From assembly GCA_018970725.1 (NCBI GenBank), contig JAGWVU010000021.1, forward strand, positions 1-64,000: DNA of 64,000 nucleotides. Direction: 5' to 3'. Positions 1 through 64,000 of the stretch are shown piece by piece. Under the pieces are notes generated by a model. That model saw only the letters and a list, made by a program, of their open reading frames with translations, ran no database searches and was not told the origin of the DNA. The translations under genes and the position numbers were made by a program. The DNA comes from Verrucomicrobiota bacterium (GTDB lineage Bacteria; Verrucomicrobiota; Verrucomicrobiia; Verrucomicrobiales; DEV007). How positions within the stretch are numbered: the first letter of the stretch is position 1; each line of letters starts with the position of its first letter.

Positions 1-72
1 CCGGAAGTGAAACGCTGTAGCGCCGATGGTAGTGCGGCGACAGGCCGTGTGAGAGTAGGTCGCTGCCAGGTT
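1..72 (+). rRNA. rrf: 5S ribosomal RNA, 3' part
   Basis: The first ~72 bases match the 3' half of a bacterial 5S rRNA: the stretch beginning GGAAGTGAAACGCTGTAGCG, the GCCGATGGTAGTG loop region, GAGAGTAGG, and the closing GCTGCCAGG. The 5' part lies before the window. It is followed at once by a strong terminator, as expected for the end of an rRNA operon. Confidence 0.93.
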
Positions 73-75
73 ATT

Positions 76-115
76 CCCCCCATCTTTCCAAAAGAAAGGT
101 GGGGGGATTTTTTTT
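76..115 (+). terminator. Rho-independent terminator of the rRNA operon
   Basis: A 13-bp stem (76-88 with 94-106, one G-U pair) closes a CAAAA loop and is followed by a run of eight T at 108-115. It lies 4 bases after the 5S rRNA 3' end and reads in the same direction. Confidence 0.93.
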
Positions 116-124
116 GGGGGGGGC

Positions 125-169
125 AGCGTCCCTGACACCGTGACAATCTTTGGATGGATGGTGAAGACT
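125..169. repeat. Imperfect direct repeat, copy 1
   Basis: A 45-bp segment starting AGCGTCCCTGACACCGT and ending TGGATGGATGGTGA plus a few bases recurs at 2135-2179 with the same internal spacing and about 10 central mismatches. The two copies bracket the transposase remnant and the DUF4143-type ATPase. The rest of 116-292 shows nothing I can interpret. Confidence 0.75.
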
Positions 170-292
170 TGCAGGGTGCCGAAGGCGACCGCAGCCCTGG
201 GTTGACGTTGCATTTTGCATCCGCTCACCAGGTTCGGGACAATCATGGTCCCGTCCGTGCAGGGCGTTGGTCAGATCAGGGGCAAACCGTAA

Positions 293-660
293 GCGTATGA
301 CTGGGACTATCTATTCACCCCCGCCTTGATCGCGGAGGCCTTCGCGGAGATCGTCCAATACGTCGCCCGGCACAACGACGAAGCGGCGGCGTGTCTGCGG
401 GAGCGCGGGGAAGGGCTGCTGGCCTTTCACCGGCTCGGTGTCTCCAGCGAGCTGAACCAGGTATTCCTGAGCACCAATCTGGTGGAGAACGTGATCCGCA
501 ACCTGAGACTGTCCACCGCCTCGGCTAAACGATGGAGGCTCACCGGGGGCCGCAACGAATATGAGCGGGCCATGGTCCGTGAGGCCGTCCGTTGGAACAA
601 CGCCCGGTTTATGGAGACGTTCCGACAAATGGATGAAGCGAAAGGAGGGGGGTGGAACCT
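293..660 (+). pseudogene. Transposase C-terminal remnant (IS256/mutator-like)
   Basis: The frame is open from just after a stop at 290. It encodes a run resembling the C-terminal part of mutator-type (IS256-like) transposases: a LLAFHRLGV segment, STNLVENVIRNLR, then a W-rich segment with RWNNARFMETFRQM. The N-terminus and the DDE catalytic positions upstream are missing, there is no convincing start codon, and after about 660 the frame runs into the antisense of the next gene. It is a dead fragment. The family assignment is from motif memory and is moderately sure. Confidence 0.6.
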
Positions 661-664
661 CGTT

Positions 665-1990
665 TCAGGCACCCGGAGAAAGCAGCCAGCCGATGGCGGA
701 ACGCCATTGGACGCCGGGCGGAAGGGCGGCGGTGGGAGGGTGCGGATCCAGGGTGAGGAGGAGGGGCTCGGCTTTCGGGTAGAGGGGAATCATCTCGGCT
801 AAAGCTCGGATTTCGCGGTCGAGGGTCGCGGGATCGGTCGCGTCCGCGCATACCTGAATGAGCAGGGTGGAGCCGGCATCGTCCCGGGCGTGGAAGTCGA
901 TCTCCAGGCCCTTCGGGGTGCGAACGTAATGCACCTCGTAACCGCGGCGGAGCAGTTCGATGAGAACCACGGTTTCCAGGGCTTGGCCGAGGTTGGCATG
1001 GCCAGTCCGCTCGTAGACGGGAATCAGCCCGGGGTCGATGGGGTAAGCCTTCCGGGGATTGACCATGCGCTGGCGCTCGGAGGCGGTGTGCAGGCTCACG
1101 GTCCGGATGAGGAACGCGTCTTCCAGATGCCCGAGGTAGGCGTGGAGGGTGTCCTTGGCGACGGAGATCCCCTGGCGGCGGAGGGAGTCGTAGAACTTCT
1201 GGATGCTGAAGAGAGAGGCGGGACTGCCCAACAGGTGGCGTTGCAGCCAGCGCAGGGCCACGGGATTCGACACCTCGTGACGCTCAATGACATCTCTCAG
1301 CACGGCCACATCGACATAGCTGCGAAGCTGGGCGGCGCGATCGCGAACCGCGAGGCCCTGGGCTTCGGGAAATCCTCCGGTCGCCAGGTAATTGCGAAAG
1401 GCATGTTCGAGTGCCGAACGGCGGGCTTTGGGCAACGTTGCGCCAACCTTGTCGGGGAGATGACCCGCATGGGCGAGTGCCTCGCGGAAACTGAAGGGAA
1501 ACACCGTTACCTCCATGGCACGGCCACGCATGCTGGTGGCCACCTCGCGGCTGAGCATGGAGGCGGAGGAACCGGACAGGAACAGTTCGATCCGTTCGGA
1601 ATCGAGGAGCCGGCGGGCGAATGTCTCCCATCCGGGGATGATCTGGATCTCGTCAAAGAGGAACGTGGTCAGGGCCTCGTCCCGTTGGCCTGGAAAGAGC
1701 CGGAAGTATTCCTCGACGAGGAACGCCAATCCCGACGCATCCATGCCGGACAACCGGTCGTCTTCAAAATTCAGGGGAACCAGGGATTCCCGGGTGCGGC
1801 CGGCGGCAAGCCGATCGCCCAGACACTGCCAGAGGTAGCTCGTCTTGCCGCTCCGGCGCATGCCGACCACGGCGAAAGCCTTGCCGGGCACAGCGGGGAG
1901 CTGAATCTCGCGCCGCGTCAGGGGCGGCACGGAAGCAGCGAGGGAGTCCGCCAGCTTCTCCTGAAGCAAGGTCTTGATTTGTCCTTCCAT
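665..1990 (-). CDS. AAA ATPase of the DUF4143 family
   Basis: This 441-residue protein has a Walker A segment GMRRSGKTS near residue 38 and a Walker B FLFDEIQ. A sensor-like FLSGSSASML and the arginine-rich MRGRAMEVTVFPFSFRE segment follow. The C-terminal DUF4143 half contains YLATGGFPE, a winged-helix-like part, and a VRTPKGLEIDFHA segment that resembles a degraded PD-(D/E)XK site. Such ATPases are widespread, often occur near mobile elements or toxin genes, and have no agreed function. I chose the ATG at 1990 because homology begins there; an in-frame ATG at 2062 is possible. The gene sits between the two 45-bp repeats next to a transposase remnant, suggesting acquisition by transfer. Confidence 0.85.
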   Translation of the reverse strand: MEGQIKTLLQEKLADSLAASVPPLTRREIQLPAVPGKAFAVVGMRRSGKTSYLWQCLGDRLAAGRTRESLVPLNFEDDRLSGMDASGLAFLVEEYFRLFPGQRDEALTTFLFDEIQIIPGWETFARRLLDSERIELFLSGSSASMLSREVATSMRGRAMEVTVFPFSFREALAHAGHLPDKVGATLPKARRSALEHAFRNYLATGGFPEAQGLAVRDRAAQLRSYVDVAVLRDVIERHEVSNPVALRWLQRHLLGSPASLFSIQKFYDSLRRQGISVAKDTLHAYLGHLEDAFLIRTVSLHTASERQRMVNPRKAYPIDPGLIPVYERTGHANLGQALETVVLIELLRRGYEVHYVRTPKGLEIDFHARDDAGSTLLIQVCADATDPATLDREIRALAEMIPLYPKAEPLLLTLDPHPPTAALPPGVQWRSAIGWLLSPGA

Positions 1991-2134
1991 AAAGGATGAT
2001 TTTACCTGAAAGCTCCCTTTTTGAAAGGATAAAATCAGGTGGTCGGATGAAGCTTCTGCCATGACGTCAGCCGACGACAACAAGATGGTCTCCCAATCAG
2101 GACGAGGATTGTCTCTGGGAGTGAACGGCCCGGA

Positions 2135-2179
2135 AGCGTCCCTGACACCGTTAAAACCCCTGGATGGATGGTGAGGACT
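2135..2179. repeat. Imperfect direct repeat, copy 2
   Basis: This is the second copy of the 45-bp segment at 125-169, with identical spacing between its two conserved halves. It lies just upstream of the ATPase gene and runs into a perfect hairpin at 2173-2198. Confidence 0.75.
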
Positions 2180-2198
2180 CCGCACTCGCGGAGTCCTC
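2173..2198. repeat. Perfect 11-bp hairpin
   Basis: GAGGACTCCGC and its exact complement flank the 4-base loop ACTC. There is no T-run on either side, so it is not a clear terminator. It joins the end of the second 45-bp repeat and could be part of a mobile-element end. Confidence 0.6.
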
Positions 2199-2715
2199 AA
2201 TAAGGGTTTACCTTCAATCCATACGAAATGACATCCGAAGAAAGCATTCTGGAGTCGTTGGCGCAAGCCAGCGATGAGCAGGCGACCCGGATTTTCAACG
2301 ATTCCCTGCGAAGGGTCGTCCGGGTTGGGCTGAAAAGCACCAGCGCCGCCGGGGGCGCGATGCTTTGCGGGCCGGGGCGGGTTTTCGTCAACGGTCGCAA
2401 AGAGAGGGGACCCGGCCCCGGGTGCGCACGGATGACGGTCAGGAGGTCAAGCTGGAGACTTATCAGACGCTTACGGCAAACCCAAGGCGCCGCTCGTTCC
2501 ACGCTTTGCCCCGGGCTATCCTGTCCCGACCCGTCGGGCGTATTGGAATCATGAGGATCCGACCTCACCATGGTTTCCAACTTGAGGGTAAGGGGCAGAG
2601 CGGGAGTTCGCCCTCCTTTCGCACCCGGGACCGAGCTCGAGCCGGAGATGAGTTTCAGCAGGGGGATCGATGCGGTGCTTCAAGATCGGGGCGTGGAGAT
2701 CGCCGTTTGCATCCT
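2199..2715. other. Degenerate region, no intact gene
   Basis: No frame looks like an intact gene. One plus-strand frame (about 2466-2585) carries a short natural-looking run (KAPLVPRFAPGYPVPTRRAY) ending in a stop, perhaps the tail of a lost gene of unknown type. The other frames are rich in Arg, Gly and Ser, as expected of non-coding GC-rich DNA. The segment continues into the PIN-domain remnant. Confidence 0.4.
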
Positions 2716-2958
2716 GTGTCACCGGAGGATCCAGCATGGCGTTGGTTGGAGACTCCCGAAGCAAAGAGCAACGTGCGAGACGAAGAACCCGTCCCGGAGA
2801 TTCTTGCCTGGGACCTGGGTCCCGCTGAAACCGCGGTCCTATCGTGGGCGCTGCGGAATCCCGGTTTTGAAGCCGTCATCGACAATGGCGCGGCCGTCAT
2901 GGGCAGGCTTCAAACAGGCTCGATCCGCTTGGTCCTCGATGCGAGCGGGAATTCATGA
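2716..2958 (+). pseudogene. PIN-domain toxin-like remnant
   Basis: This frame carries DPAWRWLETPEA, then EEPVPEILAWDLGPAETAVL and PGFEAVIDNGAA. That matches the middle of a predicted nucleic-acid-binding PIN-domain family, in which AWDLG.GE..VLSWAL..P and the following (I/L)DD are conserved. The N-terminal half, with its first acidic residue, and the C-terminus are missing; the sequence diverges after GAA, and the usual second D of IDD is N here. It is a fragment of a VapC-like toxin, with no start codon or partner antitoxin visible. Confidence 0.5.
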
Positions 2959-3004
2959 CCTTTGAACTGACGTTCTTCCCGAACCCACACGCGAGAGCGC
3001 TGGA

Positions 3005-3478
3005 TCAGCTTCCTTTGTTGGTAAACCGGTGGCTGAGCTGCCAGACCACGGGTTGCGCCAACAAGTCGAGCAATTGCTCTTTCGTCACGCCGGAGTTTGC
3101 CTTGCTGAGGAATGCTTTGGAGACCGTTGTGAGTTCCAATTTGGTCAGTCCCTGACAGATTTGCCGGACCCGGGACCGTGCGCGATCGCCATCCGGGCTG
3201 GGCCAGGCTTTGGCTTCTTCCGAGAGGCGGTGGAGGTTGGTGATGGCTTCCTTCGTCTTTTCCCCGATCACAGCAGGGGAACCCTTGGCCGGCCGCTTTG
3301 TCTTTGGGGCGGGCAGCCGGGAAATTTGGGCGGTCAGCAAGGGCAAGGCCACGTCCGGTCTGGTTTCCAAGGCGGCAATGAATGGCGCCAGATCCCGGTC
3401 CGGGGTTCCGCTTGGATCGCTGCTGGTCAGCGGTGGGTGGGCGCGCAGGGCTTGCGCCAGATCTCCCAGGGTGATCAT
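3005..3478 (-). CDS. Unknown protein coupled to ParA-like ATPase
   Basis: I do not recognise this 157-residue protein. Its N-terminal third is helical and acidic (residues 1-55). A basic, proline-containing linker ([11 protein letters not shown]) follows, then a helical C-terminal domain with a [28 protein letters not shown] segment. It has no signal peptide or membrane segment. Its ATG overlaps the stop of the preceding ParA-like gene in an ATGA arrangement (3475-3478), so the two are very probably translationally coupled. By position it could be a ParB-like or effector partner, but nothing in the sequence shows DNA binding. Confidence 0.75.
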
Positions 3479-4983
3479 GAGCCCGCTCCCATGGGGATGG
3501 GTTGATTGATGCGGTTCCCTGGGCTCCTCCAGATCTCGGTGGGGAGCCACGCCAAAACCTCCGCGGCAAGTGAGGTGACGTCCTCACGCGCTTGGTAGTT
3601 TAGCAGATCCACGCCAAACAACTTGGTGTCATGATCCGGACGGTTGGCGGCATGCGTATAGGCAATATATTCACGGAGAGGTCCTGAGGTGACGTTGATC
3701 TCCACCCCTTGATTCCGGACGTCGTCCGCCAGGCGTTGCAGCCGAGTTCGCGCCGATTCAACCTGTGAAGCATAGTGGCGCAACCGGTTTCCGATGAGGC
3801 CGAACACCGGTGCTTGGGCGGGGTTTGGCCACAAGCCCTGGCGCAAGTCCTTGAAGGAGTCGGAGAAGAACTGATCCACTCCGGCGATGGATACCTGGTC
3901 AGGAATGACGGGAATCAAAACGAGATGGGCGGCAGCGAGGGCTCCGGTGTAAGAGACGGTAAACCGGGGCGGGCAGTCGATGATGACCAGATCCACGGCA
4001 TGCCCGGATAGCTTTTGAAACGAGGTGCTCCATTGTTGGATCAGTTGGCCGACCATGAGACGCGCATCTTCTTCCGTCCCGCGAGCATACCAGTGCAGCA
4101 GCGCGCGATCCTCGGCCTCCATCAGAGATTGCTTGGTCGGGACGATCCAAAAGTCGGTTCCCGGGCGATTGATCCTGTGGAAAACGCAGGGCGTGTTGGT
4201 CCAATCCTTGCCGTCGGCGAACTGGTTCAAGGCGGTGACCACCGAAGCTTGTTGTTCTGGGTGAAAGAACTCCTGCCGCTGAGGCTCCGTCAGGCACAAG
4301 CGGGTCAGGCTCTGCTGCCAGTCGAGGTCGATCAGGAGCACCTTCTTTCCCTGGCTCGCATAGAGCGCCCCGAGGTTAGCGCTGAGGGTGCTTTTGCCCA
4401 CGCCTCCCTTGAGATTGGCCACCGTGATGATCTTCGGGCCCTCGGTTCGTTGCAACCGGCCTGAAAAAGGTTCCCCCCAAATTTTTTGGCGAGGGGAGGG
4501 TGGGGCCGTTGCAAACCTTGTGAGGATCTGAAAGACCGCCTCAACCGTCTTTTCATGCCGGGTCGGATCCGTCGGAGGAGGAACGGGGCCCGACGGTGGA
4601 TTGATTCGCGTGGGGTGCAAACGTGAGATAAGTTGTTCGAGGAGGGCCTGCCATGCGGCATGGTCCTTGCCGATCTGGACCTGGAGTTCGTTGACTTTCC
4701 GACTTGAGTCCGAAAGCTCAGCGGAGACGGAAGAGAGGCGTGCCCTGGCCGACTCGGCATTTCCCCGGGCGGATTCCGCGTTGGCCCGCGCCGCTTCCGC
4801 GTTTGCTTTGGCGTCCGTGAGGTGCTGCATCATTTCATCGGCCTCCCGGTCAAGTCGCTCGAGCTCGCGTTCCTGCTGGCAATTTCTGCGGCAAAGCTGC
4901 GCGACGAAGGCAAGCAACCCGACGGCCATGGCGATTGCCGCGAGGATTTCGATCTGATCGTAAAGCGTGGAGAGTAAGCTCAT
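3475..4983 (-). CDS. Membrane-anchored coiled-coil ParA-like ATPase
   Basis: The 502-residue protein has three parts. Residues ~13-30 form one hydrophobic membrane span followed by Cys and Arg residues. Residues ~34-118 are a long coiled coil that includes three heptad-like copies of N-A-E-(A/S)-A-R-(A/G). From residue ~183 a ParA/MinD-type P-loop domain follows, with the deviant Walker [21 protein letters not shown], and the Walker B-like [11 protein letters not shown]. ParA enzymes position DNA or protein cargo; a membrane anchor and coiled coil are not usual for them. The ATG at 4983 precedes the membrane span directly; an upstream frame adds 16 unlikely residues. The downstream gene overlaps by 4 bp. 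This is unlikely to be the chromosome-partition ParA, because no parB or origin genes are nearby. Confidence 0.85.
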
Positions 4984-5214
4984 TGGGATCCCAAGGGCGT
5001 TCTTTTTCGGAGAACCCGCCCCGGAAGTCAATGAGACTTTTTCCCATCGACGTCCGCCCTGATGCGCCGTTCATGGGAGGCCTCCGGGGCGGAAAACCTT
5101 GCGCCGCGCTTTCCAGCGTTCCCGGCAACCGAACGCTTGCCGGGGGCCGTGGGCCGCGGTAAGGTCGCCCTCCCGGCTCAGTTGGATAGAGCCAACGATA
5201 TTCTCAGGGCAGAA

Positions 5215-6360
5215 ATGAAGATCCTCATTGCGCCGGACAAGTTCAAGGGATCGCTCTCCGCGCAGGAAGCGGCGGAACGGATTGCCGTCGGTTTGGGGGC
5301 GGGGTTCGACCTGCGGATTCTTCCCTTGGCGGATGGTGGCGAGGGGACGGCGGAAGCGATCCGGGTGGCGCTTGGGGGAAGCCGTCATGAGCTTGAGACC
5401 GCGGATCCGCTGGGCCGCCGGGTCACCGCTTCCTACGTCATGGTGACATGCGGGGGGGATCGCACCGCCATTGTGGACATGAGCGAGGCTTCCGGTTTGT
5501 GGCGGGTCGCCGGGCCGGAACGCGATCCGTGGCGGGCGTCCACTGCGGGTACCGGTGTATTGATCCGGGCGGCTTGGGAGCGTGGCGCGGACCGGGTCGT
5601 GCTCGGGCTGGGGGGAAGCGCGACCAACGACGGCGGGTCCGGGATGGCGCGGGCCTTGGGGTATGTCTTTGAGGATGAGGCTGGAAGAGAATTGGAAGCC
5701 ATCCCGGAGGAGCTGAGCCGTGCGACGCGGCTCCGGGCGCCGGGAGAGGTTTTGCGGCCGATGATCGCGGCCTGTGCCCAGCGGCCGATGATCGCGGCCT
5801 GTGATGTACGGAACCCGTTGCTCGGGCCGGAGGGAGCCACACGGGTGTTCGGGCCGCAAAAAGGGGTGGGTGAAGGGGAGTTGGACCGGCATGAGGATCG
5901 GTTGCGGCATCTGGCGGACTTGGTGGAGCGGGATCTGGGGTTCAGGGGGCGGGATCTGCCGGGTGCCGGAGCCGCCGGGGGACTGGGTTTCGGGGCCATG
6001 GCTTTTTGCGGGGCGCGGTTGCAGTCCGGGTTCGGTTTGGTCTCGGAACTGATCGGGCTGCCGGCGGCCTTGGCGGAAGTGGATGCCGTGATCACGGGGG
6101 AGGGGAGTCTGGACCGCCAGACCTTGAACGGCAAGGGTCCGCACGGCGTGGCGGTTTTGGCCAGGTCGATGGGGAAAACGGTCGTTGCCCTGGCAGGCAG
6201 GGTGGAGCCGGGCTGTGGGGTGGAACGGGAGTTCGATCTGGCCCGGGCGATCGCGCCGGAGGGGACTCCGGTGGAAGAATCCATCGCGCGGGCCGGGGAA
6301 TGGCTGGAACGGGCGGCGGGGGGCGTCTCGGAATGGCTGCGGAAGCGAATTCCCGTTTGA
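5215..6360 (+). CDS. Glycerate kinase (GlxK/GarK family)
   Basis: The protein (381 aa) starts MKILIAPDKFKGSLSAQEAA, the hallmark N-terminus of type-1 glycerate kinases, which phosphorylate D-glycerate with ATP. The motifs PLADGGEGT, GLGGSATNDGGSGMA and, near the end, ITGEGSLDRQT are all present. The ATG at 5215 with AGGG just upstream is the family start. Around residues 180-196 a nine-residue unit RPMIAACAQ is followed by RPMIAACDV; this is an in-frame 27-bp tandem duplication (copies begin at 5754 and 5781) placed just before the conserved DVRNPLLGPEGA segment. The length remains normal for the family. fabD follows after 22 bp. Confidence 0.93.
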   Translation: MKILIAPDKFKGSLSAQEAAERIAVGLGAGFDLRILPLADGGEGTAEAIRVALGGSRHELETADPLGRRVTASYVMVTCGGDRTAIVDMSEASGLWRVAGPERDPWRASTAGTGVLIRAAWERGADRVVLGLGGSATNDGGSGMARALGYVFEDEAGRELEAIPEELSRATRLRAPGEVLRPMIAACAQRPMIAACDVRNPLLGPEGATRVFGPQKGVGEGELDRHEDRLRHLADLVERDLGFRGRDLPGAGAAGGLGFGAMAFCGARLQSGFGLVSELIGLPAALAEVDAVITGEGSLDRQTLNGKGPHGVAVLARSMGKTVVALAGRVEPGCGVEREFDLARAIAPEGTPVEESIARAGEWLERAAGGVSEWLRKRIPV

Positions 6361-6382
6361 TTTGTGAGAGAATCTCCCGAAG

Positions 6383-7336
6383 ATGGCCGGGATGGCGAAT
6401 GACGTGGTTCTTCTGTTCGCGGGTCAGGGGGCCCAGCAGATCGGCATGGGAGCGGATTTGATCGCGGCCCATCCGCAGGGGCGCCAGCGGTTGGACGAGG
6501 CCAGCGAGCTGCTCGGTTACGATCTGGGGAAGGTCATGTTTGAAGGGCCGATGGACGAGTTGACGCGTACTTCCCGATGCCAGCCGGCCTTATTCGTCCA
6601 CGGGTTCATCTGCTGGGAATTGCTGAGCGAGCGGCTGCCCCATTTGCGTCCGGTCGCTTGCGCGGGGCTCTCCCTGGGTGAGTTCACGGCGCATGCGGTG
6701 GCCGGAACTTTCGACTTCGCCACCGGCTTGCAGTTGGTGGCCCGGCGCGGGCTGTTGATGGAAGAGGCGACCCAGGCCTCGGGCGGCACGATGGCGGCGA
6801 TGGTGGGGGGCGAAGAGGAGGCGGTGCGTGAGCTGGCGGCGGAGTGCGCAGTGGACGTGGCGAACTTCAACGCCCCGGGCCAGATCGTCCTTTCGGGCAG
6901 CCGGGAAGGCATCGCCCGCGCCCTCGAGATGTATCCGGAAAAGGGAATCCGTGTGGCCAAGGAACTGACGGTGGCCGGTGCCTACCACTCACGGTTGATG
7001 CAGACCGCCCAGGACGCGCTGATCCCGGAACTGGCCGCCGCCCAAATCCAAAGGCCGGGTGTGCCCGTCATTTGCAACGTCGAGGCCCGTCCCGTCGGGG
7101 ACCCGGACGATATCCGGGATACCTTGGCCCGGCAGGTCACCGGTTCCGTCCGATGGTCCGAGAGCATGCAGTTTCTTTTGGCCCAAGGGCATCGCAATTT
7201 TCTCGAGCTGGGGCCCGGAGGGGTCCTTGCCGGTTTGATGCGTCGGATCGACCGATCCGCCAACGTGATCCGGGTGGAAGACCTCTCCACTGTGGAGACG
7301 GCCGGGGAGACGCTCTCCGAAGCGGCGCTGGCTTGA
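6383..7336 (+). CDS. fabD: Malonyl-CoA:ACP transacylase
   Basis: The 317-residue enzyme loads malonate from CoA onto acyl carrier protein for fatty-acid synthesis. It shows LLFAGQGAQQIGMG at the N-terminus, the nucleophile elbow GLSLGEF with the active serine, the loop GGTMAAMVGG, and AYHSRLM with the catalytic histidine. Late in the protein NFLELGPGGVLAGLM is typical. Either ATG at 6383 or the one 9 bases later could start it. No other fatty-acid genes are adjacent. Confidence 0.95.
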   Translation: MAGMANDVVLLFAGQGAQQIGMGADLIAAHPQGRQRLDEASELLGYDLGKVMFEGPMDELTRTSRCQPALFVHGFICWELLSERLPHLRPVACAGLSLGEFTAHAVAGTFDFATGLQLVARRGLLMEEATQASGGTMAAMVGGEEEAVRELAAECAVDVANFNAPGQIVLSGSREGIARALEMYPEKGIRVAKELTVAGAYHSRLMQTAQDALIPELAAAQIQRPGVPVICNVEARPVGDPDDIRDTLARQVTGSVRWSESMQFLLAQGHRNFLELGPGGVLAGLMRRIDRSANVIRVEDLSTVETAGETLSEAALA

Positions 7337-7547
7337 GAAGGTGCGCAGCAAGGCGGGATGATGTCCCTCTCATGACATCCCCGTAAGTTGGACCTGGCTT
7401 CCGACCGCATTCCTCCACGGCCGGATCAAAGATGCGGCTTACGGAAGGGGGGACGGCTTTCGTTTTAGGGAAAGACCGACGGTCTCTTTTTGGAGGGATT
7501 TCTACCCAACTGCATCGAGGCCGGCAGTGGAGTCTTGGCAACCCCCA
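7337..7547. other. Intergenic, nothing recognised
   Basis: No gene is supported here. A weak dyad (GATGTC/GACATC) follows fabD within 40 bases but lacks a T-run. The segment leads into a toxin remnant on the opposite strand. Confidence 0.4.
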
Positions 7548-7664
7548 TCAACCCCCCACCGCTTCCCGGATCATCGCAAAGCGGCGGTCGCGCTCGAGCA
7601 GGCGCACACCATAACGCTCCGAGCAGGAGTGGATCAGAATGTCGCCGAAGGGAACGTTCCCGCC
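7548..7664 (-). pseudogene. VapC-like PIN-domain C-terminal remnant
   Basis: Read on the minus strand, this frame gives GGNVPFGDILIHSCSERYGV, then RLLERDRRFAMIREAVGG and a TGA stop. This is the C-terminal motif of VapC toxins: the conserved (A/G)D.LI......G..(L/V)...D.DF..I pattern with its acidic residues. Everything upstream is lost, so it is a remnant of an RNase toxin gene. It is separate from, and of a different PIN subtype to, the remnant at 2716-2958. Confidence 0.6.
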
Positions 7665-7759
7665 CGCGAGTCACTGGTCGGCGTGGGATGGTGGAGGGGC
7701 GATGCTGTTAAGCTTTCCGGGCATTGCGGCGGGGATGCAGAGCACGGGGTAAAGCGCGC

Positions 7760-8260
7760 TTAGTTTCCTCGCCGGTCTTCCACGTGCAGCACTTCCACTT
7801 CCTCTGCATCCATCCCGCGCTTGGTCCGGCCCTGGAGTCCGATCAACATGTCCGAAGTGGACATGGCTTCGTCCGGCCCCACCAGGGTGAGGATATCCGG
7901 GTGGTGGGAGGTGACCACCCACCCGCGCCCATTATTCAGTTCGATGGTGCTGAAGTCCCCGAAGGTCGAGCTGGAATGCACGGGACCGAATTCCCGGAGC
8001 AGCGTCTTGGCCTGGGCGGCTAGGTCTGCTGCGGGCTTCATAAGGATCACGCAGGTGCCGTTCCGGAACAGCACCCAAGATTTTTCCGGGCCGTTGATGG
8101 TCTCTTTCCACGCAGCAATCAGCTCAGACTCGTCCACTGGGGGAAATCCTGCACGACCAATGGATTCCTGCAAGATGGCATTGGGGTGCTCAGGCGGGGT
8201 GAAACCCGCATCCTGACAAGCATACAAGATTACTCCCCGCCCAATACCACAAAACCCCAT
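7760..8260 (-). CDS. Hypothetical protein
   Basis: The 166-residue protein belongs to no family I recognise. Its composition is that of a real soluble protein: balanced residues, GEF/GDF-rich segments, WVLFRNGTCVILMKP, and a segment after the middle that reads GWVVTSHHPDILTLVGPDEA. It ends with an acidic stretch containing EEVEVLHVED. There is no signal peptide or membrane span. The frame is open upstream to 8482, but that extension is Arg/Ser/Pro-rich and reads like non-coding DNA, so I start at the ATG at 8260. No good ribosome binding site is visible there, so the start is uncertain. Confidence 0.6.
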   Translation of the reverse strand: MGFCGIGRGVILYACQDAGFTPPEHPNAILQESIGRAGFPPVDESELIAAWKETINGPEKSWVLFRNGTCVILMKPAADLAAQAKTLLREFGPVHSSSTFGDFSTIELNNGRGWVVTSHHPDILTLVGPDEAMSTSDMLIGLQGRTKRGMDAEEVEVLHVEDRRGN

Positions 8261-8351
8261 GCCACGATCAAGCCCGGAATCGACGCCCACGCGAAGCGGA
8301 CCATCATCCCGCTTGGCGGCGCGCCGTTTCAGAACGCGCGAAGAGAAAGGT

Positions 8352-8369
8352 TCCGGACTGGAGTCCGGA
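8352..8369. repeat. 8-bp perfect dyad
   Basis: TCCGGACT and AGTCCGGA flank GG. It lies in the gap upstream of the minus-strand hypothetical gene and has no T-run. The gap 8261-8648 otherwise turns AT-rich after 8490 and probably carries promoters for both directions, though I see no clean -35/-10 pair. Confidence 0.4.
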
Positions 8370-8648
8370 CCACCGCTGGAGGTGAACAGCGCAGCGGGAA
8401 GTTGGTCGTTGTGGTCCCGACCCCTTGGGCCTGTGGGAATCGCTTCCAACTTGTCGGGAGAAGCGGTTGGCTGGAAAACCAACCAATGTTTAATAATTAG
8501 AAAAATTAGTTTACACTTTCATATTTTCTGTATACATGGATTTGAAGTCAACGGACCGGCATGAATAACGGACCTGAAATTTAAAGAATGTAGGGGTTGA
8601 CGTTATTCTATTGAAATGCCATTGAAATCCGGTTGTTATTCATGATTC

Positions 8649-8852
8649 ATGGCCCGAGCCAAAAACACCGTCGAAACCGTGCAGATCACGATATCGACAA
8701 CCGAACGAGTCAAGCAGCTCCTCGAGGTGCTGACGGAAGAGGGTTTGTATGGCCGGAACGTGGCGGAGACCGCCAGTCTTCTGATCTCGGAAAAGATGCG
8801 GGAGATGCGGCGGCTCGGCGAGATCGTGGATGAAGCCGGCTCCGGTGGATGA
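8649..8852 (+). CDS. Small ribbon-helix-helix-like protein
   Basis: This 67-residue protein has a short strand-like segment (VETVQITIST) followed by two helices (TTERVKQLLEVLTEEGLYG and NVAETASLLISEKMREMRRL). That is the pattern of ribbon-helix-helix DNA-binding proteins of the CopG/Arc type. It follows an AT-rich 150-bp region. A second small gene begins 41 bp downstream. There is no toxin gene next to it, so I do not call it an antitoxin. Confidence 0.65.
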   Translation: MARAKNTVETVQITISTTERVKQLLEVLTEEGLYGRNVAETASLLISEKMREMRRLGEIVDEAGSGG

Positions 8853-8893
8853 CTTGAATTTCCGGAACCAACCAAACAGCAACCCAACACACC

Positions 8894-9097
8894 ATGAACA
8901 TTAACGAACCGAATCAGGACGCCCTCAATCTGTTCCGGGCTTCGCAGTCCCCACTGACGGCTTCCATTGCCTCGGAGGAAGAATTGCGCAGCCTGGCGGA
9001 AGACATTGTCCGCTATTGTCCGAGCCTGACCCACCTCCTGCTGGCCCTCGGATCCACCAAGGGCGGTCAGTCCAATCCCCTCCATGGTTTGAACTGA
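8894..9097 (+). CDS. Small hypothetical protein
   Basis: I do not recognise this 67-residue protein. It is acidic, mostly helical, and contains SEEELRSLAEDIVRYCPSLT followed by a LLLALGSTKGGQ end. It follows the small RHH-like gene by 41 bp and is closed by a strong terminator at 9122-9158. That terminator supports a real two-gene transcript. Confidence 0.6.
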   Translation: MNINEPNQDALNLFRASQSPLTASIASEEELRSLAEDIVRYCPSLTHLLLALGSTKGGQSNPLHGLN

Positions 9098-9121
9098 TCC
9101 GAATCCGAGCTTGGCCGGGTG

Positions 9122-9158
9122 AGGTGCGTCTTTCCGATCGGAAGGCGCGCCTTTTTTT
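9122..9158 (+). terminator. Rho-independent terminator
   Basis: A GC-rich stem (about 9122-9135 with 9140-9152, one bulged T and G-U pairs) closes a GATC loop and is followed by seven T. It ends the two small genes upstream. Confidence 0.85.
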
Positions 9159-9168
9159 ATGGGTAAGA

Positions 9169-9226
9169 GGATATTTTAGGAATATCCATAATTTATGCTT
9201 GCCTTAGTTTGCCTATAAGTTATGAA
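9169..9226 (+). promoter_or_regulatory. Candidate promoter with inverted repeat
   Basis: GGATATT and AATATCC form a perfect 7-bp inverted repeat (9169-9175 and 9181-9187). A possible TTGCCT at 9199 and TATGAA at 9221, 16 bp apart, lie just upstream of the RlpA-like gene in an AT-rich island. The inverted repeat is seen directly; the promoter boxes are inferred. Confidence 0.3.
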
Positions 9227-9247
9227 TATTTTGGTAAATCTTCCCCC

Positions 9248-9985
9248 ATGCGCCGTTCGGCCCTCCAGGCTCTTTGGCACCGGCTTTGTGCCGGCCTCGC
9301 CTTGCTCCCCTCGTTCGCGGCGGCCGACGGCCCCCTGATGGTGGCGCGGGGGACGGCCTCTTATTACCGTGCCGGTTATGCGGCGGTCACCGCCTCCGGT
9401 GAGATCTATCATCCCGAGCTTTTCACGGCGGCGCACGCGACCCTTCCGATGGGGACCTGGGTGCGGGTGACCCATCTTGGGACCGGACAGAGCGCGTTGG
9501 TGCGGGTGAATGATCGCAGTCCTTTCGTCGCCGGGAACGTGATCGATGTCTCGATGGCGGCGGCGGAGAAGCTCGGTTTGTTGGCGAAGGGTTACGCCGA
9601 GGTGAGTCTCTCCCTTTTGGAAACGGTCGCCCCGCCGGGCGGCCGTCCCTCCGCGACGGAGGAGGGGGGCGTGGCGCGCCTGACGCCGGTTTCCGGCCTG
9701 CCCCCCGCCGTGGCGGGAATGGCGGTGAGTGCCGGGGTGCGGCCGATGGTCCGGGTGCAGTTTTCCACCCACCATGAGCTTTCCTCCGCGAACCGGGAAC
9801 AGGCGGTGCTGCGTGACCTTGGGGTGGAGACGACCATTTACCGGCGAGACGGGGCGCGCTCCGGGGAACCGCTCTTCCGGTTGGTGACGACGGGAGGTTT
9901 CGGCGAGTCCGGGGCCGCGGAACGCTGGTTGGAATACATCAAACGCAAGACCGGAGGATACCCGGAAGCCTGTGTCGTCCCCTGA
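9248..9985 (+). CDS. RlpA-like double-psi beta-barrel protein
   Basis: The 245-residue protein has an N-terminal signal peptide (LCAGLALLPSFAAADG). An RlpA-type barrel follows, with GTASYYRAGYAAVTASGE, FTAAHATLPMGTWVRVT and VRVNDRSPFVAGNVIDVS. RlpA proteins bind or cleave naked peptidoglycan glycans at the septum; the DR and D residues of the barrel are kept. After a Pro/Gly linker, the C-terminal ~80 residues may be a diverged SPOR-like fold (RVQFSTHHELSSANREQAV and GLYR-like RLVTTGGF), but I am not sure of this. There is no lipobox cysteine. I start at the ATG at 9248 because the signal peptide begins there. The hybrid kinase starts 4 bp after the stop. Confidence 0.8.
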   Translation: MRRSALQALWHRLCAGLALLPSFAAADGPLMVARGTASYYRAGYAAVTASGEIYHPELFTAAHATLPMGTWVRVTHLGTGQSALVRVNDRSPFVAGNVIDVSMAAAEKLGLLAKGYAEVSLSLLETVAPPGGRPSATEEGGVARLTPVSGLPPAVAGMAVSAGVRPMVRVQFSTHHELSSANREQAVLRDLGVETTIYRRDGARSGEPLFRLVTTGGFGESGAAERWLEYIKRKTGGYPEACVVP

Positions 9986-9989
9986 AGTC

Positions 9990-11645
9990 ATGCCCTCCTC
10001 TCCGAATTTCCGAAGTCCCAAGGGGGCACGCCGCCGGCGCAAGATGCTCCGTTCCCGGGAAGCGTTGCTGGCTGTTTTGGAGTCCGCTCCGGAAGCCGTG
10101 GTCTTGGTCGATCCCGGGGACCGGATTGTTTTCGGCAACACGGAGGCGGCGAATCTTTGGGGAATGCCGGTGGAGAAGATGGTGGGGAACCCGGTGCAGA
10201 CGTTGTTCGGGCCGCGGTTCGGCTTCTTGGAATTGGACGCGCCGGAGGGCCGCAGCTTTGTCACGGAAGCCGAGGCGCTGAGGTCTGACGGGGTGGCGTT
10301 CACGGTGCGGTTGACGCTGCGGCGGGCGGGGATCGACGGGGAGGCCTACCGCGCGTTGTGGATGAGTCCGGCCTGGGGGCGGCGGCGGGAGTTGGAGGCG
10401 CGCGCCGAGCTGCTCAATCAGCAGGCGTTGGAGCGTTTTGCCTCGGGCGTGGCGCACGAGTGGAACAATCTGCTCACCATTGTGTTGGGGAACCTCCACC
10501 TCGCGTTGCAAGAGGGGGGCGGCCGGGTCCGGAGCCGGGCGACCGTTCTTGAATGGGCTTACCAAGCCGCCCTCCGCTGCCGGGAAATGGCCCGCGGGCT
10601 GATGGAATTTGCCACCGGGGAGGCTCCCTCGATCCTGCCCGCGTCGGTGGCGACGCTGGCCTGGGAGAATGCGATTTCCGCTTTGGGCGGCACCAAGGTG
10701 AAGCTGGATGCGGACTTCGCTCCGGAGGGGGCGCTGGTGGCCGTGGATTCCGGGCAGGCGGGGAGAGCGATCCAAAGCGTGGTGGCCTTCGTGGCCGCCC
10801 AGATGGGGCCCGGGAAGAGGGTGGGGCTGAGCGGTCGCAAGGTTGAAGTGCAATCGCCCGAAGAGACCTTTGGCGGGCGCTTGTTGCCCGGGGATTACGT
10901 CCGCCTTTCGGTCGTGGCGGATTCCCTGCGATTGCGCGAGGATGATCTCCGGCAGATCTTCTCCCCCTACCTCGAGGTGGCCGGCAGCCATGTCGGGATG
11001 CGGCTCGCCGAAGCCAGGGCGTTGATTTCCCGCCAGGACGGTTGGTTGGAAGCGGATCGCACGGAGAAGGGGGGCACAGTGTTTCACTTCCACCTTCCGG
11101 CGGTGGAGGGAACGGGCGCGAGCCTGATCCCATTGCCGGAGCCCGAAGCCTCCGAGCCGGGGGTGAGCGTCCTCGTGATGGATGACGAGCCTCTGGTGCG
11201 GACCCTGTTGCAGCGGATCCTGGAAGGGATGGGGCATCGCGTGACGCTGGCTGCTGACGGGGAAGAGGCGGCCGAACTTTATTCCGGGGCGTTGCGCCGT
11301 GGAGACCGCTTTGACGTGGCCATTCTCGACATGAAACCCGGGCCCGGTCCGGGCGGGGTGGAGGCTTGCGAGCGCATCCTGGAGCTGGACCCGCTCGCGG
11401 TCTGCGTCTTGAGCAGTGGCAGCGTGCTTGACGAAGCCATGGTGGACTTCCACGGGTTCGGCTTTGCCGGCGTCCTTGAGAAACCGTTTGAAGCCGACAC
11501 CCTGGCCCGTCTCATCCGGGAGCTGACCGGTGCGGACCCGGGCGGCCGGGAGACCGGGGACGATGCGTCCGAGGATTTGGTCCCGCTTTCCCGCGACAAC
11601 ATTTTGGAAGTGGACTTCACCAACCCGGACCGGCGCTGGGATTGA
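9990..11645 (+). CDS. PAS hybrid histidine kinase with receiver domain
   Basis: The protein (551 aa) runs from a PAS domain (residues ~22-95) to an H-box GVAHEWNNLLT with His156, a weak ATPase region, and a C-terminal receiver with acidic pocket DD at 398-399, phospho-Asp447, Ser475 and Lys498. It has no membrane span, so it is probably cytosolic. The ATPase domain is degenerate: the N-box position reads QSVVAFVAAQM without the usual Asn, and no clear G1 DxGxG is seen. It may therefore phosphorylate poorly or act as a phosphatase. A GTG at 9972 could add six residues and overlap the upstream gene. No separate regulator gene lies beside it. Confidence 0.85.
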   Translation: MPSSPNFRSPKGARRRRKMLRSREALLAVLESAPEAVVLVDPGDRIVFGNTEAANLWGMPVEKMVGNPVQTLFGPRFGFLELDAPEGRSFVTEAEALRSDGVAFTVRLTLRRAGIDGEAYRALWMSPAWGRRRELEARAELLNQQALERFASGVAHEWNNLLTIVLGNLHLALQEGGGRVRSRATVLEWAYQAALRCREMARGLMEFATGEAPSILPASVATLAWENAISALGGTKVKLDADFAPEGALVAVDSGQAGRAIQSVVAFVAAQMGPGKRVGLSGRKVEVQSPEETFGGRLLPGDYVRLSVVADSLRLREDDLRQIFSPYLEVAGSHVGMRLAEARALISRQDGWLEADRTEKGGTVFHFHLPAVEGTGASLIPLPEPEASEPGVSVLVMDDEPLVRTLLQRILEGMGHRVTLAADGEEAAELYSGALRRGDRFDVAILDMKPGPGPGGVEACERILELDPLAVCVLSSGSVLDEAMVDFHGFGFAGVLEKPFEADTLARLIRELTGADPGGRETGDDASEDLVPLSRDNILEVDFTNPDRRWD

Positions 11646-11765
11646 TCCTGCCTTGTCGGTTCCCGGTGCGGTTCGTGCTTGAAAACCCGTTCTTTCATTG
11701 ATGGCAATAAGCGTTATTCTTTGTCATGGAGTCGGTGTCGGAAACATCGGCGCGCCCTTCTTCCT

Positions 11766-13919
11766 ATGAGAATTATCGTCCTGATTCTCCTGGTCACAGG
11801 CATCCTCCTCCACGCGGTTGGGTCGAGGCGCTGGTTCATGCCTTCCAATCAACACCTTCTCCAACAACAGGCGGCCGGTGATCTCCGGACCGAGGACAGG
11901 TTTTCCCGGGTCTCGGTCGAGTTCCTCCTGTTGGACGGCCGGGTGGCGGGGCAGGTGCCGAGCGCGGAGGCCCGCGAGGAAGCCATGACGTTGATCCGTG
12001 GTTCGGTTCCGGCGGGTCGTTTGTTCGACCATTTGGAGGTGGTCGCGCCCCGGGATCAACCCGCCCGGGTGGTCATCGGGGCGGACGGGGCCGGATGGAA
12101 GTTGAGCGGGGAAGTGGGGGATCCGGCGCTGAAAGAGGCGTTGGCGGCGGCGTTGGGATCGGGTCGACCGATCAAGAACGACCTCCGCGTCAGTGACCGG
12201 GTGAGGGAACCGCTCTGGGCGGGCCGGGCCGGGGAACTGGCGGCTCTTTTCTTCACCCAAATCCCGGACGGAACGCTGGAGCTGGCCGAGCGGGAGTTCG
12301 GGCTGCGGGGCCGCATCAAGGGGGAAAAGGCCCGGGACGGGTTGGTCGCTTCGGTCCGCGCCTACCTGCCGGAAGACGGCAAGCTGCGGAATGAATTGCA
12401 ACTGCTTCCCGATCAGCCCGCCTCTCTGGTGGCGGTCCGCGAAGGGGGGCGGGTCCAGCTCACCGGGAAATTGCCGGATGCGCCGGCGGTCGCCGCGTTG
12501 GTCGGGGCGCTCGATCTCGCTCCGCTCCAGGTGGAGCAGCGGCTGCAAGGGGACGCGCGAGTGGAAACTCCGGCTTGGTCGCAAGCGCTTCCCGCGTTTC
12601 TGGCGGGGTATTTTCGGCAAGGGCCGGGGCGGGTGGAGTTTCAGGGCAAGCGATTGACCATCGCGGGGGATCGGCCGGCGTCGCAAGGTCGTGGGGCGCT
12701 GGACGCGCTCCTGGTGCCGATGCGGCAAGCGGGATGTGAAATCACGGATCTGGTCCGGTTGGTTCCCGATTTGGAACCGGAATTCCGGGCCCGCCTGGCC
12801 GGGGGGAACCTGGCTTTGGAAGGGCGCTGGCCCGACCGATCCGGCCTCGATCGACTTCTGGCCGGCGCCAAAGCGTTGGGGACCACCGGGCTGGATTCCC
12901 GGATCAAGGTGGAATCCGCCGTTCGGACCACGCCGGGGCTCGAGGCTTTGCCGGGGCTGTTGCAGGCGTTCTTCACGAAACGGCAGGCGGGGGAATTCCT
13001 TTACGACGGCAAAACCTTGCGGGTTCTGGGCGAAGTGGAAGGAGCCGCGGCCCGGGACGCGCTGATTGCGGACCTCACCCGTCGCCTCCCTCCGGGCATG
13101 ACGTTGGACAGCAGCGGGTTGCGGCTGGCCCCACCGCCTCCGGTGCCGGTTCCGCCCCCGGCGATGCCTCCGGTGCCTTCACCCGGGAAACCCGGGCTGG
13201 CTCCTTGGTTGGTCGTGCAATTCGGTGCCGCGGGGCGCCGGATCGAAGGTCAACTTCCCGGGGAGGCGGATCGCAAGGCGTTGACGGCCGCCGTGGCGCC
13301 GCAAGCTCCCGGGATGAGTCTGGCCGACGCCCTCAAGATCTCTCCGGACACCGCCCCGGCTCCGTGGGTGGAGCCGATCAGCCGTTTCCTACCCAAGTTC
13401 GGTGCCTTGGTCCCCGAGGGACGCTTGGAGTTGCGCGAGGGCAAATTGACGCTTTCCGGGCAGGCGCCGGATCCAAAGACCCGCGATTCCCTGTTGGCAG
13501 AACTGGCCGGAGCGTTGCCGAATGATCTGGTCAAGGTCGAAGACAAGATGACCGTGCGGGAAGGGGGCGCCATGGCGGAATCCGCTCCGACTTTTGTGGT
13601 TTATTTCAACGCCGGCAGTGATTGGATCCGTCCGGACGGGCGGGTGGAGATCGACAAAGCCGCAGCTGCCGCGTCGGCCTTGCCTCCCGGAGCCACGGTT
13701 TTGGTCAAGGGATTCGCCGATGCCCGGGGCGATTCCATGAGCAACCAGAAGCTCAGTGAATTGCGGGCGGAAGCCGTCCGGCAGGGCTTGTTGCAGCGCG
13801 GGCTGGCCGCGGAATCGCTGGAATTGATCGGGGTTGGCGACCGGGAAGCGAGCCCGGGAAAATCCGAAGACGTCTGGAGCAAGGACCGCCGGGTTGAAAT
13901 CATCGCGGTCCGCAAATAA
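11766..13919 (+). CDS. OmpA-family protein with BON-like repeats
   Basis: This 717-residue protein begins with an N-terminal hydrophobic anchor (IIVLILLVTGILLHAVG) after a short MR start. Several repeats of ~100 residues follow, alternating a strand-rich GRVELxGxL..L..R segment with L...L pairs, like BON/OmpATb repeats. A Pro-rich linker sits near residue 460. A C-terminal OmpA peptidoglycan-binding domain ends the protein (VYFNAGSDWIRPDG, VKGFADARGD, LSELRAEAVRQ.L, GVGDREA, DRRVEI). Asp and Arg of the diaminopimelate-binding site are present. It probably tethers the inner membrane to the wall. Two small membrane-protein genes follow within 35 and 10 bp, suggesting one complex. Confidence 0.87.
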   Translation: MRIIVLILLVTGILLHAVGSRRWFMPSNQHLLQQQAAGDLRTEDRFSRVSVEFLLLDGRVAGQVPSAEAREEAMTLIRGSVPAGRLFDHLEVVAPRDQPARVVIGADGAGWKLSGEVGDPALKEALAAALGSGRPIKNDLRVSDRVREPLWAGRAGELAALFFTQIPDGTLELAEREFGLRGRIKGEKARDGLVASVRAYLPEDGKLRNELQLLPDQPASLVAVREGGRVQLTGKLPDAPAVAALVGALDLAPLQVEQRLQGDARVETPAWSQALPAFLAGYFRQGPGRVEFQGKRLTIAGDRPASQGRGALDALLVPMRQAGCEITDLVRLVPDLEPEFRARLAGGNLALEGRWPDRSGLDRLLAGAKALGTTGLDSRIKVESAVRTTPGLEALPGLLQAFFTKRQAGEFLYDGKTLRVLGEVEGAAARDALIADLTRRLPPGMTLDSSGLRLAPPPPVPVPPPAMPPVPSPGKPGLAPWLVVQFGAAGRRIEGQLPGEADRKALTAAVAPQAPGMSLADALKISPDTAPAPWVEPISRFLPKFGALVPEGRLELREGKLTLSGQAPDPKTRDSLLAELAGALPNDLVKVEDKMTVREGGAMAESAPTFVVYFNAGSDWIRPDGRVEIDKAAAAASALPPGATVLVKGFADARGDSMSNQKLSELRAEAVRQGLLQRGLAAESLELIGVGDREASPGKSEDVWSKDRRVEIIAVRK

Positions 13920-13953
13920 GGAAGAAACGATCGAACCCCGAAACCCCCGTTCC

Positions 13954-14160
13954 ATGGACTCCGCGGATACCAATGCCTACTACTGGGTGCACCAGATTCT
14001 GGCCAGCGCCCTCTGGGGGCTCGGCTTTTTCCTCGCCGGGCTTTTTCTGGCGGCCATTCTCTGGAGCGGCGCGCGGCGTCGGGCCAACACCCAGCGCCTG
14101 GCCAACCAGAGATTGCTGGCGGAGTGCCACAAAATCGATCGGGCCAATGGCCTGAGCTGA
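13954..14160 (+). CDS. Small single-span membrane protein
   Basis: The 68-residue protein has one strong transmembrane segment (ALWGLGFFLAGLFLAAILWSG) followed by a basic RRR and a short helical tail. It follows the OmpA/BON gene by 34 bp and precedes another single-span protein by 10 bp, so the three are probably co-expressed. The family is not recognised. Confidence 0.7.
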   Translation: MDSADTNAYYWVHQILASALWGLGFFLAGLFLAAILWSGARRRANTQRLANQRLLAECHKIDRANGLS

Positions 14161-14169
14161 TCCTGAACC

Positions 14170-14700
14170 ATGGAAACCATCGACAACCTCCGGTTTTTGG
14201 CCCTTCACTCCGCCTTTCCCTGGCTTTCCGCGGCTTTTTTCTCCCTTCTGGGCCTCTGGTTCGGGCACTTGCTCTGGTTCGACTGGGTGCGGCAGTTGCG
14301 GCCCCTGCGCGCCGAGCACCGGGAACTCTCCCGTCGTCTCGAGGGCTTGCAGGCCGCTGCCAAGGCCCCCGAGGTTGCGGAGGTGAATGAGCAAGCGGCC
14401 CCGCCTCCCGTTCCCTCTCCCGTTCCAGTTCCGGAGGCACCTCCGGCTCCCCTCGCGGAAGAACCTCCGGCCCCGGCTCCCGCCCCCGCCGTGGCGGAAC
14501 TCCCCGCACCGCCCGGGCCGGTTCCGGCGGGGACCTCCGGGGGCGCGTTGTCCGCTGAGTTCTGGCCCATTCCCGAGAAGGCTCCCGCCGCCACGGTGAT
14601 CACCGGCGAGGTGGTCCCCGACAAGGTCCGGGAGGCGGCGGCGATGCTCGTCGGCATTTCCCTCGGTCCGGACACCCCGGGCACCGGGAAAGAGGGTTGA
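14170..14700 (+). CDS. Single-span membrane protein with Pro-rich tail
   Basis: The 176-residue protein has one membrane span (residues ~17-40), a short coiled coil (RAEHRELSRRLEGLQAAAKA), a long Pro/Ala/Glu-rich stretch, and a compact C-terminal segment ending VREAAAMLVGISLGPDTPG. It resembles scaffolding partners of envelope proteins but belongs to no family I can name. It sits between the small membrane protein and the methyltransferase. Confidence 0.7.
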   Translation: METIDNLRFLALHSAFPWLSAAFFSLLGLWFGHLLWFDWVRQLRPLRAEHRELSRRLEGLQAAAKAPEVAEVNEQAAPPPVPSPVPVPEAPPAPLAEEPPAPAPAPAVAELPAPPGPVPAGTSGGALSAEFWPIPEKAPAATVITGEVVPDKVREAAAMLVGISLGPDTPGTGKEG

Positions 14701-14705
14701 GCGGG

Positions 14706-15710
14706 ATGGAATTCCCCTTTCTTTACGCCGTTTGCCGGGCAGGCGCGGAGCCCCTTCTCAAGGAAGAAATGGCGCGGCAGCTCGGTGGGCGTCTCGTCCC
14801 GGCGTTCCTCCGGCCGCAACTGGTCACTTGGAAAGCCCGGGATCCGCTCCCCGCAGAGTTCCGGCCGACGCTTTCCTTTGCCCGGAACTGGGGGTTCTCC
14901 GTCGGGCTGGTGCCGCAACCGGGAGCGATTCCGGACCGGTGGCGCGAGACCATGGGCGATGCTCCGCCGGGGCGCTGGGACGTTTATCCGCGTCTCGTTC
15001 CGGAAGGCGGGATCTCCCCGGAGATTTGGCAGGAGGCGGATCGGATTCGCGGTGAACTTCCTCCGGGCGGAGCCGGTTCCTGGATCGGTGAAGTGATATT
15101 GGGGGACCCGGGAGAAGCCTCCTTGGTCGGGGCTCGACCGCTGGAAGGGGGGGGCGCGGTGAGCCCGGGGGGCTTGGCCCGGGTGAGTCTGCCACCGGAA
15201 GCGCCGTCCCGGGCTTGGCTGAAATTGGAACAGGCCCTGGCGTGGGCGGGGTGGGATGGGGAGGGGAGTTGGCTGGGCAAACGCGCGCTCGAACTCGGCA
15301 GCTCCCCCGGCGGCATCTCCCTGGCCCTCGTGCGGCGCGGCCTGGAGGTGGAAGCGGTTGACCCTGCTCCGATGGCACCCTCCGTGTTGGCGGAAATCGG
15401 TCCGGGCGGGGCGCGGATTCGCCATTGGCGTCAGCCGGTGGGCGGTTGGCGAAAGGGGAATCTGGCCGGGCCGGTGGATTTGCTGGTCTCCGACATGAAT
15501 CTGGCTCCGCCGGCGGTGTTGCGGTATCTCGAGCGGATTCAGGCCGCCGTCCGCGCCCCCCGTTGGATCGTCACGTTGAAACTGAATGATGCCACGATGG
15601 TGTCCCGCCTGTCGGATTTTCGGAAGCGTCTGGCTCATTTCGCCCCGAAGCCGCTCCGGGCCGTGCAACTCCCCGCCAACCGTCAGGAGGTGACGGTGAT
15701 CGCAGGGTAG
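14706..15710 (+). CDS. RlmM/FtsJ-like SAM methyltransferase
   Basis: The 334-residue protein ends in a Rossmann methyltransferase with the SAM-binding motif ALELGSSPGGISLALVRRG. The FtsJ/RrmJ-like catalytic set is also present: Lys in AWLKLEQAL, Asp in LLVSDMN and Lys in TLKLND. These are the marks of 2'-O-ribose methyltransferases, and the N-terminal ~170 residues resemble the substrate-binding part of RlmM, which methylates C2498 of 23S rRNA. The ATG at 14706 is preceded by GCGGG. The true target cannot be told from sequence. Confidence 0.75.
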   Translation: MEFPFLYAVCRAGAEPLLKEEMARQLGGRLVPAFLRPQLVTWKARDPLPAEFRPTLSFARNWGFSVGLVPQPGAIPDRWRETMGDAPPGRWDVYPRLVPEGGISPEIWQEADRIRGELPPGGAGSWIGEVILGDPGEASLVGARPLEGGGAVSPGGLARVSLPPEAPSRAWLKLEQALAWAGWDGEGSWLGKRALELGSSPGGISLALVRRGLEVEAVDPAPMAPSVLAEIGPGGARIRHWRQPVGGWRKGNLAGPVDLLVSDMNLAPPAVLRYLERIQAAVRAPRWIVTLKLNDATMVSRLSDFRKRLAHFAPKPLRAVQLPANRQEVTVIAG

Positions 15711-15721
15711 GGGCATGCCCT

Positions 15722-16870
15722 TCACCCGGCGCCGGGGGCAGGCAACTCGTCGCACAACGCCAGGGCCTTGAGGGCCTGGCAAGTGGCGATGTAGGTGCTG
15801 TAGTGGTAATTGCCGCGGTAGAGCGATTGCATCCACCAGCGTCCGGAAACGCGTTGTTCGCGCTTGAGCCAAGCCACCGCCTGACGCACCCGGGGATCCG
15901 AGGCCGGGACACCGCTCTGGCGCAGCAACACGATGGCGAGGGCGGTCATGTAGGCATCGCTCCCGGGGTTGGCGGCATCCGGCAGGCCGGTGATCAGGCG
16001 TTTCACGGGCTCGCTGACCTCGAAGTGCCACGCCTCCAGCGCGGAAAAATCGCGGGTGCACCAACCTCCGTCGGGGTGTTGTTTGGAGGCGAGCAGCTCG
16101 ATGGCGGCGTTCCGCGTTTCCTCCGGGACCAAACCGGGCAGGTAGTGGGCCAGCTGCAGGTTGAGGACCCGGTCCCAATCATTCTTCGGCTCCGCGGTGC
16201 GCATCCAGGCCTTGAGTTTCCCGACCTTGGCCGAAAGGACGGGGTCCTTGATTCCCTCGAGCCATCCCGGAGCCGCGGTCATGGCGCGGACCGCCTGCAG
16301 GGAGAGTTCAAAATCGGTGGTAATGTGGGGAATCTCGACCTCGCCATGGCTGATGAAGGAGCCGTCGGCGGATTGCCGTTCGAACATGTCGCGCAACGAG
16401 GCGTCCGTGGGTGCACGGGTGTGACCGGTGACGTGCTTGTCCCATTCCGCCAAACCGAGCGAACGCCACACGGCGGTAAAGGCGCCCGGTTTGTGCCGGT
16501 AACCGCTCTTGGTGGTGGTCTCGCCGACCGGCCGGATCTCTGGCGGAACGGACTCGATGAAGTCCGTAACAATCTCCTCGTGCGGCTTCCCGAGCAGGAA
16601 CATCAAGGCCGGTCGCTCGCTCAGGTAAGGTCCCGTGGTGTGGCAGTTGACGCAGGATTTCTCCCGCACCCAGCAGATCGATCCCTCGTCGAGATACCGC
16701 ACCGCCGCCCGCACGGACGCTGCATCGAACCGTCCCACCCGCGGCTCGTCGGCGGAGGGAAGGCTCACCCGGATCTCGCCCGACCGATATTGGAACTCCG
16801 GTTTCGGCGGTGGCGGTTCCGCGGCGAGCAGGAGCGGGGGAAGGAAACAGAGGACGGAAAACGGCTTCAT
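15722..16870 (-). CDS. Exported haem-site protein with cyclase-like repeats
   Basis: The 382-residue protein has a signal peptide (VLCFLPPLLLAAEP), a CVNCH haem-attachment motif near residue 73, and then alpha/alpha-barrel repeats of the terpene-cyclase/prenyltransferase type (QHPDGGWCTRDFSALEAWHF, VSGRWWMQSL). The catalytic DxDD of squalene-hopene cyclases is absent, so it is not a working cyclase. Similar c-type-cytochrome/cyclase-fold fusions are annotated as squalene cyclase in planctomycetes and verrucomicrobia; their role is unknown. It probably receives a covalent haem in the periplasm. It lies convergent to the methyltransferase. Confidence 0.75.
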   Translation of the reverse strand: MKPFSVLCFLPPLLLAAEPPPPKPEFQYRSGEIRVSLPSADEPRVGRFDAASVRAAVRYLDEGSICWVREKSCVNCHTTGPYLSERPALMFLLGKPHEEIVTDFIESVPPEIRPVGETTTKSGYRHKPGAFTAVWRSLGLAEWDKHVTGHTRAPTDASLRDMFERQSADGSFISHGEVEIPHITTDFELSLQAVRAMTAAPGWLEGIKDPVLSAKVGKLKAWMRTAEPKNDWDRVLNLQLAHYLPGLVPEETRNAAIELLASKQHPDGGWCTRDFSALEAWHFEVSEPVKRLITGLPDAANPGSDAYMTALAIVLLRQSGVPASDPRVRQAVAWLKREQRVSGRWWMQSLYRGNYHYSTYIATCQALKALALCDELPAPGAG

Positions 16871-17023
16871 GCTGCGTCCCTTCACGGGGGCGGAATCGAT
16901 TTTCTTCACGAGGAAACGCGGAACGATTCCCGACCGTGATCGGTTGCCTTGCGGACCGGGGCGTGCGATTGTAACCAATGGGTTGGAGAACGGCAGATTG
17001 ATTGGGCTCGGCGAAGCGGACTT

Positions 17024-19120
17024 ATGACGACGACTTCCCCCCGGGTTTTGCTGGTTGACGACAGTCCGGCCCTCTCCGTGCTGCTGACCGGCCTGTTGGC
17101 CCCGCGCGGGGTCGAGGTGGTGACACGGACGGACGGTCAGGGGGGGATCGATGCCGCCCGCAACCAGTCCTTCGACCTCGTGTTGCTGGATCTCGGCCTG
17201 CCGGGCATGGACGGATTCGAGGTCTGCCGGAGGCTCAAGGCGGACACCGCTTTGAAAAACATTCCGGTCATCATCCTGACGGGGCGGGACGATACCGCGG
17301 ACAAGGTGAAAGCCTTTGAAATCGGGGCCACGGATTACGTCTGCAAGGCGGGAAACCACGCGGAGATGCTGGCCCGGATCCTGTCCACGATCCGCGAGAA
17401 AAAGACCCAGGACAAGGCGGCGGCGGCCACCCGGAGGGAGCGGGAACGGAGCCAGACCGAACTGTTCCGCATCAGCAAGGCGGTGGACAGCGCCAGCGAT
17501 GCCATCTGCGTCGTCGATTCCTCAAGCCGCGCGATTTATCTGAACCCGGCGTTCACCCAGCTATTCGGGTTGACCTTCGAGGCGTTGGAAAGTCCGGGGC
17601 GGCAACGGTCCCTGTTCGCCAAACCCGGGGTCTGGGAGAGCATTTGCGACGCCTGTCTCGGCGGGTTTTCTTGGAAAGGGGAGGTGGAGATGTTCGACAA
17701 GGAGGGGCGGTTGGCCCCGATCCTCTGCCGGGCCGACGCGATTCAGGACGACCAGCAGAACCTGCTCGGAGTCGTCTTCATCTACACTGACATCACCCAG
17801 CGCAAGCGGTTGGAACGCGATCTCCTCCACGCGGCCAACTACGATCCGCTGACCGGTTTGGCGAACCGGCGCCGTTTCGAGGAAAATCTCCGCGGGGCGG
17901 TGCGCCGGGCCCGGGCCGGTCTGCCAGGGTATTTGCTCTATCTGGATCTCGACAAGTTCAAGGTCATCAACGAGGCCCTCGGCCACAAGGCCGGCGACCG
18001 GCTTCTCATCGAGGTCACCAGCTTGCTCCACGAGCACGTCCGGGGCAGCGAAGTCATCAGCCGGTTGGGGGCGGACGTGTTCACCATGATCCTCGACAAC
18101 CCGGACGAGGCGGAGGCATCGCAACTTTCCCAACGTCTCTTGACTGTGCTGGGGGAATATCGCTTCCAAGCCGACGAAAGGGTCTTCATCACCACCGGAA
18201 GCATCGGCATGGTGCACATTGACGGCTCCGCCGCCGCGGAAGATCTCCTGGCGCGGGCGGATTCCGCTTGTCACGTGGCCAAATCCCGGGGCGGGAACGG
18301 TCTGGTGGTCTACCATGCGGACAACGCCGACATGGAGCGTCTCGTGCGGGATGCGGAATGGTGCGTGCGGGCCTCCGAGGCCATCGCCGAGTCCCGGCTG
18401 GAGCTTTGGCTGCAGCCCGTGGTGCCGTTGCAACCGGAGCAACCCGCGCATTTCGAGGTGTTGGTCCGGCTTCGGGAGACCGATGGAAGCGTGGTCTCTC
18501 CCTACCACTTTCTGCCCGCCTTGGAGCGGTTCGGCAAAATGCTGGATCTCGACCGCTATGTGTTGCGCCATGCCGTGGACCTCCTTTCCGCCAATCCCGG
18601 CATGCGGCTCGCCGTCAACCTTTCCGCCAAATCCTTGAACGATGCCACCCTGCCGGAGGCCATCGCCCGGCTTCTGGAGACCGCGGGGGTGGACGCGGAA
18701 CGGCTCTCCTTCGAGATCACCGAGACCGATGTCATCCAAAACCTCGCCGAGGCTCGATCCCTGATCGGCCGGATCCGCGATCTGGGCTGTGCCTTCGCCC
18801 TCGATGACTTCGGTTCGGGTGCATCCTCGATGATGTATCTGCGCAACCTGCCCGTCGATTACCTCAAGATCGATGGCAGCTTCGTCAAGGAGATCGATGC
18901 CGATGCCGTGAGCCGCGCCCTCGTGAAGTCGATGGCCGAAGTCGCCCGGATTCTCGGCAAGAAAACCGTGGCCGAGCATGTCTCCAGTGAAGACGTGCTC
19001 AGGGTGGTCCGGGAACTTGGGATCGATTATGTCCAGGGTTGGCATGTTTCCGAGCCGGGCCCGCCGCGCTGTTTCCATGGCAGGCCCATGCCGGATCTTG
19101 TCCGGGCCGCTGCCGCGTGA
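17024..19120 (+). CDS. REC-PAS-GGDEF-EAL protein, c-di-GMP signalling
   Basis: The protein is 698 aa. It begins with a receiver domain (DD at 12-13, phospho-Asp56, Lys in YVCKAG), then has PAS (residues ~145-260), a GGDEF-type domain and an EAL-type domain. The cyclase site reads RLGADVF where GG(D/E)EF is needed, so it is probably inactive as a cyclase and may bind GTP. The EAL domain keeps the metal and catalytic residues: E in FEVLVRLR, N in AVNLS, EITETD, DDFGSG, KIDGSF, E in VAEHV, and Q in VQGWH. It therefore probably degrades c-di-GMP under phosphorylation control. The EAL triad itself reads EVL. Confidence 0.9.
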   Translation: MTTTSPRVLLVDDSPALSVLLTGLLAPRGVEVVTRTDGQGGIDAARNQSFDLVLLDLGLPGMDGFEVCRRLKADTALKNIPVIILTGRDDTADKVKAFEIGATDYVCKAGNHAEMLARILSTIREKKTQDKAAAATRRERERSQTELFRISKAVDSASDAICVVDSSSRAIYLNPAFTQLFGLTFEALESPGRQRSLFAKPGVWESICDACLGGFSWKGEVEMFDKEGRLAPILCRADAIQDDQQNLLGVVFIYTDITQRKRLERDLLHAANYDPLTGLANRRRFEENLRGAVRRARAGLPGYLLYLDLDKFKVINEALGHKAGDRLLIEVTSLLHEHVRGSEVISRLGADVFTMILDNPDEAEASQLSQRLLTVLGEYRFQADERVFITTGSIGMVHIDGSAAAEDLLARADSACHVAKSRGGNGLVVYHADNADMERLVRDAEWCVRASEAIAESRLELWLQPVVPLQPEQPAHFEVLVRLRETDGSVVSPYHFLPALERFGKMLDLDRYVLRHAVDLLSANPGMRLAVNLSAKSLNDATLPEAIARLLETAGVDAERLSFEITETDVIQNLAEARSLIGRIRDLGCAFALDDFGSGASSMMYLRNLPVDYLKIDGSFVKEIDADAVSRALVKSMAEVARILGKKTVAEHVSSEDVLRVVRELGIDYVQGWHVSEPGPPRCFHGRPMPDLVRAAAA

Positions 19121-19234
19121 GGTTCGCCCCGCCTCCGGACGCTGCCTCGGAGGGGCCCGGAGCTTGAAGGCGGGCAGCCCGATCCGCCGATTTCCTCCCT
19201 TTCCAACCGAACTTCCTGAACTAGACTGGCGGGA

Positions 19235-19993
19235 ATGAATCTGCCCTCTGCTTCCGGTCCCCGTCCCTCACGACGCGACTCCCTGGCGCTCGCCATCGGA
19301 GCCATGGTCGCTCCGGCCTTCCTGTCGGATTCGGTGGCGGGTTTGCCCCCGGCCATTGCGCCCGGGAGCGTCGTCTTGTTCCAAGGGGATTCGATCACCG
19401 ATGCCGGGAGGGATCGCAACCAACCGGCCGCGAACAACGCCATGGCGTTGGGCCGCGGGTATCCCCTTCTCGCGGCCGCCGGGATTCTGGAGGAACATCC
19501 CAAGTTGCAACTCAAGGTCCTCAACCGGGGCATCTCCGGGAACAAGGTGCCCGACCTGGAGGCCCGTTGGCAGCAGGATTGCCTCGACCTCAAACCGGCG
19601 GTGTTGAGCATCCTCATCGGCGTCAACGACATCTGGCACAAGCTCAACGGGAAATACGACGGCACTCCGGAGGTGTATCGCGATGGCTTTGCCGCCCTCT
19701 TGAAAAGGACGCGCACGGCGCTCCCCGAGGTCACCCTGGTGGTGGGTGAACCGTTTGTGCTGCGTTGCGGGGCGGTGAACGATTCCTGGTTCCCCGAGTT
19801 CGAAACCCGCCGGGCCTTCGCCGCCCAGGTGGCGAGGGAAGCCGGTGCCCTTTGGGTCCCCTTCCAACGCAAGTTCGATGAAGCCGTGGCGGCCGGGACC
19901 GAACCAGCTTACTGGGCGCCCGATGGGGTGCACCCCAGCCCGGCCGGTCATGCGCTCATGGCCCGGGCGTGGCGCTCCGTGGTCGGCATCTGA
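19235..19993 (+). CDS. Exported SGNH/GDSL hydrolase
   Basis: The 252-residue protein has a Tat-like leader (RPSRRDSLALAIGAMVAPAFL). The SGNH blocks are present: FQGDSITDAG with the nucleophile Ser, the block II Gly in NRGISGNK, GVNDIW with Asn, and DGVHPSPAGH with the Asp-His pair. It would hydrolyse ester-linked acyl groups, for example on polysaccharides, in the periplasm. It follows the EAL protein by 114 bp and is convergent with the M42 peptidase gene. Confidence 0.9.
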   Translation: MNLPSASGPRPSRRDSLALAIGAMVAPAFLSDSVAGLPPAIAPGSVVLFQGDSITDAGRDRNQPAANNAMALGRGYPLLAAAGILEEHPKLQLKVLNRGISGNKVPDLEARWQQDCLDLKPAVLSILIGVNDIWHKLNGKYDGTPEVYRDGFAALLKRTRTALPEVTLVVGEPFVLRCGAVNDSWFPEFETRRAFAAQVAREAGALWVPFQRKFDEAVAAGTEPAYWAPDGVHPSPAGHALMARAWRSVVGI

Positions 19994-20015
19994 AGCGCTC
20001 GCGAGCCGGTCCCGG

Positions 20016-21092
20016 TCAAATTTCCACCGCGAAACGGTCCGCCGCCCGCACCGAACGGACGAAGGCGCAGAGGACTTGGATGACTTGCTCCACGTCTCCG
20101 AGGTCCGCCACCTCGACCACCGAGTGCATGTAGCGCAACGGCAGGGAGATCAAGGCCGTGGGGATCCCCTCACGGATCGGATAAATGCTGTCGGCATCCG
20201 TGCCCGTGTAGCGGGAGGCGGCTTCGTGTTGCAAGGTGATCCCCTCACCCCGCGCCACTTCCATGAGCCGCGCGGTCACCAGCGGATGGTTGGCCGCACC
20301 GTGCGTCAGGGAGGGACCTCCGCCCAGCGTGACCTTGCCGTGTTGGTCCTCCCCAATTCCCGGGGAATCCGTCGCATGGGTCACGTCGAGCACCACGCAG
20401 ATGTCCGGATGCAACCGGTGCGCCACCATCATCGACCCCATCCCGCCGATCTCCTCGTGGACACAATTCGCCGCCACCAAGGTCGCTTCCGGGCGGGAGG
20501 CGTCCGCCGCCAGACGGCGCGTCACCTCGGCGATGATGAACCCGCCGATCCGGTTGTCCAACGCCCGGCCCACGATGCGGTTGCGACCGAATTCCTCCGG
20601 GCCGTCCTGATAGACCAGGGGATGGCCCACCCGGATCCCGGCTTTCTCCACCTCCTTCGGATTCGAGGCGCCGATGTCGACATACAATTCGTGGACCTTG
20701 GGGGCCTTTTCATTCTCGCGGTCCCGCAGGTGGATGGCGGTGTTGCCAACCACTCCGAGCACCGGCCCCTTGTCTCCCAGAATGCTGACCCTTCTCCCAC
20801 GGGCCGTGGCGTGATCAATGCCGCCGATGCGGTCGACCCGAAGGAAGCCGTCCTTGGTCACGGCCTTGACGATGAACCCGATTTCATCCGCGTGCGCTTC
20901 CAGCATCACCATCGGGCGATCTCCCGATGAACCCCGCAGCGTGGCCCAGGCATTGCCGTAGGCATCGCTCTCCACGGCATCGGCGCAGTCCCGCAGATAC
21001 GCGGCCCATTTGCGTTGTCCGGGCACTTCCCAACCGGTGGGGCTCGGCGTGCCGAGGAGATCAAAGAGAAAGGTCTTGGCGGTCTTGTTCAT
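20016..21092 (-). CDS. M42-family aminopeptidase
   Basis: The 358-residue cytosolic metallopeptidase keeps the dinuclear-metal ligands and general base of family M42: His in EAHADEIG, Asp in RALDNRIGG, the Glu pair in HEEIGGMG, Asp in VVLDVTHATD, and the late His in RYMHSVVE. The family includes glutamyl aminopeptidases and tetrahedral TET peptidases that trim short peptides. The ATG at 21092 begins MNKTAKTFLFDLLGTPSPTG, the usual N-terminus. It is divergent from the creatininase-like gene with 139 bp between. Confidence 0.92.
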   Translation of the reverse strand: MNKTAKTFLFDLLGTPSPTGWEVPGQRKWAAYLRDCADAVESDAYGNAWATLRGSSGDRPMVMLEAHADEIGFIVKAVTKDGFLRVDRIGGIDHATARGRRVSILGDKGPVLGVVGNTAIHLRDRENEKAPKVHELYVDIGASNPKEVEKAGIRVGHPLVYQDGPEEFGRNRIVGRALDNRIGGFIIAEVTRRLAADASRPEATLVAANCVHEEIGGMGSMMVAHRLHPDICVVLDVTHATDSPGIGEDQHGKVTLGGGPSLTHGAANHPLVTARLMEVARGEGITLQHEAASRYTGTDADSIYPIREGIPTALISLPLRYMHSVVEVADLGDVEQVIQVLCAFVRSVRAADRFAVEI

Positions 21093-21231
21093 CGAAAAAA
21101 GAGACGGAAGGGCTACTAATCGCCCTTGCGGCGCCGGAGGCAAGCCCGGATGCCGAGGCGCGTCGCGGAAGCCGGTCCTCCGGCGGGAGGAGTTCTTGCG
21201 GGGGGACGGTTTCCGTTCTTGATTGGACCGG

Positions 21232-22041
21232 ATGAAACCGCCCACCGTCTTTCTCGACGAACTCACGGATCCCGAACTGGAGGCCTTCCTGACAAAACAC
21301 CACACGGTGATCATTCCGGTGGGGGCCACGGAACAGCACGGACCCCATTCTCCCCTCGGGACGGATGTTTTGATCCCCCGGGAGATCGCGCGCCGCCTCT
21401 GCCTGCGTCAGGGAAACGCCTTGGTGGCTCCCTCCCTCCCTTACGCGCTATCCTATCCCCACCGCGGCTTCACCGGGGAATTCAGTTTGCGCATCGAGAC
21501 CTTCATGGCGGTGATCCGGGATTTGTGTGTCTCCTTCGCCAAGAGCGGATTCAAACGCATTATATTCCTCAACGGACATTATGACAATACCCTCGCCATT
21601 GCCTACGGCTGTGCCCAAGCCTCCGCGGAAATGCCCGGTGAGGCCCGCGCTTTCCCGGTGAATCATTACGACGCCCTCACCCCCGCCGAGATGCAGGCGT
21701 TCGGGATGCACGCCGGCCATGGCGAGGTCTCGATGGTTCTCGCCATCAACCCCGCTCTCGTGGATCTCTCCAAACTCAATGTCGAACATCCCCCGTTTCC
21801 CGACACCATCACCAAGTCACCCGCCATCCACACTGCTTTCTTTTTCTCCAATCCGGGGAGCGTCTGGCAGATCACCCGGTCGGGGACTTGGGGCGATGCC
21901 ACCACTGCCTCGGCTGAACAAGGGGAAGCCTATCTCGATCGGGGCGTGCGCACCGTGATCGACCTGCTTCAGGATATCGAGGGCACTTTTGCCAAACTCC
22001 CCGTCCGAGCCCGCTCGGATTCGGGGAAGATCTCGTCATGA
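21232..22041 (+). CDS. Creatininase-family amidohydrolase
   Basis: The 269-residue protein carries the creatininase metal motif GATEQHGPHSPLGTDVLIP and a second site NGHYDN. HAGHGEVSM, with further His and Glu ligands, follows. Members hydrolyse cyclic amides or formamides; the substrate here is unknown. The ATG at 21232 fits the family; a TTG 9 bases upstream is less likely. Its stop overlaps the start of the next gene (ATGA at 22038), so the two are coupled. Confidence 0.87.
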   Translation: MKPPTVFLDELTDPELEAFLTKHHTVIIPVGATEQHGPHSPLGTDVLIPREIARRLCLRQGNALVAPSLPYALSYPHRGFTGEFSLRIETFMAVIRDLCVSFAKSGFKRIIFLNGHYDNTLAIAYGCAQASAEMPGEARAFPVNHYDALTPAEMQAFGMHAGHGEVSMVLAINPALVDLSKLNVEHPPFPDTITKSPAIHTAFFFSNPGSVWQITRSGTWGDATTASAEQGEAYLDRGVRTVIDLLQDIEGTFAKLPVRARSDSGKISS

Positions 22042-22883
22042 AGCCGAACCGCCGCCAGATCCTCACTGCCTCCTCCGCCGCGCTGCTCGCGTCCCTCGCC
22101 CCGGCGCAGGCCGGCCAGTTCAGCGGCAAGATCCGCAAGTCCCTCAAGTGGAACATGGTGAAACCCGCCAAGCCGCTTCCTTTGGCCGATGCCTTCAAAA
22201 AGCTCCGTGAGTGCGGCTTCGAAGGCGTGGAACCGAACCTCGGCGATGTCGCGGACCGGGCGGAAGAATGGATCGCGGCCTCGCGCGAGAGCGGGCTGGT
22301 GATTGATGGAACCGTCACCGCGAACACGGTGGACTTGGAAAAAGGGCTCCGCCTCACCAAACAACTGGGGGGGGATTCCACCCTCGTGGTGGCCCGTTAT
22401 CCCCAGGATCGCCCGCTTCTGGAAAGCTGGAAGACCTCGCAGGATCAGATCCGCGCCGCGATTCCCCTGGCCGGGGAACTCGGGATCAAGATGCTCGTGG
22501 AAAACGTCTGGGCCACCTTCCTCATCAGTCCCATGGACATGGCCCGCTATATCGACGAGATCGGCAGCCCTTGGGTTCAGGTCCATTTCGACATCGGCAA
22601 CATGGTCCGGTGGGGCGTCGCGGAACACTGGGCCCAGGTTCTCGGACCGCGTTCCCAGAAGCTCGATATCAAGGAATACGATCTCAAGAAGGCGATGTCC
22701 GAAGGCATGGGCAAAGGATTCGACGTTCCGCTCGGTGAGGGCAGCATCAACTGGCCGGCCGTCCGCACCGAACTGGCCAGAATCAACTTCCAAGGCTGGG
22801 CCGCAGCTGAGATGCGCGGTGGCGATTGGGATTACCTGACCGACGTGGCGCGGCGAATGGACAAAGTCCTCGATCTCGCCTGA
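22038..22883 (+). CDS. Tat-exported TIM-barrel isomerase/epimerase-like protein
   Basis: The 281-residue protein starts with a Tat-type leader (NRRQILTASSAALLASLAPAQA) and continues as an AP-endonuclease-2-like TIM barrel: CGFEGVEPNL, LVENVWATFL, VQVHFDIGNMV, KEYDLKKA and GEGSINW. The metal Glu/Asp/His residues typical of hydroxypyruvate isomerase and sugar epimerases are present. It overlaps the creatininase-like gene by 4 bp, so the two probably act in one pathway on a small polyol or amide substrate. Confidence 0.85.
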   Translation: MKPNRRQILTASSAALLASLAPAQAGQFSGKIRKSLKWNMVKPAKPLPLADAFKKLRECGFEGVEPNLGDVADRAEEWIAASRESGLVIDGTVTANTVDLEKGLRLTKQLGGDSTLVVARYPQDRPLLESWKTSQDQIRAAIPLAGELGIKMLVENVWATFLISPMDMARYIDEIGSPWVQVHFDIGNMVRWGVAEHWAQVLGPRSQKLDIKEYDLKKAMSEGMGKGFDVPLGEGSINWPAVRTELARINFQGWAAAEMRGGDWDYLTDVARRMDKVLDLA

Positions 22884-23169
22884 AGATCTCCCGCACCTCC
22901 GGCCAACGACCCTCGGAACGGAGTTCTGGGGAATTCCGCTGCTCAGCCTGCATTCCCGTAGCGGAGTTGCCCACCGGTTCCGCCATGGACGACCCGCCGT
23001 TCCGTTCCGCCCGGTAGAAATCATCCTCCCGCTTGACCGGTGGTGATATTCCTCAACTCACCCGTCAAACTCCACGACCCGGTAAATCTCCGCCACCGGG
23101 ACGACACACCCCAGCGAGTCGATCTCCAAGACGCCCCCCGGCTCAGGCAACGAATGGTAGGCTGCATTG
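22884..23169. other. Intergenic, possible gene fragment
   Basis: No intact gene is seen. On the minus strand 23058-23160 gives AYHSLPEPGGVLEIDSLGCV, then VPVAEIYRVVEFDG and a stop. It reads like the natural C-terminus of a lost protein, but I cannot name the family. Confidence 0.3.
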
Positions 23170-23327
23170 CTCAAGGATCTCGGCGCGAGGCGCAGGCATA
23201 AGGCATTTTCTGCAAGGCGCGCGAAGGATTCCAGAATGAGCGGTAGGCCGACATACCGTGAATTCTGGAATTCGAGCGGAACGCTGCAGAATTGCCATGG
23301 GGCAAGCCGCAGCAGCGGGAGCTTGAG
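23170..23327. repeat. Long nested inverted repeat (MITE-like)
   Basis: Two half-elements of about 70 nt face each other around a centre near 23249. The ends are CTCAAG (23170) and CTTGAG (23322-23327). Inside them TTCTGCA (23208) pairs with TGCAGAA (23285), ATTCCAGAAT (23228) pairs with ATTCTGGAAT (23262), and CGGTA with TACCG. Intermediate parts match imperfectly. There is no coding sequence inside. It could be a miniature transposable element or a large structured RNA. Confidence 0.65.
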
Positions 23328-23726
23328 AAATGCGGGCCAGATGGGGGCGGCTCCAGGGAGGGGGGCTTCATCTTTCAGGGCGTTCGCGCAGGATTGAAAT
23401 CCTCCGAAGCAAACCGACAAGTCTGCCGGTGGCCCGGAGATCCACCCTCCGGATCATCGTTGATCCATGGGAAACCAACTTCCGGAATCGCTCTTCCGGC
23501 AGGGCGGGGTGCGACGATTTGGAGCGGTTGGGTCGAATTGACACCGTTCCCGGGTCAAAGTGACGCAAACTCCGCGGGAAAGATGGTATATTAAATTTCA
23601 TAAAGCGCTGATTAAGAGGGCGTTGTGCATATAGTTTATTTTGTCCTGCGAGGCACACGGGTTGCTCTTCAGCAAGGCGGAAGCGGATGAGCCGCTCCCA
23701 ACAAAACCTGAAACCACCAATTGACC
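23328..23726. other. Upstream region of the heat-shock genes
   Basis: There is no gene here. The last ~180 bases are AT-richer and hold TTGACA near 23537 and TATATT near 23587, but not at a spacing that makes one promoter. I see no CIRCE element (TTAGCACTC-N9-GAGTGCTAA). Confidence 0.35.
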
Positions 23727-24146
23727 ATGATAAGCTTGTTACGTCCTGACCTGTCACGATCCCTCAGCTTGGAAGACTGGCTGCGTGATTCCCTGCTCTA
23801 TGATGATTCGTTGGCGCGAGGCCGGAGCGGTCTTTCCGGTCGCCTAGGCGCCCTGCCCGCGGATCTCTACGAGGATACGGAGGCCTACCATGCCCTTATG
23901 GAGCTTCCCGGGGTCACCAAGGAGAACCTTGAGGTGACGCTGGAGAACTCCGTGCTACGCGTCAGTGGAAAGTCTCACCCGGTCGCATCAGGAGCTCCGG
24001 AACGTGTCGTCGAGTTCAGTCGTTCCCTGGCGGTGCCGGACGGAGTGAATCCGGCCGGCGTGAGTGCCGAGTTGCGCGATGGCATCTTGCACCTCCGCCT
24101 CGCCAAGCACGAAGAACGGAAACCGAGAACCATCAGGATCGACTGA
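23727..24146 (+). CDS. Small heat-shock protein, Hsp20 family
   Basis: The 139-residue protein has an alpha-crystallin domain: residues ~52-130 with DTEAYHALMELPGVTKENLE, a strand-rich middle, and VSAELRDGILHLRLAKHE near the end, which holds the conserved A.L.DGIL.L motif. It binds unfolding proteins as an ATP-independent holdase. A second hsp20 gene follows 54 bp downstream. The ATG at 23727 is taken over a TTG two codons earlier. Confidence 0.9.
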   Translation: MISLLRPDLSRSLSLEDWLRDSLLYDDSLARGRSGLSGRLGALPADLYEDTEAYHALMELPGVTKENLEVTLENSVLRVSGKSHPVASGAPERVVEFSRSLAVPDGVNPAGVSAELRDGILHLRLAKHEERKPRTIRID

Positions 24147-24200
24147 GATTGAACAACGATAAAACCTAACCGAACGCAAAACACAAAACCTCGAACCATC

Positions 24201-24596
24201 ATGACGACCACCTCCACCTCCTCCACCACCACTAACCTGCCCACGCCTCCCTCGGCGGAAACGCAGACCCGCCGGTTTCGCCGTCCGCCTTATGAAGTTG
24301 AAGCGGACGCGGAGGGATACAAGCTCAACGTCTTCATGCCAGGGGTGGCCAAGGACGGAGTGACGATCTCCCTCAATGGGCGCAACCTTGAGATTGAGGG
24401 CAAACTCCATGACCGACCCAACGCCTCCTGGCGCCCCATCCTGACGGAGCTGCATTGGCATGATTATAGGCTCCGCCTCGAACTCAATGTGCGGGTCAAT
24501 GAAGCGCAGATCGCGGCCCAGGTGACCGATGGAATCCTGCGTCTCTCCCTCCCCAAAGCGGAGGAGGCCAAGCCCCGTCGCATCGAAGTCCTCTGA
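24201..24596 (+). CDS. Small heat-shock protein, Hsp20 family (second)
   Basis: The 131-residue protein has a Thr/Ser-rich start (TTTSTSSTTT). An alpha-crystallin domain follows: YEVEADAEGYKLNVFMPGVA, VTISLNGRNLEIEGKL, and then VTDGILRLSLPKAEEAKPR. It is a diverged paralogue of the gene upstream and probably on the same transcript. Tandem small heat-shock genes commonly co-assemble or have different client ranges. Confidence 0.88.
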   Translation: MTTTSTSSTTTNLPTPPSAETQTRRFRRPPYEVEADAEGYKLNVFMPGVAKDGVTISLNGRNLEIEGKLHDRPNASWRPILTELHWHDYRLRLELNVRVNEAQIAAQVTDGILRLSLPKAEEAKPRRIEVL

Positions 24597-24646
24597 GCCG
24601 ATCCGGCAGAGGGCGGTAGATCAGGGGGCAAAATCCTCAGCGGACA

Positions 24647-24676
24647 GAGCCCTGGAGAAGTCAGTCTCCAGGGCTC
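24647..24676 (+). terminator. Perfect 12-bp hairpin after the hsp20 genes
   Basis: GAGCCCTGGAGA and its exact complement flank AGTCAG, 50 bp after the second hsp20 stop. No T-run follows in either direction, so it may be a transcript-end stabiliser instead of a classical terminator. It also sits between the convergent hsp20 and recombinase-remnant genes. Confidence 0.5.
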
Positions 24677-24701
24677 ATGCCGTTTCCGGAGAGGTGGCGG
24701 T

Positions 24702-25154
24702 TTACGCGGGATTTCCCACGGGGGGCGCTTCGCTCCGGGTGGCTTTGGTGCGGAATTTCACCTCGATCCCGTTTTCACCGTCGAGGATCTCCCAGTTCTC
24801 GGAGCCCCGCCGGAAGATGCGCAGGGCTTCGCGCGTCCGGTCGATCCGCCAGTCCTCCAAGGCGGGCGTGCGTTCCTTGAGTTGGCGTCCATAGGCCTCG
24901 AGGGCATCTGGCAGGGAGGTCCCGGCCGACATGGTGCGGCTGAAACCGAGGAACCGTTGCATTTCAACGCCCTGCCAAGCGAGGCGATCCCGTTCGACAC
25001 CCTCCGGGGGAATCTCGACGCCCGCCCCCTCGAAGATCCGGTGCATCCAGGGTTTGAGGGTGGGTTTGGTCCGTTCCGCGGGATGGGACGAGGCGTGTTC
25101 AGTGCCGGTTGTCCTGCCCTTTGAACTTGCGTTCGCATTCATGTTTTGTTTCAT
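24702..25154 (-). pseudogene. Tyrosine recombinase N-terminal fragment
   Basis: The 150-residue frame shows the N-terminal SAM-like core-binding segment of integron-type or phage-type tyrosine recombinases (QRFLGFSRTMSAGTS, then WRIDRTREALRIFRRGSENW). The catalytic domain (R..HRY) is missing because the frame stops at 24702, just before the hsp20 pair. It may still be translated as a small protein but is not a working integrase. The ATG at 25154 follows a GTTCT-T-AGAAC palindrome by five bases. The family call is by pattern and moderate. Confidence 0.5.
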
Positions 25155-25159
25155 GAAGT

Positions 25160-25213
25160 GTTCTTAGAACAGCAATCAAAAGAACGCAAATCAAATGTGG
25201 TGTTCTTTTGATT
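25160..25213. promoter_or_regulatory. Inverted repeats upstream of recombinase fragment
   Basis: GTTCT-T-AGAAC (25160-25170) is a perfect 11-bp palindrome. A perfect 12-bp inverted repeat, AATCAAAAGAAC (25174-25185) and GTTCTTTTGATT (25202-25213), follows with 16 bases between. The cluster lies directly upstream of the recombinase fragment and is AT-rich, so it may be a repressor operator. On the plus strand the 12-bp repeat is followed by a short T-run, so it could also work as a weak terminator. Confidence 0.5.
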
Positions 25214-25317
25214 TTTTCGGAAGGTGTCAGGGGAGGGCGAAATCTTCCGGACCAGATCGCCTTCCCTCTCGAGGTGCGGCTCGCGGTGGTTCGGGCCGAT
25301 TCATCGGGAGAGGACAA

Positions 25318-25623
25318 CCAACCCTTCCCGATGGCGATATCCTGATCCACACCGGTGACTTCTGCGGGCACTCGGGAGGCCGGATCCGGGCGCAATGGAA
25401 GGCCATCCCAGTTGGGGCAACCGCCATCCCACGTCGGCTGCTTCGAATTGCTCGCCCGGCTTCGATACGAGAAACCCAGGCTCTACATCCTCAGGCATCT
25501 GGTCGATAGCTAAGGCGTCACCATCTTCAATGAGATTCCGGGCACCAAGTTCCCCAACGCTTCCGTATGCACCGAGTCCTACCGGCCCACGAACGCTCTG
25601 CTCCGGGTCGGTTTGAAACTGTG
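25318..25623 (+). pseudogene. Metallophosphoesterase remnant
   Basis: Fragments of a calcineurin-like phosphoesterase are spread over two plus-strand frames: LPDGDILIHTGDFCGHSGG (one frame), then HVGCFELLARLRYEKPRLYI, an in-frame TAA at 25511, and GTKFPNASVCTESYRPTNAL. The GD..(I/H)TGD and the C-terminal NAS.....YRP segments are typical of the family. A frameshift and a nonsense codon separate them, and the metal-binding middle is lost. It lies among other dead genes. Confidence 0.6.
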
Positions 25624-25724
25624 AACGGATTGGATTCCTCTTTTTGTGTCTGACAGTCCACGACTCACCGGCCGGTGTGGGGATGGTGACGCCCATGGCG
25701 GGGCCGGGAGCATCTGCCTCGTTC

Positions 25725-26357
25725 TCACGGCTTCACCAGCCCTTGGGGCAGTTGATCAAGACGTTCAAGTTCCGTGATTTCATGGAAGAACCAGGGTTTC
25801 CCGTCCTTCTTCTTCAAGATGACCGTCCTGCTGGCGTATTTGAGGCCATCATGTTCTTTCCAGTCGCTGAAACGGTAGAAGTCGCCCCGCCAATCCAACC
25901 GATACAGCAGGGAGGTTTCCGGGTCGAAGTAGAAGTCCATCGCGGGAGTCACGCTGCCCGTGACCCGGAGACCGGCCAGCAATTTGCCTTCGTCCGTGAG
26001 GCCGGGGAGGATCTCGAACTGGGATTTTGGATCGATCAGCAGGTCGAGCGACCAGGCGCGGACGTCCTCTTTCGCGGGTTCGTCGCCGCGTTCCTTTTGC
26101 CCAATCCACCATTGGTCCGGCTGGGAATAGACGGACTCGCGCTGGGAGCGTTGTTTGCCCGCCGGCGGCTCCGGCTTGTCGCCGAAGTGGAAGATTTCCT
26201 TGAAGCGGAAAATCTTGAGCAGTTTGTCCCTGCCGCCTACCGCCGCGACGGTCTGTTCGACCAACGGCTGCGGAGCAACCGAAGCGACCTGGGCCGATCC
26301 GGTCAGTGGCGAAAGAAAGATGGCGGTCACGGTGAGAAGACCGAAGGATCGGGTCAT
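25725..26357 (-). CDS. Exported LolA-like outer-membrane lipid/lipoprotein carrier
   Basis: The 210-residue protein has a signal peptide (GLLTVTAIFLSPLTGSAQVA). A strand-rich body follows, with VGGRDKLLKIFRFKEIFHFG, LLIDPKSQFEILPGLTDEG, DFYFDPETSLLYRLDWRGDF and YASRTVILKKKDGKPWFFHE. This layout resembles outer-membrane lipoprotein-sorting (LolA/LolB-like) domains that bind acyl chains in a half-barrel. I start at the ATG at 26357 because the signal peptide begins there with AGG upstream; one five codons earlier is possible. A pectate-lyase remnant lies upstream in the same frame. Confidence 0.7.
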   Translation of the reverse strand: MTRSFGLLTVTAIFLSPLTGSAQVASVAPQPLVEQTVAAVGGRDKLLKIFRFKEIFHFGDKPEPPAGKQRSQRESVYSQPDQWWIGQKERGDEPAKEDVRAWSLDLLIDPKSQFEILPGLTDEGKLLAGLRVTGSVTPAMDFYFDPETSLLYRLDWRGDFYRFSDWKEHDGLKYASRTVILKKKDGKPWFFHEITELERLDQLPQGLVKP

Positions 26358-26449
26358 GTTGAATGCCTGCATTTTCTGTGGACGAACCGGAGACACAGCG
26401 ACAGCCGCCGGGCAACAAACAAGGCCGGGTTTTTCGTGCGCGGTCTGGC

Positions 26450-26594
26450 CCGCCACCGTGATGACACGGCCGCCCCGACCGCCGCTCGTCCATTTGCCCG
26501 CGCCTTCGGCCTCGGGGAATGCAGGGATGGGTGGCGGCCCGGCCTCATCCAGTGCAGCAAGACTGAGGAACAGAGTCGTCGCGACGGCTTTCAT
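26450..26594 (-). pseudogene. Pectate lyase N-terminal remnant
   Basis: A signal-like start (MKAVATTLFLSLAALDEAGP) is followed by PAFPEAEGAGKWTSGGRGGR and VITVAG. This is the conserved N-terminus of pectate lyases (AFPGAEG.G....GGRGG.V..V). The homology stops at once and the frame runs on into the next gene, so the catalytic beta-helix is gone. Confidence 0.65.
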
Positions 26595-26783
26595 GATGGA
26601 TCCAGGGTGATGGAATGGTGGTCTTCGGTCTGCCCGGCCCATTTCGCTGAGCGTCAGGGCGTCTGTGGCAGGCTCCCCTGCCGGGGTGCGGGATGGATCG
26701 ATTCAGAGATCCGGTGGTGCCGCCACGTTCCACCAACGGCTAACGGCTCCATGCGTCCGGCATGGGAGAGGTTTTCCACAGGC

Positions 26784-28631
26784 TCATGGGACCTGACGGC
26801 CGAAGCGTTTCTCCAGATCGCCGTAGGAGAGTTGGATCAAGGTGGGGCGGCCGTGCGGGCAGCAATAGGGCAGTTCGCAGGCAAGGAGATCGGCGAGCAA
26901 TCTTTGGAGTTCGGGGTCGCGGAGGGTGTCGTTGGCCTTCACGGCGTGCCGGCAGACGGTGGTGGCGACGAGGTCTTCCCCGAGGCGGATGGAGGCGATC
27001 TGCCGGCTGGCTCGTTTGAGTTCCTCGACCACCTCGCTCATGTAGGCCGCCGGGTCGTCGTTCCGGAAAAAAGTCGGTACGCTGTCGATCTTGAGCGTGT
27101 TGGCTCCGAAGGGTTCGGCACCGATCCCGAGCTTTTGGAGGGCCTCCAGATTTTGCTGGACCAGATCGAACTCCCGTGGGGCGAGTTCGACGGTCACGGG
27201 GACGAGGAGCCGTTGGGAGGGGACGCCTTCCGCGGTCATGCGGTTGCGCATTTGTTCGAACAGGATGCGTTCGTGGGCGGCGTGTTGGTCCATCAGCACC
27301 AACCCTTCGGCGGACTCCATGAGCACGTAGAGTTTGCCGAGGACGCCGATGATCCGGAAATCCTCTGTGGTGACGGGGCGGTTGGCGGGGGAGTTTTCCG
27401 GTTCCGCCTGGGGTTCGGGCTGGAGCGGGGCCGGGGGCGTGGCGGCAGGTGGGGGGAAGGGGGCGTCGTTCCTCGAAGTCTCCGGGGGGCGTGGGGCGGG
27501 CGGGAGGGAGGCCCAGTCGTTGCGGAGCGCCGTCTGTTCCCGTTCGGGGATCAGGGGGACCTGGTGCCATCTTGGGGGGGCCGGGATCTCGGTGCGCCCG
27601 GGGATCATGGGCCGGACACTTTGTCCCGGAACGGTGGTCTGGGCGCGGGTGAGGGTTCGGCGGATGGCTGCGGTGACGGCGTGCCGGACGGCATGGCCAT
27701 CGCGGAAGCGGACCTCCTTTTTGGCCGGGTGGACATTGACATCCACGGCGAAGGGGCTCATTTCGAGAAAGAGAAAGACCACGGGAAACTGGCCCTTCAT
27801 GAGTGCGGTGTGATAGCCCTCGCGGAGGGCATGGTTGAGGGGGGCGGCCTCGACGGGGCGACCGTTGAGGAAGGTCAGTTGGAGGGAGCGGTTGGAGCGC
27901 CCCATCCCGAAGCCGCCGATGTAGCCGGAGACCTTGATATCCCCGTCCCCGTCGGGTTCGATTTCGAGCAAGCGGGTGGCGATCTCCGCTCCGGCGAGGC
28001 CTTGGATGCGTTCGAGGAGATGGCTCCGGGCCGGGAGCATGAAGTGCGGGCGGTCGTTGTGGATGAGGGTGAAGCCGACCTCGGGGTGGGCGATGGCCTG
28101 GAGGCGCACCTGTTGTTCCAGGTGACTGAACTCGGTGGCTTCTGTGCGGAGGAATTTGCGGCGGGCGGGGACGTTGTAGAACAGGGAGCGGACCTCCACC
28201 GTGGTTCCGGGGGCCTCCCCCGCGTCCTTGACTCCGCCGAGTTTGCCGCCATCGACGACGACCTCGGTGCCCTGCAAGGCCTCTTTTTCGCGGGTGGTGA
28301 GGCGGAAACGGGAAACGCTGGCGATGCTGGGAATGGCCTCGCCGCGGAAGCCGAGGGTGCGGATGCCATCAAGATCCTCGGTGGAGCGGATCTTCGAGGT
28401 GGCATGTCGTTCCAAGCACATCAGGGCATCGTCCCGGTTCATGCCGGAGCCGTCGTCGACCACCCGGATGAGGCTGATGCCGCCCCGGTTTGCGATGACT
28501 TCGAGGTTCCCCGCGCCGGCGTCGAGGCTGTTTTCGACGAGTTCCTTGACCACGGAGGCGGGGCGGTCGACCACCTCTCCGGCGGCGACTTGACTGGCGA
28601 GGGCGTCGGGAAGGATTCGAATTCGGCCCAT
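26784..28631 (-). CDS. mutL: DNA mismatch repair protein MutL
   Basis: The 615-residue protein has the GHKL ATPase domain at the N-terminus: VVKELVENSLDAGA, VDDGSGM and GFRGEAIPS. A transducer part and a Pro-rich linker follow (residues ~330-420). The C-terminal dimerisation/endonuclease domain has DQHA..E....E (in DQHAAHERILFEQ) and CPHGRP. These two mark endonuclease-type MutL, which nicks the new strand and replaces MutH. The ATG at 28631 begins MGRIRILPDALASQVAAGEV. It diverges from the Fe-S carrier gene. No mutS is in the window. Confidence 0.96.
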   Translation of the reverse strand: MGRIRILPDALASQVAAGEVVDRPASVVKELVENSLDAGAGNLEVIANRGGISLIRVVDDGSGMNRDDALMCLERHATSKIRSTEDLDGIRTLGFRGEAIPSIASVSRFRLTTREKEALQGTEVVVDGGKLGGVKDAGEAPGTTVEVRSLFYNVPARRKFLRTEATEFSHLEQQVRLQAIAHPEVGFTLIHNDRPHFMLPARSHLLERIQGLAGAEIATRLLEIEPDGDGDIKVSGYIGGFGMGRSNRSLQLTFLNGRPVEAAPLNHALREGYHTALMKGQFPVVFLFLEMSPFAVDVNVHPAKKEVRFRDGHAVRHAVTAAIRRTLTRAQTTVPGQSVRPMIPGRTEIPAPPRWHQVPLIPEREQTALRNDWASLPPAPRPPETSRNDAPFPPPAATPPAPLQPEPQAEPENSPANRPVTTEDFRIIGVLGKLYVLMESAEGLVLMDQHAAHERILFEQMRNRMTAEGVPSQRLLVPVTVELAPREFDLVQQNLEALQKLGIGAEPFGANTLKIDSVPTFFRNDDPAAYMSEVVEELKRASRQIASIRLGEDLVATTVCRHAVKANDTLRDPELQRLLADLLACELPYCCPHGRPTLIQLSYGDLEKRFGRQVP

Positions 28632-28697
28632 GGCGGGGTTGGGGGATGGCGGCTGCGGGTTGACCGGAGCGGGTTTCGGATCTAACCTGCCATTCAC

Positions 28698-29030
28698 ATG
28701 ATCACTGTCACCGGGGAGGCCGTCAACCAACTTCGTGCCATGTTAGAGGAGAAAGGCGGGGTGGCGGAAGGCTGCGGGCTCCGCCTCGCGGTGGAGAAGG
28801 GAGGGTGCGCGGGGATGCAATACACGATGCGTCTGGCGCCGCCGGCGGACGGGGACGAGGTGGTGGAAGCGGGGGGGGTGCGCTTCATCGTGGACCACGC
28901 GAGCCTGCGTTTTCTCGAGGGGAGCCGCGTGGATTACGAGGATTCCCTCAATGATTCCGGCTTCAAGATCCACAATCCCAACGCGGCCCGGAGTTGCGGA
29001 TGCGGCACTTCGTTTGAAGTGGGATCCTGA
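28698..29030 (+). CDS. A-type iron-sulfur carrier protein (IscA/ErpA family)
   Basis: The protein (110 aa) has the three conserved cysteines of the family: one in GGCAGMQY and the C-terminal CGCG pair in RSCGCGTSF. It also has ITVTGEAVNQLRAMLEEKGG at the start and VEAGGVRFIVDHASLRFLEG in the middle. A-type carriers deliver Fe-S clusters to client apoproteins. It is 18 bp upstream of an unknown membrane protein. Confidence 0.93.
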   Translation: MITVTGEAVNQLRAMLEEKGGVAEGCGLRLAVEKGGCAGMQYTMRLAPPADGDEVVEAGGVRFIVDHASLRFLEGSRVDYEDSLNDSGFKIHNPNAARSCGCGTSFEVGS

Positions 29031-29047
29031 GGGGAAACGGAGTTCCC

Positions 29048-29812
29048 ATGGAATTCTTCAGCAGTGACCGCACCACGTTCGCCCGTCAGGTGCGGCTGGC
29101 GAACCAGCGCGACGGGGCGCACAACGAGTTCATCATTTGGGCGGCCATCATCGCCATTCTGGCGGCACTCTGCGCCTTTTCGTGGACCTTCTGCCTCTAT
29201 GTCTTCGGCCGGCCGGAGAACGCCTTCAATTACAATCTCCTGCTCGATCTGGGGAAACTGCCGCAACTGAAGGATTACCAGCCGGGCAACGCTCCCCGGG
29301 GCCGGTTCCACACGCCGCGTGACTTGTATCAGTTGTATTTCAACAACGATGCCCGCTCCTTGCGTGCCCTCAGCGCGGTCTTGCGGAGGCAATTCATCAC
29401 GAACTTCAGCGGAGTCGAACGCGTCACCTACCTTCGGGGAACCTTTCTTCTCCGGGAGTCGCGTCGTCTCGGGCCGGGGGACTTGTTCCCCTCTGGATGG
29501 GCCTTCCGGGGGCCTGCGGAGGATTACCCGGACGTGGTGGTGGAATACCTCCTCCCCGCGCCGGTGGTGCCGGATTCCCCCCCGGTTCCCGGAGCCAAGG
29601 CGGTTTTCGAGGTCGGAGGTTCGGCGGTTTGTGCCGCGGTGATCAACGTCGCGAAGTTGGGCCAGAACCAGCTGGTTTTCACCGCGGTGCCGATCGTCTA
29701 CGGAGATCATGAAGCCATTTCCGGGACCGTGCTCCGTTTGGAACCGCCCGTGCGGCTCGACCTCAAGGGGAATCTGCCGGTGTTCCGGGAAGCCGGGACC
29801 GCCAAACCCTGA
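29048..29812 (+). CDS. Hypothetical single-span membrane protein
   Basis: I do not recognise the family. The 254-residue protein has a ~38-residue polar N-terminus, a strong membrane span (IIWAAIIAILAALCAFSWTF), and a ~190-residue extracytoplasmic part. That part is strand-rich, with FGRPENAFNYNLLLDLGKLP, a VTYLRGTFLLRESRRL segment and VVVEYLLPAPVV. It follows the Fe-S carrier by 18 bp and precedes the receiver-like protein by 71 bp. Confidence 0.65.
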   Translation: MEFFSSDRTTFARQVRLANQRDGAHNEFIIWAAIIAILAALCAFSWTFCLYVFGRPENAFNYNLLLDLGKLPQLKDYQPGNAPRGRFHTPRDLYQLYFNNDARSLRALSAVLRRQFITNFSGVERVTYLRGTFLLRESRRLGPGDLFPSGWAFRGPAEDYPDVVVEYLLPAPVVPDSPPVPGAKAVFEVGGSAVCAAVINVAKLGQNQLVFTAVPIVYGDHEAISGTVLRLEPPVRLDLKGNLPVFREAGTAKP

Positions 29813-29882
29813 CGACGTTTTCTTTTTCCGTTGAGTTGCGGGGCCGGATGAAACAACTTGGTCCAGCGGAGTTCTTCAGGCC

Positions 29883-30317
29883 ATGGATGACGGCATCGTG
29901 ACAAATCCCGCCGGCCTGCCGCCGGTCCTCGTGGCGCACGAGGAGGTGTCGACGATGCGCCTGGTCCGGGATTCCCTGCTCGGGTTCACGCTTTGTGAGG
30001 TCGACACCTGTTTCAGCGGGGAAGTCGCCTTCGAGCGGTGTTTGCAGAAGCGCTACAAGTTGATTCTACTCAGCTTGCATCTTCCTGTTTTGTCCGGGGA
30101 ATTGCTCTACGAGTTGTTGGCCAAGGTGCAGCATTACAGCCCCGCCCCCGGGCGTTCCCTGCCTCCGGTGATTTTCGTGGGGGAGAGCAGCGACCAGCAC
30201 CGGGTCGAGGAGTTGCAGCGTGACGTCCGGGTCAAGGGGCTCCTCATCAAGCCGCTGCGGATCGACCGGATTCTCGCGAAGGCGAAGTTGGTTCTGGCGG
30301 AGAGACCGATGGCCTGA
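29883..30317 (+). CDS. Degenerate receiver-domain protein
   Basis: The 144-residue protein has the size and hydrophobic pattern of a stand-alone response regulator receiver: PVLVAHEEVSTMRLVRDSL, KLILLSLHLPVLSGELLYEL, PPVIFVGESSD, then a Lys in LLIKPLR. The phospho-acceptor Asp position reads Ser (LLSLHLP), and the acidic pocket reads HEE. It is therefore likely a pseudo-receiver that is not phosphorylated. A 15-bp gap separates it from the convergent purB. Confidence 0.7.
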   Translation: MDDGIVTNPAGLPPVLVAHEEVSTMRLVRDSLLGFTLCEVDTCFSGEVAFERCLQKRYKLILLSLHLPVLSGELLYELLAKVQHYSPAPGRSLPPVIFVGESSDQHRVEELQRDVRVKGLLIKPLRIDRILAKAKLVLAERPMA

Positions 30318-30331
30318 ACGGTTCCCGCGCC

Positions 30332-31762
30332 TCAGAGAATGTCACCGGGGCAGTAGCTTTCGGCGCCGGGGAAGTCCGCGAGGACGGAGCGGACGGCGGC
30401 TTGGAAAGCGGCGACCTGGTCCTTGGCGGCTCCGGTCCTGGTCATTCCCTGGTGGAGGCAGTCCTCGAGATCCTCCCGGGTCAGCGCGACGCGCGGGTCC
30501 GCGGCCAGCCGGGAGACGAGTGACGATTCCGGGTGGGTTTCGTCGCGCAGGGCTTTGGCCGCGGCCACGGCGTGTTCCTTGATGGCTTCATGGGCGGTTT
30601 CCCGTCCGACTCCGCGGCGGACCGCTTCCATGAGAAAGGTGGTGGAGAGGAGGAAGGGAAGATAACGCTGGTTCTCGCGCTCCATGGCGGCGGGGTGCGC
30701 TTCCATCTGACCGAGGATCACGAGGAAGGTTTCGAGCAGTCCGTCGAGGGCGAAGAAGGCATCCGGCAGCACAATCCTGCGCACGACGGAGCAGGAGACA
30801 TCCCCCTCGTTCCATTGATCCCCGGCGAGGCCGGAGGCCATCGTGAGATGTCCCTTGAGGATGAGATGAAGGCCGTTGAGGCGTTCACAGGAGCGGCTGT
30901 TCATCTTGTGGGGCATGGCGGAGGAGCCGACCTGGCCGGGAGCGAAGCCTTCGCCGGCGGTTTCATGTCCCGCCATGAGCCGCAGGGTTTTCGCGAGGCT
31001 GGAAGGGGCGGAGCCGAGTTCGGTGAGGACGGACACCACCCGGAAATCGAGGCTCCTCGGGTAGACTTGGCCGACGGCGCCCAGTGCGGCGGGGAAGCCG
31101 AGGTGATGGAGCAGGCGTTCCTCGAGACGGGTCACCTTGGCGGGATCACCGCCGACGAGGGAGAGCTGGTCCAGTTGGGTGCCGACGGCTCCCTTGAGAC
31201 CGCGGGCCGGGTAGGTGGCGATAACGTGCCGCAGTTGTTCCAAGGCGCCGAGCAGTTCCCCGCCGAACATGGCGAGGCGTTTGCCGAACGTGGTCAACTG
31301 GGCGGGGACGTTGTGGGTGCGCGCGGTCAGGACCAGGTCCGCATACTCCCCGGCGCGGAGGGAGAGCCGGGCGAGGGCGGCCGCCGTTTTGCGGGCGGTG
31401 AGGCGCAGCGCCTCCATGACCTGCAGCTGTTCCACATTTTCTGTGAGGTCGCGACTTGTCAGCCCCTTGTGAATCTGTTCGTGTCCCGCAAGCCCGCAAA
31501 ACTCGTCGATCCGAGCCTTGACATCGTGCCGGGTGATCCGTTCCCGCGCCATGATCGAGTCGAGATCCACCCGTTCCTTGACCGCTTCGTAAGCGGCAAT
31601 GGCCTCCGGCGGGATCGGAATGCCGACGTCCTGCTGGGCGCGCATCACGGCGATCCAGAGCTCGCGTTCGCGAATCACCTTGGCCGCGGGAGACCAGATC
31701 CGGCACATCGCTTCGGAAGCGTAGCGCTCGGCGAGAACATTGGGCACGAAGGTTTCGGGCAT
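30332..31762 (-). CDS. purB: Adenylosuccinate lyase
   Basis: The 476-residue enzyme catalyses two purine steps, releasing fumarate from SAICAR and from adenylosuccinate. It has the superfamily signature GSSAMPHKMNSRSCERL, the active-site LTSRDLTENV segment, and TARTHNVPAQLTTFGKR. The ATG at 31762 gives the standard N-terminus. The upstream frame to 31855 is out-of-family and low quality. No other purine genes are nearby. Confidence 0.95.
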   Translation of the reverse strand: MPETFVPNVLAERYASEAMCRIWSPAAKVIRERELWIAVMRAQQDVGIPIPPEAIAAYEAVKERVDLDSIMARERITRHDVKARIDEFCGLAGHEQIHKGLTSRDLTENVEQLQVMEALRLTARKTAAALARLSLRAGEYADLVLTARTHNVPAQLTTFGKRLAMFGGELLGALEQLRHVIATYPARGLKGAVGTQLDQLSLVGGDPAKVTRLEERLLHHLGFPAALGAVGQVYPRSLDFRVVSVLTELGSAPSSLAKTLRLMAGHETAGEGFAPGQVGSSAMPHKMNSRSCERLNGLHLILKGHLTMASGLAGDQWNEGDVSCSVVRRIVLPDAFFALDGLLETFLVILGQMEAHPAAMERENQRYLPFLLSTTFLMEAVRRGVGRETAHEAIKEHAVAAAKALRDETHPESSLVSRLAADPRVALTREDLEDCLHQGMTRTGAAKDQVAAFQAAVRSVLADFPGAESYCPGDIL

Positions 31763-31853
31763 GGCAACCGCATCTCTCCGGCACATGACGGGCGGATGCA
31801 ACCGGAGATCCGGCCGGGATGCATGGCCCCCGGCCGAAGCGGCCTGATGCCAC

Positions 31854-31869
31854 ATGACTGTGCAGTCAT
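31854..31869. promoter_or_regulatory. 7-bp perfect dyad upstream of the protease-helicase pair
   Basis: ATGACTG and CAGTCAT flank TG in the 136-bp gap between purB and the divergent protease gene. It is a candidate operator for the defence-like pair. No clean -10 or -35 can be assigned. Confidence 0.4.
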
Positions 31870-31898
31870 TTCACATGGATTTTTCTCATTGGATTTTT

Positions 31899-33095
31899 AT
31901 GAAGACTCAAACGAACATCGCCCTCGCCATGAAACCTGAACCTCTCCATCCACTCCCCTATCACCAACAGATCGCCCGGTATTTCCAAAGCCGGTATTCC
32001 GCCGTCTGGGCTTCCTTCGATGCGGCCCGGAGAGCGGAAATCCGCCGGTCGGAGGTGGAGTTGAAACTGCTCAAGACTTCTTTCCGGCTCTCCGAGACGG
32101 ATCACCCCGGGCTTTACGAGGCGGTGGCCCGGGCCCGCTCCATCCTGGGATTGGAGCAACCGATCATCCTGTATCAATCGAACCGCGCGCATCAGGACAA
32201 CGCCGCGATGTTTTTCACGGAGAAAGAGGGGCATCTCCAGTTCGAAGGAGAGATTCTCAAGGTGTTGCGGCCGGAGGAAATCGCGGCCGTAATTGGTCAT
32301 GAAGCGGGGCATTACAAGTTGTGGACGCTCGACGACGGCCGCTACCACACCACCTCCCGGATCCTGGACACGATCAAGGCGCAGGGAGATCTGCACCCCA
32401 GTCTCAAAGAGAGCTGCCGGCTCTTTCAGTTATATACCGAGATTTACTGTGACCGCGCCGGGGCGTCGGTCGCGGGAAGCGCGGAGCCGATGGTTTCGGC
32501 GCTGGTGCGTCTTGCGGCGGGGGAGGTAATCGTGTCACCCGCGGACTACATCGCGCAAGCCGAGGAAATCTTCCGGAGATCGGGCGCGGAATGCAGCCAT
32601 GGGGATACCCATCCGGAGAGATTCATCCGGGCACGGGCGGTGGCCCGGTGGTTCGGCAGGGATATGGCGCGGCCGGAGGGCGAGTTGGATCGGTTGATCG
32701 AGCAAATGATCGGAGGACGCAAGGGGTTGAACGAGATCGATGCGGTGGCCCGGGATCGGCTGGCGGATTGGACCCGGACGATTTTGCGTCATCTCGACGA
32801 GAGCGTCCGAGAGGTGCGGACCACGGGTTGGCAGAAGCACTTCGACCGGTTTCAGCCGGGCGACGGAAATCCGCCCGGGGAGGGGAGTCCGACCCTGGAA
32901 GGAATTCGCGAGGGGTTGGCCGGTGAATCCGGGACGATCCGGGATTACTTCGTGTTTCTCCTGATGGACTTCGCGGCGGTGGATCCCTCGGTGGAAAAAT
33001 TCATGACGCAGTGCAAGGAAACGGCCGTGCTGTTGGGATTGGAATGCCGTTTCGACGAGCTTGTGCAGCGGGACCTCATCGCCTTGGCCGCCTGA
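31899..33095 (+). CDS. HExxH metalloprotease (M48-like) paired with helicase
   Basis: The 398-residue protein contains GHEAGHYKLW near residue 135, the HExxH zinc motif, and YTEIYCDRAGA ~45 residues later, which offers the third zinc ligand as in M48 peptidases. No membrane span or signal peptide is seen, so it is cytosolic, unlike HtpX. The N-terminal half is helical with paired charges. The C-terminal ~150 residues are helical and unlike any family I know. The start is uncertain: ATG 31899 or 31929, neither with a clear ribosome site. The large helicase gene begins 18 bp downstream, so the two form one operon. Confidence 0.8.
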   Translation: MKTQTNIALAMKPEPLHPLPYHQQIARYFQSRYSAVWASFDAARRAEIRRSEVELKLLKTSFRLSETDHPGLYEAVARARSILGLEQPIILYQSNRAHQDNAAMFFTEKEGHLQFEGEILKVLRPEEIAAVIGHEAGHYKLWTLDDGRYHTTSRILDTIKAQGDLHPSLKESCRLFQLYTEIYCDRAGASVAGSAEPMVSALVRLAAGEVIVSPADYIAQAEEIFRRSGAECSHGDTHPERFIRARAVARWFGRDMARPEGELDRLIEQMIGGRKGLNEIDAVARDRLADWTRTILRHLDESVREVRTTGWQKHFDRFQPGDGNPPGEGSPTLEGIREGLAGESGTIRDYFVFLLMDFAAVDPSVEKFMTQCKETAVLLGLECRFDELVQRDLIALAA

Positions 33096-33113
33096 AACCA
33101 GAGGCAACAAACA

Positions 33114-36100
33114 ATGACCTTGAAACCTTTGATCATGGAAAATCCTCCCTCATTCACCTTCCCGGAACTCCTCGCCGGCGTCCGGAAAAAGCGCTTGGAC
33201 GCCGAGCAGATCGTGGCGGCGATCTTGCCGCTCATCGATCAGGTGCTGGAGAGTCACGAGCGTGGTTTGGTCGCTCCCCTGTCGGGGATCGGTTCCATCC
33301 AAGTGACGGAGGGCCGGTTGGGCTATCGGCCCGTTGAGGCCCACTGTCCATCGTTCCAACAAGCCGCTTTGGACCGGATTGACACCTTCTTGAAGCTGCC
33401 GTTTGACGTCGCCCAGTTCACGCAGGGCAACCAGAACGGTCTGGTGCTCGACCTGAATTCCCCCGTCAGGCTTCCATCTTACATCGCCGGTTATACCACC
33501 TGGGAGCAGAGGGTGGGGCATCATGACCCGGTCACCGATGTGTTCGCCATCGGCATGATTCTGGCCAGTCTGGCCCTGGGCCTGGACTTCCGGGATCGTG
33601 ACGACTTGATCCGGTTTGTGGAGAACCGCCATGATCTCTTCCAACTTGACCGGAACTTGCATCCCACCATCCAAAGGGTGATCCTGAAGACCACCGAAAG
33701 GTCGCGCAGGCGGAGAGTGCAGGATCTGGAATCGGTCCGGAACCTCCTGCGCAATTTCCGGGCGGGGAACCGGCGGATGGGCGCCGGGGCTCCGGAAAAC
33801 CTGGTGTATGGGGACAAGGTGTCCGCCATTCTGAGGGCCTTGCGTGACCGGTTATTCGATCTCTCCAAGCGCAACAAGTTGATCCATCATGAATCGACCG
33901 CGCAATTCGTGAATCTGACGGCCGCCTCGTTTCCCCGGACTCTGGCCTATCAGAACATCGACCGGCAGCAGCTCTTCATTTGGCAGCCGGATCTGGAGGA
34001 GCGTTTTCGCGAGGGGCGGACGATCCCGCTCGATCGTTATCTATCCGGGGAAGCCAAGACAAAAGCGTTCGCGGCCTTGCAGCAGGCGCGTGCGGCGGCG
34101 GCGAAGGATGAGAAGGAGTTCGGGTTTTCGAATCTGCGGCTCGTTCTCGCCTTTTTGCATTGGCACAACCTGAAGGATGAGGCGGCGAAGAATCAAGTGA
34201 TCCATTCCCCGTTGCTTCTGCTGCCGGTCTCTCTTGAGGTGGTGCCCGGGGTTGCCGAGTCCTTCAATCTTAAACCGCGCGGGACGGAGGCGGAGGTCAA
34301 TCCGGCGCTGCGTTATCATCTGAAGACGTTATACAATCTGGATCTGCCCGAGCGAATCGATCTCGCGATGACGACGCCGCAGGAATTCGCCACGGCCCTC
34401 GCGAAGATGATCGAGGACAGTCACGCCGGGATGAGCCTGGAGATCGTCGCGCAACCCCGCATCCGCGTCCGCTGCGAGACGGTGATTTACCGGCCGGTGA
34501 ACAACGAACTGCCGAATGGTCTCTGTGGGGATTTGGTGAGTCAATTCTGCGGGGTGGATTATTCCTATCGCACCAATCCAATGACGCCGCTCGGGATTCG
34601 TCTGTTCGAGAGCTATGTCCGGCCGGTTTCGCTGCCCTTGGAATATGCCCACTATGAGCAGGAGAACTACGACTTGATTTTGGAAGCCGAGGCCAATCCG
34701 TGCCGCTGGGAGTTGGATCTATGTTCGATGACGCTGGGGAACTTTGATTTCCAAAAGATGACCCTGGTGAAGGATTACGAGGAGCTGTTGGCGAGAGGGG
34801 GCAGGCACAATGCGTTCGACGACCTTTTTTCCCCGGGTGTCAGGCCGGCTGCGGAACCATTGATGGGCTTGCCGATCGGCGATCAGAATTTGATTGCATC
34901 GGCCGATCCGACCCAGGTTTCGGCCATTGCGCAGGCGCGCATGGGGCGGAACATGATCATCCAAGGGCCGCCGGGGACGGGCAAGTCCCAGACGATCACG
35001 AACTTGATGGCGGATTGTGTGGCGCAGGGAAAGCGGGTCTTGTTCGTCTGTGAGAAGCGGGCCGCGCTCGATGTGGTCCATGCGAGGTTGGACCGGGCCG
35101 GTCTGGGGGAACTGGCGGTCTTGATCCATGATTCCCAAGGGGACCGGGGACGCTTTCTGAGGAATCTGGAAGAGTCGTATCACAGTGTTTTGGTGACCGG
35201 AGGCGCGGCTCCCGGGGAGTCGTTGACGAGTGAGGTGGTGGCTGCGATCGAACAGAAGCTGAAGCTGATCCGCACCTTCGAGGCAGAGCTCAAGGGAACG
35301 ATGGGGGGACCGGGGCGCAGTATCCTGGAGATTTACGAGCGGTTGATCGAGCTCCAGCCGCACGCTTCGAGGCTTGAGCCCGGGTTGGTGGACCGCCTGC
35401 CCGGATATGAGACGTGGAACGAGCACGCGCCAACGATCTATCTCCTCGCGGAAGCGCTGAAGGCCGTGGGCCGGCGCCGGACGTTGCGGGGGACTCCGTT
35501 GTCTGAACTGGCCACCTCTTGTTTTTCGGGGCGGATGGCGGCGGAAGGGATCTCCCGGGAATTGAGGGGGCGCGAGGAGCCGGTGAGGCGATTGGTCGAT
35601 CTGATGGAAGAATTGGACCGGATTTTCGGCAGCCTGAGTTTGGGAGAGATGCCTCCGTTGGTGGAAGTGGCTTCCCATGCGCACTATTTCGTCACCCATG
35701 ATCTGATGGGGATGATCCGTCCGGAAAGTTTTGAATCCCGCCGGTTGCGGGAATTGGACGAGGAGATGGCCGGACTGTTGGCCGGGAGGGACCGGACGCG
35801 GGAGGAGAACCGGAATTGGAAGGAGAAACTGCCGCCGGCGGAGGTGGGGGGCGCACTGGGAATTTCCCGGTATCTGGATCAGGCGCATTGGCGGTTTTTG
35901 CATCGCCGGTATTGGCGGCTGCGCGGGATCCTGAGGAGCCGTTATGATTTCAAGAGTCATGCGGTGGCCCCGGAATGGACCCGGGTGTTGGGATCATTGG
36001 AAGAGGAATATCGGCTCGGGGAACAGATCGAGGTTCTGGCGGGGCGGATCCGGCGGGAATTCCTCGTTTCCGACAGCGGGAGGCTGCTGGAAACGACGCG

Positions 36101-38249
36101 TCGGTTGCGGGAGTTGCAGCGGCGGCTGCCCGGCACGGAGCGGATGCGCGAGTTGCTGCAAGTGTTGTCCAGCCATCGGGACAGCCAGAGGGTTGTGACC
36201 GGTCTGTATCTGGCCGGGCAGGCGTTGGAGGAGTTGAAGGGGTTGGAGCAGATCCTGCCCCGTTACCAGGACCGGACGGCGAAGGAATTGCGGGACATCT
36301 TCACCGGAGTGCTCCGGGATTTGCCCTTGCTGCCGGAGTTGGCGGAAAGTTTCCGGGGGGTTTTGGCGCTCCCGCCGGAAATTGGCCGGACGGTGAGGGA
36401 TCTGGACCTGGAGCCGGAAACGATGGAGTCGGCGATCATGGGAAAAGCCCTACAGGATCAAGTGGGGGGTAAGGGCGGCTTGAACGCGCTGGATGGCAGC
36501 ACCTTCCAACGTGCCCGCGATGAACTCTCCCAGTTGTATGGCGCTTGGATCCAGAACAAGGGACGGAAGTTGGCCGGGACGGCGCGGCAGGCGGCTTGGA
36601 AGGCGATGCAGCTTCCGGCAGGTTCCCGGGACCATTTGCCGGCGGCCGAGCGGGAACGGCTCCGGCGGGTCCAGAGTGGCAAGGAGCTGCTCGAGCAGCA
36701 GTTCGGTCTGAAACAGCGCTTCAAATCGATCCGCGAGATCGCGACGGGGAGCCGGGCCTTCCTGTTCGACCTCAAGCCGGTGTGGTTGATGAGTCCGCTC
36801 AGCGTCTCCCAGACGTTGCCGATGGAGACCGACCTCTTCGATGTGGTGATTTTCGACGAGGCGAGCCAGATCAAGCTGGAGGATGCGATACCCTCGATTT
36901 TCCGGGGCAAACAGGTCATCGTGGTGGGGGACCAAATGCAGTTGCCGCCAACGAACTTCTTCAGCGCGAACACTCTGGAGGAGGAGACGGTGGTCCGCTT
37001 CAGGGACGGGGACGGGATCGGCGCGATCGATCTGTCCGCGGACAGTCTCCTGACCCACGCCATTCCGCGTTTGCCGGACACGTTGTTGGGCTGGCATTAC
37101 CGGAGCCGGCACGAGGCGCTCATCAGTTTCTCGAACCAAGCCTTCTACGAGGGCAAGCTTCTCACTGTTCCGGACCGGCAGGCCGTGGAGGAGCTGCGGG
37201 AACCCATCGTGCTGCGGGATCCGGCGGACACGGCGGAGGCCTTGCGGGCGGCAATGGAACGGAGCATCAGCGTGCACGAGGTTCGCGGCGGGGAGTACGA
37301 GGATCGACGCAACCGCAAGGAGGCAAGGGCCATCGCGGGGTTGGTCCGAGATCTCTTGCGGCGGCAGCGCGGGGTGGAAGGAGGGGAGCGTCAGACGATC
37401 GGCGTGGTGGCCTTTTCCGATGCCCAACAGCAGGAGATCGACCGCGCGCTGGAACAGTTGGCGCGGGAGGATCTGGAGTTCAAAGGGCTGCTTGCCGCGG
37501 AGCGGGAGCGTGCCGATGGAGGAGAGTTCACGGGATTGTTCGTTAAAAACCTGGAGAACGTCCAGGGGGATGAGCGGGACATCATCATCCTGAGCGTTTG
37601 CTTCGCGCCGGGGAGGGACGGGTCCATGAAGATGAACTTCGGTCCCATCAACCAAGCCGGGGGAGAGAAGCGGTTGAACGTGATTCTCTCCCGCGCCCGG
37701 CGGCACATGATGGTGGTGACCTCGATCAAGTCGGACCAGATCACGAATGTCTGGAATGACGGGGCGCGGTGTTTGCGCAACTTCCTGGAATACGCCGACG
37801 CGGTCTCGACGGGGGATCGCGAGGGGGTGGAACGGGTCTTGCGGCGGTTGCAGTCGGCTGGGCGCGGTCCGGAGAACGAACCCGGGGAGCGGAGCGGAGC
37901 GTCCGGCGGATCGGTCACGGCCAAGGCGCTGGCCGAGGCCTTGGCCGGGCGGGGCTATGCGGTCTCCATGGGCAACGGCGACTCCGGATTCAAGATTGAT
38001 CTGGCGGTCCGGCGACCGGGCAGCGCACTCTATGATCTGGCGATCCTGCTGGATGGACAGGTGCGTTCGGCCGGCGCGGATTGCTTGGAACGGGCGGTGC
38101 TGCGCCCCGGCATGCTCAAGGATTACGGCTGGCGGGTGCTGGACGTGTTGAGCAAGGACTGGTATGAAAATCCCAACGAGGTCTTGGCGCAGATTGAGAG
38201 TGCCCTCGGGGGACCCGGATCCTTGCTTCAGACCGGCTCGCTCAACTGA
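33114..38249 (+). CDS. Pseudokinase-DUF4011-SF1 helicase-nuclease fusion
   Basis: The 1711-residue protein runs in four parts. Residues ~20-220 resemble the C-lobe of a protein kinase (YIAGYTTWEQ, TDVFAIGMILASLALGLDF) without the HRD catalytic loop. Residues ~240-560 are DUF4011 (LRDRLFDLSKRNKLI, RLVLAFLHW). A split COG1112-type SF1 helicase follows, with Walker A GPPGTGKSQT near residue 619, a ~600-residue coiled insert, DEAS near 1247, GDQMQLPPT near 1273, and the late LSRARRHMMVVT. Residues ~1600-1710 look like a Vsr/MTES_1575-type nuclease (FKIDLAVRRPG, DYGWRVLDVLSKDW), but the usual acidic residue before DG reads Leu. AGAGG lies 8 bases before the ATG at 33114. Kinase-helicase-nuclease proteins are known in phage defence; this one is preceded by a protease. 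Confidence 0.85.
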   Translation: MTLKPLIMENPPSFTFPELLAGVRKKRLDAEQIVAAILPLIDQVLESHERGLVAPLSGIGSIQVTEGRLGYRPVEAHCPSFQQAALDRIDTFLKLPFDVAQFTQGNQNGLVLDLNSPVRLPSYIAGYTTWEQRVGHHDPVTDVFAIGMILASLALGLDFRDRDDLIRFVENRHDLFQLDRNLHPTIQRVILKTTERSRRRRVQDLESVRNLLRNFRAGNRRMGAGAPENLVYGDKVSAILRALRDRLFDLSKRNKLIHHESTAQFVNLTAASFPRTLAYQNIDRQQLFIWQPDLEERFREGRTIPLDRYLSGEAKTKAFAALQQARAAAAKDEKEFGFSNLRLVLAFLHWHNLKDEAAKNQVIHSPLLLLPVSLEVVPGVAESFNLKPRGTEAEVNPALRYHLKTLYNLDLPERIDLAMTTPQEFATALAKMIEDSHAGMSLEIVAQPRIRVRCETVIYRPVNNELPNGLCGDLVSQFCGVDYSYRTNPMTPLGIRLFESYVRPVSLPLEYAHYEQENYDLILEAEANPCRWELDLCSMTLGNFDFQKMTLVKDYEELLARGGRHNAFDDLFSPGVRPAAEPLMGLPIGDQNLIASADPTQVSAIAQARMGRNMIIQGPPGTGKSQTITNLMADCVAQGKRVLFVCEKRAALDVVHARLDRAGLGELAVLIHDSQGDRGRFLRNLEESYHSVLVTGGAAPGESLTSEVVAAIEQKLKLIRTFEAELKGTMGGPGRSILEIYERLIELQPHASRLEPGLVDRLPGYETWNEHAPTIYLLAEALKAVGRRRTLRGTPLSELATSCFSGRMAAEGISRELRGREEPVRRLVDLMEELDRIFGSLSLGEMPPLVEVASHAHYFVTHDLMGMIRPESFESRRLRELDEEMAGLLAGRDRTREENRNWKEKLPPAEVGGALGISRYLDQAHWRFLHRRYWRLRGILRSRYDFKSHAVAPEWTRVLGSLEEEYRLGEQIEVLAGRIRREFLVSDSGRLLETTRRLRELQRRLPGTERMRELLQVLSSHRDSQRVVTGLYLAGQALEELKGLEQILPRYQDRTAKELRDIFTGVLRDLPLLPELAESFRGVLALPPEIGRTVRDLDLEPETMESAIMGKALQDQVGGKGGLNALDGSTFQRARDELSQLYGAWIQNKGRKLAGTARQAAWKAMQLPAGSRDHLPAAERERLRRVQSGKELLEQQFGLKQRFKSIREIATGSRAFLFDLKPVWLMSPLSVSQTLPMETDLFDVVIFDEASQIKLEDAIPSIFRGKQVIVVGDQMQLPPTNFFSANTLEEETVVRFRDGDGIGAIDLSADSLLTHAIPRLPDTLLGWHYRSRHEALISFSNQAFYEGKLLTVPDRQAVEELREPIVLRDPADTAEALRAAMERSISVHEVRGGEYEDRRNRKEARAIAGLVRDLLRRQRGVEGGERQTIGVVAFSDAQQQEIDRALEQLAREDLEFKGLLAAERERADGGEFTGLFVKNLENVQGDERDIIILSVCFAPGRDGSMKMNFGPINQAGGEKRLNVILSRARRHMMVVTSIKSDQITNVWNDGARCLRNFLEYADAVSTGDREGVERVLRRLQSAGRGPENEPGERSGASGGSVTAKALAEALAGRGYAVSMGNGDSGFKIDLAVRRPGSALYDLAILLDGQVRSAGADCLERAVLRPGMLKDYGWRVLDVLSKDWYENPNEVLAQIESALGGPGSLLQTGSLN

Positions 38250-39144
38250 AGAAGAGCCGCGCCGCCGTGGTTCGGAGCAGGTTGGCTTTGTCGTCCTCCG
38301 TCAGGAAATCGAGACGGTCCCTGACGAGGGCGATGGAGTCGGCGTAATGGTGGCCGTCCGCGACCTGATAGGGGCAATCACTGGCCCACATGAGGCGTTC
38401 CGCACCGTAGGCGTCCCGGAGCCGGCGGATGAGGGGAGCCAGATCGAGATAGGGCGCTTTCTTCTTGCCGAGTGCGTAGAAGGCCGAGGTTTTGACGTGG
38501 ACCCCGGGGAATGCGGCGAGGCGGCAGAGACGATCGACGTCTTCGGGCGCGGCGGAGCCCTTCATCCCGAGCCGTGCGCAGTGGTCGATCACCACCCGGG
38601 TTTTGGGGAACTCCCCACACATTTTGTGGATGGCGGGGAGGGCTTCCGGATCGGCCAGCAGGCAGATGGCCAAACCTTCGTCCGCCGCGTGGCGCCACAT
38701 CGTCCGCATGTCTTCGCCCCAGCTTTCGGCCTTGGCGCGGTTCGCGGAAACCCGGAAACCGCGCACGCCCTGACGGGCCAGTTCCTTCATGGCCCCACCC
38801 ACCCCGGGCTGGGAGTCATCGACGATGGCCACGCCGCCGAAGACGCCCGGGTGGGCGGCCATGACATCGAGCATGTAGCGATTGTCGAATCGGTAGAAAC
38901 TCATCTGGATGAGGACGATGCGGGTGACGCCCTCGGGTTTGCCATGGCGGAAGAGGTCCTCCGGGGTGAAGGCGGGGGGCACCATGTTGGCCGGGGTGAA
39001 GCCCGGTGCCAGGGGATAGGCCCGGGTATCGGGCGTCCAAACGTGGACATGGGCGTCGATGAATCCCTCCGGGGCGCCGGCGAGGAGCGCGGGACTGGCG
39101 ACGGAGGCTCCGGTGAGGGTGTTGAGGAAATGGCGGCGGTTCAT
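38242..39144 (-). CDS. Tat-exported amidohydrolase (COG3618-like)
   Basis: The 300-residue TIM-barrel hydrolase has a Tat-type leader (MNRRHFLNTLTGASVA). The metal site FIDAHVHVW, VVIDHCARLG and WASDCPY match the 2-pyrone-4,6-dicarboxylate lactonase/L-fuconolactonase-like amidohydrolases. Substrates are lactones or related compounds; the exact one is unknown. Its end overlaps the helicase stop by 8 bp on the opposite strand. It follows the ceramidase-like gene by 6 bp, so they are one operon. Confidence 0.87.
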   Translation of the reverse strand: MNRRHFLNTLTGASVASPALLAGAPEGFIDAHVHVWTPDTRAYPLAPGFTPANMVPPAFTPEDLFRHGKPEGVTRIVLIQMSFYRFDNRYMLDVMAAHPGVFGGVAIVDDSQPGVGGAMKELARQGVRGFRVSANRAKAESWGEDMRTMWRHAADEGLAICLLADPEALPAIHKMCGEFPKTRVVIDHCARLGMKGSAAPEDVDRLCRLAAFPGVHVKTSAFYALGKKKAPYLDLAPLIRRLRDAYGAERLMWASDCPYQVADGHHYADSIALVRDRLDFLTEDDKANLLRTTAARLFFS

Positions 39145-39150
39145 CGCAGC

Positions 39151-40488
39151 TTACTTTGTGGCGGCTTGGAATTCCGTGGGGACGAGTTCGTGCACGGCCC
39201 GGATGATCCGGTCCTCCACATCCGGGGCGAACTTCGTGGGTCGGTCGTAATAGGTCATCGCGCCCGCTCCCTCGTAACCGCCCTCCTCGAGGACGCGCCG
39301 GGAAGGAATGTAGCAGGGAACATCGTTGCAGTAGGCGTTGACCCAGAGCCTCGAGCGGTCGAACTCGCGCTTGAGGCGCAGGGAATAGTCCACGGTGACT
39401 TCCCCGGGCAGGAAGACCATGGCCAGACCCTGACCGAAATTCCATGACTGCACGAGGTAGGGCAGTTCCGTGGGGATCGCCTCCCCGCGATCCAGCCTCG
39501 CAAGGTTCTTCGTGGCATGGTAGGCGATCGAGGCGGTCGGCGACTTTGCCAGAGCCTGCCATTCCTCCCGGGTAGGCAATGGGGCGTAGGCGAGGTTGAT
39601 CTGACGGGTCCGGCAGGAAAGGGGACCGGTGAGGGGGTGCATTTCTCCCAGGGCAAGGCGTTTGGCTTCCGCACCGAGGTCCTCGCCATATTGTTTCACC
39701 AGCTCCATGGTGCGGCGCGGGGTGGGGTTTTGATCCGCGCCGCAACCGATGGCGATAAGGGCGATGGAACCGGGGAACTCGCGTTGCAAGGCTTCCTGTG
39801 CCACCCCGGCCCAGTCGCCGTGGAAGGAATCGATCGCGATCGTGGTGCAGTGGCAGGCGTAGCTGGCGAGGATGGCGCGCACCCGGCCTGCGGCATCGGT
39901 GGCCCGGAGCACGGGCAGGTCGTGATCGACCGGCTTGAAAGGAAACGTGCGGCGGTTGGCGGCAAAGCCGACCTTGCCGACGGCCCAGGCGAGCTGGCAG
40001 GGTTTGCGGTCCGCGAGGGCGTCCCGGGCCACCTGCTCGATCCAGGCGGTGAGTTCCCCGGTGTAGCGTTCGATGCCGGCGAGGTGCGCGGCCGGAATGT
40101 CCATCCCAAAGATATTGGGAAGAATGCCCTTGAGCATGGGGGCGCAATGGGTGTGGCTGGAAGCGATCGCGAAGCGTTCCTCGCGGAGCGCGGTGTTTTT
40201 CGCCAGACGGCCGAAGATCTCGGAGCGGAGGGAAGCGGGCACGCCGCAGTTGTCCACCGTGACGAGGACGGCGGGACCGTCCGCATCGCTTCCGATGGCG
40301 ATGGCCTTGGCGTGAAGGCGTTGGGCCACGCCTTGGCTCACCTCCCGGCGGCTGCCGTAACCGCTGAGACGGACCGGATATTCCGGGGTGATGTCCACGG
40401 AGGCGGCCCCGATTTCAAACCATTCGGGCGATGCCGCAAAGCCGGGCATCGGGAGCAGGACGAGGAGAAGCAGAAAGCGGGGGTTCAT
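39151..40488 (-). CDS. Neutral ceramidase-like exported protein
   Basis: The 445-residue protein has a signal peptide (FLLLLVLLPMPGFAASPE) and motifs of the neutral/alkaline ceramidase family: GAASVDITPEYPVRLSGYG at the N-terminus, SSHTHCAP with metal His residues, YACHCTTI, and IGCGADQNP. True ceramidases split ceramide into sphingosine and fatty acid. Many bacterial relatives in this group have unknown substrates, so activity is not proven. The start overlaps the M20 peptidase stop by 74 bp. Confidence 0.87.
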   Translation of the reverse strand: MNPRFLLLLVLLPMPGFAASPEWFEIGAASVDITPEYPVRLSGYGSRREVSQGVAQRLHAKAIAIGSDADGPAVLVTVDNCGVPASLRSEIFGRLAKNTALREERFAIASSHTHCAPMLKGILPNIFGMDIPAAHLAGIERYTGELTAWIEQVARDALADRKPCQLAWAVGKVGFAANRRTFPFKPVDHDLPVLRATDAAGRVRAILASYACHCTTIAIDSFHGDWAGVAQEALQREFPGSIALIAIGCGADQNPTPRRTMELVKQYGEDLGAEAKRLALGEMHPLTGPLSCRTRQINLAYAPLPTREEWQALAKSPTASIAYHATKNLARLDRGEAIPTELPYLVQSWNFGQGLAMVFLPGEVTVDYSLRLKREFDRSRLWVNAYCNDVPCYIPSRRVLEEGGYEGAGAMTYYDRPTKFAPDVEDRIIRAVHELVPTEFQAATK

Positions 40489-41638
40489 GGGGCGGAGGGG
40501 GGGCGAGGAAGTTCAGGATGAAGCGACGATAGAATTCCACGGCCTGTTCCACCTGATCGATTTCCACGAATTCCACGGCGGCGTGGGCGCGGTCGATGCT
40601 GCCCGGGCCGAACACGATGCTGGGGATGCCGGCGCGCGAGAGTTTGCTGGCGTCGCAACCGAACGGGACGCCGCAGGGACGGGGCTCGAGCCTCAGGCTC
40701 TCAAGGACGGAGGCGGCGGTGCGGACCACCGGGTCATCGGCCGGGGTTTCGAGCGCCTCGTCCGTCAGCATCGGTTCTTCCATGACCGCGGCGAAGTCCG
40801 GGATCCGCCGGGCGAGGTCATCGAGAAGGCTCTGGTAGTGGGCCAGCACCTGCGGAATGGTTTCCCCGGGGAGGAGCCGGCGATCGATTTCGATGACGCA
40901 TTCGTCGGGGACGAAGTTGACCTGCACGCCGCCTTGGATCACCCCGACATTGCAGGTGGGCGGGCCGAGCAGCGGGTGGTTCCTTGCGCCGAGGGCGATG
41001 GCGTCTTCCTCCAGGGCGATGACGAGCCGGGCCATGTGGTTGATGGCGCTGATCCCGAGCTGGGGACGGGAACTGTGGGCGGCCCGGCCCCGGGTCCGGA
41101 TGCGCCAGCGGATGACCCCCTTGGTGGCGATCACGCAGCGCAGTTCGGTCGGTTCGGCCACGATGGCGGCGTCGGCCCGGGCCTCCTGACAGAACCGGAC
41201 CACGCCCCGGTAGGAATATTCCTCGTCGGCCGCGGCGCAAAGAAGGACATCGCAGGGTGGCGGGGAACCCTCCTCCTTGAGCGAGATCATGGCCTGCATC
41301 ATGGCGGCCAGACCGGCCTTGGTGTCGCAGGAACCGCGGCCGAAGAGTTTTCCGTCCCGGATGCCGGGGTCGAACGGCGGGATCGTCATCCCCTTGGTGG
41401 AAACGGTGTCGGTATGAGCCTCGAGGACAAGGCATCGTTCCCGATCCCGGCCAGGGAGCCGAGCCAGGATATTGGGACGGCCGGGGAACACCTCCTGACG
41501 GGTCGTGTTCAGGCCGTGCCCTTCGAGAAAACTTTGGATGAAGCAGGCGATCTCCCCCTCTCCGGGGCCATCCGCGTAGGCGGAATTCACGCTATTGATG
41601 CGGACGAGCCGGGAGAGGAGTTCGACAACGGCGGACAT
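40415..41638 (-). CDS. M20-family peptidase/deacylase (ArgE/DapE-like)
   Basis: The 407-residue enzyme keeps the M20 metal residues: His-Asp in LEAHTDTV, Asp in GRGSCDTKAG, the Glu pair in ADEEYS, and the late His in RAHAAVEFVEIDQ. A dimerisation domain lies in the middle (RAAHSSRPQLG). Relatives include acetylornithine deacetylase and desuccinylase; here neighbours suggest amide or peptide catabolism. The C-terminal ~30 residues are Pro-rich and overlap the next gene by 74 bp. Confidence 0.87.
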   Translation of the reverse strand: MSAVVELLSRLVRINSVNSAYADGPGEGEIACFIQSFLEGHGLNTTRQEVFPGRPNILARLPGRDRERCLVLEAHTDTVSTKGMTIPPFDPGIRDGKLFGRGSCDTKAGLAAMMQAMISLKEEGSPPPCDVLLCAAADEEYSYRGVVRFCQEARADAAIVAEPTELRCVIATKGVIRWRIRTRGRAAHSSRPQLGISAINHMARLVIALEEDAIALGARNHPLLGPPTCNVGVIQGGVQVNFVPDECVIEIDRRLLPGETIPQVLAHYQSLLDDLARRIPDFAAVMEEPMLTDEALETPADDPVVRTAASVLESLRLEPRPCGVPFGCDASKLSRAGIPSIVFGPGSIDRAHAAVEFVEIDQVEQAVEFYRRFILNFLAPPPPHEPPLSASPRPAPDARLCGIARMV

Positions 41639-41651
41639 GGCGGAGCGGGGG

Positions 41652-42272
41652 TTACCATTTGGGGAGAAATCGTCCGGTCCGGCCGAGATAACTGGCGTAT
41701 TCCCGGCCGAAGACGCCGCCGAGGTGCGTTTCCTCGTCGCCGGCCTTGATCGAGGCGCAGACGAAGTGGAGCAGGAGGATGGCGAGGGAAAGCGGAGTGG
41801 GCAGGAGCAGCGCCGCGCCGAGGAGCATCACGATCTGGAAGGAATAGATGGGGTGCCGCATCCGGGCGTAGGGACCGATTTGCACAAGTTTGGAAGAACC
41901 GGACTTGTCGATGCCGATGCGCCAGGCCGCGCCCATCGCGGCGTAGCACCAGAGCGTCCCGGCGTAGCCGAGGATGAGGAGGGCGAGACCTGTGCTGAAA
42001 GCGGCGGGATGGAGGAGCCGGGGGAGGAGCGCGAGCGGGGCGATCTCGGGACCGGAGATGAGGAGGGGTTGGCCGATCCAGCCGGCGATCACGAGGAACC
42101 AGCCGAGCCAGAGGATGCGTTCCTTGGCGTCCGCGGGGGTGAGGTTCGGGGGGCGTCCGATTTTCTTGCGGACCCGCCGGGCCTGAAGGAAGACGCCTCC
42201 CCAGTAAATGAGGCCCGAGGCGCAGACCAAGGCCCGCCGGAACATGAATTCTCCTCCGTCGATCAATTCCAT
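41652..42272 (-). CDS. ICMT-like membrane methyltransferase
   Basis: The 206-residue integral membrane protein has about five spans. It ends with the isoprenylcysteine carboxyl methyltransferase/phospholipid methyltransferase-like pattern: GPYARMRHPIYSFQIVMLLG with the RHP motif, then EETHLGGVFGREYASYLGRTGRFLP. Such bacterial enzymes methylate lipids or small prenylated or acyl compounds. It overlaps the condensation-like gene by 10 bp. Confidence 0.82.
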   Translation of the reverse strand: MELIDGGEFMFRRALVCASGLIYWGGVFLQARRVRKKIGRPPNLTPADAKERILWLGWFLVIAGWIGQPLLISGPEIAPLALLPRLLHPAAFSTGLALLILGYAGTLWCYAAMGAAWRIGIDKSGSSKLVQIGPYARMRHPIYSFQIVMLLGAALLLPTPLSLAILLLHFVCASIKAGDEETHLGGVFGREYASYLGRTGRFLPKW

Positions 42273-43627
42273 GATGCGCCTTTTTCAGGGACTGTCAGCA
42301 AGGCCACGAACCTCTGGACGACTCCGTCCATTTTCCCGGGGGGGATGGCACTGGGCTTGGAACTGATACCAAGGTTGAGTCTTCCTGCAATCCCGGTGAT
42401 CGAAATGACGAAGGGCATGGCAGGACCGACCGAGACGGCGCGCAGATAATCGGCGGTCTCCGAGGCTCCGAGCGCGTGGCAGAGCGCGTCCACCCGGAGG
42501 TTGGTGACGCTGCCCCATACCGGATAAGATTTGCGGTAAAAATTCCGCTGTTTCTCCATCGGGAGCCGCCCCAGCATGAAACGGGAGGCTCGGAAGGTGA
42601 GGGCGGCGCCAAGTGAGAGATTCTCCTTTTTGATCCGGCTGGTTTCCGCGTGCACCTCCCGGGCGAGGGTTTCCAGGTCGATCCCTTCCGGGACCGGATG
42701 CGTCACGGTGAACGTGCCGAGGCAGAGGCCGAAGCGCTCGCGTTCCGTAGGCGGCAGGGAGCCGCGCAGATTGACAACGCAGGCCGCCGTCAGGGCGGAC
42801 CGGGCGGTCGGGAAACGGTTTCTGGCGAGCGGCGCCACCGCCAGAAGCAGGGCCGCGAGGAAGAGATCGTTGAGGGTGACTTCCCAGTGCCTCGCCCTAG
42901 CCATGGCCGCCGCCGTTTCCGCGGGCGAAAGGAAAAGGGATTGGAAGCGGTTGCGCGTGCAGGGACCCGAAGAGAACGGGGGGCGATGGGACCCGCGCAT
43001 CCGTTGGAACTGGCGGACCGCGCCGAGCGAGCGTTTCCAGATTTGCCAGGGATTCCCCAGCGGCGCCTTCAGCGGCTGGCCGGGGAGGAGCGCGTCCGGG
43101 ATTCTGTCTCCCGGAACACGTCCGGTGCAACGACCGGAGATTTCCAGCAGCAGCCGGGTGATCGAATCAGCATCGGCGAGGGCGTGGAAGTAGCCGAGGC
43201 CCAACCAAGTCGAGCCCTCCGCTCCCGGTCCGCAAAAGAAACGGAAAGGAACAAAGGGGGCACCGTCACCGGGCGGAAACGGCTCGTTGAGCTGGGATTC
43301 GATTTCCCCCTCGAGGGCGTTTTCCCCGATGACCCGCGGTTGGATGGCGGGGCGCCCGGGGTGAAAGCGGCAGAGGCCCCGGCCGGGGTCGAAACTCACT
43401 CGGCCCCAGCCGGAACGATCGAGAACCTGCTCAATCTCGTGGCGGAAACATTCCGGGGAGACGCCGGACGAAACCCGGACGGCGTGCACCGCGTTGTAGG
43501 GGTGGAGCCGGTTCCACTGCAGCATCGTGCGTTGGAACTCGTTGAGGGGCCCGGGCGAACCGCCGGAAATTGATCCAGTCCGGGAGGCGGCGGCGGGCGG
43601 AAGGGAAGGAGTGTCAGGCAGCGCCAC
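42263..43627 (-). CDS. Stand-alone condensation-like acyltransferase
   Basis: The 454-residue protein reads as a condensation-domain (NRPS C-domain) or BAHD-like acyltransferase on its own. It has a YFHALADAD site (His-x3-Asp), TARSALTAACVVNLRG, and late DALCHALG and ISITGIAGRLNLGI segments. No adenylation or carrier domain is in the window. It could attach an acyl group to a lipid or sugar. The start is a GTG at 43627 with GAGG very close upstream; homology does not fix the start. The ICMT-like gene overlaps its end by 10 bp, so the pair may work on one product. Confidence 0.75.
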   Translation of the reverse strand: MALPDTPSLPPAAASRTGSISGGSPGPLNEFQRTMLQWNRLHPYNAVHAVRVSSGVSPECFRHEIEQVLDRSGWGRVSFDPGRGLCRFHPGRPAIQPRVIGENALEGEIESQLNEPFPPGDGAPFVPFRFFCGPGAEGSTWLGLGYFHALADADSITRLLLEISGRCTGRVPGDRIPDALLPGQPLKAPLGNPWQIWKRSLGAVRQFQRMRGSHRPPFSSGPCTRNRFQSLFLSPAETAAAMARARHWEVTLNDLFLAALLLAVAPLARNRFPTARSALTAACVVNLRGSLPPTERERFGLCLGTFTVTHPVPEGIDLETLAREVHAETSRIKKENLSLGAALTFRASRFMLGRLPMEKQRNFYRKSYPVWGSVTNLRVDALCHALGASETADYLRAVSVGPAMPFVISITGIAGRLNLGISSKPSAIPPGKMDGVVQRFVALLTVPEKGASWN

Positions 43628-43644
43628 CCCTCACCATAGACGAA

Positions 43645-44211
43645 TCAAGGCCTTTTGCGAATTTCCGCGCGAATCGCCTCGAGCGCTTGGTTCTGCAGGG
43701 CGCGGTTCTCCTCAATGTTGAAATGGTTGGCACCGGAATCCGCAACGAGCACTTCCCGGATCCTTCCACGAAAGCCTTGGGCGGCTTGGTAACGGCCTCC
43801 GGAGGTGGTCCGGAAATTGATCACCCTGTCCGCCCCGCCGCGCAGGGTCTTGCTGGAAAGGGCGTCAAAACCGACCACCAGGGCGACCGGGATCCGGTGT
43901 TTCCCAAGGTAATTGGCGAAGTCGGGACCGGCATCGCCGCCAAAGGAATGGCCCAGAACGATGATGGGATACGAAACCGACCCGGTCTTGGAACGGCGGA
44001 TGATGTCGTCCGCGATGCCCTTCCACCCGGCGAAACTCGCAGCCTTGGCGTTGATTCCCTCCTTGCGCAATTTGGCCGCCATCTGGTTCATGCCGGTGGA
44101 GAAGATATCGAAGCCCCCGCGCAGGAAATAGACCTCTTCGGCCGGGGCGATCCCGGTGAGAGCCAGGGTGACGAGAAGCAACGGGAAGAAAGGACGGGAG
44201 CGATGGTGCAC
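43645..44211 (-). CDS. Exported alpha/beta-hydrolase-like protein
   Basis: The 188-residue protein has a signal peptide (RPFFPLLLVTLALTGIAPAEE) and a lipase-like fold: a strand LRGGFDIFSTG, the elbow VLGHSFGGDAG with nucleophile Ser, a late Asp (VADSGAN) and a final His in NHFNIEE. It may be an esterase or thioesterase. I start at the GTG at 44211, which puts the signal peptide first; an ATG at 44301 would add an unlikely 30 residues. It diverges from the 3D-domain gene across an AT-rich gap. Confidence 0.75.
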   Translation of the reverse strand: MHHRSRPFFPLLLVTLALTGIAPAEEVYFLRGGFDIFSTGMNQMAAKLRKEGINAKAASFAGWKGIADDIIRRSKTGSVSYPIIVLGHSFGGDAGPDFANYLGKHRIPVALVVGFDALSSKTLRGGADRVINFRTTSGGRYQAAQGFRGRIREVLVADSGANHFNIEENRALQNQALEAIRAEIRKRP

Positions 44212-44358
44212 GAAGCCGGGGAGGTAAGATGTTCTGGAATATATAATATCAATAATTTCGCGGAGGGTCAACGCAAAATTTAACGGGGAATGCCTCAGCA
44301 TACGGCTCATTTTTGCGCCAAATCTTGATATCAAAGAGATTTGTGCGATCGTAATCCC

Positions 44359-44796
44359 ATGAATGTTTTGAGATGTTTGCTTTCGGTCGCTCTCCTCGCC
44401 GGTCTGACGTGCGGGTGCGCCGGGCATCGGACTCCGTTCCGGCAAAGTGAACTGGTCACGCTCGAGGCCACGGGGTATTGCAAGTGCGGTTCTTGTTGCG
44501 GGTGGAAGCGCAATCTTTTCTTCCGGCCGGTGTATGCGGATGGGCCGCAGAAGGGCCAGCCGAAAAAAGTCGGCGTCACCGCCTGTGGCAGCAAGGCGCG
44601 GCCGGGAACCATCGCGGCGGACACCGCGGTGTTTCCTTTCGGCACGCGCATCCGGGTGCCGGGCTATGGTTGGGGCACTGTGGAGGACCGGGGCGGAGCG
44701 ATCAAGGGAACCCGGCTCGATCTCTTCTTCAAGTCCCACGGGGAGGCGCTCGAGTGGGGACGGCGTTCGGTCACGGTGGAAGTGATCCGTCCTTGA
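44359..44796 (+). CDS. 3D-domain lipoprotein (MltA-like barrel)
   Basis: The 145-residue protein has a signal peptide with a lipobox-like LTCGCAG, then ATGYCKCGSCCGWK, a cysteine-rich form of the 3D-domain start, and VTACGSKARPGTI. TAVFPFGTRIRVPGYGWGTV and VEDRGGAIKGTRLDLFF follow. The three Asp residues that name the 3D domain are present or replaced at usual sites. The barrel resembles MltA/resuscitation-factor domains acting on peptidoglycan. The ATG at 44359 directly precedes the signal peptide. Confidence 0.8.
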   Translation: MNVLRCLLSVALLAGLTCGCAGHRTPFRQSELVTLEATGYCKCGSCCGWKRNLFFRPVYADGPQKGQPKKVGVTACGSKARPGTIAADTAVFPFGTRIRVPGYGWGTVEDRGGAIKGTRLDLFFKSHGEALEWGRRSVTVEVIRP

Positions 44797-44827
44797 GTTC
44801 GGGGCCGGATTGCGCTGCAATCCGGGG

Positions 44828-45922
44828 ATGATCCGCACCCATTTGGCCGTTTGGTTGGCTCTGCTTGGCTCCGTGCCGGGGGAGGAAGCGTTCCATCCCC
44901 TGTTCAACGGACGGGATCTTTCCGGATGGGTGGTGGTGAACACCGCGCCATCGACGTGGAGTTTCAACGCGGAGGGTTTTCTGGTTTGCTCGGGGAAACC
45001 GATCGGTGAAATCCGCACGGAGCGGATGTTCCAGAATTTTATCCTCGAGCTGGAATGGCGGCACTTGGTGCCAAAGGGAAACGCCGGGGTCTTTGTCTGG
45101 GCGGACGACATCACGGCCCGTGGGCAGCCGTTCCACCGCGGTATTGAAGTGCAAGTGCTCGAGGAGGCCTACGGCAACACCCGGAGTTACTCCACCCACG
45201 GGGACATCTTTCCGATCCATGGAGCCGTCATGACGCCGGTCAACGGGCGGGGCGGCAACCGCGCCTTCCCGGTGGAGAACCGGGCCAAGCCAAGCCCGGA
45301 GTGGAATCATTACCGGATCGAGTGCCGGGACGGGAAAATTTCCCTTGCGGTCAACGGGAAGGTGGTCACCCGCGGGGAAAACTGCCGTCCCAGCAAGGGT
45401 TACCTCTGCCTGGAGTCCGAGGGGGGCGTGGTCCACTACCGCAACGTGCGCCTCCTCGAGTTGCCGGACACGCCGGTGGAGGAACGGGACGTGGCGATCG
45501 CCAATCGCGGGTTCCGCAGCTTGTATAACGGGGTGGATCTCTCGGGCTGGCAGGCCGGGGAAGGGTGGAGGGTGAACGACTGGATCCTCTCTTCGGAAGG
45601 GAAAGGTTCGCTCCGCGGGGAGGAACCTTTCCGCCGGGAAGGCGGATTCATCGTTGATTTCCGCTTGGGGAAGGAATCGCGCGGGGCGCGGATCGAATGC
45701 GCCGGGGCTGGCATCAGCCTGACGCTGGACACCCCCGGGCTGGAGCCGGTGGGGAAATGGAACCGGCTCGAAGGTTCATGGGAAGGCGGCCGGCTGAAAG
45801 TGACCGTCAATGGGCGGAGCGTGGAGGAGGTGCGGGAGGAAGGAGGTTCCACCGGGCCTCTCACGTTGCACTCCGAAGGCCCGGTGGATTGGGCGAACCT
45901 TTACGTGCGGCCCGGGGCTTGA
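44828..45922 (+). CDS. DUF1080 (3-keto-disaccharide hydrolase) protein
   Basis: The 364-residue protein has a signal peptide and two concanavalin-like halves, each starting with the signature LFNGRDLSGW/LYNGVDLSGW: residues 25-200 and 234-360. The family hydrolyses 3-keto glycosides; proteins with two repeats are common in Verrucomicrobia and Planctomycetes. The first half keeps GIEVQVLEEAYG. It follows the 3D-domain gene by 31 bp. Downstream lies a 224-bp gap before the convergent Sel1 gene. Confidence 0.87.
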   Translation: MIRTHLAVWLALLGSVPGEEAFHPLFNGRDLSGWVVVNTAPSTWSFNAEGFLVCSGKPIGEIRTERMFQNFILELEWRHLVPKGNAGVFVWADDITARGQPFHRGIEVQVLEEAYGNTRSYSTHGDIFPIHGAVMTPVNGRGGNRAFPVENRAKPSPEWNHYRIECRDGKISLAVNGKVVTRGENCRPSKGYLCLESEGGVVHYRNVRLLELPDTPVEERDVAIANRGFRSLYNGVDLSGWQAGEGWRVNDWILSSEGKGSLRGEEPFRREGGFIVDFRLGKESRGARIECAGAGISLTLDTPGLEPVGKWNRLEGSWEGGRLKVTVNGRSVEEVREEGGSTGPLTLHSEGPVDWANLYVRPGA

Positions 45923-46069
45923 GACAAGCGCACAGTGAAGCGGGATGACGGTTGTGCGGTGGAGGGAACTTCACCAACCTTGGGTTCCGTCTCGCCGCAA
46001 TTCCACATCACAAAGATGACGGGGGACTGGAATCGGCTGCGTCCTCGGAAGGTGCTGGACATGGACTTC

Positions 46070-46104
46070 AAAACGAAAAGGGCCGCGGAACCAGTCCGCG
46101 ACCC
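46070..46104 (-). terminator. Rho-independent terminator of the Sel1 gene
   Basis: On the minus strand a GC-rich hairpin (GGTCGCGGA, loop CTGG, TTCCGCGGCC) is followed by CTTTTCGTTTTG. It lies ~45 bp past the stop of the Sel1 protein at 46147. Confidence 0.8.
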
Positions 46105-46146
46105 CTGGAGGAAGAGTTTCGTTATTTCGCCCGGAGGGGCGGCGAA

Positions 46147-47970
46147 TCAGTTGCCGCCGAGGCCCGGGATCCGGAAACCGCCGGACGGCTTCTTGGGAGG
46201 TTCCGCCGCAGGAGCTGGGGAGGAAGAGGCTGGAGCGGCGGGAGCCGTGGCCGGAGTGGTCGGCGTGGCGGCCGGGGTGGTGGCCGCGGGAGCGGGAGTC
46301 GCCGCGGCGGCCGCTGCCGCAGGAGAGGTTTGGGCTTCTCCACTGAGAGCGGCCTGCTTCTTGGCTTCGCGATCCTTCTTCATCTGCTCGGCATCGGCAT
46401 CGGCCTTGGTGCGTTGCTCAGCCGTCAATTGCTTGGCCGCCTCTTCGACCGCCGTTTTCAACTGGGTGTTGGCGGGCACCAAGTCCGCCGCCTGCTTGAA
46501 GTAGGTGTAAGCCTTGCCCGGCTCCGGCTGGGCTTGGGAACCGGCGGCCACCATGAGGCCCCGGGCGTAGAGTCCACCGAGACGAAGCAAAGCTTCCACA
46601 CGGATTTCATCGGCGGCGGAGGGAGCATCAGCAGCCTTCTGGTATTGGTCGGCAGCGGTGCGGAAAGGGGTGGCGTCCGCCGAGCCCATGAACAGACCGT
46701 TTTCCGCCATGAGGCCGAGGCTGAGAAGGCCTTCGGGAAGTCCGGCGGCAGCGGTTCGGGTGAACCAGCTGGTGGCCGCCACGGGATCGCGGAGGGTGCC
46801 CGCTCCGTTGAGGTAGTAGACACCGGCCTTTTGCATTCCGAGTAGGAAACCATTGACCGCCGACTGGAGGAAGAAGGCGAACGCTTTCTGGGCGTCCCGG
46901 TCCACGGCCCGGCCCGCTTCGTAGAACGTGCCCACGTTGTAGATGGCCAGAGGCACACCGTTTTGCGCGGCCAACCGATAAAGTTCGAGCGCGGCGGCGG
47001 CATTGGGCATTACTTCGACCTTCGAGTCCTTCGGATCGAGATCAACCCCCGCGTCGTAGAACGAAGCCAGGCGAACCTGCGCCACTGCGTCGTTGCCTTG
47101 GGCAGCCTTGACGAAATAATCGAGGGCCTTTGTGAAATCCTTGGGAACACCCGCCAAACCTCCCTGATGTAGTTCGGCCATCGTGCGCAGGCCGGCCGGG
47201 ACTCCTTGATCAGCCAACTTGGTGAACTTCTCGACCGCCTTCTTCTCGTCCGCCTTGATCTCTTTCTCGCCGAACTTCTTGCCGTCGAAAAGAACGGAAC
47301 CAAGGGTGGCCAGAGCGTTCGGGTTGCCGGCGTCCGCAGCTTTGTTGAGCCAATCCCAAGCCTTGTCGTCGCTCTTCATCGTTTCACCCCCACCTCCAAG
47401 ATAGAACTGGGCGAGTTCGAATTGGGCCTGATCGTCCTTGGCCGCCGCGGCGGATTCGAGCAACTTGAGCGCGGCCGCGGGGTCCTGCTTCTCACCGGCC
47501 ATGCCGCGCAGGATGATCGCGGCCATGTTCCGGCGGGCCGGGTTGAAGCCTTTGTCCGCAGCGGCGCGGATCGAGGCAATCCCTTCCTTGACCTTGGCCT
47601 CATCCTGAGTGGAGGCGGCGGTAAGGAAACCCCAGTTGTTCATGGCATGGAGTTGACCGCTGGCGGCGGCCTTCTTGTAGTATTCAAGCGACTGCTCGAC
47701 CGAACCGGGCTGATTGCTCTGCTGGAGAAACAGGCCGATCGAGAATTGGGCGTCCTTGTCGTTGTTCTTGTCCGCCAGATCCTTGATCGCATTGATCGTC
47801 TCCTGGAGGGGGGTCTTCGGTTGCTCGCCCTTGGCAGCCGCCGCCATGGCGTCGGAAATGGCTTGCACTTGGGCGACAATCGCTGGGCTCGGCTGGACCC
47901 ACTCATCGGTGTTGAGGCCGAGAGCGGAGACCATGGCGGTCAGTTGGAGGGAAAACAGGGTTGAGAGCAT
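46147..47970 (-). CDS. Exported Sel1/TPR-repeat protein
   Basis: The 607-residue protein has a hydrophobic N-terminus and at least ten Sel1-like repeats between residues ~50 and 450 (patterns such as A..LG..Y..G.G..KD...A...Y..AA..G...A). An Ala/Lys-rich helical segment then contains QLTAEQRTKADADAEQMKKD, and a Pro/Ala-rich tail ends PSGGFRIPGLGGN. Sel1 repeats scaffold protein complexes. A second Sel1 gene lies 132 bp upstream on the same strand, sharing a similar plan. Confidence 0.85.
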   Translation of the reverse strand: MLSTLFSLQLTAMVSALGLNTDEWVQPSPAIVAQVQAISDAMAAAAKGEQPKTPLQETINAIKDLADKNNDKDAQFSIGLFLQQSNQPGSVEQSLEYYKKAAASGQLHAMNNWGFLTAASTQDEAKVKEGIASIRAAADKGFNPARRNMAAIILRGMAGEKQDPAAALKLLESAAAAKDDQAQFELAQFYLGGGGETMKSDDKAWDWLNKAADAGNPNALATLGSVLFDGKKFGEKEIKADEKKAVEKFTKLADQGVPAGLRTMAELHQGGLAGVPKDFTKALDYFVKAAQGNDAVAQVRLASFYDAGVDLDPKDSKVEVMPNAAAALELYRLAAQNGVPLAIYNVGTFYEAGRAVDRDAQKAFAFFLQSAVNGFLLGMQKAGVYYLNGAGTLRDPVAATSWFTRTAAAGLPEGLLSLGLMAENGLFMGSADATPFRTAADQYQKAADAPSAADEIRVEALLRLGGLYARGLMVAAGSQAQPEPGKAYTYFKQAADLVPANTQLKTAVEEAAKQLTAEQRTKADADAEQMKKDREAKKQAALSGEAQTSPAAAAAAATPAPAATTPAATPTTPATAPAAPASSSPAPAAEPPKKPSGGFRIPGLGGN

Positions 47971-48102
47971 GGGGATGAAGAATCAGGGGAATTTCCGCTG
48001 GAACGCGAAAGAGGGGAAGTATTTGCAGGAAAGCAGCACGGAGATCAAGCACTGAGACGGTTGCTGTGGCGTTTTTTTGTATTTTTTTTTCGGCGCCGGT
48101 TC
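47971..48102. other. Gap between Sel1 genes
   Basis: This is a short intergenic segment. Two T-runs (48071-48088) face the plus strand, so on the minus strand they are A-runs and do not form a terminator. No gene is seen here. Confidence 0.4.
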
Positions 48103-49650
48103 TCATCCGCCTGCCGGGCGTCCGCCCACCGCTGCCAAACGGCGCTTGAGTTCGCCCTGTTGGTCTTCGTTCAAGGCATCGTGCAGTCGTTTCGCCAAGT
48201 CCGCTCCCTTCGGGTCGTTTCTTGCGCTGCGCTCCGCCCAGTAAGCAGCCCCCACCGGGTCCGGGGCTCCCGTGACGGCCCCTTTCTCGAGGAGAGCGGC
48301 GAGACGGCTCTGGGCGCCCGCATGGTTTTCCTTGGCGGCGGCCTCGTAAAGGCGAAAGGCTTCGGCCGAGTTCGCGGGCAAGCCGAGGCCGTTTTCGTAA
48401 AGGGCGGCGAGATTGAAGAGGGCGGCCGGGACTTTCCGTTGGGCCGCCCGTTGGAACCACTGCGCGGCTTCGGCCGGGTTGCGGGTAAGGCCGACCCCTC
48501 CGACCAACATGATGCCGTATTCGTTCTGGGCCAGGGCCAGCCCCCGTTCCGCGGCAAGGCGGCACCAACCGGCGGAGGCGACGGCATCTTGCGGCAAAGC
48601 GGTGCCTTCCCGGTAAAGGCCGGAGATTTGGAAGCAGGCTTCCGCGTCTCCTTGTTGGGCGGCCAACCGATAGAGACGCACGGCCTCCTCCGGGTTCGGC
48701 TTGCCTGATTTTCCGTTCAATTCATAGGTGGCCAGCCGGGTGCTGGCACCGCCCGAACCGCGATCGCTCGCCAGTTTGAGCCATCGGCCCGCCTCCTTCC
48801 AATCGGGATTGGCCGGGTCCTTGAAGGTCTCGAAATAAATGGCCATCTGGTAAGCGGCCTCGGCGTCCCCTTGATCGCTGGCTTGTTGGCCCAACTGTTC
48901 CGCCTTGGTCTGATCCTTGGGGACGATGGACCCCTCCCGGTAGAGCTTGTGGAGGGCGATGAGGCAGGGCAGCGAGCCACGTTGGGCCCCTTCCTGGAAA
49001 TGGGCCAGCGCGATGGCCCCGTCCCGGGGCATGCCGACTCCCTGAGCGGCGAGGTTGCCGAGCACGAAAAAAGTTTCCCGGGCTCCGGGCAGTTGCCGGG
49101 CTTGGTTCAAGAGTTGGAGAGCTTGTTCGACGGAGCGTTCCCGACCGTTGCTCCCGTTCAGAAGGATCAGAGCCTGCTTTTCCATGGCCACCACGGATCC
49201 GGCCTGGACCGCCTTGTCGAGCCAGCTGTGCCCGTTTGGCCAGAAAGCGGGATTGTCCGAAGAGAGCAGCAGGAGAGCCAGTTTTTCCTGAGCTTCCACT
49301 TGGTTGGCCTGAGCTGCCTTTTGGTAGTAGCCGGACGCTTGGTCCGCGTTGCCGGAGGCGAGTAGCCGGTTGCCGACCTGAAGAGCGGCGGCGGCGTCCC
49401 CACCGTCCGCCCGCTTCCGGAGATCCTCCAATTCCTGCCCGCCTTGGCCCGGTATCGATACGGGCAAAGCAAACCCCGGTTCCGCCGGAGCGTTTGCGGG
49501 TGGTGGCGCGGTAGGGGAACCCGCGGGAGGCGGTGTTCCGGGTTGGGGCGGATCGACCCGGGTGGCTTCCTGGGCGGAAAGCCAGGTGACGGAGAGGGCC
49601 AGGGCTCCGAGCACGCCCGGCCGGGGAAAAAGGAGGGGAAAGGGTTTCAC
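48103..49650 (-). CDS. Exported Sel1-repeat protein (paralogue)
   Basis: The 515-residue protein has a signal peptide (PGVLGALALSVTWLSAQE) and a Pro-rich segment. From residue ~65 Sel1 repeats run to the end, for example GNRLLASGNADQASGYYQKA, IYFETFKDPANPDWKEAGRW and LAALYENGLGLPANSAEAFR. Its GTG start at 49650 overlaps the TGA of the upstream TPR-like gene (GTGA), so the two are translationally coupled. It is a paralogue of the Sel1 protein downstream. Confidence 0.85.
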   Translation of the reverse strand: MKPFPLLFPRPGVLGALALSVTWLSAQEATRVDPPQPGTPPPAGSPTAPPPANAPAEPGFALPVSIPGQGGQELEDLRKRADGGDAAAALQVGNRLLASGNADQASGYYQKAAQANQVEAQEKLALLLLSSDNPAFWPNGHSWLDKAVQAGSVVAMEKQALILLNGSNGRERSVEQALQLLNQARQLPGARETFFVLGNLAAQGVGMPRDGAIALAHFQEGAQRGSLPCLIALHKLYREGSIVPKDQTKAEQLGQQASDQGDAEAAYQMAIYFETFKDPANPDWKEAGRWLKLASDRGSGGASTRLATYELNGKSGKPNPEEAVRLYRLAAQQGDAEACFQISGLYREGTALPQDAVASAGWCRLAAERGLALAQNEYGIMLVGGVGLTRNPAEAAQWFQRAAQRKVPAALFNLAALYENGLGLPANSAEAFRLYEAAAKENHAGAQSRLAALLEKGAVTGAPDPVGAAYWAERSARNDPKGADLAKRLHDALNEDQQGELKRRLAAVGGRPAGG

Positions 49651-51374
49651 GGTTTTGCGAGCAGAAAAGCCGAACCAGGCACCTTCGAGAGCCGGGAGAG
49701 AGCCTCGCGACGCAAGGGACTGATCCGGTCGAACCGCAGTCCCTGCTCCAAGGCCTGGGCGTCACGGACGTTTTGGACCCGGTAGAGGGCCAGCGTGTAG
49801 ACACAACGGTCCCAATCGGGGGCCTCGTTCCAATTCACCGGGGCTTCCCTGAGGACGGCAACGGCGTCGGAGTCCTTGCCCTCCCGCATCAACCACATGG
49901 CGTGGGTGGTCCGAAAGCGCAGCACCTTCGGGTGGGTGGCGACCAAGGGCTTGGTGATTTCGCTGCCCGGCCGGGCGACGGAATCGGACGCGATGACTTG
50001 GAAAAAGGCGGCATGTTCCGCGGCGACCGGATCCGAGGGACGGAAGCGCAGCAGGTCCTCCCAGAAACGGCGCAGCAATTCGGGTCGATCCCCGAGACGC
50101 AGTTCGAGGAATTCGAGGGATTGGCTGGCGGGCAACTCGCTCGCGGGAAGTTTGAGGATGACCTCGACCGCCCGGGCCGCGATCTCCTGCTCGCCGAAAC
50201 GATCCGCCACGGCAAGAATGCTGGCGCAATCACTGAATTTCTCAAAGGAACGGGCTTGCTCAAGGCCCTGTTGCCAGAGGCTGGTCGCCTCGGCCCGGCG
50301 CCCCGCCTTCGACGCGAAAGCGGCCTTCAGGCTGGTGAGCAGGACGGCGCTCATTTCCGGGTGAGGCTTTTGAATCCACTGCTCCGCCTCGACGAGCCGC
50401 TTGGTATCGATGTAGGCTTGCAAGCGGGCACTGTAGAGGGCGAGATCGTCGCGCATCGGTTCCCCGGGCAACTCGAGGAGGCGGTCCGGCATCCCGATTT
50501 CGAGCAACCACCGGGCGAGGGACGGGATGGCGCCCGGGTCGGCGGCGAACTCTTTGACCACCTCTTCAAAAAAGCCGGACCGTTCCGCGGCTGGCAATCG
50601 GGCCAGTTCAATCTGGCGGCCGAGAAGACGGTCCTCCGCCGTCGCGTCCGGCTGGGAAGCGATCCAGGCCCGAACATCGAGGTTGGGGTCGGGATCCCGG
50701 AAATCCTGAGGCAGAAGCCGCAGATTGCGCCAAGCCTGGAGCGCGAGTTTGCGGTCCTCTCCTTGGAGAAGAAGCGCGGTCCGCTCCAAGGCTTGCCGGA
50801 ACGCAAGCGGGTTGCCATCGAGACGCGGCAGCAGGGAAGTCAGCAGCAACGAGGCTTCCGCGGAAGTCGCGGGGAAGTCCGCCACCGCCCGGGCTTCCTC
50901 CACCGCCTCCAGCATCCGCCCCTGTCGCGCGAGACATTCGGCCTGAAGCAGGCGGATCTCGGGCTGCGAGCGCCGTTGCCTCCCCATGTTCTGGTGAAGG
51001 TCCGAAAATGTGGCCACGTCCCCTCGATCGAGAAGCCACCGGAGGATTTCCTGCTGTTGGGCGACGCTGGACTCGGGGTGGTGATAGACGAGGATCGTGA
51101 TTTCCGAGAGATCGCCGAGACCGAGCTTGCGGTCGTGCATCATCAACTTGTGGAGCGAAGTCAGATCATTCGGCTGCAGGGCCCAGGCGTCCCGGGCGAA
51201 ACGTTGGGCACCGAGCGTATCGCCGGACTGCATGGCGCGTTCCGACTGCTGGAGGAGGAAGGAAAAGCGGGTCGGGCGGACGGCATCCGCGATCTTGTCC
51301 CGGAAAAACCAGAACGCGATGGCGGACAGGAGGCAGAGCGGTAAGAAGATGGTGAGGAACCGGCTGGGGCGCAT
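49647..51374 (-). CDS. Anchored TPR-like helical protein
   Basis: The 575-residue protein has an N-terminal membrane anchor (FLTIFLPLCLLSAIAFWFFR) and then helical pairs of TPR-like spacing throughout: SGDTLGAQRFARDAWALQPN, QAECLARQGRMLEAVEEARA, AEATSLWQQGLEQARSFEKF. No catalytic motif is seen. It overlaps the Sel1 gene by 4 bp. The three genes 46147-51374 look like parts of one envelope-associated assembly or storage complex of unknown role. Confidence 0.8.
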   Translation of the reverse strand: MRPSRFLTIFLPLCLLSAIAFWFFRDKIADAVRPTRFSFLLQQSERAMQSGDTLGAQRFARDAWALQPNDLTSLHKLMMHDRKLGLGDLSEITILVYHHPESSVAQQQEILRWLLDRGDVATFSDLHQNMGRQRRSQPEIRLLQAECLARQGRMLEAVEEARAVADFPATSAEASLLLTSLLPRLDGNPLAFRQALERTALLLQGEDRKLALQAWRNLRLLPQDFRDPDPNLDVRAWIASQPDATAEDRLLGRQIELARLPAAERSGFFEEVVKEFAADPGAIPSLARWLLEIGMPDRLLELPGEPMRDDLALYSARLQAYIDTKRLVEAEQWIQKPHPEMSAVLLTSLKAAFASKAGRRAEATSLWQQGLEQARSFEKFSDCASILAVADRFGEQEIAARAVEVILKLPASELPASQSLEFLELRLGDRPELLRRFWEDLLRFRPSDPVAAEHAAFFQVIASDSVARPGSEITKPLVATHPKVLRFRTTHAMWLMREGKDSDAVAVLREAPVNWNEAPDWDRCVYTLALYRVQNVRDAQALEQGLRFDRISPLRREALSRLSKVPGSAFLLAKP

Positions 51375-51997
51375 TCGAGAACGGGGAAGGGGGAGACCTT
51401 AGCATTTCCGACGAAAAGAAATCAATAGGCCTTGTGGGCCCGGGTGTGAATGGAACAAAGGGTCATCGAGGGCGGACTCCGGGAGCGAATCCGCTGTGGG
51501 ACTGAATTCTGCGTGGCGGATTTCCAAGAATTCCGTTCCAGCGTCCATGAAAACCATTCACCCCCGTGTGGTCCCCCGGGGCAAACTTTCCAAGAAACCC
51601 TCCTCGGTCCCCTCCCGGGACCCCCCGGACGTTTTCGTTGAGGACGTTGGTGGCGTTGGCGAGGCTGGCGATCTGCGGAAAGGCTCCGTAGGAACTTCGC
51701 TGAAGCGCGGGGCCGCGTCGTTCCCAGTCACCGGGCCCGCCCGGCTCCCGCCCCATGCCTTACCTCGCGCTTCGGTTCGGCCGGGCGGGAGATCCCGGAG
51801 GATTTCACCGGAGCCCCTGGCGGCGGGGTGGGCCACCGGGCTCCGCGATTCCGCCTCCGGAGATCGTGGTGGCTCACCGGGGACCACCGGAAACCGGCGG
51901 CGACCTCCGGATGATTCCGGTCGGAGGAAGGCAAGATCGGGGATTGGGCGGTAAGGCCGCTGGGGCCGCTGGGGGCGGTATGAGCGGATATTCCGGT
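51375..51997. other. 623-bp gap, no gene supported
   Basis: No frame looks like a convincing protein. One minus-strand stretch near 51620-51700 has a natural-looking run (SYGAFPQIASLANATNVL), perhaps a decayed fragment. The region is GC-rich; several weak dyads are present but no terminator with a T-run. Confidence 0.35.
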
Positions 51998-52618
51998 TCA
52001 AGCCCGGCGTCCGGTGCGCATCAGGCCGACCATGACGCCTTGGATGATCAATTCGGCGGCCGGGATGAGGTCCGGGTAGCGGGGATTTTCGGCCCGGAGA
52101 AAGGTGCGCCGATTCTCTTCGATGTAACGTTTGAGCGTGGTTTCTCCGTCGATCAGGGCGGCGACGATATCCTTGTTGCGCGGCTCTCGTGATTCAAGGA
52201 TGACCAAGTCCCCGTCCACGATGTGCGCGTCAATCATGGAATCCCCCCGCACCTTGAGCGCGAACGTCTTGGCGGAGGGCGAGAGTCCCAGATTGCCCGG
52301 ATCCACGGTGACGGTGCCCTCTTTGAGCGAGGCCGCTTGTTCAGGGGGACCGGCGGGGATGTTGCCAAAGACCGGGATGGTGAGCAGGTCGGAGAGCCTC
52401 ATGCCGAGTTCCTCCGGAAAGATTACCGCTCGAGCCTTGCCAGCGAGCCGCTGGATGACGCCCTTCCTTTCCAGCGCCCGCAGGTGACTGACGGCTGCGG
52501 TCTGGCTCAAAAAGCCAAAGTGCTTCTGGATTTCCCGCGTCGAAGGCATGATTCCTGTTTCCCGCGAGTAGTCTCTCAGGAAGTTGTAGAGTTCTTGTTG
52601 TCGATCTGTAAGATTCAT
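51998..52618 (-). CDS. lexA: LexA repressor
   Basis: The 206-residue protein has an N-terminal winged helix (LTDRQQELYNFLRDYSRETG, HFGFLSQTAAVSHLRALERK) and a C-terminal S24 peptidase domain. The scissile Ala-Gly lies in NIPAGPP. The Ser is in VRGDSMIDAH and the Lys in DGETTLKRY. It represses SOS genes until RecA-stimulated self-cleavage. The ATG at 52618 gives MNLTDRQQ. A LexA-like box overlaps the first base of the start codon, so it is probably autoregulated. Confidence 0.95.
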   Translation of the reverse strand: MNLTDRQQELYNFLRDYSRETGIMPSTREIQKHFGFLSQTAAVSHLRALERKGVIQRLAGKARAVIFPEELGMRLSDLLTIPVFGNIPAGPPEQAASLKEGTVTVDPGNLGLSPSAKTFALKVRGDSMIDAHIVDGDLVILESREPRNKDIVAALIDGETTLKRYIEENRRTFLRAENPRYPDLIPAAELIIQGVMVGLMRTGRRA

Positions 52619-52631
52619 ATTCCGATGAACA
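52618..52631. promoter_or_regulatory. LexA operator (SOS box)
   Basis: On the lexA strand the sequence TGTTCATCGGAATA fits TGTTC-N4-GAACA with one mismatch. It abuts the lexA start codon and lies 24 bp before the divergent TPR gene. Binding here would block lexA initiation and perhaps the divergent operon. Comparison is to the motif published for Verrucomicrobia, from memory. Confidence 0.7.
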
Positions 52632-52655
52632 CTACTCGCGCGCACCCTTGATGCA

Positions 52656-53594
52656 ATGAGAATTTTCGAAAAATGTGCAGGATGGATTTGGATCCCTTGC
52701 TTTGCCTTTTTCGCGGCTTTGGCAGGGCCTTCCCTAGCATGGTCCGCCGGGGAAATCACGCCGAAGCCGACCTCGAATCCGACGGGGCTGCAGATCGGTG
52801 TCAATCCTCCCGAGGCGGGGGCGTTGCCGCCGGGGACGGAGGCGCTGGCGAAGGAGGGGGCCATGGCCTCCGCCGACATGGAATGGGACAAGGCGAAGGC
52901 GGCCTACTCGCGTTTGCTGGAGCGGGCCCCGGAGAATTCCCTGGCCTTGAGCAACCTCGGGGCCGTGGAATTTCGTCTGGGAAATCTGGATGCCGCCCTG
53001 GACTATCTCGACCGAGCCACCCGGGCGGCTCCGGGCATCGCGCAGAATTGGCTGACGATCGGCCTGATTCATCACAGCCGGGCGCGGCCTTATCTGGCGT
53101 TGAGCGCCTTCGCCCGGGCCTTGGACGCGGATCCCGGTGATCCCCGGGCCCACAATTACATGGGCGTGGTGATCCGCGGGTTGGGGTGGGCGAGCGGGGC
53201 GGAGACGGAATTGCAGCGGGCGATCGCCCTCGATCCTTCTTACGCGGACGCCCATTTTAATCTGGCGGTGATGTATTTGGATCGGTCGCCCCCGCTTCTG
53301 GAGTTGGCCCGCCGGCATTATTACGCGGCGATGGAATTCGGAGCCAAGCCCGATCCGGTGATCGAGCAGAAATTAAATCCCGCCAGAGCGGAGAACGTCC
53401 CGGTGCCTCCGGGAGTGGTTGAGCCGGGAGGTGGCGCGGCGGCGACGATGCCCCCCGCCGTTCCGATGACGGAGCCCGCGTCTCCGGAGGGGGGGGCGCC
53501 CGGAGCGGCGGCTCCTCTTTTGACGCCGGCCGCTCCTTCTTCCTTGCGCGGGAAGGCATCCGGGGCGAAGGCAAACGGCAAACCGAGAAAATGA
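52656..53594 (+). CDS. Exported TPR-repeat protein
   Basis: The 312-residue protein has a signal peptide (WIPCFAFFAALAGPSLAWSA), then four TPR units between residues ~68 and 210 (WDKAKAAYSRLLERAPENSL, GNLDAALDYLDRATRAAPG, YLALSAFARALDADPGDPRA, SGAETELQRAIALDPSYADA), and a Pro/Ala-rich tail with a basic end. It overlaps the D-Ala-D-Ala carboxypeptidase gene by 4 bp, suggesting a cell-wall role. The lexA operator lies just upstream. Confidence 0.85.
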   Translation: MRIFEKCAGWIWIPCFAFFAALAGPSLAWSAGEITPKPTSNPTGLQIGVNPPEAGALPPGTEALAKEGAMASADMEWDKAKAAYSRLLERAPENSLALSNLGAVEFRLGNLDAALDYLDRATRAAPGIAQNWLTIGLIHHSRARPYLALSAFARALDADPGDPRAHNYMGVVIRGLGWASGAETELQRAIALDPSYADAHFNLAVMYLDRSPPLLELARRHYYAAMEFGAKPDPVIEQKLNPARAENVPVPPGVVEPGGGAAATMPPAVPMTEPASPEGGAPGAAAPLLTPAAPSSLRGKASGAKANGKPRK

Positions 53595-54502
53595 TGTTGT
53601 GGTCATCTGTCATCCGGGGGGGGATCGTTTTGGCGGTCTTGAGCGCATTCACGGGTTGTTCTTCTCCCGTGGGGCCAATGGTCGGCGGGGGGCCCTCCGC
53701 GCCGCCGCCGGGAACGGGGGCGGTGGGGTCGGCATCGTTGGGCAAGGCCCCCCAGATCGGTGCCGCAGCGTTCATCGTCATCGATCCACGCAACGGTCAG
53801 GTGTTATTGGAGAAGAACGCCCACGTGCGTCGCGCGGTGGCCTCCACGCAGAAGCTGCTTACGGCGCTGGTGGTTCTTGACTCCGGACGGATGGACGAAA
53901 TGGTGACGGTGGCTTCCTCGGATACCGCGGTGGAACCGGCGAAGATGGGCATCCGGGCCGGGCAACGCTACCGGCGGCGCGACCTCCTGGCGGCGATGAT
54001 GGTGCGGAGTTGCAATGACATCGCCGCCTGTCTGGCGCGGACCACCGCCGGGAGCGAAACGGCTTTCGTGGCCCGGATGAACGCGAAGGCGGCCCAATTG
54101 GGGATGCGCAATTCCCGGTTCGCCACCCCGCACGGGCTCGATGCGCCAGGGCAGTATTCGACCGCTTTTGATCTGGCGATTCTGGCGACGGCGGCCCTGA
54201 ATCACGGCGAGTTGCACCGGATCACCCAGACCCGGGAGATGGTGTTTCCGATGGCGGACGGAAATGACGCCCTGATCGTGAACACCAACCGGGTCTTGCG
54301 GATGTCGCCCTACTGTTCCGGCTTGAAGACTGGTTACACTTCCCAGGCGGGGCGGTGTCTGGTTTCCTCCGGGGAGCGCGGGTTGCGTCGTGCGGTGGTG
54401 GTGGTCCTGGGGAGTCAGATCCCGGATGTCTGGAACGATTCGAGGGATCTCCTGCACTGGGCTCTCGCGGTGCCGCAGGGCCCGGCGGTGGCGTCCCCCT
54501 GA
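53591..54502 (+). CDS. D-alanyl-D-alanine carboxypeptidase (S11)
   Basis: The 303-residue lipoprotein (lipobox in LSAFTGCSS) has the three penicillin-binding motifs: STQK near residue 84, SCN near residue 142, and KTG in GLKTGYTSQAG. S11 enzymes trim the terminal D-Ala from peptidoglycan stem peptides. It overlaps the TPR gene (ATGA), and the bioF-like gene starts 29 bp after it. Confidence 0.93.
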   Translation: MMLWSSVIRGGIVLAVLSAFTGCSSPVGPMVGGGPSAPPPGTGAVGSASLGKAPQIGAAAFIVIDPRNGQVLLEKNAHVRRAVASTQKLLTALVVLDSGRMDEMVTVASSDTAVEPAKMGIRAGQRYRRRDLLAAMMVRSCNDIAACLARTTAGSETAFVARMNAKAAQLGMRNSRFATPHGLDAPGQYSTAFDLAILATAALNHGELHRITQTREMVFPMADGNDALIVNTNRVLRMSPYCSGLKTGYTSQAGRCLVSSGERGLRRAVVVVLGSQIPDVWNDSRDLLHWALAVPQGPAVASP

Positions 54503-54531
54503 AGCCGGACGGTGGCTGGGTCTGGAATCCG

Positions 54532-55701
54532 ATGCGCACCCCTGAAGAAGAATTGGCCGGGATCCGCGCCCGGGGCTTGTGGCGGCAAGTCGGCTCCTTC
54601 GAACCGGTCCCGGGGACGATGCAGTGTCGTTTCAACGGACGGGATTTGGTGCATTGGGCCTCCAATGATTACCTTGGGTTGGCCAACTCCCCGGAATTGC
54701 AGGCCGCATTTCACGAGTCGGTGGCCCGGCTGGGGGCGGGATCGGGCGCTTCCCGCTTGATCGTGGGCACCCGGGCGAGCCATCTTGCCCTCGAAGAGGA
54801 GTTGGCCGAGTTCGAAGGCACCGGGGCGGCCCTGACCTTCAGCAGCGGCTACGTGACCGCGGTGAGCGCGATTCCGGCGATTGTGGGAAAAGGCGATGTC
54901 GTCATCCTGGACAAACTTTGCCATGCCTGCCTCATCGACGGCGCGCGTTTGAGCGGAGCCTTGATGCGGGTCTTTCCCCACAACGATCTGGAGAAACTCC
55001 GTTCCCATCTGCATTGGGCCCGCCGCCAGATCGAGGCCCGGGGCCGGATCCTCATCGTGGCGGAATCCGTTTACAGCATGGATGGGGATTTTGGCGACCT
55101 TGCGGGAATGGCGGCGCTCAAGGAGGAAGCCGGCGCGTTGTTGTTGGTCGATGAGGCGCACGGCGTGGGGCTTTACGGACCGATGGGGCAGGGCAGGGTG
55201 GAGGAACTGGGGCTTGGGGACCGGGTGGACCTGCGGATGGGGACTCTGAGCAAAGCGTTGGGGTTGGCCGGGGGATATCTCTGCGCGAGCCGGTCCTGGA
55301 TCGATCTCCTGATCAACTCGGGACGGGGCTGGATCTATTCCACGGCCCCGCCCGCGGCGCTGACGGAAGCGGCCCGCCATGCTTTGCGGATGCTTCGGGG
55401 AGACGAGGGGGCGCGGCGCCGGGCCCGGCTCTGGGAAAACGTGGCGGCCTTGGATGAGGCGCTCGGGCGGACCGGGATAGATCCCAGTCCCATCCGCCCG
55501 GTCAGGGTCGGCGAGGCGGAGGCGGCGCTCGCGTTGAGCGAGAGTCTGCGCCGTCGAGGTCATCATGTTCCCGCGATTCGTTTTCCCACCGTGCCGAAAG
55601 GAACGGCGAGATTGCGGGTTTCCCTGAGTGCGGATCACCGGAAAGAGGAGATCGGGAGCTTGGCCCGGATTCTCCGGGAGCCGGAGCTTCACGGTGATTG
55701 A
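54532..55701 (+). CDS. bioF: 8-amino-7-oxononanoate synthase-like enzyme
   Basis: The 389-residue PLP enzyme shows the alpha-oxoamine synthase motifs: NDYLGLANSPEL, GAGSGASRLIVGT, ESVYSMDGDFGDL, LLLVDEAHGVGLYG, and the PLP Lys in GTLSKALGLAGGY. BioF condenses pimeloyl-ACP with L-alanine for biotin. No other bio genes are nearby and it lies in a cell-wall operon, so related reactions (for example KBL-like or sphingoid-like condensation) cannot be ruled out. The ATG at 54532 gives MRTPEEELAGIRARGLW. Confidence 0.82.
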   Translation: MRTPEEELAGIRARGLWRQVGSFEPVPGTMQCRFNGRDLVHWASNDYLGLANSPELQAAFHESVARLGAGSGASRLIVGTRASHLALEEELAEFEGTGAALTFSSGYVTAVSAIPAIVGKGDVVILDKLCHACLIDGARLSGALMRVFPHNDLEKLRSHLHWARRQIEARGRILIVAESVYSMDGDFGDLAGMAALKEEAGALLLVDEAHGVGLYGPMGQGRVEELGLGDRVDLRMGTLSKALGLAGGYLCASRSWIDLLINSGRGWIYSTAPPAALTEAARHALRMLRGDEGARRRARLWENVAALDEALGRTGIDPSPIRPVRVGEAEAALALSESLRRRGHHVPAIRFPTVPKGTARLRVSLSADHRKEEIGSLARILREPELHGD

Positions 55702-55741
55702 CGGCGGCGCGATTTGGCGGTGACAATTGGGCAACGTGCGG

Positions 55742-56383
55742 ATGGCAGGAGGCAAGCCAGATTTGGAACCGGCCGCAGCCAGCGGTCCTCATCGGAGGAG
55801 CCGGGGGGGCGTTTTGCTGGTCGTGATGCTCTGGTTGACGGGGCTCTGTCAGGGGTGGAGCTTTGACACGGTGGTGATCGATCCCGGGCACGGCGGGACC
55901 GATCCGGGTTCGGAATGGTTCGGTGTGAAGGAAAAGGATCTGACGCTGGACCTCGGGCTGCGGATGGAGCGGATCCTGCAGGCGCGCGGGATCAAGACGG
56001 TGATGACGCGACGCACTGACGTTTTTGTGGACTTGGGGGAACGGGCTGAAATCGCCAATCGCCACCGGGAGGCGGTCTTCATTTCCCTGCACTTCAATGC
56101 CACCGTGAGCGGGGACATCACCGGGGTGGAAACCTATTACCTCAGCGAAGGCGGGATGCGTTTGGCCGAGGTGGTTCACAGTCATCTCATGAGAAAACTG
56201 AACACCCGGGACCGGGGGGTGAAACGGAACAGCCTCAAGGTCTTGCGCGATACCAAGGGGATGTCGATCCTGATCGAGGGAGGCTTCATCAGCAACCGCT
56301 GGGAGAACCAGCGATGCCGGGCCCCGTGGTATCGTCAGATTCTGGCCGAGGAGATCGTGGCAGGCCTGATCCGCTTCCGATGA
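55742..56383 (+). CDS. N-acetylmuramoyl-L-alanine amidase (Amidase_3)
   Basis: The 213-residue protein has a hydrophobic leader (GVLLVVMLWLTGLCQGWSF) and an Amidase_3 domain with zinc ligands His in IDPGHGGTDPG, Glu in KEKDLTLDL, and His in ISLHFNA. The catalytic Glu is in MSILIEGGFI. It cleaves the amide between muramic acid and the stem peptide. A TTG at 55727 or GTG at 55736 could also start it. It follows the bioF-like gene by 40 bp. Confidence 0.92.
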   Translation: MAGGKPDLEPAAASGPHRRSRGGVLLVVMLWLTGLCQGWSFDTVVIDPGHGGTDPGSEWFGVKEKDLTLDLGLRMERILQARGIKTVMTRRTDVFVDLGERAEIANRHREAVFISLHFNATVSGDITGVETYYLSEGGMRLAEVVHSHLMRKLNTRDRGVKRNSLKVLRDTKGMSILIEGGFISNRWENQRCRAPWYRQILAEEIVAGLIRFR

Positions 56384-56384
56384 G

Positions 56385-57629
56385 TCATCGTTCGCTCGCG
56401 GCGGGGGCGGGCCGGATGGCGAGGACGAGGGCGATAGAGATGAGGGCGAGGGCGGCGAAGGCGGCGAAGATGAGGTTGAGCGGGGTCTGTCGGTCCGTGA
56501 GGATGCCGAAGATCCAGTCGGCCACGCCGCCGAATGTCATGCTGACGAAGTTCATGATGCCGTAGCCGGTGGCGCGGAGTTCGGGCCGGCAGATCTGGCA
56601 GAGGATGGGCATGTTGTTGCCATCAAAGAATCCCCAGCCGATGCCAAAGAGGACCAGACCGACGATGGCGAGGGGGAAGGATCCGAGGGCGGGGGCATTG
56701 CCAACGCTGAAGAGCGCTGGAATGATGAGGGCCATGCCGAAGGCGCTGACCTGGATCCGGCCGCGCGGGTGGTGTTTGGTCCGGCGATCGGCGATCCATC
56801 CGCCGAGGATGGCTGCGAAGATGGCGGCCGCCTGCCAGTAGAGCGCGGCGGAGACCCCGGCTTTGCCCTGACTGATGTTGAAGGATTTCTGGAGGATGGC
56901 GGGCATCCAGTCGCGCACCACCCACGCCGCCACGGCCGGCAGGGTGAAATACAGGGCGAGGAGGACGAAGGACCGGTTGGAGAAGAGTTCTCGGGCCGCC
57001 TGGACCGGGGAAGTCTTGGGCGTGACCCCGGTCGCAAAGGCCGGGGCGGGATCGCGCAGGAGGAAGAGCAGGGGGAGCGCGTAGAGGATGCCGGCGAGGC
57101 CGGTGAAATCGAACGCGGCCCGCCAGCCGAGGTTGGGGGCGTCGGCGATGTATCCGGCAAAGCCCCCGGTCATGACGCCGCAGTAAATGCCCATCTGGTG
57201 GATGCCGATGGCGCGGGAACGGGTCGGGCCGCTGTGGAAATCCGCGATCAGGGCGAGGGCGGCGGGGATGTAAAACGCTTCGCTGACGCCCATGAGGGTG
57301 CGGGCCCAGAGCAATTCATGGTAGCCGTGGACATGGCCCGTCCACCAAGTGATGGCCGACCAGATCAAAAGGCTGGAACAGACCGTCAACTTCCGGCTGA
57401 AGCGATCCGCGATATAGCCGCCGATCGGACTGAAGACGGCATAGACGAACTTGAACTTTCCCAGCATGAGTCCCCAGTTGGCCTCGCTGCCGATGTCTGG
57501 AAGGGAAGCCATGACCGAGACCTTCATGGAAGCGATCATCTGCCGGTCCAGGTAATTGAGGAGGGCGACGGGAAAGAGCAACCCGACCATGAGCCAGGCG
57601 GTACGGGAGGCGGTTGGCGGCGGGGTCAT
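56385..57629 (-). CDS. MFS transporter (ACS/sugar-acid-like)
   Basis: The 414-residue protein has 12 predicted spans and the MFS motif GGYIADRFSRKLTV between spans 2 and 3, with RTLMGVSEAFYIPAALALIA at the TM4 position. This resembles the anion:cation symporter group that takes up hexuronates and related sugar acids. It overlaps the NanM-like gene by 4 bp, which favours sialic acid or a related sugar acid as cargo. It is 1 bp from the convergent amidase stop. Confidence 0.87.
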   Translation of the reverse strand: MTPPPTASRTAWLMVGLLFPVALLNYLDRQMIASMKVSVMASLPDIGSEANWGLMLGKFKFVYAVFSPIGGYIADRFSRKLTVCSSLLIWSAITWWTGHVHGYHELLWARTLMGVSEAFYIPAALALIADFHSGPTRSRAIGIHQMGIYCGVMTGGFAGYIADAPNLGWRAAFDFTGLAGILYALPLLFLLRDPAPAFATGVTPKTSPVQAARELFSNRSFVLLALYFTLPAVAAWVVRDWMPAILQKSFNISQGKAGVSAALYWQAAAIFAAILGGWIADRRTKHHPRGRIQVSAFGMALIIPALFSVGNAPALGSFPLAIVGLVLFGIGWGFFDGNNMPILCQICRPELRATGYGIMNFVSMTFGGVADWIFGILTDRQTPLNLIFAAFAALALISIALVLAIRPAPAASER

Positions 57630-58690
57630 GGGGGCGTCGGCTGGAACCGGAATACCTCCGGCGTCCGCACCCGCGGGCGGACCTCGCCATTGGGCAGCAC
57701 GATGAAGCCGTTCCAGATCACCGCGGGCACGGTGGCCCGGGAGAGGGCGAAGGAGGAGCGCGAGGTCCAGGTTCCAGAAGCGGGATCGAAGAAGAGGGCG
57801 TCCCGCGGGAAGCCCGGATGATCCCGGACCGGGGTGAAATCAACCTTGGTGCCGTCGTCCCCGCTCAGGATGGCGAGGCGGGAATCGATCAACGGAGCCG
57901 GGGACGGGGCGGCGACGGCGGGACGGGGCAAATCGGCGAGGCGTTGCCAACGGCCGGGGTTCCCCGGGGTGTAGCGCCATGCGTCCCGGAGATATTCACG
58001 GACCGCTTTGCCATCCGGACCCGGTTTGATTCTGGCTCCGCTGAAGAGGAGGAAGGCGTCGTCATGGGAGGCGGCCACGGCGAGCATCCGTTCCGGGCCG
58101 GGCCAAGGTTCCAACTCTTTCCAGACCGGGGCCGGGGCCTCGAGATCAAGCGCCCAAAAGGTGTGGAGGGCGGTGGTGGCGTCCGGTTTCTCCAAACCGC
58201 CCGCCACGTAGATCATTCGTCCGACCTGCGCCCCACACGCGTTGGCGCAGGGGCGGGGAAGGGGTGGGAGCGGATCAACGGCGATGGCGGATCCGTTCCA
58301 CTTCAGGCGGAAGCAGCGGTCATGATGGCGGAGGGAATCGCTGCCTCCGAGGCAGAGCACTCCGTCCCCGGTGGTGACGGAGACTCCGTAAGCGAGCGGA
58401 CCGGGCAGGTGGCCGGCGTCGTGCCACGAGCCATCCGGGGAGGTCAACACGAAGATGCGATCGTGCCAGACCTTGACGAAAGGTTCCTTCCATTTGTCTC
58501 CGGGGATGTTGGCCCCGCCTGCCACGAGAAGCGCTCCGCCGCTGACTCCGGCGAACGGGGCCGCGAAGCCCTCCGCATCCGGAACCGGGGCAAGGGGCTG
58601 CCAGAGGGGACTTTGGGCGGAAACTGGCAAGGGGCAGGCGAGGGTGATGCCGAGGATCCTCGCGACAGCTTGGTGGGGGAGCCATTCCAT
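57626..58690 (-). CDS. NanM-like kelch mutarotase
   Basis: The 354-residue protein has a signal peptide and about six kelch blades (for example GALLVAGGANIPGDKWKEPF, GVLCLGGSDS, RMIYVAGGLEK, FLLFSGARIKP and LAILSGDDGTKVDFTP). The order resembles the cyclically permuted mutarotase/NanM family, which speeds equilibration of sialic acid anomers in the periplasm. A transporter gene overlaps its stop (ATGA), consistent with sugar-acid uptake. Substrate is inferred from family. Confidence 0.8.
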   Translation of the reverse strand: MEWLPHQAVARILGITLACPLPVSAQSPLWQPLAPVPDAEGFAAPFAGVSGGALLVAGGANIPGDKWKEPFVKVWHDRIFVLTSPDGSWHDAGHLPGPLAYGVSVTTGDGVLCLGGSDSLRHHDRCFRLKWNGSAIAVDPLPPLPRPCANACGAQVGRMIYVAGGLEKPDATTALHTFWALDLEAPAPVWKELEPWPGPERMLAVAASHDDAFLLFSGARIKPGPDGKAVREYLRDAWRYTPGNPGRWQRLADLPRPAVAAPSPAPLIDSRLAILSGDDGTKVDFTPVRDHPGFPRDALFFDPASGTWTSRSSFALSRATVPAVIWNGFIVLPNGEVRPRVRTPEVFRFQPTPP

Positions 58691-58721
58691 GGCAGGACCG
58701 GATCCCGGGGCTGGGCGGGGG

Positions 58722-59309
58722 TCAAGGCTGGGCAGCCAGGCGTTTGGCCAGTTCCACGGCTTCGGGAGCGAAGAACTCGGGCGGGAAGGAGCGCTCCTGG
58801 CCCGACTCGGACCGGAGGACGATGTTGGCGCCCTCCAGTTTCACAAAATAGGCCGGGAAAGGCCCGCCCGAGGCGCGCTGCCACTGTTGAAGGGCTTTTG
58901 GATCGGCCGCCGGCGTGGCGGTGGCGGGTGCCGGGGCGGCCCCTCCGACGGAAGCGCCTTCCAGAATCCACTGGGCCACGACCTTGACCTGATCCTCGCT
59001 CAGCGCCTTGACGCCCCGGTTCGGCGGGGGCATGCGATCCGGGTCATCCAAGGGAAGGCTGATGCGGTGGATGACTTCGCTTTGCGCCGGTTTGCCGGGG
59101 ACGATGTAGCCGTCCGGCCCGATTTTTTTGATGATCTCATCGGGCTTGTCCATTTGGAAGCCCTTCTTGGCGTTGCTCCCTGAGTGGCACTTGAAGCAAC
59201 TGCCGGCGAGGAGGGGGCGGACATCCTTTTCGAAATCGAGAGCGGCCCGGGCTTGGAAGGCCGGGAGGGAAACGGCGGCGGTGAGGAGAGCGGCGAGGGT
59301 CTGGCGCAT
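58722..59309 (-). CDS. Planctomycete-type c-type cytochrome domain protein
   Basis: The 195-residue protein has a signal peptide (MRQTLAALLTAAVSLPAFQA) and the haem motif CFKCH in LLAGSCFKCHSGSNAKKGFQ. A distal Met lies in DPDRMPPPNRG. The last ~60 residues form a small separate domain (FPAYFVKLEGANIVLRSESG). Such domains are common in exported PVC proteins and transfer electrons. The ATG at 59309 precedes the signal peptide. Confidence 0.85.
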   Translation of the reverse strand: MRQTLAALLTAAVSLPAFQARAALDFEKDVRPLLAGSCFKCHSGSNAKKGFQMDKPDEIIKKIGPDGYIVPGKPAQSEVIHRISLPLDDPDRMPPPNRGVKALSEDQVKVVAQWILEGASVGGAAPAPATATPAADPKALQQWQRASGGPFPAYFVKLEGANIVLRSESGQERSFPPEFFAPEAVELAKRLAAQP

Positions 59310-59454
59310 AAACTCTTTGGAATGAATACTGCTGCTTTCGGCAGGATCTGTCCACTCCTTATTCGCCCGAGGCCGCTCCGAAGACGTCAAATTGTTTCGT
59401 TTGACAAACCATGCGAGGAAATACAACGGTGAATTGGGTAGCGGTTTGATTGCC

Positions 59455-60108
59455 ATGAAAACATTCTTTGAATTACCTGAATACCAGCTTTTCCACGTTT
59501 TCAGGGAAGGCGATTCCGAGCCTTGCGGGCCATTCAGCAGCAACCAGCTTCTCACCTTGCTGAACGAGAACGTGGTGAGCCGTCAGGACCTCGTGTTTTA
59601 CAAGGGATTGGCCCGTTGGCACCGCCTTCACGATGTCTTTGACATTCACGAGCGGGTCGCGAATTTCGAGAGTGAGGGGCATGATCCGGAGATTCTGAAT
59701 CTCGCGTTCGCGGAGCTTTCGAAGCTGTCCTCCGAGGGTGAAGAGTTTTATGACCTCGTGATTCAGGAGAAAGGCATGTTGGGTAACCGTTGGCGGGATG
59801 TGGCCGCTTTGAGCGACCGCGGGGTCTGGATCGGAGCGGTGGACCGGCGGGGCGAGTTTCGCGGCAGCCGGCTGGAGTCGGATGAAGTGCGCCAGGCGAC
59901 CGCGGTGTATCCCGGGCGCTGGGACTTGGGGAAGCTGCGTTTCGACTTGGTTTGCGGCGGGCGGCTTGAAATCAAGCGGGTGCCAAGGCGGCAGCTCCGG
60001 CGTTTCGTGGCCATGTGGCGTCAGTTGTCGGCGGAGCGCTGGGAGAGCCGGCGTCGCAGACCGCTGCCGTTGCCGATGGCTGCCCACGTTGCGGTCAGCG
60101 GAACGTGA
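59455..60108 (+). CDS. GYF_2 (DUF4339)-domain protein
   Basis: The 217-residue protein starts with a GYF_2-like module: YQLFHVFREGDSEPCGPFSS, LLNENVVSRQDLVFYKGLAR and WHRLHDV. These modules bind Pro-rich peptides. The C-terminal 130 residues are soluble, strongly charged and unrecognised (WRDVAALSDRGVWIGAVDRR). A TTGACA lies at 59401, ~50 bp before the ATG, and could be a -35 box. Its end overlaps pheT's end by 14 bp on the other strand. Confidence 0.75.
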   Translation: MKTFFELPEYQLFHVFREGDSEPCGPFSSNQLLTLLNENVVSRQDLVFYKGLARWHRLHDVFDIHERVANFESEGHDPEILNLAFAELSKLSSEGEEFYDLVIQEKGMLGNRWRDVAALSDRGVWIGAVDRRGEFRGSRLESDEVRQATAVYPGRWDLGKLRFDLVCGGRLEIKRVPRRQLRRFVAMWRQLSAERWESRRRRPLPLPMAAHVAVSGT

Positions 60109-62455
60109 TGGGCAGGGCGGCTTTGAGGCGGTCCAAAAGGCGTCCGTGGGCGGCGTCGACTTGGGGAGCGGCCAATGTTTCCGTGGCGGAACGGTAGGTC
60201 AGCGACCAAGCGAGGGATTTCCGGTCCGCTGCCAGTCTGGTTCCGGTGGGGTCGACGAAGAGATCGAAGAGCCGGAAACTTTCCAGCAGGGGTTCGCCGC
60301 TGGATTGGAAAAAGTCGGAGATGGCCTGGCCCGGGAGATCCGCAGGGGCCTCGATCGCCACGTCGCGGGTGATGGCGGGGAAGCGGGGCAGGGGGTGGAA
60401 GAGGGACGGGGAGCCGAGCGCCGCCATGAGTTTCTTGATGCCGATCTCCGCGACGAGAACCGGTTGATCGAGATCGAGGGAGCGGGCCGTTGCCGGGAGC
60501 AAGCAGCCGGCCAAGCCGACTTTGCCACCACCCACCTTGATTTCGGCGGCCAGCAGGAGGCGTGGATCCTCGATCGGCAGCAGGTCGATCGCCTGGCCGG
60601 GGCAAAGTTGCTCGAGCAAGCCCCGGAGGGCGGCGAAATCGAAGAGATCAGGTTTGGAGGCGCGCCAGGAAGGCGGTTCGAGGCGGCCGGTGGCCACGAG
60701 GGCGAGGTGTTGCAACTCGATCGGTTGCCCTTTTGGGGAGGCGGCGAAGACGGTTCCGATTTCGAAGAGGCGGAGATCGGACGTGCCCATGCGGACGTTG
60801 TGCTCCGCGATGCGGAGGAGGGACGGGGTCAGGCCGGGGCGGAGAAAGGTATGCGGCTCCGTCATCGGGTTTTTGACCCGGAGCGGGGAGAGGTTGCGGT
60901 GCTGGGTGGCGACATCGAGGGCGAGCTGGGCCTCGCTGATCAGTTTGATGGTCTGGCACTCGTGAAAGCCGAGATGACCGAGGCGGGTCCGGAGCGCGCG
61001 GCGGAAATCATATTCCTGATCCGCGCGGGAGGGGGGGACGAAGGGAGCCGTTGTTTTGCCGGGAATGCGGTCAAGTCCGTGGACCCGGGCCACTTCCTCC
61101 ACCAGATCCACGGGACGACGGAGGTCGAGACGGTAGGAGGGGATGCGCCAACCGTCGGACTCCTTCTGCAGCCCGAAGGCCTTGAGGATGCGGCCGATCT
61201 CCGCCGGGGGAATCGGGGAGCCGAGGAGGCGGCGGCAGAGGGCGTTGTCGAGCGGCACGGTCACGGAGGTGGAGGGCAGTTCGCCGCACCAAACCGGAAC
61301 GCCTTCCAATTGGCCACCCGCCAGTTCGAGAACGAGCCGGGCCGCCGCTTCCGACGCCGCCATCACCTGAGCGGGATCGACGCCCCGTTCGAAGCGATAA
61401 CTCGAGTCGGTGTGGATCCCGTGCCGATGGGACGTGCGCCGGATCAGGGAGGGTTCGAAGTAAGCGGCTTCGAGAAGGATATCGGTAGTGGCTTCGGTGA
61501 CTCCACTGGATTCTCCGCCCATCACACCGCCCAGGGCCTGCGCGCCCTTGGAATCCGCGATGACGCAGTCGTCAGGGGTGAGTAGGTGGGTGCGACCGTC
61601 GAGCGCCGTGAATTTTTCGCCTTCTCCGGCACGACGGACGCGGATCCCGCCCTTGAGGAGAGAGAGGTCGAAGGCATGGAGCGGTTGGCCCATCTCCATG
61701 AGAATGAAGTTGGTGATATCGACGACGTTGTTGATGGGCCGCAGGCCGATGGCTTGCAGTTTGTCCCGCAGCCAATCGGGGCTGGGTCCGACCTTGACTC
61801 CGCGAAGGATCCGGGCGCTGTAAAAGGAACAGGTTTCCCGGTCTTGGAGGGAGATTTCGGAGGATTTCGCCGCGCGGCCTGGTGCTGTGGAGGTGAAGAC
61901 GGGAGGACGTTTGAGGCGGATTCCGGTCAAAGCGGAAAGTTCACGGGCCAACCCGAGGTGGCTGAGAAGGTCGGGCCGGTTCGGGGTGATCTCGAGATCA
62001 AAAACCGGGGGATGGACCTGGGCGAAGGAGGTGCCGGGGGGCAGATCCCGGGGGAGAATGAGGAGTCCGGAGGCGTCTTCCGAAAGGCCGAGTTCCCGGG
62101 CGCTGCAGAGCATGCCCTGGGATTCCACGCCGCGCAGTTTTCCGGTCTTGATGACCATGTCTCCGATCCGTGCGCCTGGAAGGGCGAGGGGCACATGGTC
62201 CCCGACCTCGTAATTCTTGGCTCCGCAGACGATCTGGCGCGGCGTCGCGCCGCCGTCGTTGACCTGACAGACGCTCAACTTGTCCGCGTCCGGGTGCCGT
62301 TCGGAGGATTCGATGCGGGCGACCACGACGTGATCCGGCGGGCATTGGATCCCCTCCACCTCGATCCCGGCGGCGGTGAGCAGAGCGGCCATTTCCGGGA
62401 TGGATTTGGCCGAAAGATCGAGATGGTCGTTGAGCCAGCGCAGGGAGGCTTTCAT
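60095..62455 (-). CDS. pheT: Phenylalanine-tRNA ligase beta subunit
   Basis: The 786-residue subunit has an N-terminal tRNA-binding EMAP-like fold (HPDADKLSVCQVN, RGVESQGMLCSARELG), then the B3/B4 editing and B5 domains, the catalytic-like core, and a C-terminal FDX-ACB domain (PLPRFPAITRDVAIEAPADL). With pheS it forms the (alpha-beta)2 enzyme that charges tRNA-Phe. It lies 18 bp after pheS in the usual rplT-pheS-pheT order. Confidence 0.97.
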   Translation of the reverse strand: MKASLRWLNDHLDLSAKSIPEMAALLTAAGIEVEGIQCPPDHVVVARIESSERHPDADKLSVCQVNDGGATPRQIVCGAKNYEVGDHVPLALPGARIGDMVIKTGKLRGVESQGMLCSARELGLSEDASGLLILPRDLPPGTSFAQVHPPVFDLEITPNRPDLLSHLGLARELSALTGIRLKRPPVFTSTAPGRAAKSSEISLQDRETCSFYSARILRGVKVGPSPDWLRDKLQAIGLRPINNVVDITNFILMEMGQPLHAFDLSLLKGGIRVRRAGEGEKFTALDGRTHLLTPDDCVIADSKGAQALGGVMGGESSGVTEATTDILLEAAYFEPSLIRRTSHRHGIHTDSSYRFERGVDPAQVMAASEAAARLVLELAGGQLEGVPVWCGELPSTSVTVPLDNALCRRLLGSPIPPAEIGRILKAFGLQKESDGWRIPSYRLDLRRPVDLVEEVARVHGLDRIPGKTTAPFVPPSRADQEYDFRRALRTRLGHLGFHECQTIKLISEAQLALDVATQHRNLSPLRVKNPMTEPHTFLRPGLTPSLLRIAEHNVRMGTSDLRLFEIGTVFAASPKGQPIELQHLALVATGRLEPPSWRASKPDLFDFAALRGLLEQLCPGQAIDLLPIEDPRLLLAAEIKVGGGKVGLAGCLLPATARSLDLDQPVLVAEIGIKKLMAALGSPSLFHPLPRFPAITRDVAIEAPADLPGQAISDFFQSSGEPLLESFRLFDLFVDPTGTRLAADRKSLAWSLTYRSATETLAAPQVDAAHGRLLDRLKAALPITFR

Positions 62456-62473
62456 GAGTCGGGGGCGGCCAAA

Positions 62474-63493
62474 TCAGGCGAACTGGCGCAGGAATCGCAC
62501 GTCGTTCTCGTTGAAGAGGCGGAGGTCGGGAATGCCGTATTGGATCATGGCGAGACGATCCACCCCCATGCCGAAGGCAAAACCGGTGACCCGGTCCGGG
62601 TGAAACAAATCGTCTCCACGTGACTGGCAAACCGCGGCGAAGACCGCCGGATCGACCAGACCGCATCCGGCGATTTCCACCCAACGTTCGGCGCGGCCGA
62701 CGGTCTTGAGTTTGACGTCGATTTCGAAACTGGGTTCCGTGAAGGGGAAAAAGTGAGGACGGAAACGGACTTCGGTGCCGCTCCCAAAGATCACTTGGAA
62801 AAAGGCTTCGAGCGTACCCTTCAAATCGGCCAGACCGACTTCCCGGTCGACGAACAGGCCCTCGAGTTGGGTGAAGGAAATCGAATGGGTCTCGTCGATT
62901 TCGTCGCGGCGGAAAGCGGTGCCCGGGGCGATGATGCGCACGGGTAGGGAAGACGCGCTCTCCATCGTGCGGATCTGGACAGTGGAGGTGTGGGTTCGCA
63001 GTAAGTTTCCGCCGGGGAAGTAATAAGTGTCCGACTCCTTGCGCGCCGGATGGTCCGGGGGCGTGTTGAGGGCGTCGAAGCAGTGCCACTCGGTTTCGAT
63101 CTCCGGACCTTCGGCGAGGGCGAAGCCCATGCGGCGGAGGGTATCGACGGCGCGATCGAGGACTTGGGACAAGGGATGAAGGCTTCCTTGAGGGAGGGAA
63201 CGGGCGGGCAGCGTGGGGTCGATGCCTCGGGCGGCCCGGGCATCACGTGCGGCGAGGAGGGACGCCCTCCGTTCCTCGATGGCGGCGGAGATGGCGGAGC
63301 GGATCTCGTTCAGTTTCTGTCCGAACGCCGGACGATCCGCCGGGGCGAGATCCTTCATCTGCGCCGCGGCGGAAGTCAGCGCTCCTTTCTTGCCGAGATA
63401 GCGCACGCGGAAATCCTCCAGCGCGGTCTCATCCGGAAGGGACGCCGCTTCGTTGGAAGCGGACCGATGGATCTGCTCGAGGTCCTCCAGCAT
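62474..63493 (-). CDS. pheS: Phenylalanine-tRNA ligase alpha subunit
   Basis: The 339-residue catalytic subunit has an N-terminal coiled coil followed by class II motifs: HPARKESDTYYFPGGNLLRT, motif 2 in FRRDEIDETHSISFTQLEGL, FRPHFFPFTEPSFEIDV, and motif 3 in FAFGMGVDRLAMIQYGIPD. The ATG at 63493 starts MLEDLEQIHR. It is 22 bp after rplT. Confidence 0.97.
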   Translation of the reverse strand: MLEDLEQIHRSASNEAASLPDETALEDFRVRYLGKKGALTSAAAQMKDLAPADRPAFGQKLNEIRSAISAAIEERRASLLAARDARAARGIDPTLPARSLPQGSLHPLSQVLDRAVDTLRRMGFALAEGPEIETEWHCFDALNTPPDHPARKESDTYYFPGGNLLRTHTSTVQIRTMESASSLPVRIIAPGTAFRRDEIDETHSISFTQLEGLFVDREVGLADLKGTLEAFFQVIFGSGTEVRFRPHFFPFTEPSFEIDVKLKTVGRAERWVEIAGCGLVDPAVFAAVCQSRGDDLFHPDRVTGFAFGMGVDRLAMIQYGIPDLRLFNENDVRFLRQFA

Positions 63494-63515
63494 GGCGGCT
63501 TGGTTCCGCCCTGAC

Positions 63516-63896
63516 TTAGGCGGCGGGAGCGGCGACCTTGGCTTCGAGAGCCTTTTTGGCGGCCTCGAGGATGCGGGAGAAACCTTCGGCGTCATGGATC
63601 GCCATGTCGGAAAGGACCTTGCGGTCGAGCTCGATTCCGGCGGCCTTGAGACCTTCGATGAAGCGGCTGTAAGTCATGCCCTCGCCCCGGGAGGCGGCAT
63701 TGATGCGCTGCACCCAGAGGTTGCGGAAGCTGCGTTTGCGATTCTTGCGGTCCCGGTAGTGATACTGCTTGGCCTTGCGGACGGCGTCCTTGGCGGTGGT
63801 GATCAGCTTGGAACGGCCTCCACGGAAGCCTTTGGCAGCTTGGAGGATGCGTTTGCGGCGCTTGCGGCTCGCTGGGGAGTTGGTGGCTCTTGGCAT
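63516..63896 (-). CDS. rplT: 50S ribosomal protein L20
   Basis: The 126-residue basic protein has the L20 pattern: [31 protein letters not shown], then [20 protein letters not shown] and [18 protein letters not shown]. It binds 23S rRNA early in 50S assembly. infC and rpmI would be expected upstream, beyond the window. The 104 bases after 63896 hold no gene I can support. Confidence 0.97.
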
Positions 63897-64000
63897 GTTG
63901 GTTTGAGTGAACGGGTCGTTGTTGGCCCTCGATCCACCATCTCACCCGTTCCGAGGGGCCGACGCCGTGAGGTGCCGGTCGAGACTGTGTGATCGATCAC

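What the first reader, a model, noticed from the sequence alone, without database searches (positions are those of the whole stretch)
31899..38249. Protease + pseudokinase/helicase/nuclease operon, a candidate new defence system
An HExxH cytosolic protease gene sits 18 bp before a 1711-residue protein that joins a kinase-like fold lacking HRD, DUF4011, a COG1112 SF1 helicase with a ~600-residue insert, and a Vsr/MTES_1575-like C-terminus. Kinase-helicase-nuclease combinations are known in phage defence (Mokosh couples a kinase and a COG1112 helicase to a PLD nuclease). A dedicated zinc protease partner and a Vsr-like nuclease are not part of the versions I know. The protease might cleave the helicase or a host or phage protein on activation.
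Basis: partly seen in the sequence, partly recalled or inferred. Interest (0 to 1): 0.8.

Follow-up and report, generated by a model that had tools for sequence, protein, structure and literature searches.

The report
Helicase paired with a metalloprotease
Bacteria from six phyla carry a tightly linked pair of genes, a zinc-dependent protein-cutting enzyme and a giant DNA-motor protein whose own DNA-cutting domain has decayed, which looks like a machine that cuts proteins when the motor engages DNA, perhaps for phage defence or for clearing proteins stuck on DNA.

Summary
The M48-type metalloprotease (31899-33095) and the 1711-aa pseudokinase-DUF4011-SF1 helicase-MTES_1575 protein (33114-38249) are a real, conserved pair. 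A genome scan with the protease profile gave 80 loci; in 79 the helicase lies next downstream, and the 80th ends at a contig edge. The pairs span six phyla. Protease and helicase distances mirror each other (r=0.96). Two divergent relatives fuse protease and helicase into one polypeptide. Zinc and helicase motifs are essentially invariant.

(1) The nuclease domain is degenerate: the GIECDG glutamate is missing in all 72 family members examined, and the first aspartate in about half, so the protease is the likelier effector. (2) The pair is not in defence islands. Neighbours are mostly housekeeping genes, the tree follows phyla, and no family member was found in plasmids, phages or viral contigs.

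The nearest named families (ProA, Hhe, PDC-S37) are anti-phage helicases, but this protein falls far below the ProA and Hhe cut-offs. I favour a helicase-gated protease module with an immune or stress role; DNA-protein clearance is the main rival. No function has been shown. It is a new variant of a known kind; I found no description of it.

The parts
31899..33095 (+). M48-type zinc metalloprotease, 398 aa (conserved start probably 31929). HExxH 134-138, third ligand in TEIYCDR (E181), D185, THPE (H238-E240). The C-terminal third is all helical and only weakly TerB-like.
   Evidence: HExxH, E181, D185 100% in 80 sequences; model pLDDT 90; Foldseek: ZMPSTE24, selecase, HtpX.
33114..38249 (+). 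1711-aa pseudokinase-DUF4011-SF1 helicase-degenerate nuclease protein (conserved start probably about 33135)
33156..33758 (+). Pseudokinase domain (aa 15-215): protein-kinase fold, mostly C-lobe; HRD replaced by VAPL; conserved APE-like E131, HHD136-138, D142, G147, R198, R201
33849..34322 (+). DUF4011 (aa 246-403)
34905..35183 (+). Helicase first motif block with Walker A GPPGTGKS (aa 598-690), invariant
35184..36653 (+). Fast-evolving helicase insert (aa 691-1180, mean identity 30%)
36654..37793 (+). Helicase second block with Walker B DEAS, motif V QGDERD and motif VI SRAR (aa 1181-1560); motifs invariant or about 98% conserved
37923..38207 (+). MTES_1575 (PD-(D/E)XK, Vsr-like) domain, degenerate: 'KIDLAV...LAILLDG' instead of 'RIDLAV...LGIECDG'

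Best explanation
A two-component helicase-metalloprotease module. The SF1 helicase (with pseudokinase, DUF4011, in most homologues a C-terminal WGR domain, and a decayed nuclease domain kept as a fold) is the DNA-engaging sensor and motor. The M48 protease is its dedicated effector, held by or recruited to the helicase and active when the helicase engages abnormal DNA. On triggering it cuts proteins, probably as a growth-arresting or immune response to phage or genome damage. Shown: the pairing, the fusions, intact protease and helicase motifs, a dead-looking nuclease and pseudokinase, and co-evolution. Inferred: a physical complex, DNA-triggered activation, the substrate, and the immune role.
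For: Adjacency in 79 of 80 protease loci, within 134 nt in 76 and overlapping in 32. In helicase-first samples 5/6 Verrucomicrobiota genomes (pairs) and 11/13 Chitinophagaceae genomes have the protease. Three orphan helicases occur in genomes with no full-length protease, while every evaluable protease lies beside the helicase: the helicase looks like the core and the protease the add-on effector. Two single-polypeptide fusions (G265, 1902 aa; G847, open frame 1934 aa, 40% identical over the N-terminal part) carry the M48 domain and its C-terminal domain joined to DUF4011-helicase-degenerate REase; they are sister to the split family (SH-aLRT 96). HExxH/E181/D185 and Walker A/B are 100% conserved and motif VI about 98%, while the nuclease Glu is absent from 72/72 against 22/32 outgroup helicases that keep it. 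Mirror-tree r=0.96. WGR domain in most homologues. Closest named families are anti-phage helicases. Precedent for the way of working: in protease-fused Hachiman the HamA nuclease motif is lost, and DNA sensed by the HamB helicase triggers the protease (PMC12799240).
Against: No defence-island context or mobility. The gene tree follows phyla with few changes, unusual for an immune system. No substrate, trigger or activity is known. Protein-protein contact was not modelled. The Glu is not essential in every Vsr-like enzyme (own knowledge), so nuclease death is a prediction, and 10/32 outgroup members lack it too.
Confidence: 0.5

Rival explanations
1. Genome-maintenance machine: the helicase tracks along DNA, meets proteins stuck or crosslinked to it, and the metalloprotease digests them, a bacterial analogue of SPRTN/Wss1 coupled to a helicase.
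For: Chromosomal loci shared within genera, with housekeeping flanks, and a tree that follows phyla; no family members in the plasmid, phage and viral collections. Metalloprotease + DNA motor + WGR domain is a natural architecture for it. Weak SprT-like Pfam similarity in 57/67 proteases, best 3.7e-6, and SPRTN (6mdw) among weak fold matches. Repair genes nearby in some lineages: MutL in the window, UvrD upstream in seven Chitinophagaceae loci.
Against: The third zinc ligand and THPE motif are M48-type, and M48 profiles hit more members with a better best score. Present in only 1.5% of the Verrucomicrobiota sample and 6.5% of Chitinophagaceae, low for repair. The nearest named helicases are anti-phage. 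The pair evolves faster than most of its neighbours (about 60% against mostly 69-85% identity).
Confidence: 0.3
2. One reading: an active helicase-nuclease phage restriction system in which the Vsr-like domain cuts DNA and the protease regulates or cleaves the helicase.
For: MTES_1575 fold retained above the Pfam cut-off; Asp1647 still 93% and Asp1629 51% conserved; related families ProA/Hhe are anti-phage.
Against: Glu of GIECDG absent from 72/72; Asp1629 is Ser in 36% of members, the Bacteroidota rows; one natural fusion has lost both; no defence-island context.
Confidence: 0.12
3. The protease matures, releases or turns over the helicase (regulatory processing), and the helicase alone is the working enzyme.
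For: Orphan helicases exist, so the helicase can persist alone; obligate adjacency fits a dedicated processing protease.
Against: The fused forms keep both domains in one chain and the protease catalytic site is kept everywhere. No conserved processing site was looked for.
Confidence: 0.07
4. Chance neighbours: two unrelated genes in one operon.
For: None beyond the absence of direct interaction data.
Against: 79 of 80 loci in six phyla, two fusions, mirror-tree r=0.96.
Confidence: 0.01

Closest known systems
ProA anti-phage protein (NCBIfam NF058533) and PADLOC candidate PDC-S37
   Same: Closest profiles: SF1 helicase with MTES_1575-like C-terminus, aligned over about 1130-1170 residues (E 6e-196 and 3e-195).
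   Different: 654 bits against a cut-off of 1500 for ProA. ProA-profile loci tested (L126-L135) show no protease in the fetched flanks (up to about 1.5 kb) and, where placed, fall outside the M48 clade; several keep GIECDG.
Hhe (NF042953), DUF4011 anti-phage protein
   Same: DUF4011 + SF1 helicase + C-terminal nuclease-like layout.
   Different: 470 bits against a cut-off of 2000; no protease partner is named in that family model.
Mokosh (MkoA/MkoC)
   Same: Related SF1 helicase domain (E 2e-39); Mokosh also joins kinase and helicase (own knowledge).
   Different: Here the kinase fold is a pseudokinase, there is no PLD nuclease, and the partner is an M48 protease.
Protease-type Hachiman (HamMAB; PMC12799240, PMC12278908)
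   Same: Works like it: a helicase senses DNA, the nuclease domain is dead, and a protease is the activated enzyme.
   Different: Different proteins: HamB helicase, trypsin-like protease fused to HamA, and an MBL pro-nuclease substrate that has no counterpart here.
SPRTN/Wss1 DNA-protein crosslink proteases
   Same: DNA-linked zinc metalloprotease idea; weak SprT-like profile hits.
   Different: M48-type ligands; encoded with an SF1 helicase; bacterial.
M48 peptidases (HtpX, ZMPSTE24)
   Same: Catalytic core and the HExxH...ExxxD...HP motif.
   Different: No obvious membrane segment, an extra C-terminal helical domain, and a constant helicase partner.

Membership tests
M48 metallopeptidase | HExxH, downstream Glu ligand, M48 profile above cut-off | tested here: met
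   Pfam 32.8 bits against 20.3; motifs 100% in 80; 67/67 homologues hit M48 at E<=1
ProA (NF058533) | Profile score above 1500 bits | tested here: not met
   654 bits
Hhe (NF042953) | Profile score above 2000 bits | tested here: not met
   470 bits
Mokosh | Active kinase + helicase + PLD nuclease | tested here: not met
   Pseudokinase without HRD/DFG, no PLD domain; the definition itself is from memory and from the finding
DUF4011 SF1 helicase superfamily | DUF4011 plus complete SF1 motifs | tested here: met
Active MTES_1575/PD-(D/E)XK nuclease | Conserved D...E-x-D metal site | tested here: not met
   Glu 0/72, Asp1629 51%; outgroup Asp 32/32, Glu 22/32
Protein kinase (active) | Lys, HRD, DFG | tested here: not met
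   Fold yes, motifs no
Anti-phage defence system | Protects against phage | not testable with these tools
   Needs phage challenge
Anti-phage defence system | Defence-island or mobile-element association | tested here: not met
SprT/SPRTN DPC protease | SprT-like profile above cut-off, His third ligand | tested here: not met
   Window protein 11.8 bits against 25.6; third ligand Glu

The most novel reading that the evidence does not exclude
A previously undescribed, multi-phylum class of helicase-gated proteolysis in bacteria. One ancestor replaced the nuclease output of a DUF4011 defence-type helicase with an M48 metalloprotease, giving either an immune system whose effector is a metalloprotease or a bacterial helicase-protease machine that strips proteins from DNA.
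Probability: 0.5. Interest if true: 0.82.

Novelty: new variant of a known kind. Interest (0 to 1): 0.63.

Why it matters
It would add a metalloprotease to the effectors driven by DNA-sensing helicases and give an independent parallel to protease-type Hachiman, where a helicase's nuclease partner dies and a protease takes over. If the rival is right, it would be a helicase-coupled protease for clearing proteins from bacterial DNA. Either way, a conserved two-gene unit with a clear catalytic mutant (HExxH) makes the question directly testable in cultured bacteria such as Niastella, Longitalea or Chthoniobacter flavus.

Tried and rejected
Chance neighbours: rejected by adjacency in 79 of 80 loci and by the fusions. 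Defence-island membership: PADLOC on 110 neighbours gave only UvrD/SNF2-type hits among the 25 families shown of 67; Pfam gave mostly housekeeping families. No comparison set was run, so this is a count, not an enrichment test. Mobile-element association: no protease relative in 72,556 plasmids, 50,697 phage records or the viral contigs scanned; no helicase of this family in plasmids. Literature: searches for DUF4011 + anti-phage, ProA, Prometheus, M48 + helicase, WGR + conflict systems, Mokosh and Hhe found no description of the pair; the library lacks many subscription papers. That 'ProA' belongs to the system called Prometheus is a guess I could not confirm. TerB identity of the protease C-terminus: suggested by eye and by the fused form, but no Pfam TerB hit, so left as weak. 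The G020 hit (L007) is an ordinary M48-TerB protein with no helicase beside it. A downstream helical gene (5 of 80 loci) was tested as a possible third component and not found in 12 other genomes that carry the family or its fusion. Promoter/terminator scans and Rfam gave nothing useful.
Full report
OBSERVATION. The two ORFs are at the stated positions. The protease hits Pfam Peptidase_M48 above its cut-off. The 1711-aa protein carries DUF4011, two SF1 helicase segments and a C-terminal MTES_1575 domain. The start codons used by homologues suggest true starts near 31929 and 33135.

THE PAIR IS REAL. A search of 96 related genomes with the protease found five full-length members, the window's own included, plus a truncated copy and a generic M48-TerB protein; the helicase follows in all five. 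A scan of one genome per species with the protease alignment kept the best 80 of 115 loci. The helicase lies next downstream on the same strand in 79; the last ends at a contig edge. Spacing is at most 134 nt in 76, counting L077, whose helicase ORF is split, and the ORFs overlap in 32. In three loci (L045, L066, L080) the gap is larger, with a gene between in at least two. Rows come from Verrucomicrobiota, Bacteroidota, Planctomycetota, Pseudomonadota, Myxococcota and Lentisphaerota. Distance matrices of protease and helicase correlate at r=0.96, against 0.17 for the best of 1000 permutations; any pair inherited together would give this too. Starting from the helicase instead, 5 of 6 Verrucomicrobiota genomes and 11 of 13 Chitinophagaceae genomes have the protease. 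The three exceptions have no full-length protease in the genome.

FUSIONS. Genome G265 encodes one 1902-aa protein with M48, DUF4011, AAA_11, AAA_12 and MTES_1575 domains. Profile comparison aligns the protease profile over nearly its whole length to its N-terminus (E 2e-18). A second fusion in G847, of another family, is 40% identical over that part. In both, the N-terminus is the protease and no pseudokinase precedes the helicase part. On a tree of helicase motif blocks the fusions are sister to the split family (SH-aLRT 96), apart from ProA/Hhe-like helicases. The fusion stem is long, so this placement is less sure than the support suggests. In that run L100, L101 and L102 are the same genes as L138, L139 and L140 and should be read as family/fused; outgroup counts are therefore given out of 32.

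ACTIVE SITES. In 80 proteases H134, E135, H138, E181, D185, H238, P239 and R244 are invariant. In 72 helicases Walker A (GPPGTGKS), Walker B (DEAS) and motif V are invariant and motif VI about 98%. The nuclease domain differs: the Glu of GIECDG is L, M, V or another residue in all 72, and the first Asp is D in 51% and S in 36%. Among 32 outgroup DUF4011 helicases, both Asp are kept in all and Glu in 22. So the nuclease is predicted inactive, most clearly in Bacteroidota; some outgroup members have also lost Glu. The kinase-like domain models well (pLDDT 90.5), and its 50 best PDB matches are all protein kinases, but it has no conserved Lys, HRD or DFG. Most homologues end in a WGR domain (Pfam 1.3e-15 in L138); the window's genus lacks it.

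PROTEASE STRUCTURE. The AlphaFold model has pLDDT 90.3 and pTM 0.91. Foldseek's best matches are ZMPSTE24, selecase and HtpX, at modest E-values (best 3e-3); SPRTN follows weakly. The fold beyond the catalytic core has no good PDB match.

CONTEXT. In the window and two genus-mates the pair sits between purB and an amidohydrolase. Flanking genes are mostly 69-85% identical while the pair is about 60%. In other genera the amidohydrolase lacks the helicase beside it. In seven Niastella/Longitalea loci the flanks are shared. PADLOC on 110 neighbours gave only UvrD/SNF2-type hits in the list shown, and Pfam gave mostly housekeeping families, with two integrase hits. Family members were not found in plasmids, phages or viral contigs. 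The helicase tree needs 7 phylum changes, against 5 at least and 33 by shuffling. This looks like mainly vertical inheritance with patchy retention, not a mobile defence cassette.

MECHANISM. The simplest reading is that the helicase senses or moves on DNA and the metalloprotease is its output. The parallel with protease-type Hachiman is close: there the fused HamA has lost its nuclease motif, HamB senses DNA and hydrolyses ATP, and the protease is triggered (PMC12799240). That is a likeness of working, not of family. The substrate here is unknown; no conserved third gene was seen except a helical protein downstream in five Verrucomicrobiota loci. Whether the output is immune or genome maintenance is open. 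Helicase kinship, patchiness and fast evolution favour the first; chromosomal context and vertical descent favour the second.

STATUS. Profile scores exclude ProA (654 of 1500 bits) and Hhe (470 of 2000) membership. No paper found in the library describes the pair. I rate it a new variant of a known kind.

Noticed in passing
L018 11219-13084, L021 16828-17613, L022 16786-18672, L062 15708-17579, L066 11177-13060: A roughly 625-aa protein, apparently all helical (no Pfam hit in the member tested, L062), lies downstream of the helicase on the same strand in five Verrucomicrobiota loci: possible optional third component.
   Followed up: partly
L140 4269-9977 (-) and L196 (G847:C34, open frame 1934 aa): Natural fusions of the M48 protease to the helicase, without the pseudokinase domain.
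   Followed up: yes
L138 (G226), L190 (G626), L191 (G533): Orphan family helicases in genomes without a full-length protease homologue.
   Followed up: yes
L035, L039, L047, L057, L064, L074, L077: A UvrD/PcrA-type helicase gene lies upstream of the pair in seven Bacteroidota (mostly Chitinophagaceae) loci; the locus is shared between genera.
   Followed up: partly
window 26784-28730 (-): MutL mismatch-repair gene about 3 kb upstream of the pair.
   Followed up: no
L016 (CAMCXS010000004.1): The record is titled Akkermansia muciniphila, but its contig has the same length as G001:C4 (171,788 bases) of a 6.5-Mb genus-mate of the window, so the species name looks doubtful.
   Followed up: no
L060, L072, L077, L092: Helicase homology broken into two stretches in different frames or ORFs: pseudogenes or assembly errors.
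   Followed up: no
L007 1264-2580 (+): Stand-alone M48-TerB protein with no helicase beside it, a distant relative of the protease.
   Followed up: partly

Follow-up and report, generated by a model that had tools for sequence, protein, structure and literature searches.

Does a LexA operator that touches the start codon of lexA also govern the wall-related genes transcribed in the opposite direction, or are these genes only neighbors of lexA? This question is raised by a 64-kb stretch of DNA from a Verrucomicrobiota bacterium (hereafter, the window), in which lexA (51998..52618, minus strand) encodes a protein of 206 aa that contains the Pfam domains LexA_DNA_bind and Peptidase_S24 and scores above the cut-off of the NCBIfam lexA equivalog. 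In an alignment of 12 LexA proteins, Ala-Gly, Ser, and Lys are invariant at what we take to be the positions expected of a self-cleaving LexA. The minus strand at 52631..52618 reads TGTTCATCGGAATA, that is, the 14-mer TGTTC-ATCG-GAATA, and the lexA ATG occupies 52618..52616 (minus strand), such that one base is common to both, the last A of the predicted operator being the A of the start codon. The original prediction that TGTTC-N4-GAATA lies directly against the lexA ATG is thereby borne out.

Erill et al. are said to have described, in 2016, TGTTC-N4-GAACA as the LexA-binding motif of Verrucomicrobia. The site in the window agrees with this description in motif class, in its association with the lexA promoter and in phylum, but overlaps the start codon and has an imperfect right half-site, GAATA rather than GAACA, which amounts to one mismatch to the consensus and is the same in both congeners. 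These congeners (G001 and G002) keep both half-sites, while the central four bases differ across the genus (ATCG, ATGG, and GTTG). The site at the lexA start is the sole match to TGTTC-N4-GAACA with at most one mismatch in the 64-kb window. In the 4.9-Mb assembly, TGTTC-N4-GAAYA occurs in 3 places, with the other two TGTTC-N4-GAATA places (L001 and L003) both located within open reading frames, and there is no perfect TGTTC-N4-GAACA anywhere in G000 or G002. Genome-wide, we detected 62 sites with at most one mismatch compared to 34 for the reversed control; simple arithmetic from this count yields a probability of about 5 in 10,000 for a chance match in the 37-bp spacer between the two divergent start codons.

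To place the site in its evolutionary context, we collected lexA starts from related genomes, 50 of 57 of which contained a LexA match (30 loci and 35 longer stretches were taken), together with those of 80 loci in named genomes, among the matches listed. After 32 identical duplicates and 4 unreadable sequences were dropped, the 145 pooled loci yielded 109 distinct lexA starts. Among these listed matches, 90 of the 109 starts carry a site with at most one mismatch (a perfect one in 69), and the remaining 19 have none, so that the earlier call of a LexA operator fits the known Verrucomicrobia class at lexA. In the same listed set, the operator ends 8–19 bases before the ATG in 70 of the 90 loci and 2–4 bases before it in three, and is more than 19 bases away in seven (up to 87 bases, in L110), and the register seen in the window, with the last A of the operator serving as the A of the ATG, is found at 10 of the 109 starts. 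Thus, the 14-mer appears to be an ordinary lexA operator of Verrucomicrobiota, the site being ordinary in kind and its start-codon register slightly unusual.

Of the ten start-codon-register loci, three belong to the species of this genus, one is L033, and the other six have perfect palindromes; five of these six are labeled Chthoniobacter or Chthoniobacteraceae (L201, L202, L204, L208, and L217), the sixth (L207) being labeled only Verrucomicrobia. These six share with the window the identical operator/ATG register, and in five of them TANTGT overlaps the left end of the operator; they differ from the window in that their palindromes are perfect, no TPR or S11 gene was found in the 1.2–3 kb of upstream DNA available, and a TTG-form −35 is found in only one. 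Many members of the family read TGTTC-N4-GAACA-C-TGTTC-NN-ATG, whereas this genus reads TGTTC-N4-GAATATG, without the further CTGTTC half-site that precedes the ATG in those relatives; under the simplest reading, a loss of about nine bases, extra half-site included, would have brought the operator onto the ATG.

Several lineages depart from this pattern. In L209 and L212, the lexA ATG occupies the center of a palindrome whose half-sites are two bases apart (AGTGTTC-AT-GAACACT and GTGTTC-AT-GAACAC, respectively), not of TGTTC-N4-GAACA, so a different operator spacing is possible in this lineage. Upstream of lexA in L114 (G044) and L113 (G053), TGTTC-N4-GAACA was not found; in L114, a direct repeat (the GAACTAGATCATATGAAC region) adjoins the lexA ATG, and in L113, an inverted repeat, GCATTTGCAC...GAGCAAATGC, does, and the LexA motif of family f3 may be a different one. 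The seven of the 57 genomes in which no LexA match was obtained are the whole f2 sample (G036, G043, G047, G049, G052, and G055), most of it near complete, and G039 of f5.

Operators on start codons do not seem to be special to lexA. In three of three congeners (L135, L132, and L136), an operator lies one base from the ATG of the ORF that precedes imuB, which, by position, would be imuA, and in L138 and L130 the predicted ATG of this ORF lies within the operator; the imuB cassette thus appears to have the same design. At recA of G000, nothing was found within two mismatches of the motif, and a scan allowing up to two mismatches detected one site in G001 and two in G002. Because recA of the genus has no good palindrome, the support for a regulon in this genus comes from lexA and the imuB cassette. 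The one-mismatch scan recovered a site at 5 of the 9 ImuB loci scanned (DinB-type matches lay outside the scan) and at 3 of 20 recA loci, compared to 14 of 20 with two mismatches, and therefore misses true targets. As a separate observation, conserved non-canonical half-sites (TGTTCAA, GACG-GCGAAC, and GTTCATGCGATG) are located about 70–100 bp before recA in L073, L074, and L075, and TGGAC-N4-GAACA recurs upstream of recA in other family members.

The operator seems to be embedded in the lexA promoter. A predicted −10 hexamer, TAGTGT (52629..52634, minus strand), overlaps the operator and is present in three of three congeners, with TANTGT at 8 of the 10 loci of the start-codon class; a predicted −35 hexamer, TTGCAT (52651..52656, minus strand), falls on the first base of the start codon of the divergent TPR gene, and TTGCAT or TTGCAC with a 16-bp spacer is found in three of three congeners. 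A TTG-type −35 is seen at 5 of the 10 start-codon-class loci, and in the 8-base-gap class, 20 of 21 loci have a TTG-hexamer 15–18 bp upstream of a hexamer ending in the TGT of the operator. We regard this architecture as secure within the genus but as less secure across the start-codon class. Because the predicted −10 overlaps the operator, and the hexamer ends 10 bases before the ATG, lexA transcription would start about 0–5 bases before the ATG; the very short or absent leader that had been proposed from the position of the operator is thus supported by promoter-like anatomy. According to PMC10783764, some members of the phylum make little use of Shine-Dalgarno sequences. A promoter scan of 52480-52760 returned nothing on either strand; given that it also misses the predicted lexA promoter, we do not count this null against a TPR promoter.

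The TPR gene opens with 22 bases (52656-52677) that are identical in the three species, although the proteins share only about 70% identity. Of the testable codons, 6 of 6 are synonymously identical over codons 1–8, 12 of 21 over columns 9–60, and 62 of 169 after that. Given the overlap between the −35 and the TPR start codon, the opening bases may serve the lexA promoter, and the A/T-rich gene start past the −35 may, small as the numbers are, be an upstream element of that promoter inside the coding sequence.

As originally noted, an operon diverges from lexA 24 bp past the operator: after this gap (52632..52655), which has the same length in G001 and G002, the TPR ORF starts at 52656. Its four genes, all on the plus strand, encode a protein matching Pfam TPR families, with an N-terminus that by eye resembles a signal peptide (52656..53594); an S11 D-Ala-D-Ala carboxypeptidase-type protein (53591..54502; Pfam Peptidase_S11, 1.1e-60) that carries STQK, SCN, and KTG, which we take to be the motifs of such proteins; a BioF/Kbl-family PLP enzyme (54532..55701, the start being predicted in an ORF that opens at 54355; Pfam Aminotran_1_2); and an N-acetylmuramoyl-L-alanine amidase (Amidase_3; 55727..56383; Pfam, 1.1e-47). 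The earlier description of the sequence holds on every point that we checked, including the TPR-carboxypeptidase-bioF-amidase run of four wall-type genes; for the third of these, the NCBIfam bioF model is the best match at 383 bits, under its curated cut-off of 426 bits.

The wall genes are long-standing neighbors of lexA. From the 50 genomes in which LexA was matched, we compared 36 neighborhoods (the window and 35 fetched stretches): 29 have a TPR gene divergent from lexA, two showed the carboxypeptidase alone, and in five neither gene was found. At the 80 named loci listed, some of which have little upstream DNA and seven of which are on contigs already in the first sample, the TPR gene is found at at least 23 and the carboxypeptidase only at at least nine more. 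The start-to-start spacing of lexA and the TPR gene is 37 bp in three of three species of the genus; in other genera, where the TPR start is ambiguous in many cases, the nearest plausible ATG is mostly about 70–180 bp from lexA. The operator mostly keeps its distance to lexA while the divergent gene varies, which argues against a general link between the SOS response and the wall.

The same issue can be addressed with genomes in which the wall genes are not linked to lexA. Among 22 genomes, the carboxypeptidase adjoins lexA in L158 and L168 and was not found beside lexA in the others (L143 being judged on just the 227 bp upstream of its lexA). A perfect operator at lexA is combined with an operon (S11-BioF or TPR-S11) encoded elsewhere in 12 genomes; the approximately 1.5 kb preceding each of these 12 unlinked operons contains no one-mismatch site, in a test of limited power. 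At 18 unlinked loci (those 12, five S11-only loci, and L261, where lexA has no good site), two two-mismatch sites were detected compared to 2.25 expected from shuffles, that is, no excess. Two of the 12, L264 and L267, combine a start-codon operator at lexA (L204 and L201, respectively) with a TPR-S11 operon elsewhere that has no site. Three members of the order with TPR-S11 apart from lexA (G037, G044, and G053) were left out of this comparison; the motif was not found at their lexA genes, so its absence at their operons says nothing. No second one-mismatch site was found in the 200 bp scanned in TPR-linked neighborhoods, some TPR starts lying beyond that stretch, and a single second site, with two mismatches, is present in L107. 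The wall operon therefore does not look like a standing SOS target. The proposed link from SOS to wall remodeling is not supported as a general one, and we did not adopt, as the main reading, an operator dedicated to switching the wall operon, given that operons apart from lexA have no one-mismatch site. The part of that proposal by which one operator would control both lexA and the wall operon retains a plausible geometry within the genus, with the 24-bp gap and the 37-bp spacing in all three species.

The explanation that we favor, with considerable confidence, is a compact lexA autoregulatory operator of the Verrucomicrobia type, laid over the −10 and the start codon of lexA, with the divergent operon as an old neighbor. 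LexA bound at the operator would block its own promoter; upon DNA damage, LexA would cleave itself and lexA would be transcribed with a leader of about 0–5 bases; and LexA would act on the divergent TPR-carboxypeptidase-BioF-amidase operon, if at all, through crowding. Since that operon has room for a promoter only across the operator or within lexA, some effect is plausible, and we judge the chance that LexA affects the TPR operon in this genus to be about one in three; any such effect would probably be a consequence of crowding, not of an evolved SOS-wall program. Autorepression of lexA through the start-codon operator is well supported by the −35/−10 pair in register with the operator and by the six of ten start-codon-register loci that, among the matches listed, are perfect palindromes in other lineages. 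Counting against this explanation are the imperfect right half-site, the lack of a good palindrome at recA, the presence of the −35 at only half of the ten start-codon-class loci, the empty promoter scan and, among the matches listed, the 7 of 90 sites farther than 19 bases from the ATG and the 19 of 109 siteless lexA starts.

That the 14-mer is a chance near-match not bound by LexA would accord with its imperfect half-site and with the 62 one-mismatch sites in the genome, but the position is conserved at 90 of 109 lexA genes among the matches listed, the half-sites are kept in the genus while the center changes, and there is no second near-match in 64 kb; we consider this reading highly improbable. 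Another possibility is a bidirectional operator, through which LexA would repress both lexA and the TPR-carboxypeptidase-BioF-amidase operon as a selected program, such that damage would induce wall remodeling or a division block. The uniform 37-bp spacing, the divergent TPR gene in 29 of 36 neighborhoods, and the existence elsewhere of LexA-controlled wall or division genes divergent from lexA, as described in PMC6851548 and PMC3989709, speak for it, but the operator position follows lexA, and the 12 unlinked operons have no one-mismatch site and show no excess at two mismatches, albeit in a scan that misses true targets; we regard a program of this kind as unlikely.

The TPR operon could, in turn, be transcribed constitutively from a promoter of its own that precedes the operator and lies within the coding sequence of lexA, in which case LexA would at most slow transcription as a roadblock. 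By eye, the three-species alignment contains no hexamer resembling a −10 that is conserved within the 24 bp, and codons 1–12 of lexA are synonymously identical at 7 of 10 testable codons, compared to 69 of 178 in the rest of the gene, both of which would fit such a promoter. These codons are few, however, the conserved lexA start can also be put down to the combined constraint of protein and operator, and the promoter scan, which also misses the predicted lexA promoter, found none; this arrangement is a real but doubtful possibility. Autoregulation of lexA next to an old neighbor remains the reading that we prefer.

The locus illustrates the dense packing that a lexA promoter can reach, with its −35 on the start codon of the neighbor and its operator on that of lexA itself, and suggests that, among the SOS genes of this phylum, placing the operator on a start codon is a design that recurs. 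A literature search over titles and the beginnings of abstracts returned nothing on point concerning leaderless LexA genes, tandem LexA sites, or a link between LexA and a carboxypeptidase. In Gram-positive bacteria, SOS division inhibitors are encoded divergently from lexA, namely, yneA, chiZ (Rv2719c), divS, and sosA, according to PMC6851548 and PMC3989709. It seems improbable that the present locus is the Verrucomicrobiota counterpart of lexA/yneA and lexA/chiZ, with the 37-bp region containing both the entire lexA promoter and an operator through which lexA and a peptidoglycan-trimming operon are switched together; if it were, damaged cells would alter their wall. The locus lends itself well to the question of whether conserved neighbors of lexA are SOS genes or only neighbors, and the unlinked-copy comparison favors the latter. 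In contrast to yneA, chiZ, divS, and sosA, LexA control of the divergent gene is only putative here, the unlinked copies being without a site, and the divergent products are a TPR protein and a carboxypeptidase rather than a small membrane or LysM protein; what this locus has in common with those systems is a wall-related gene, encoding a protein that by eye appears to be exported, placed divergently from lexA.
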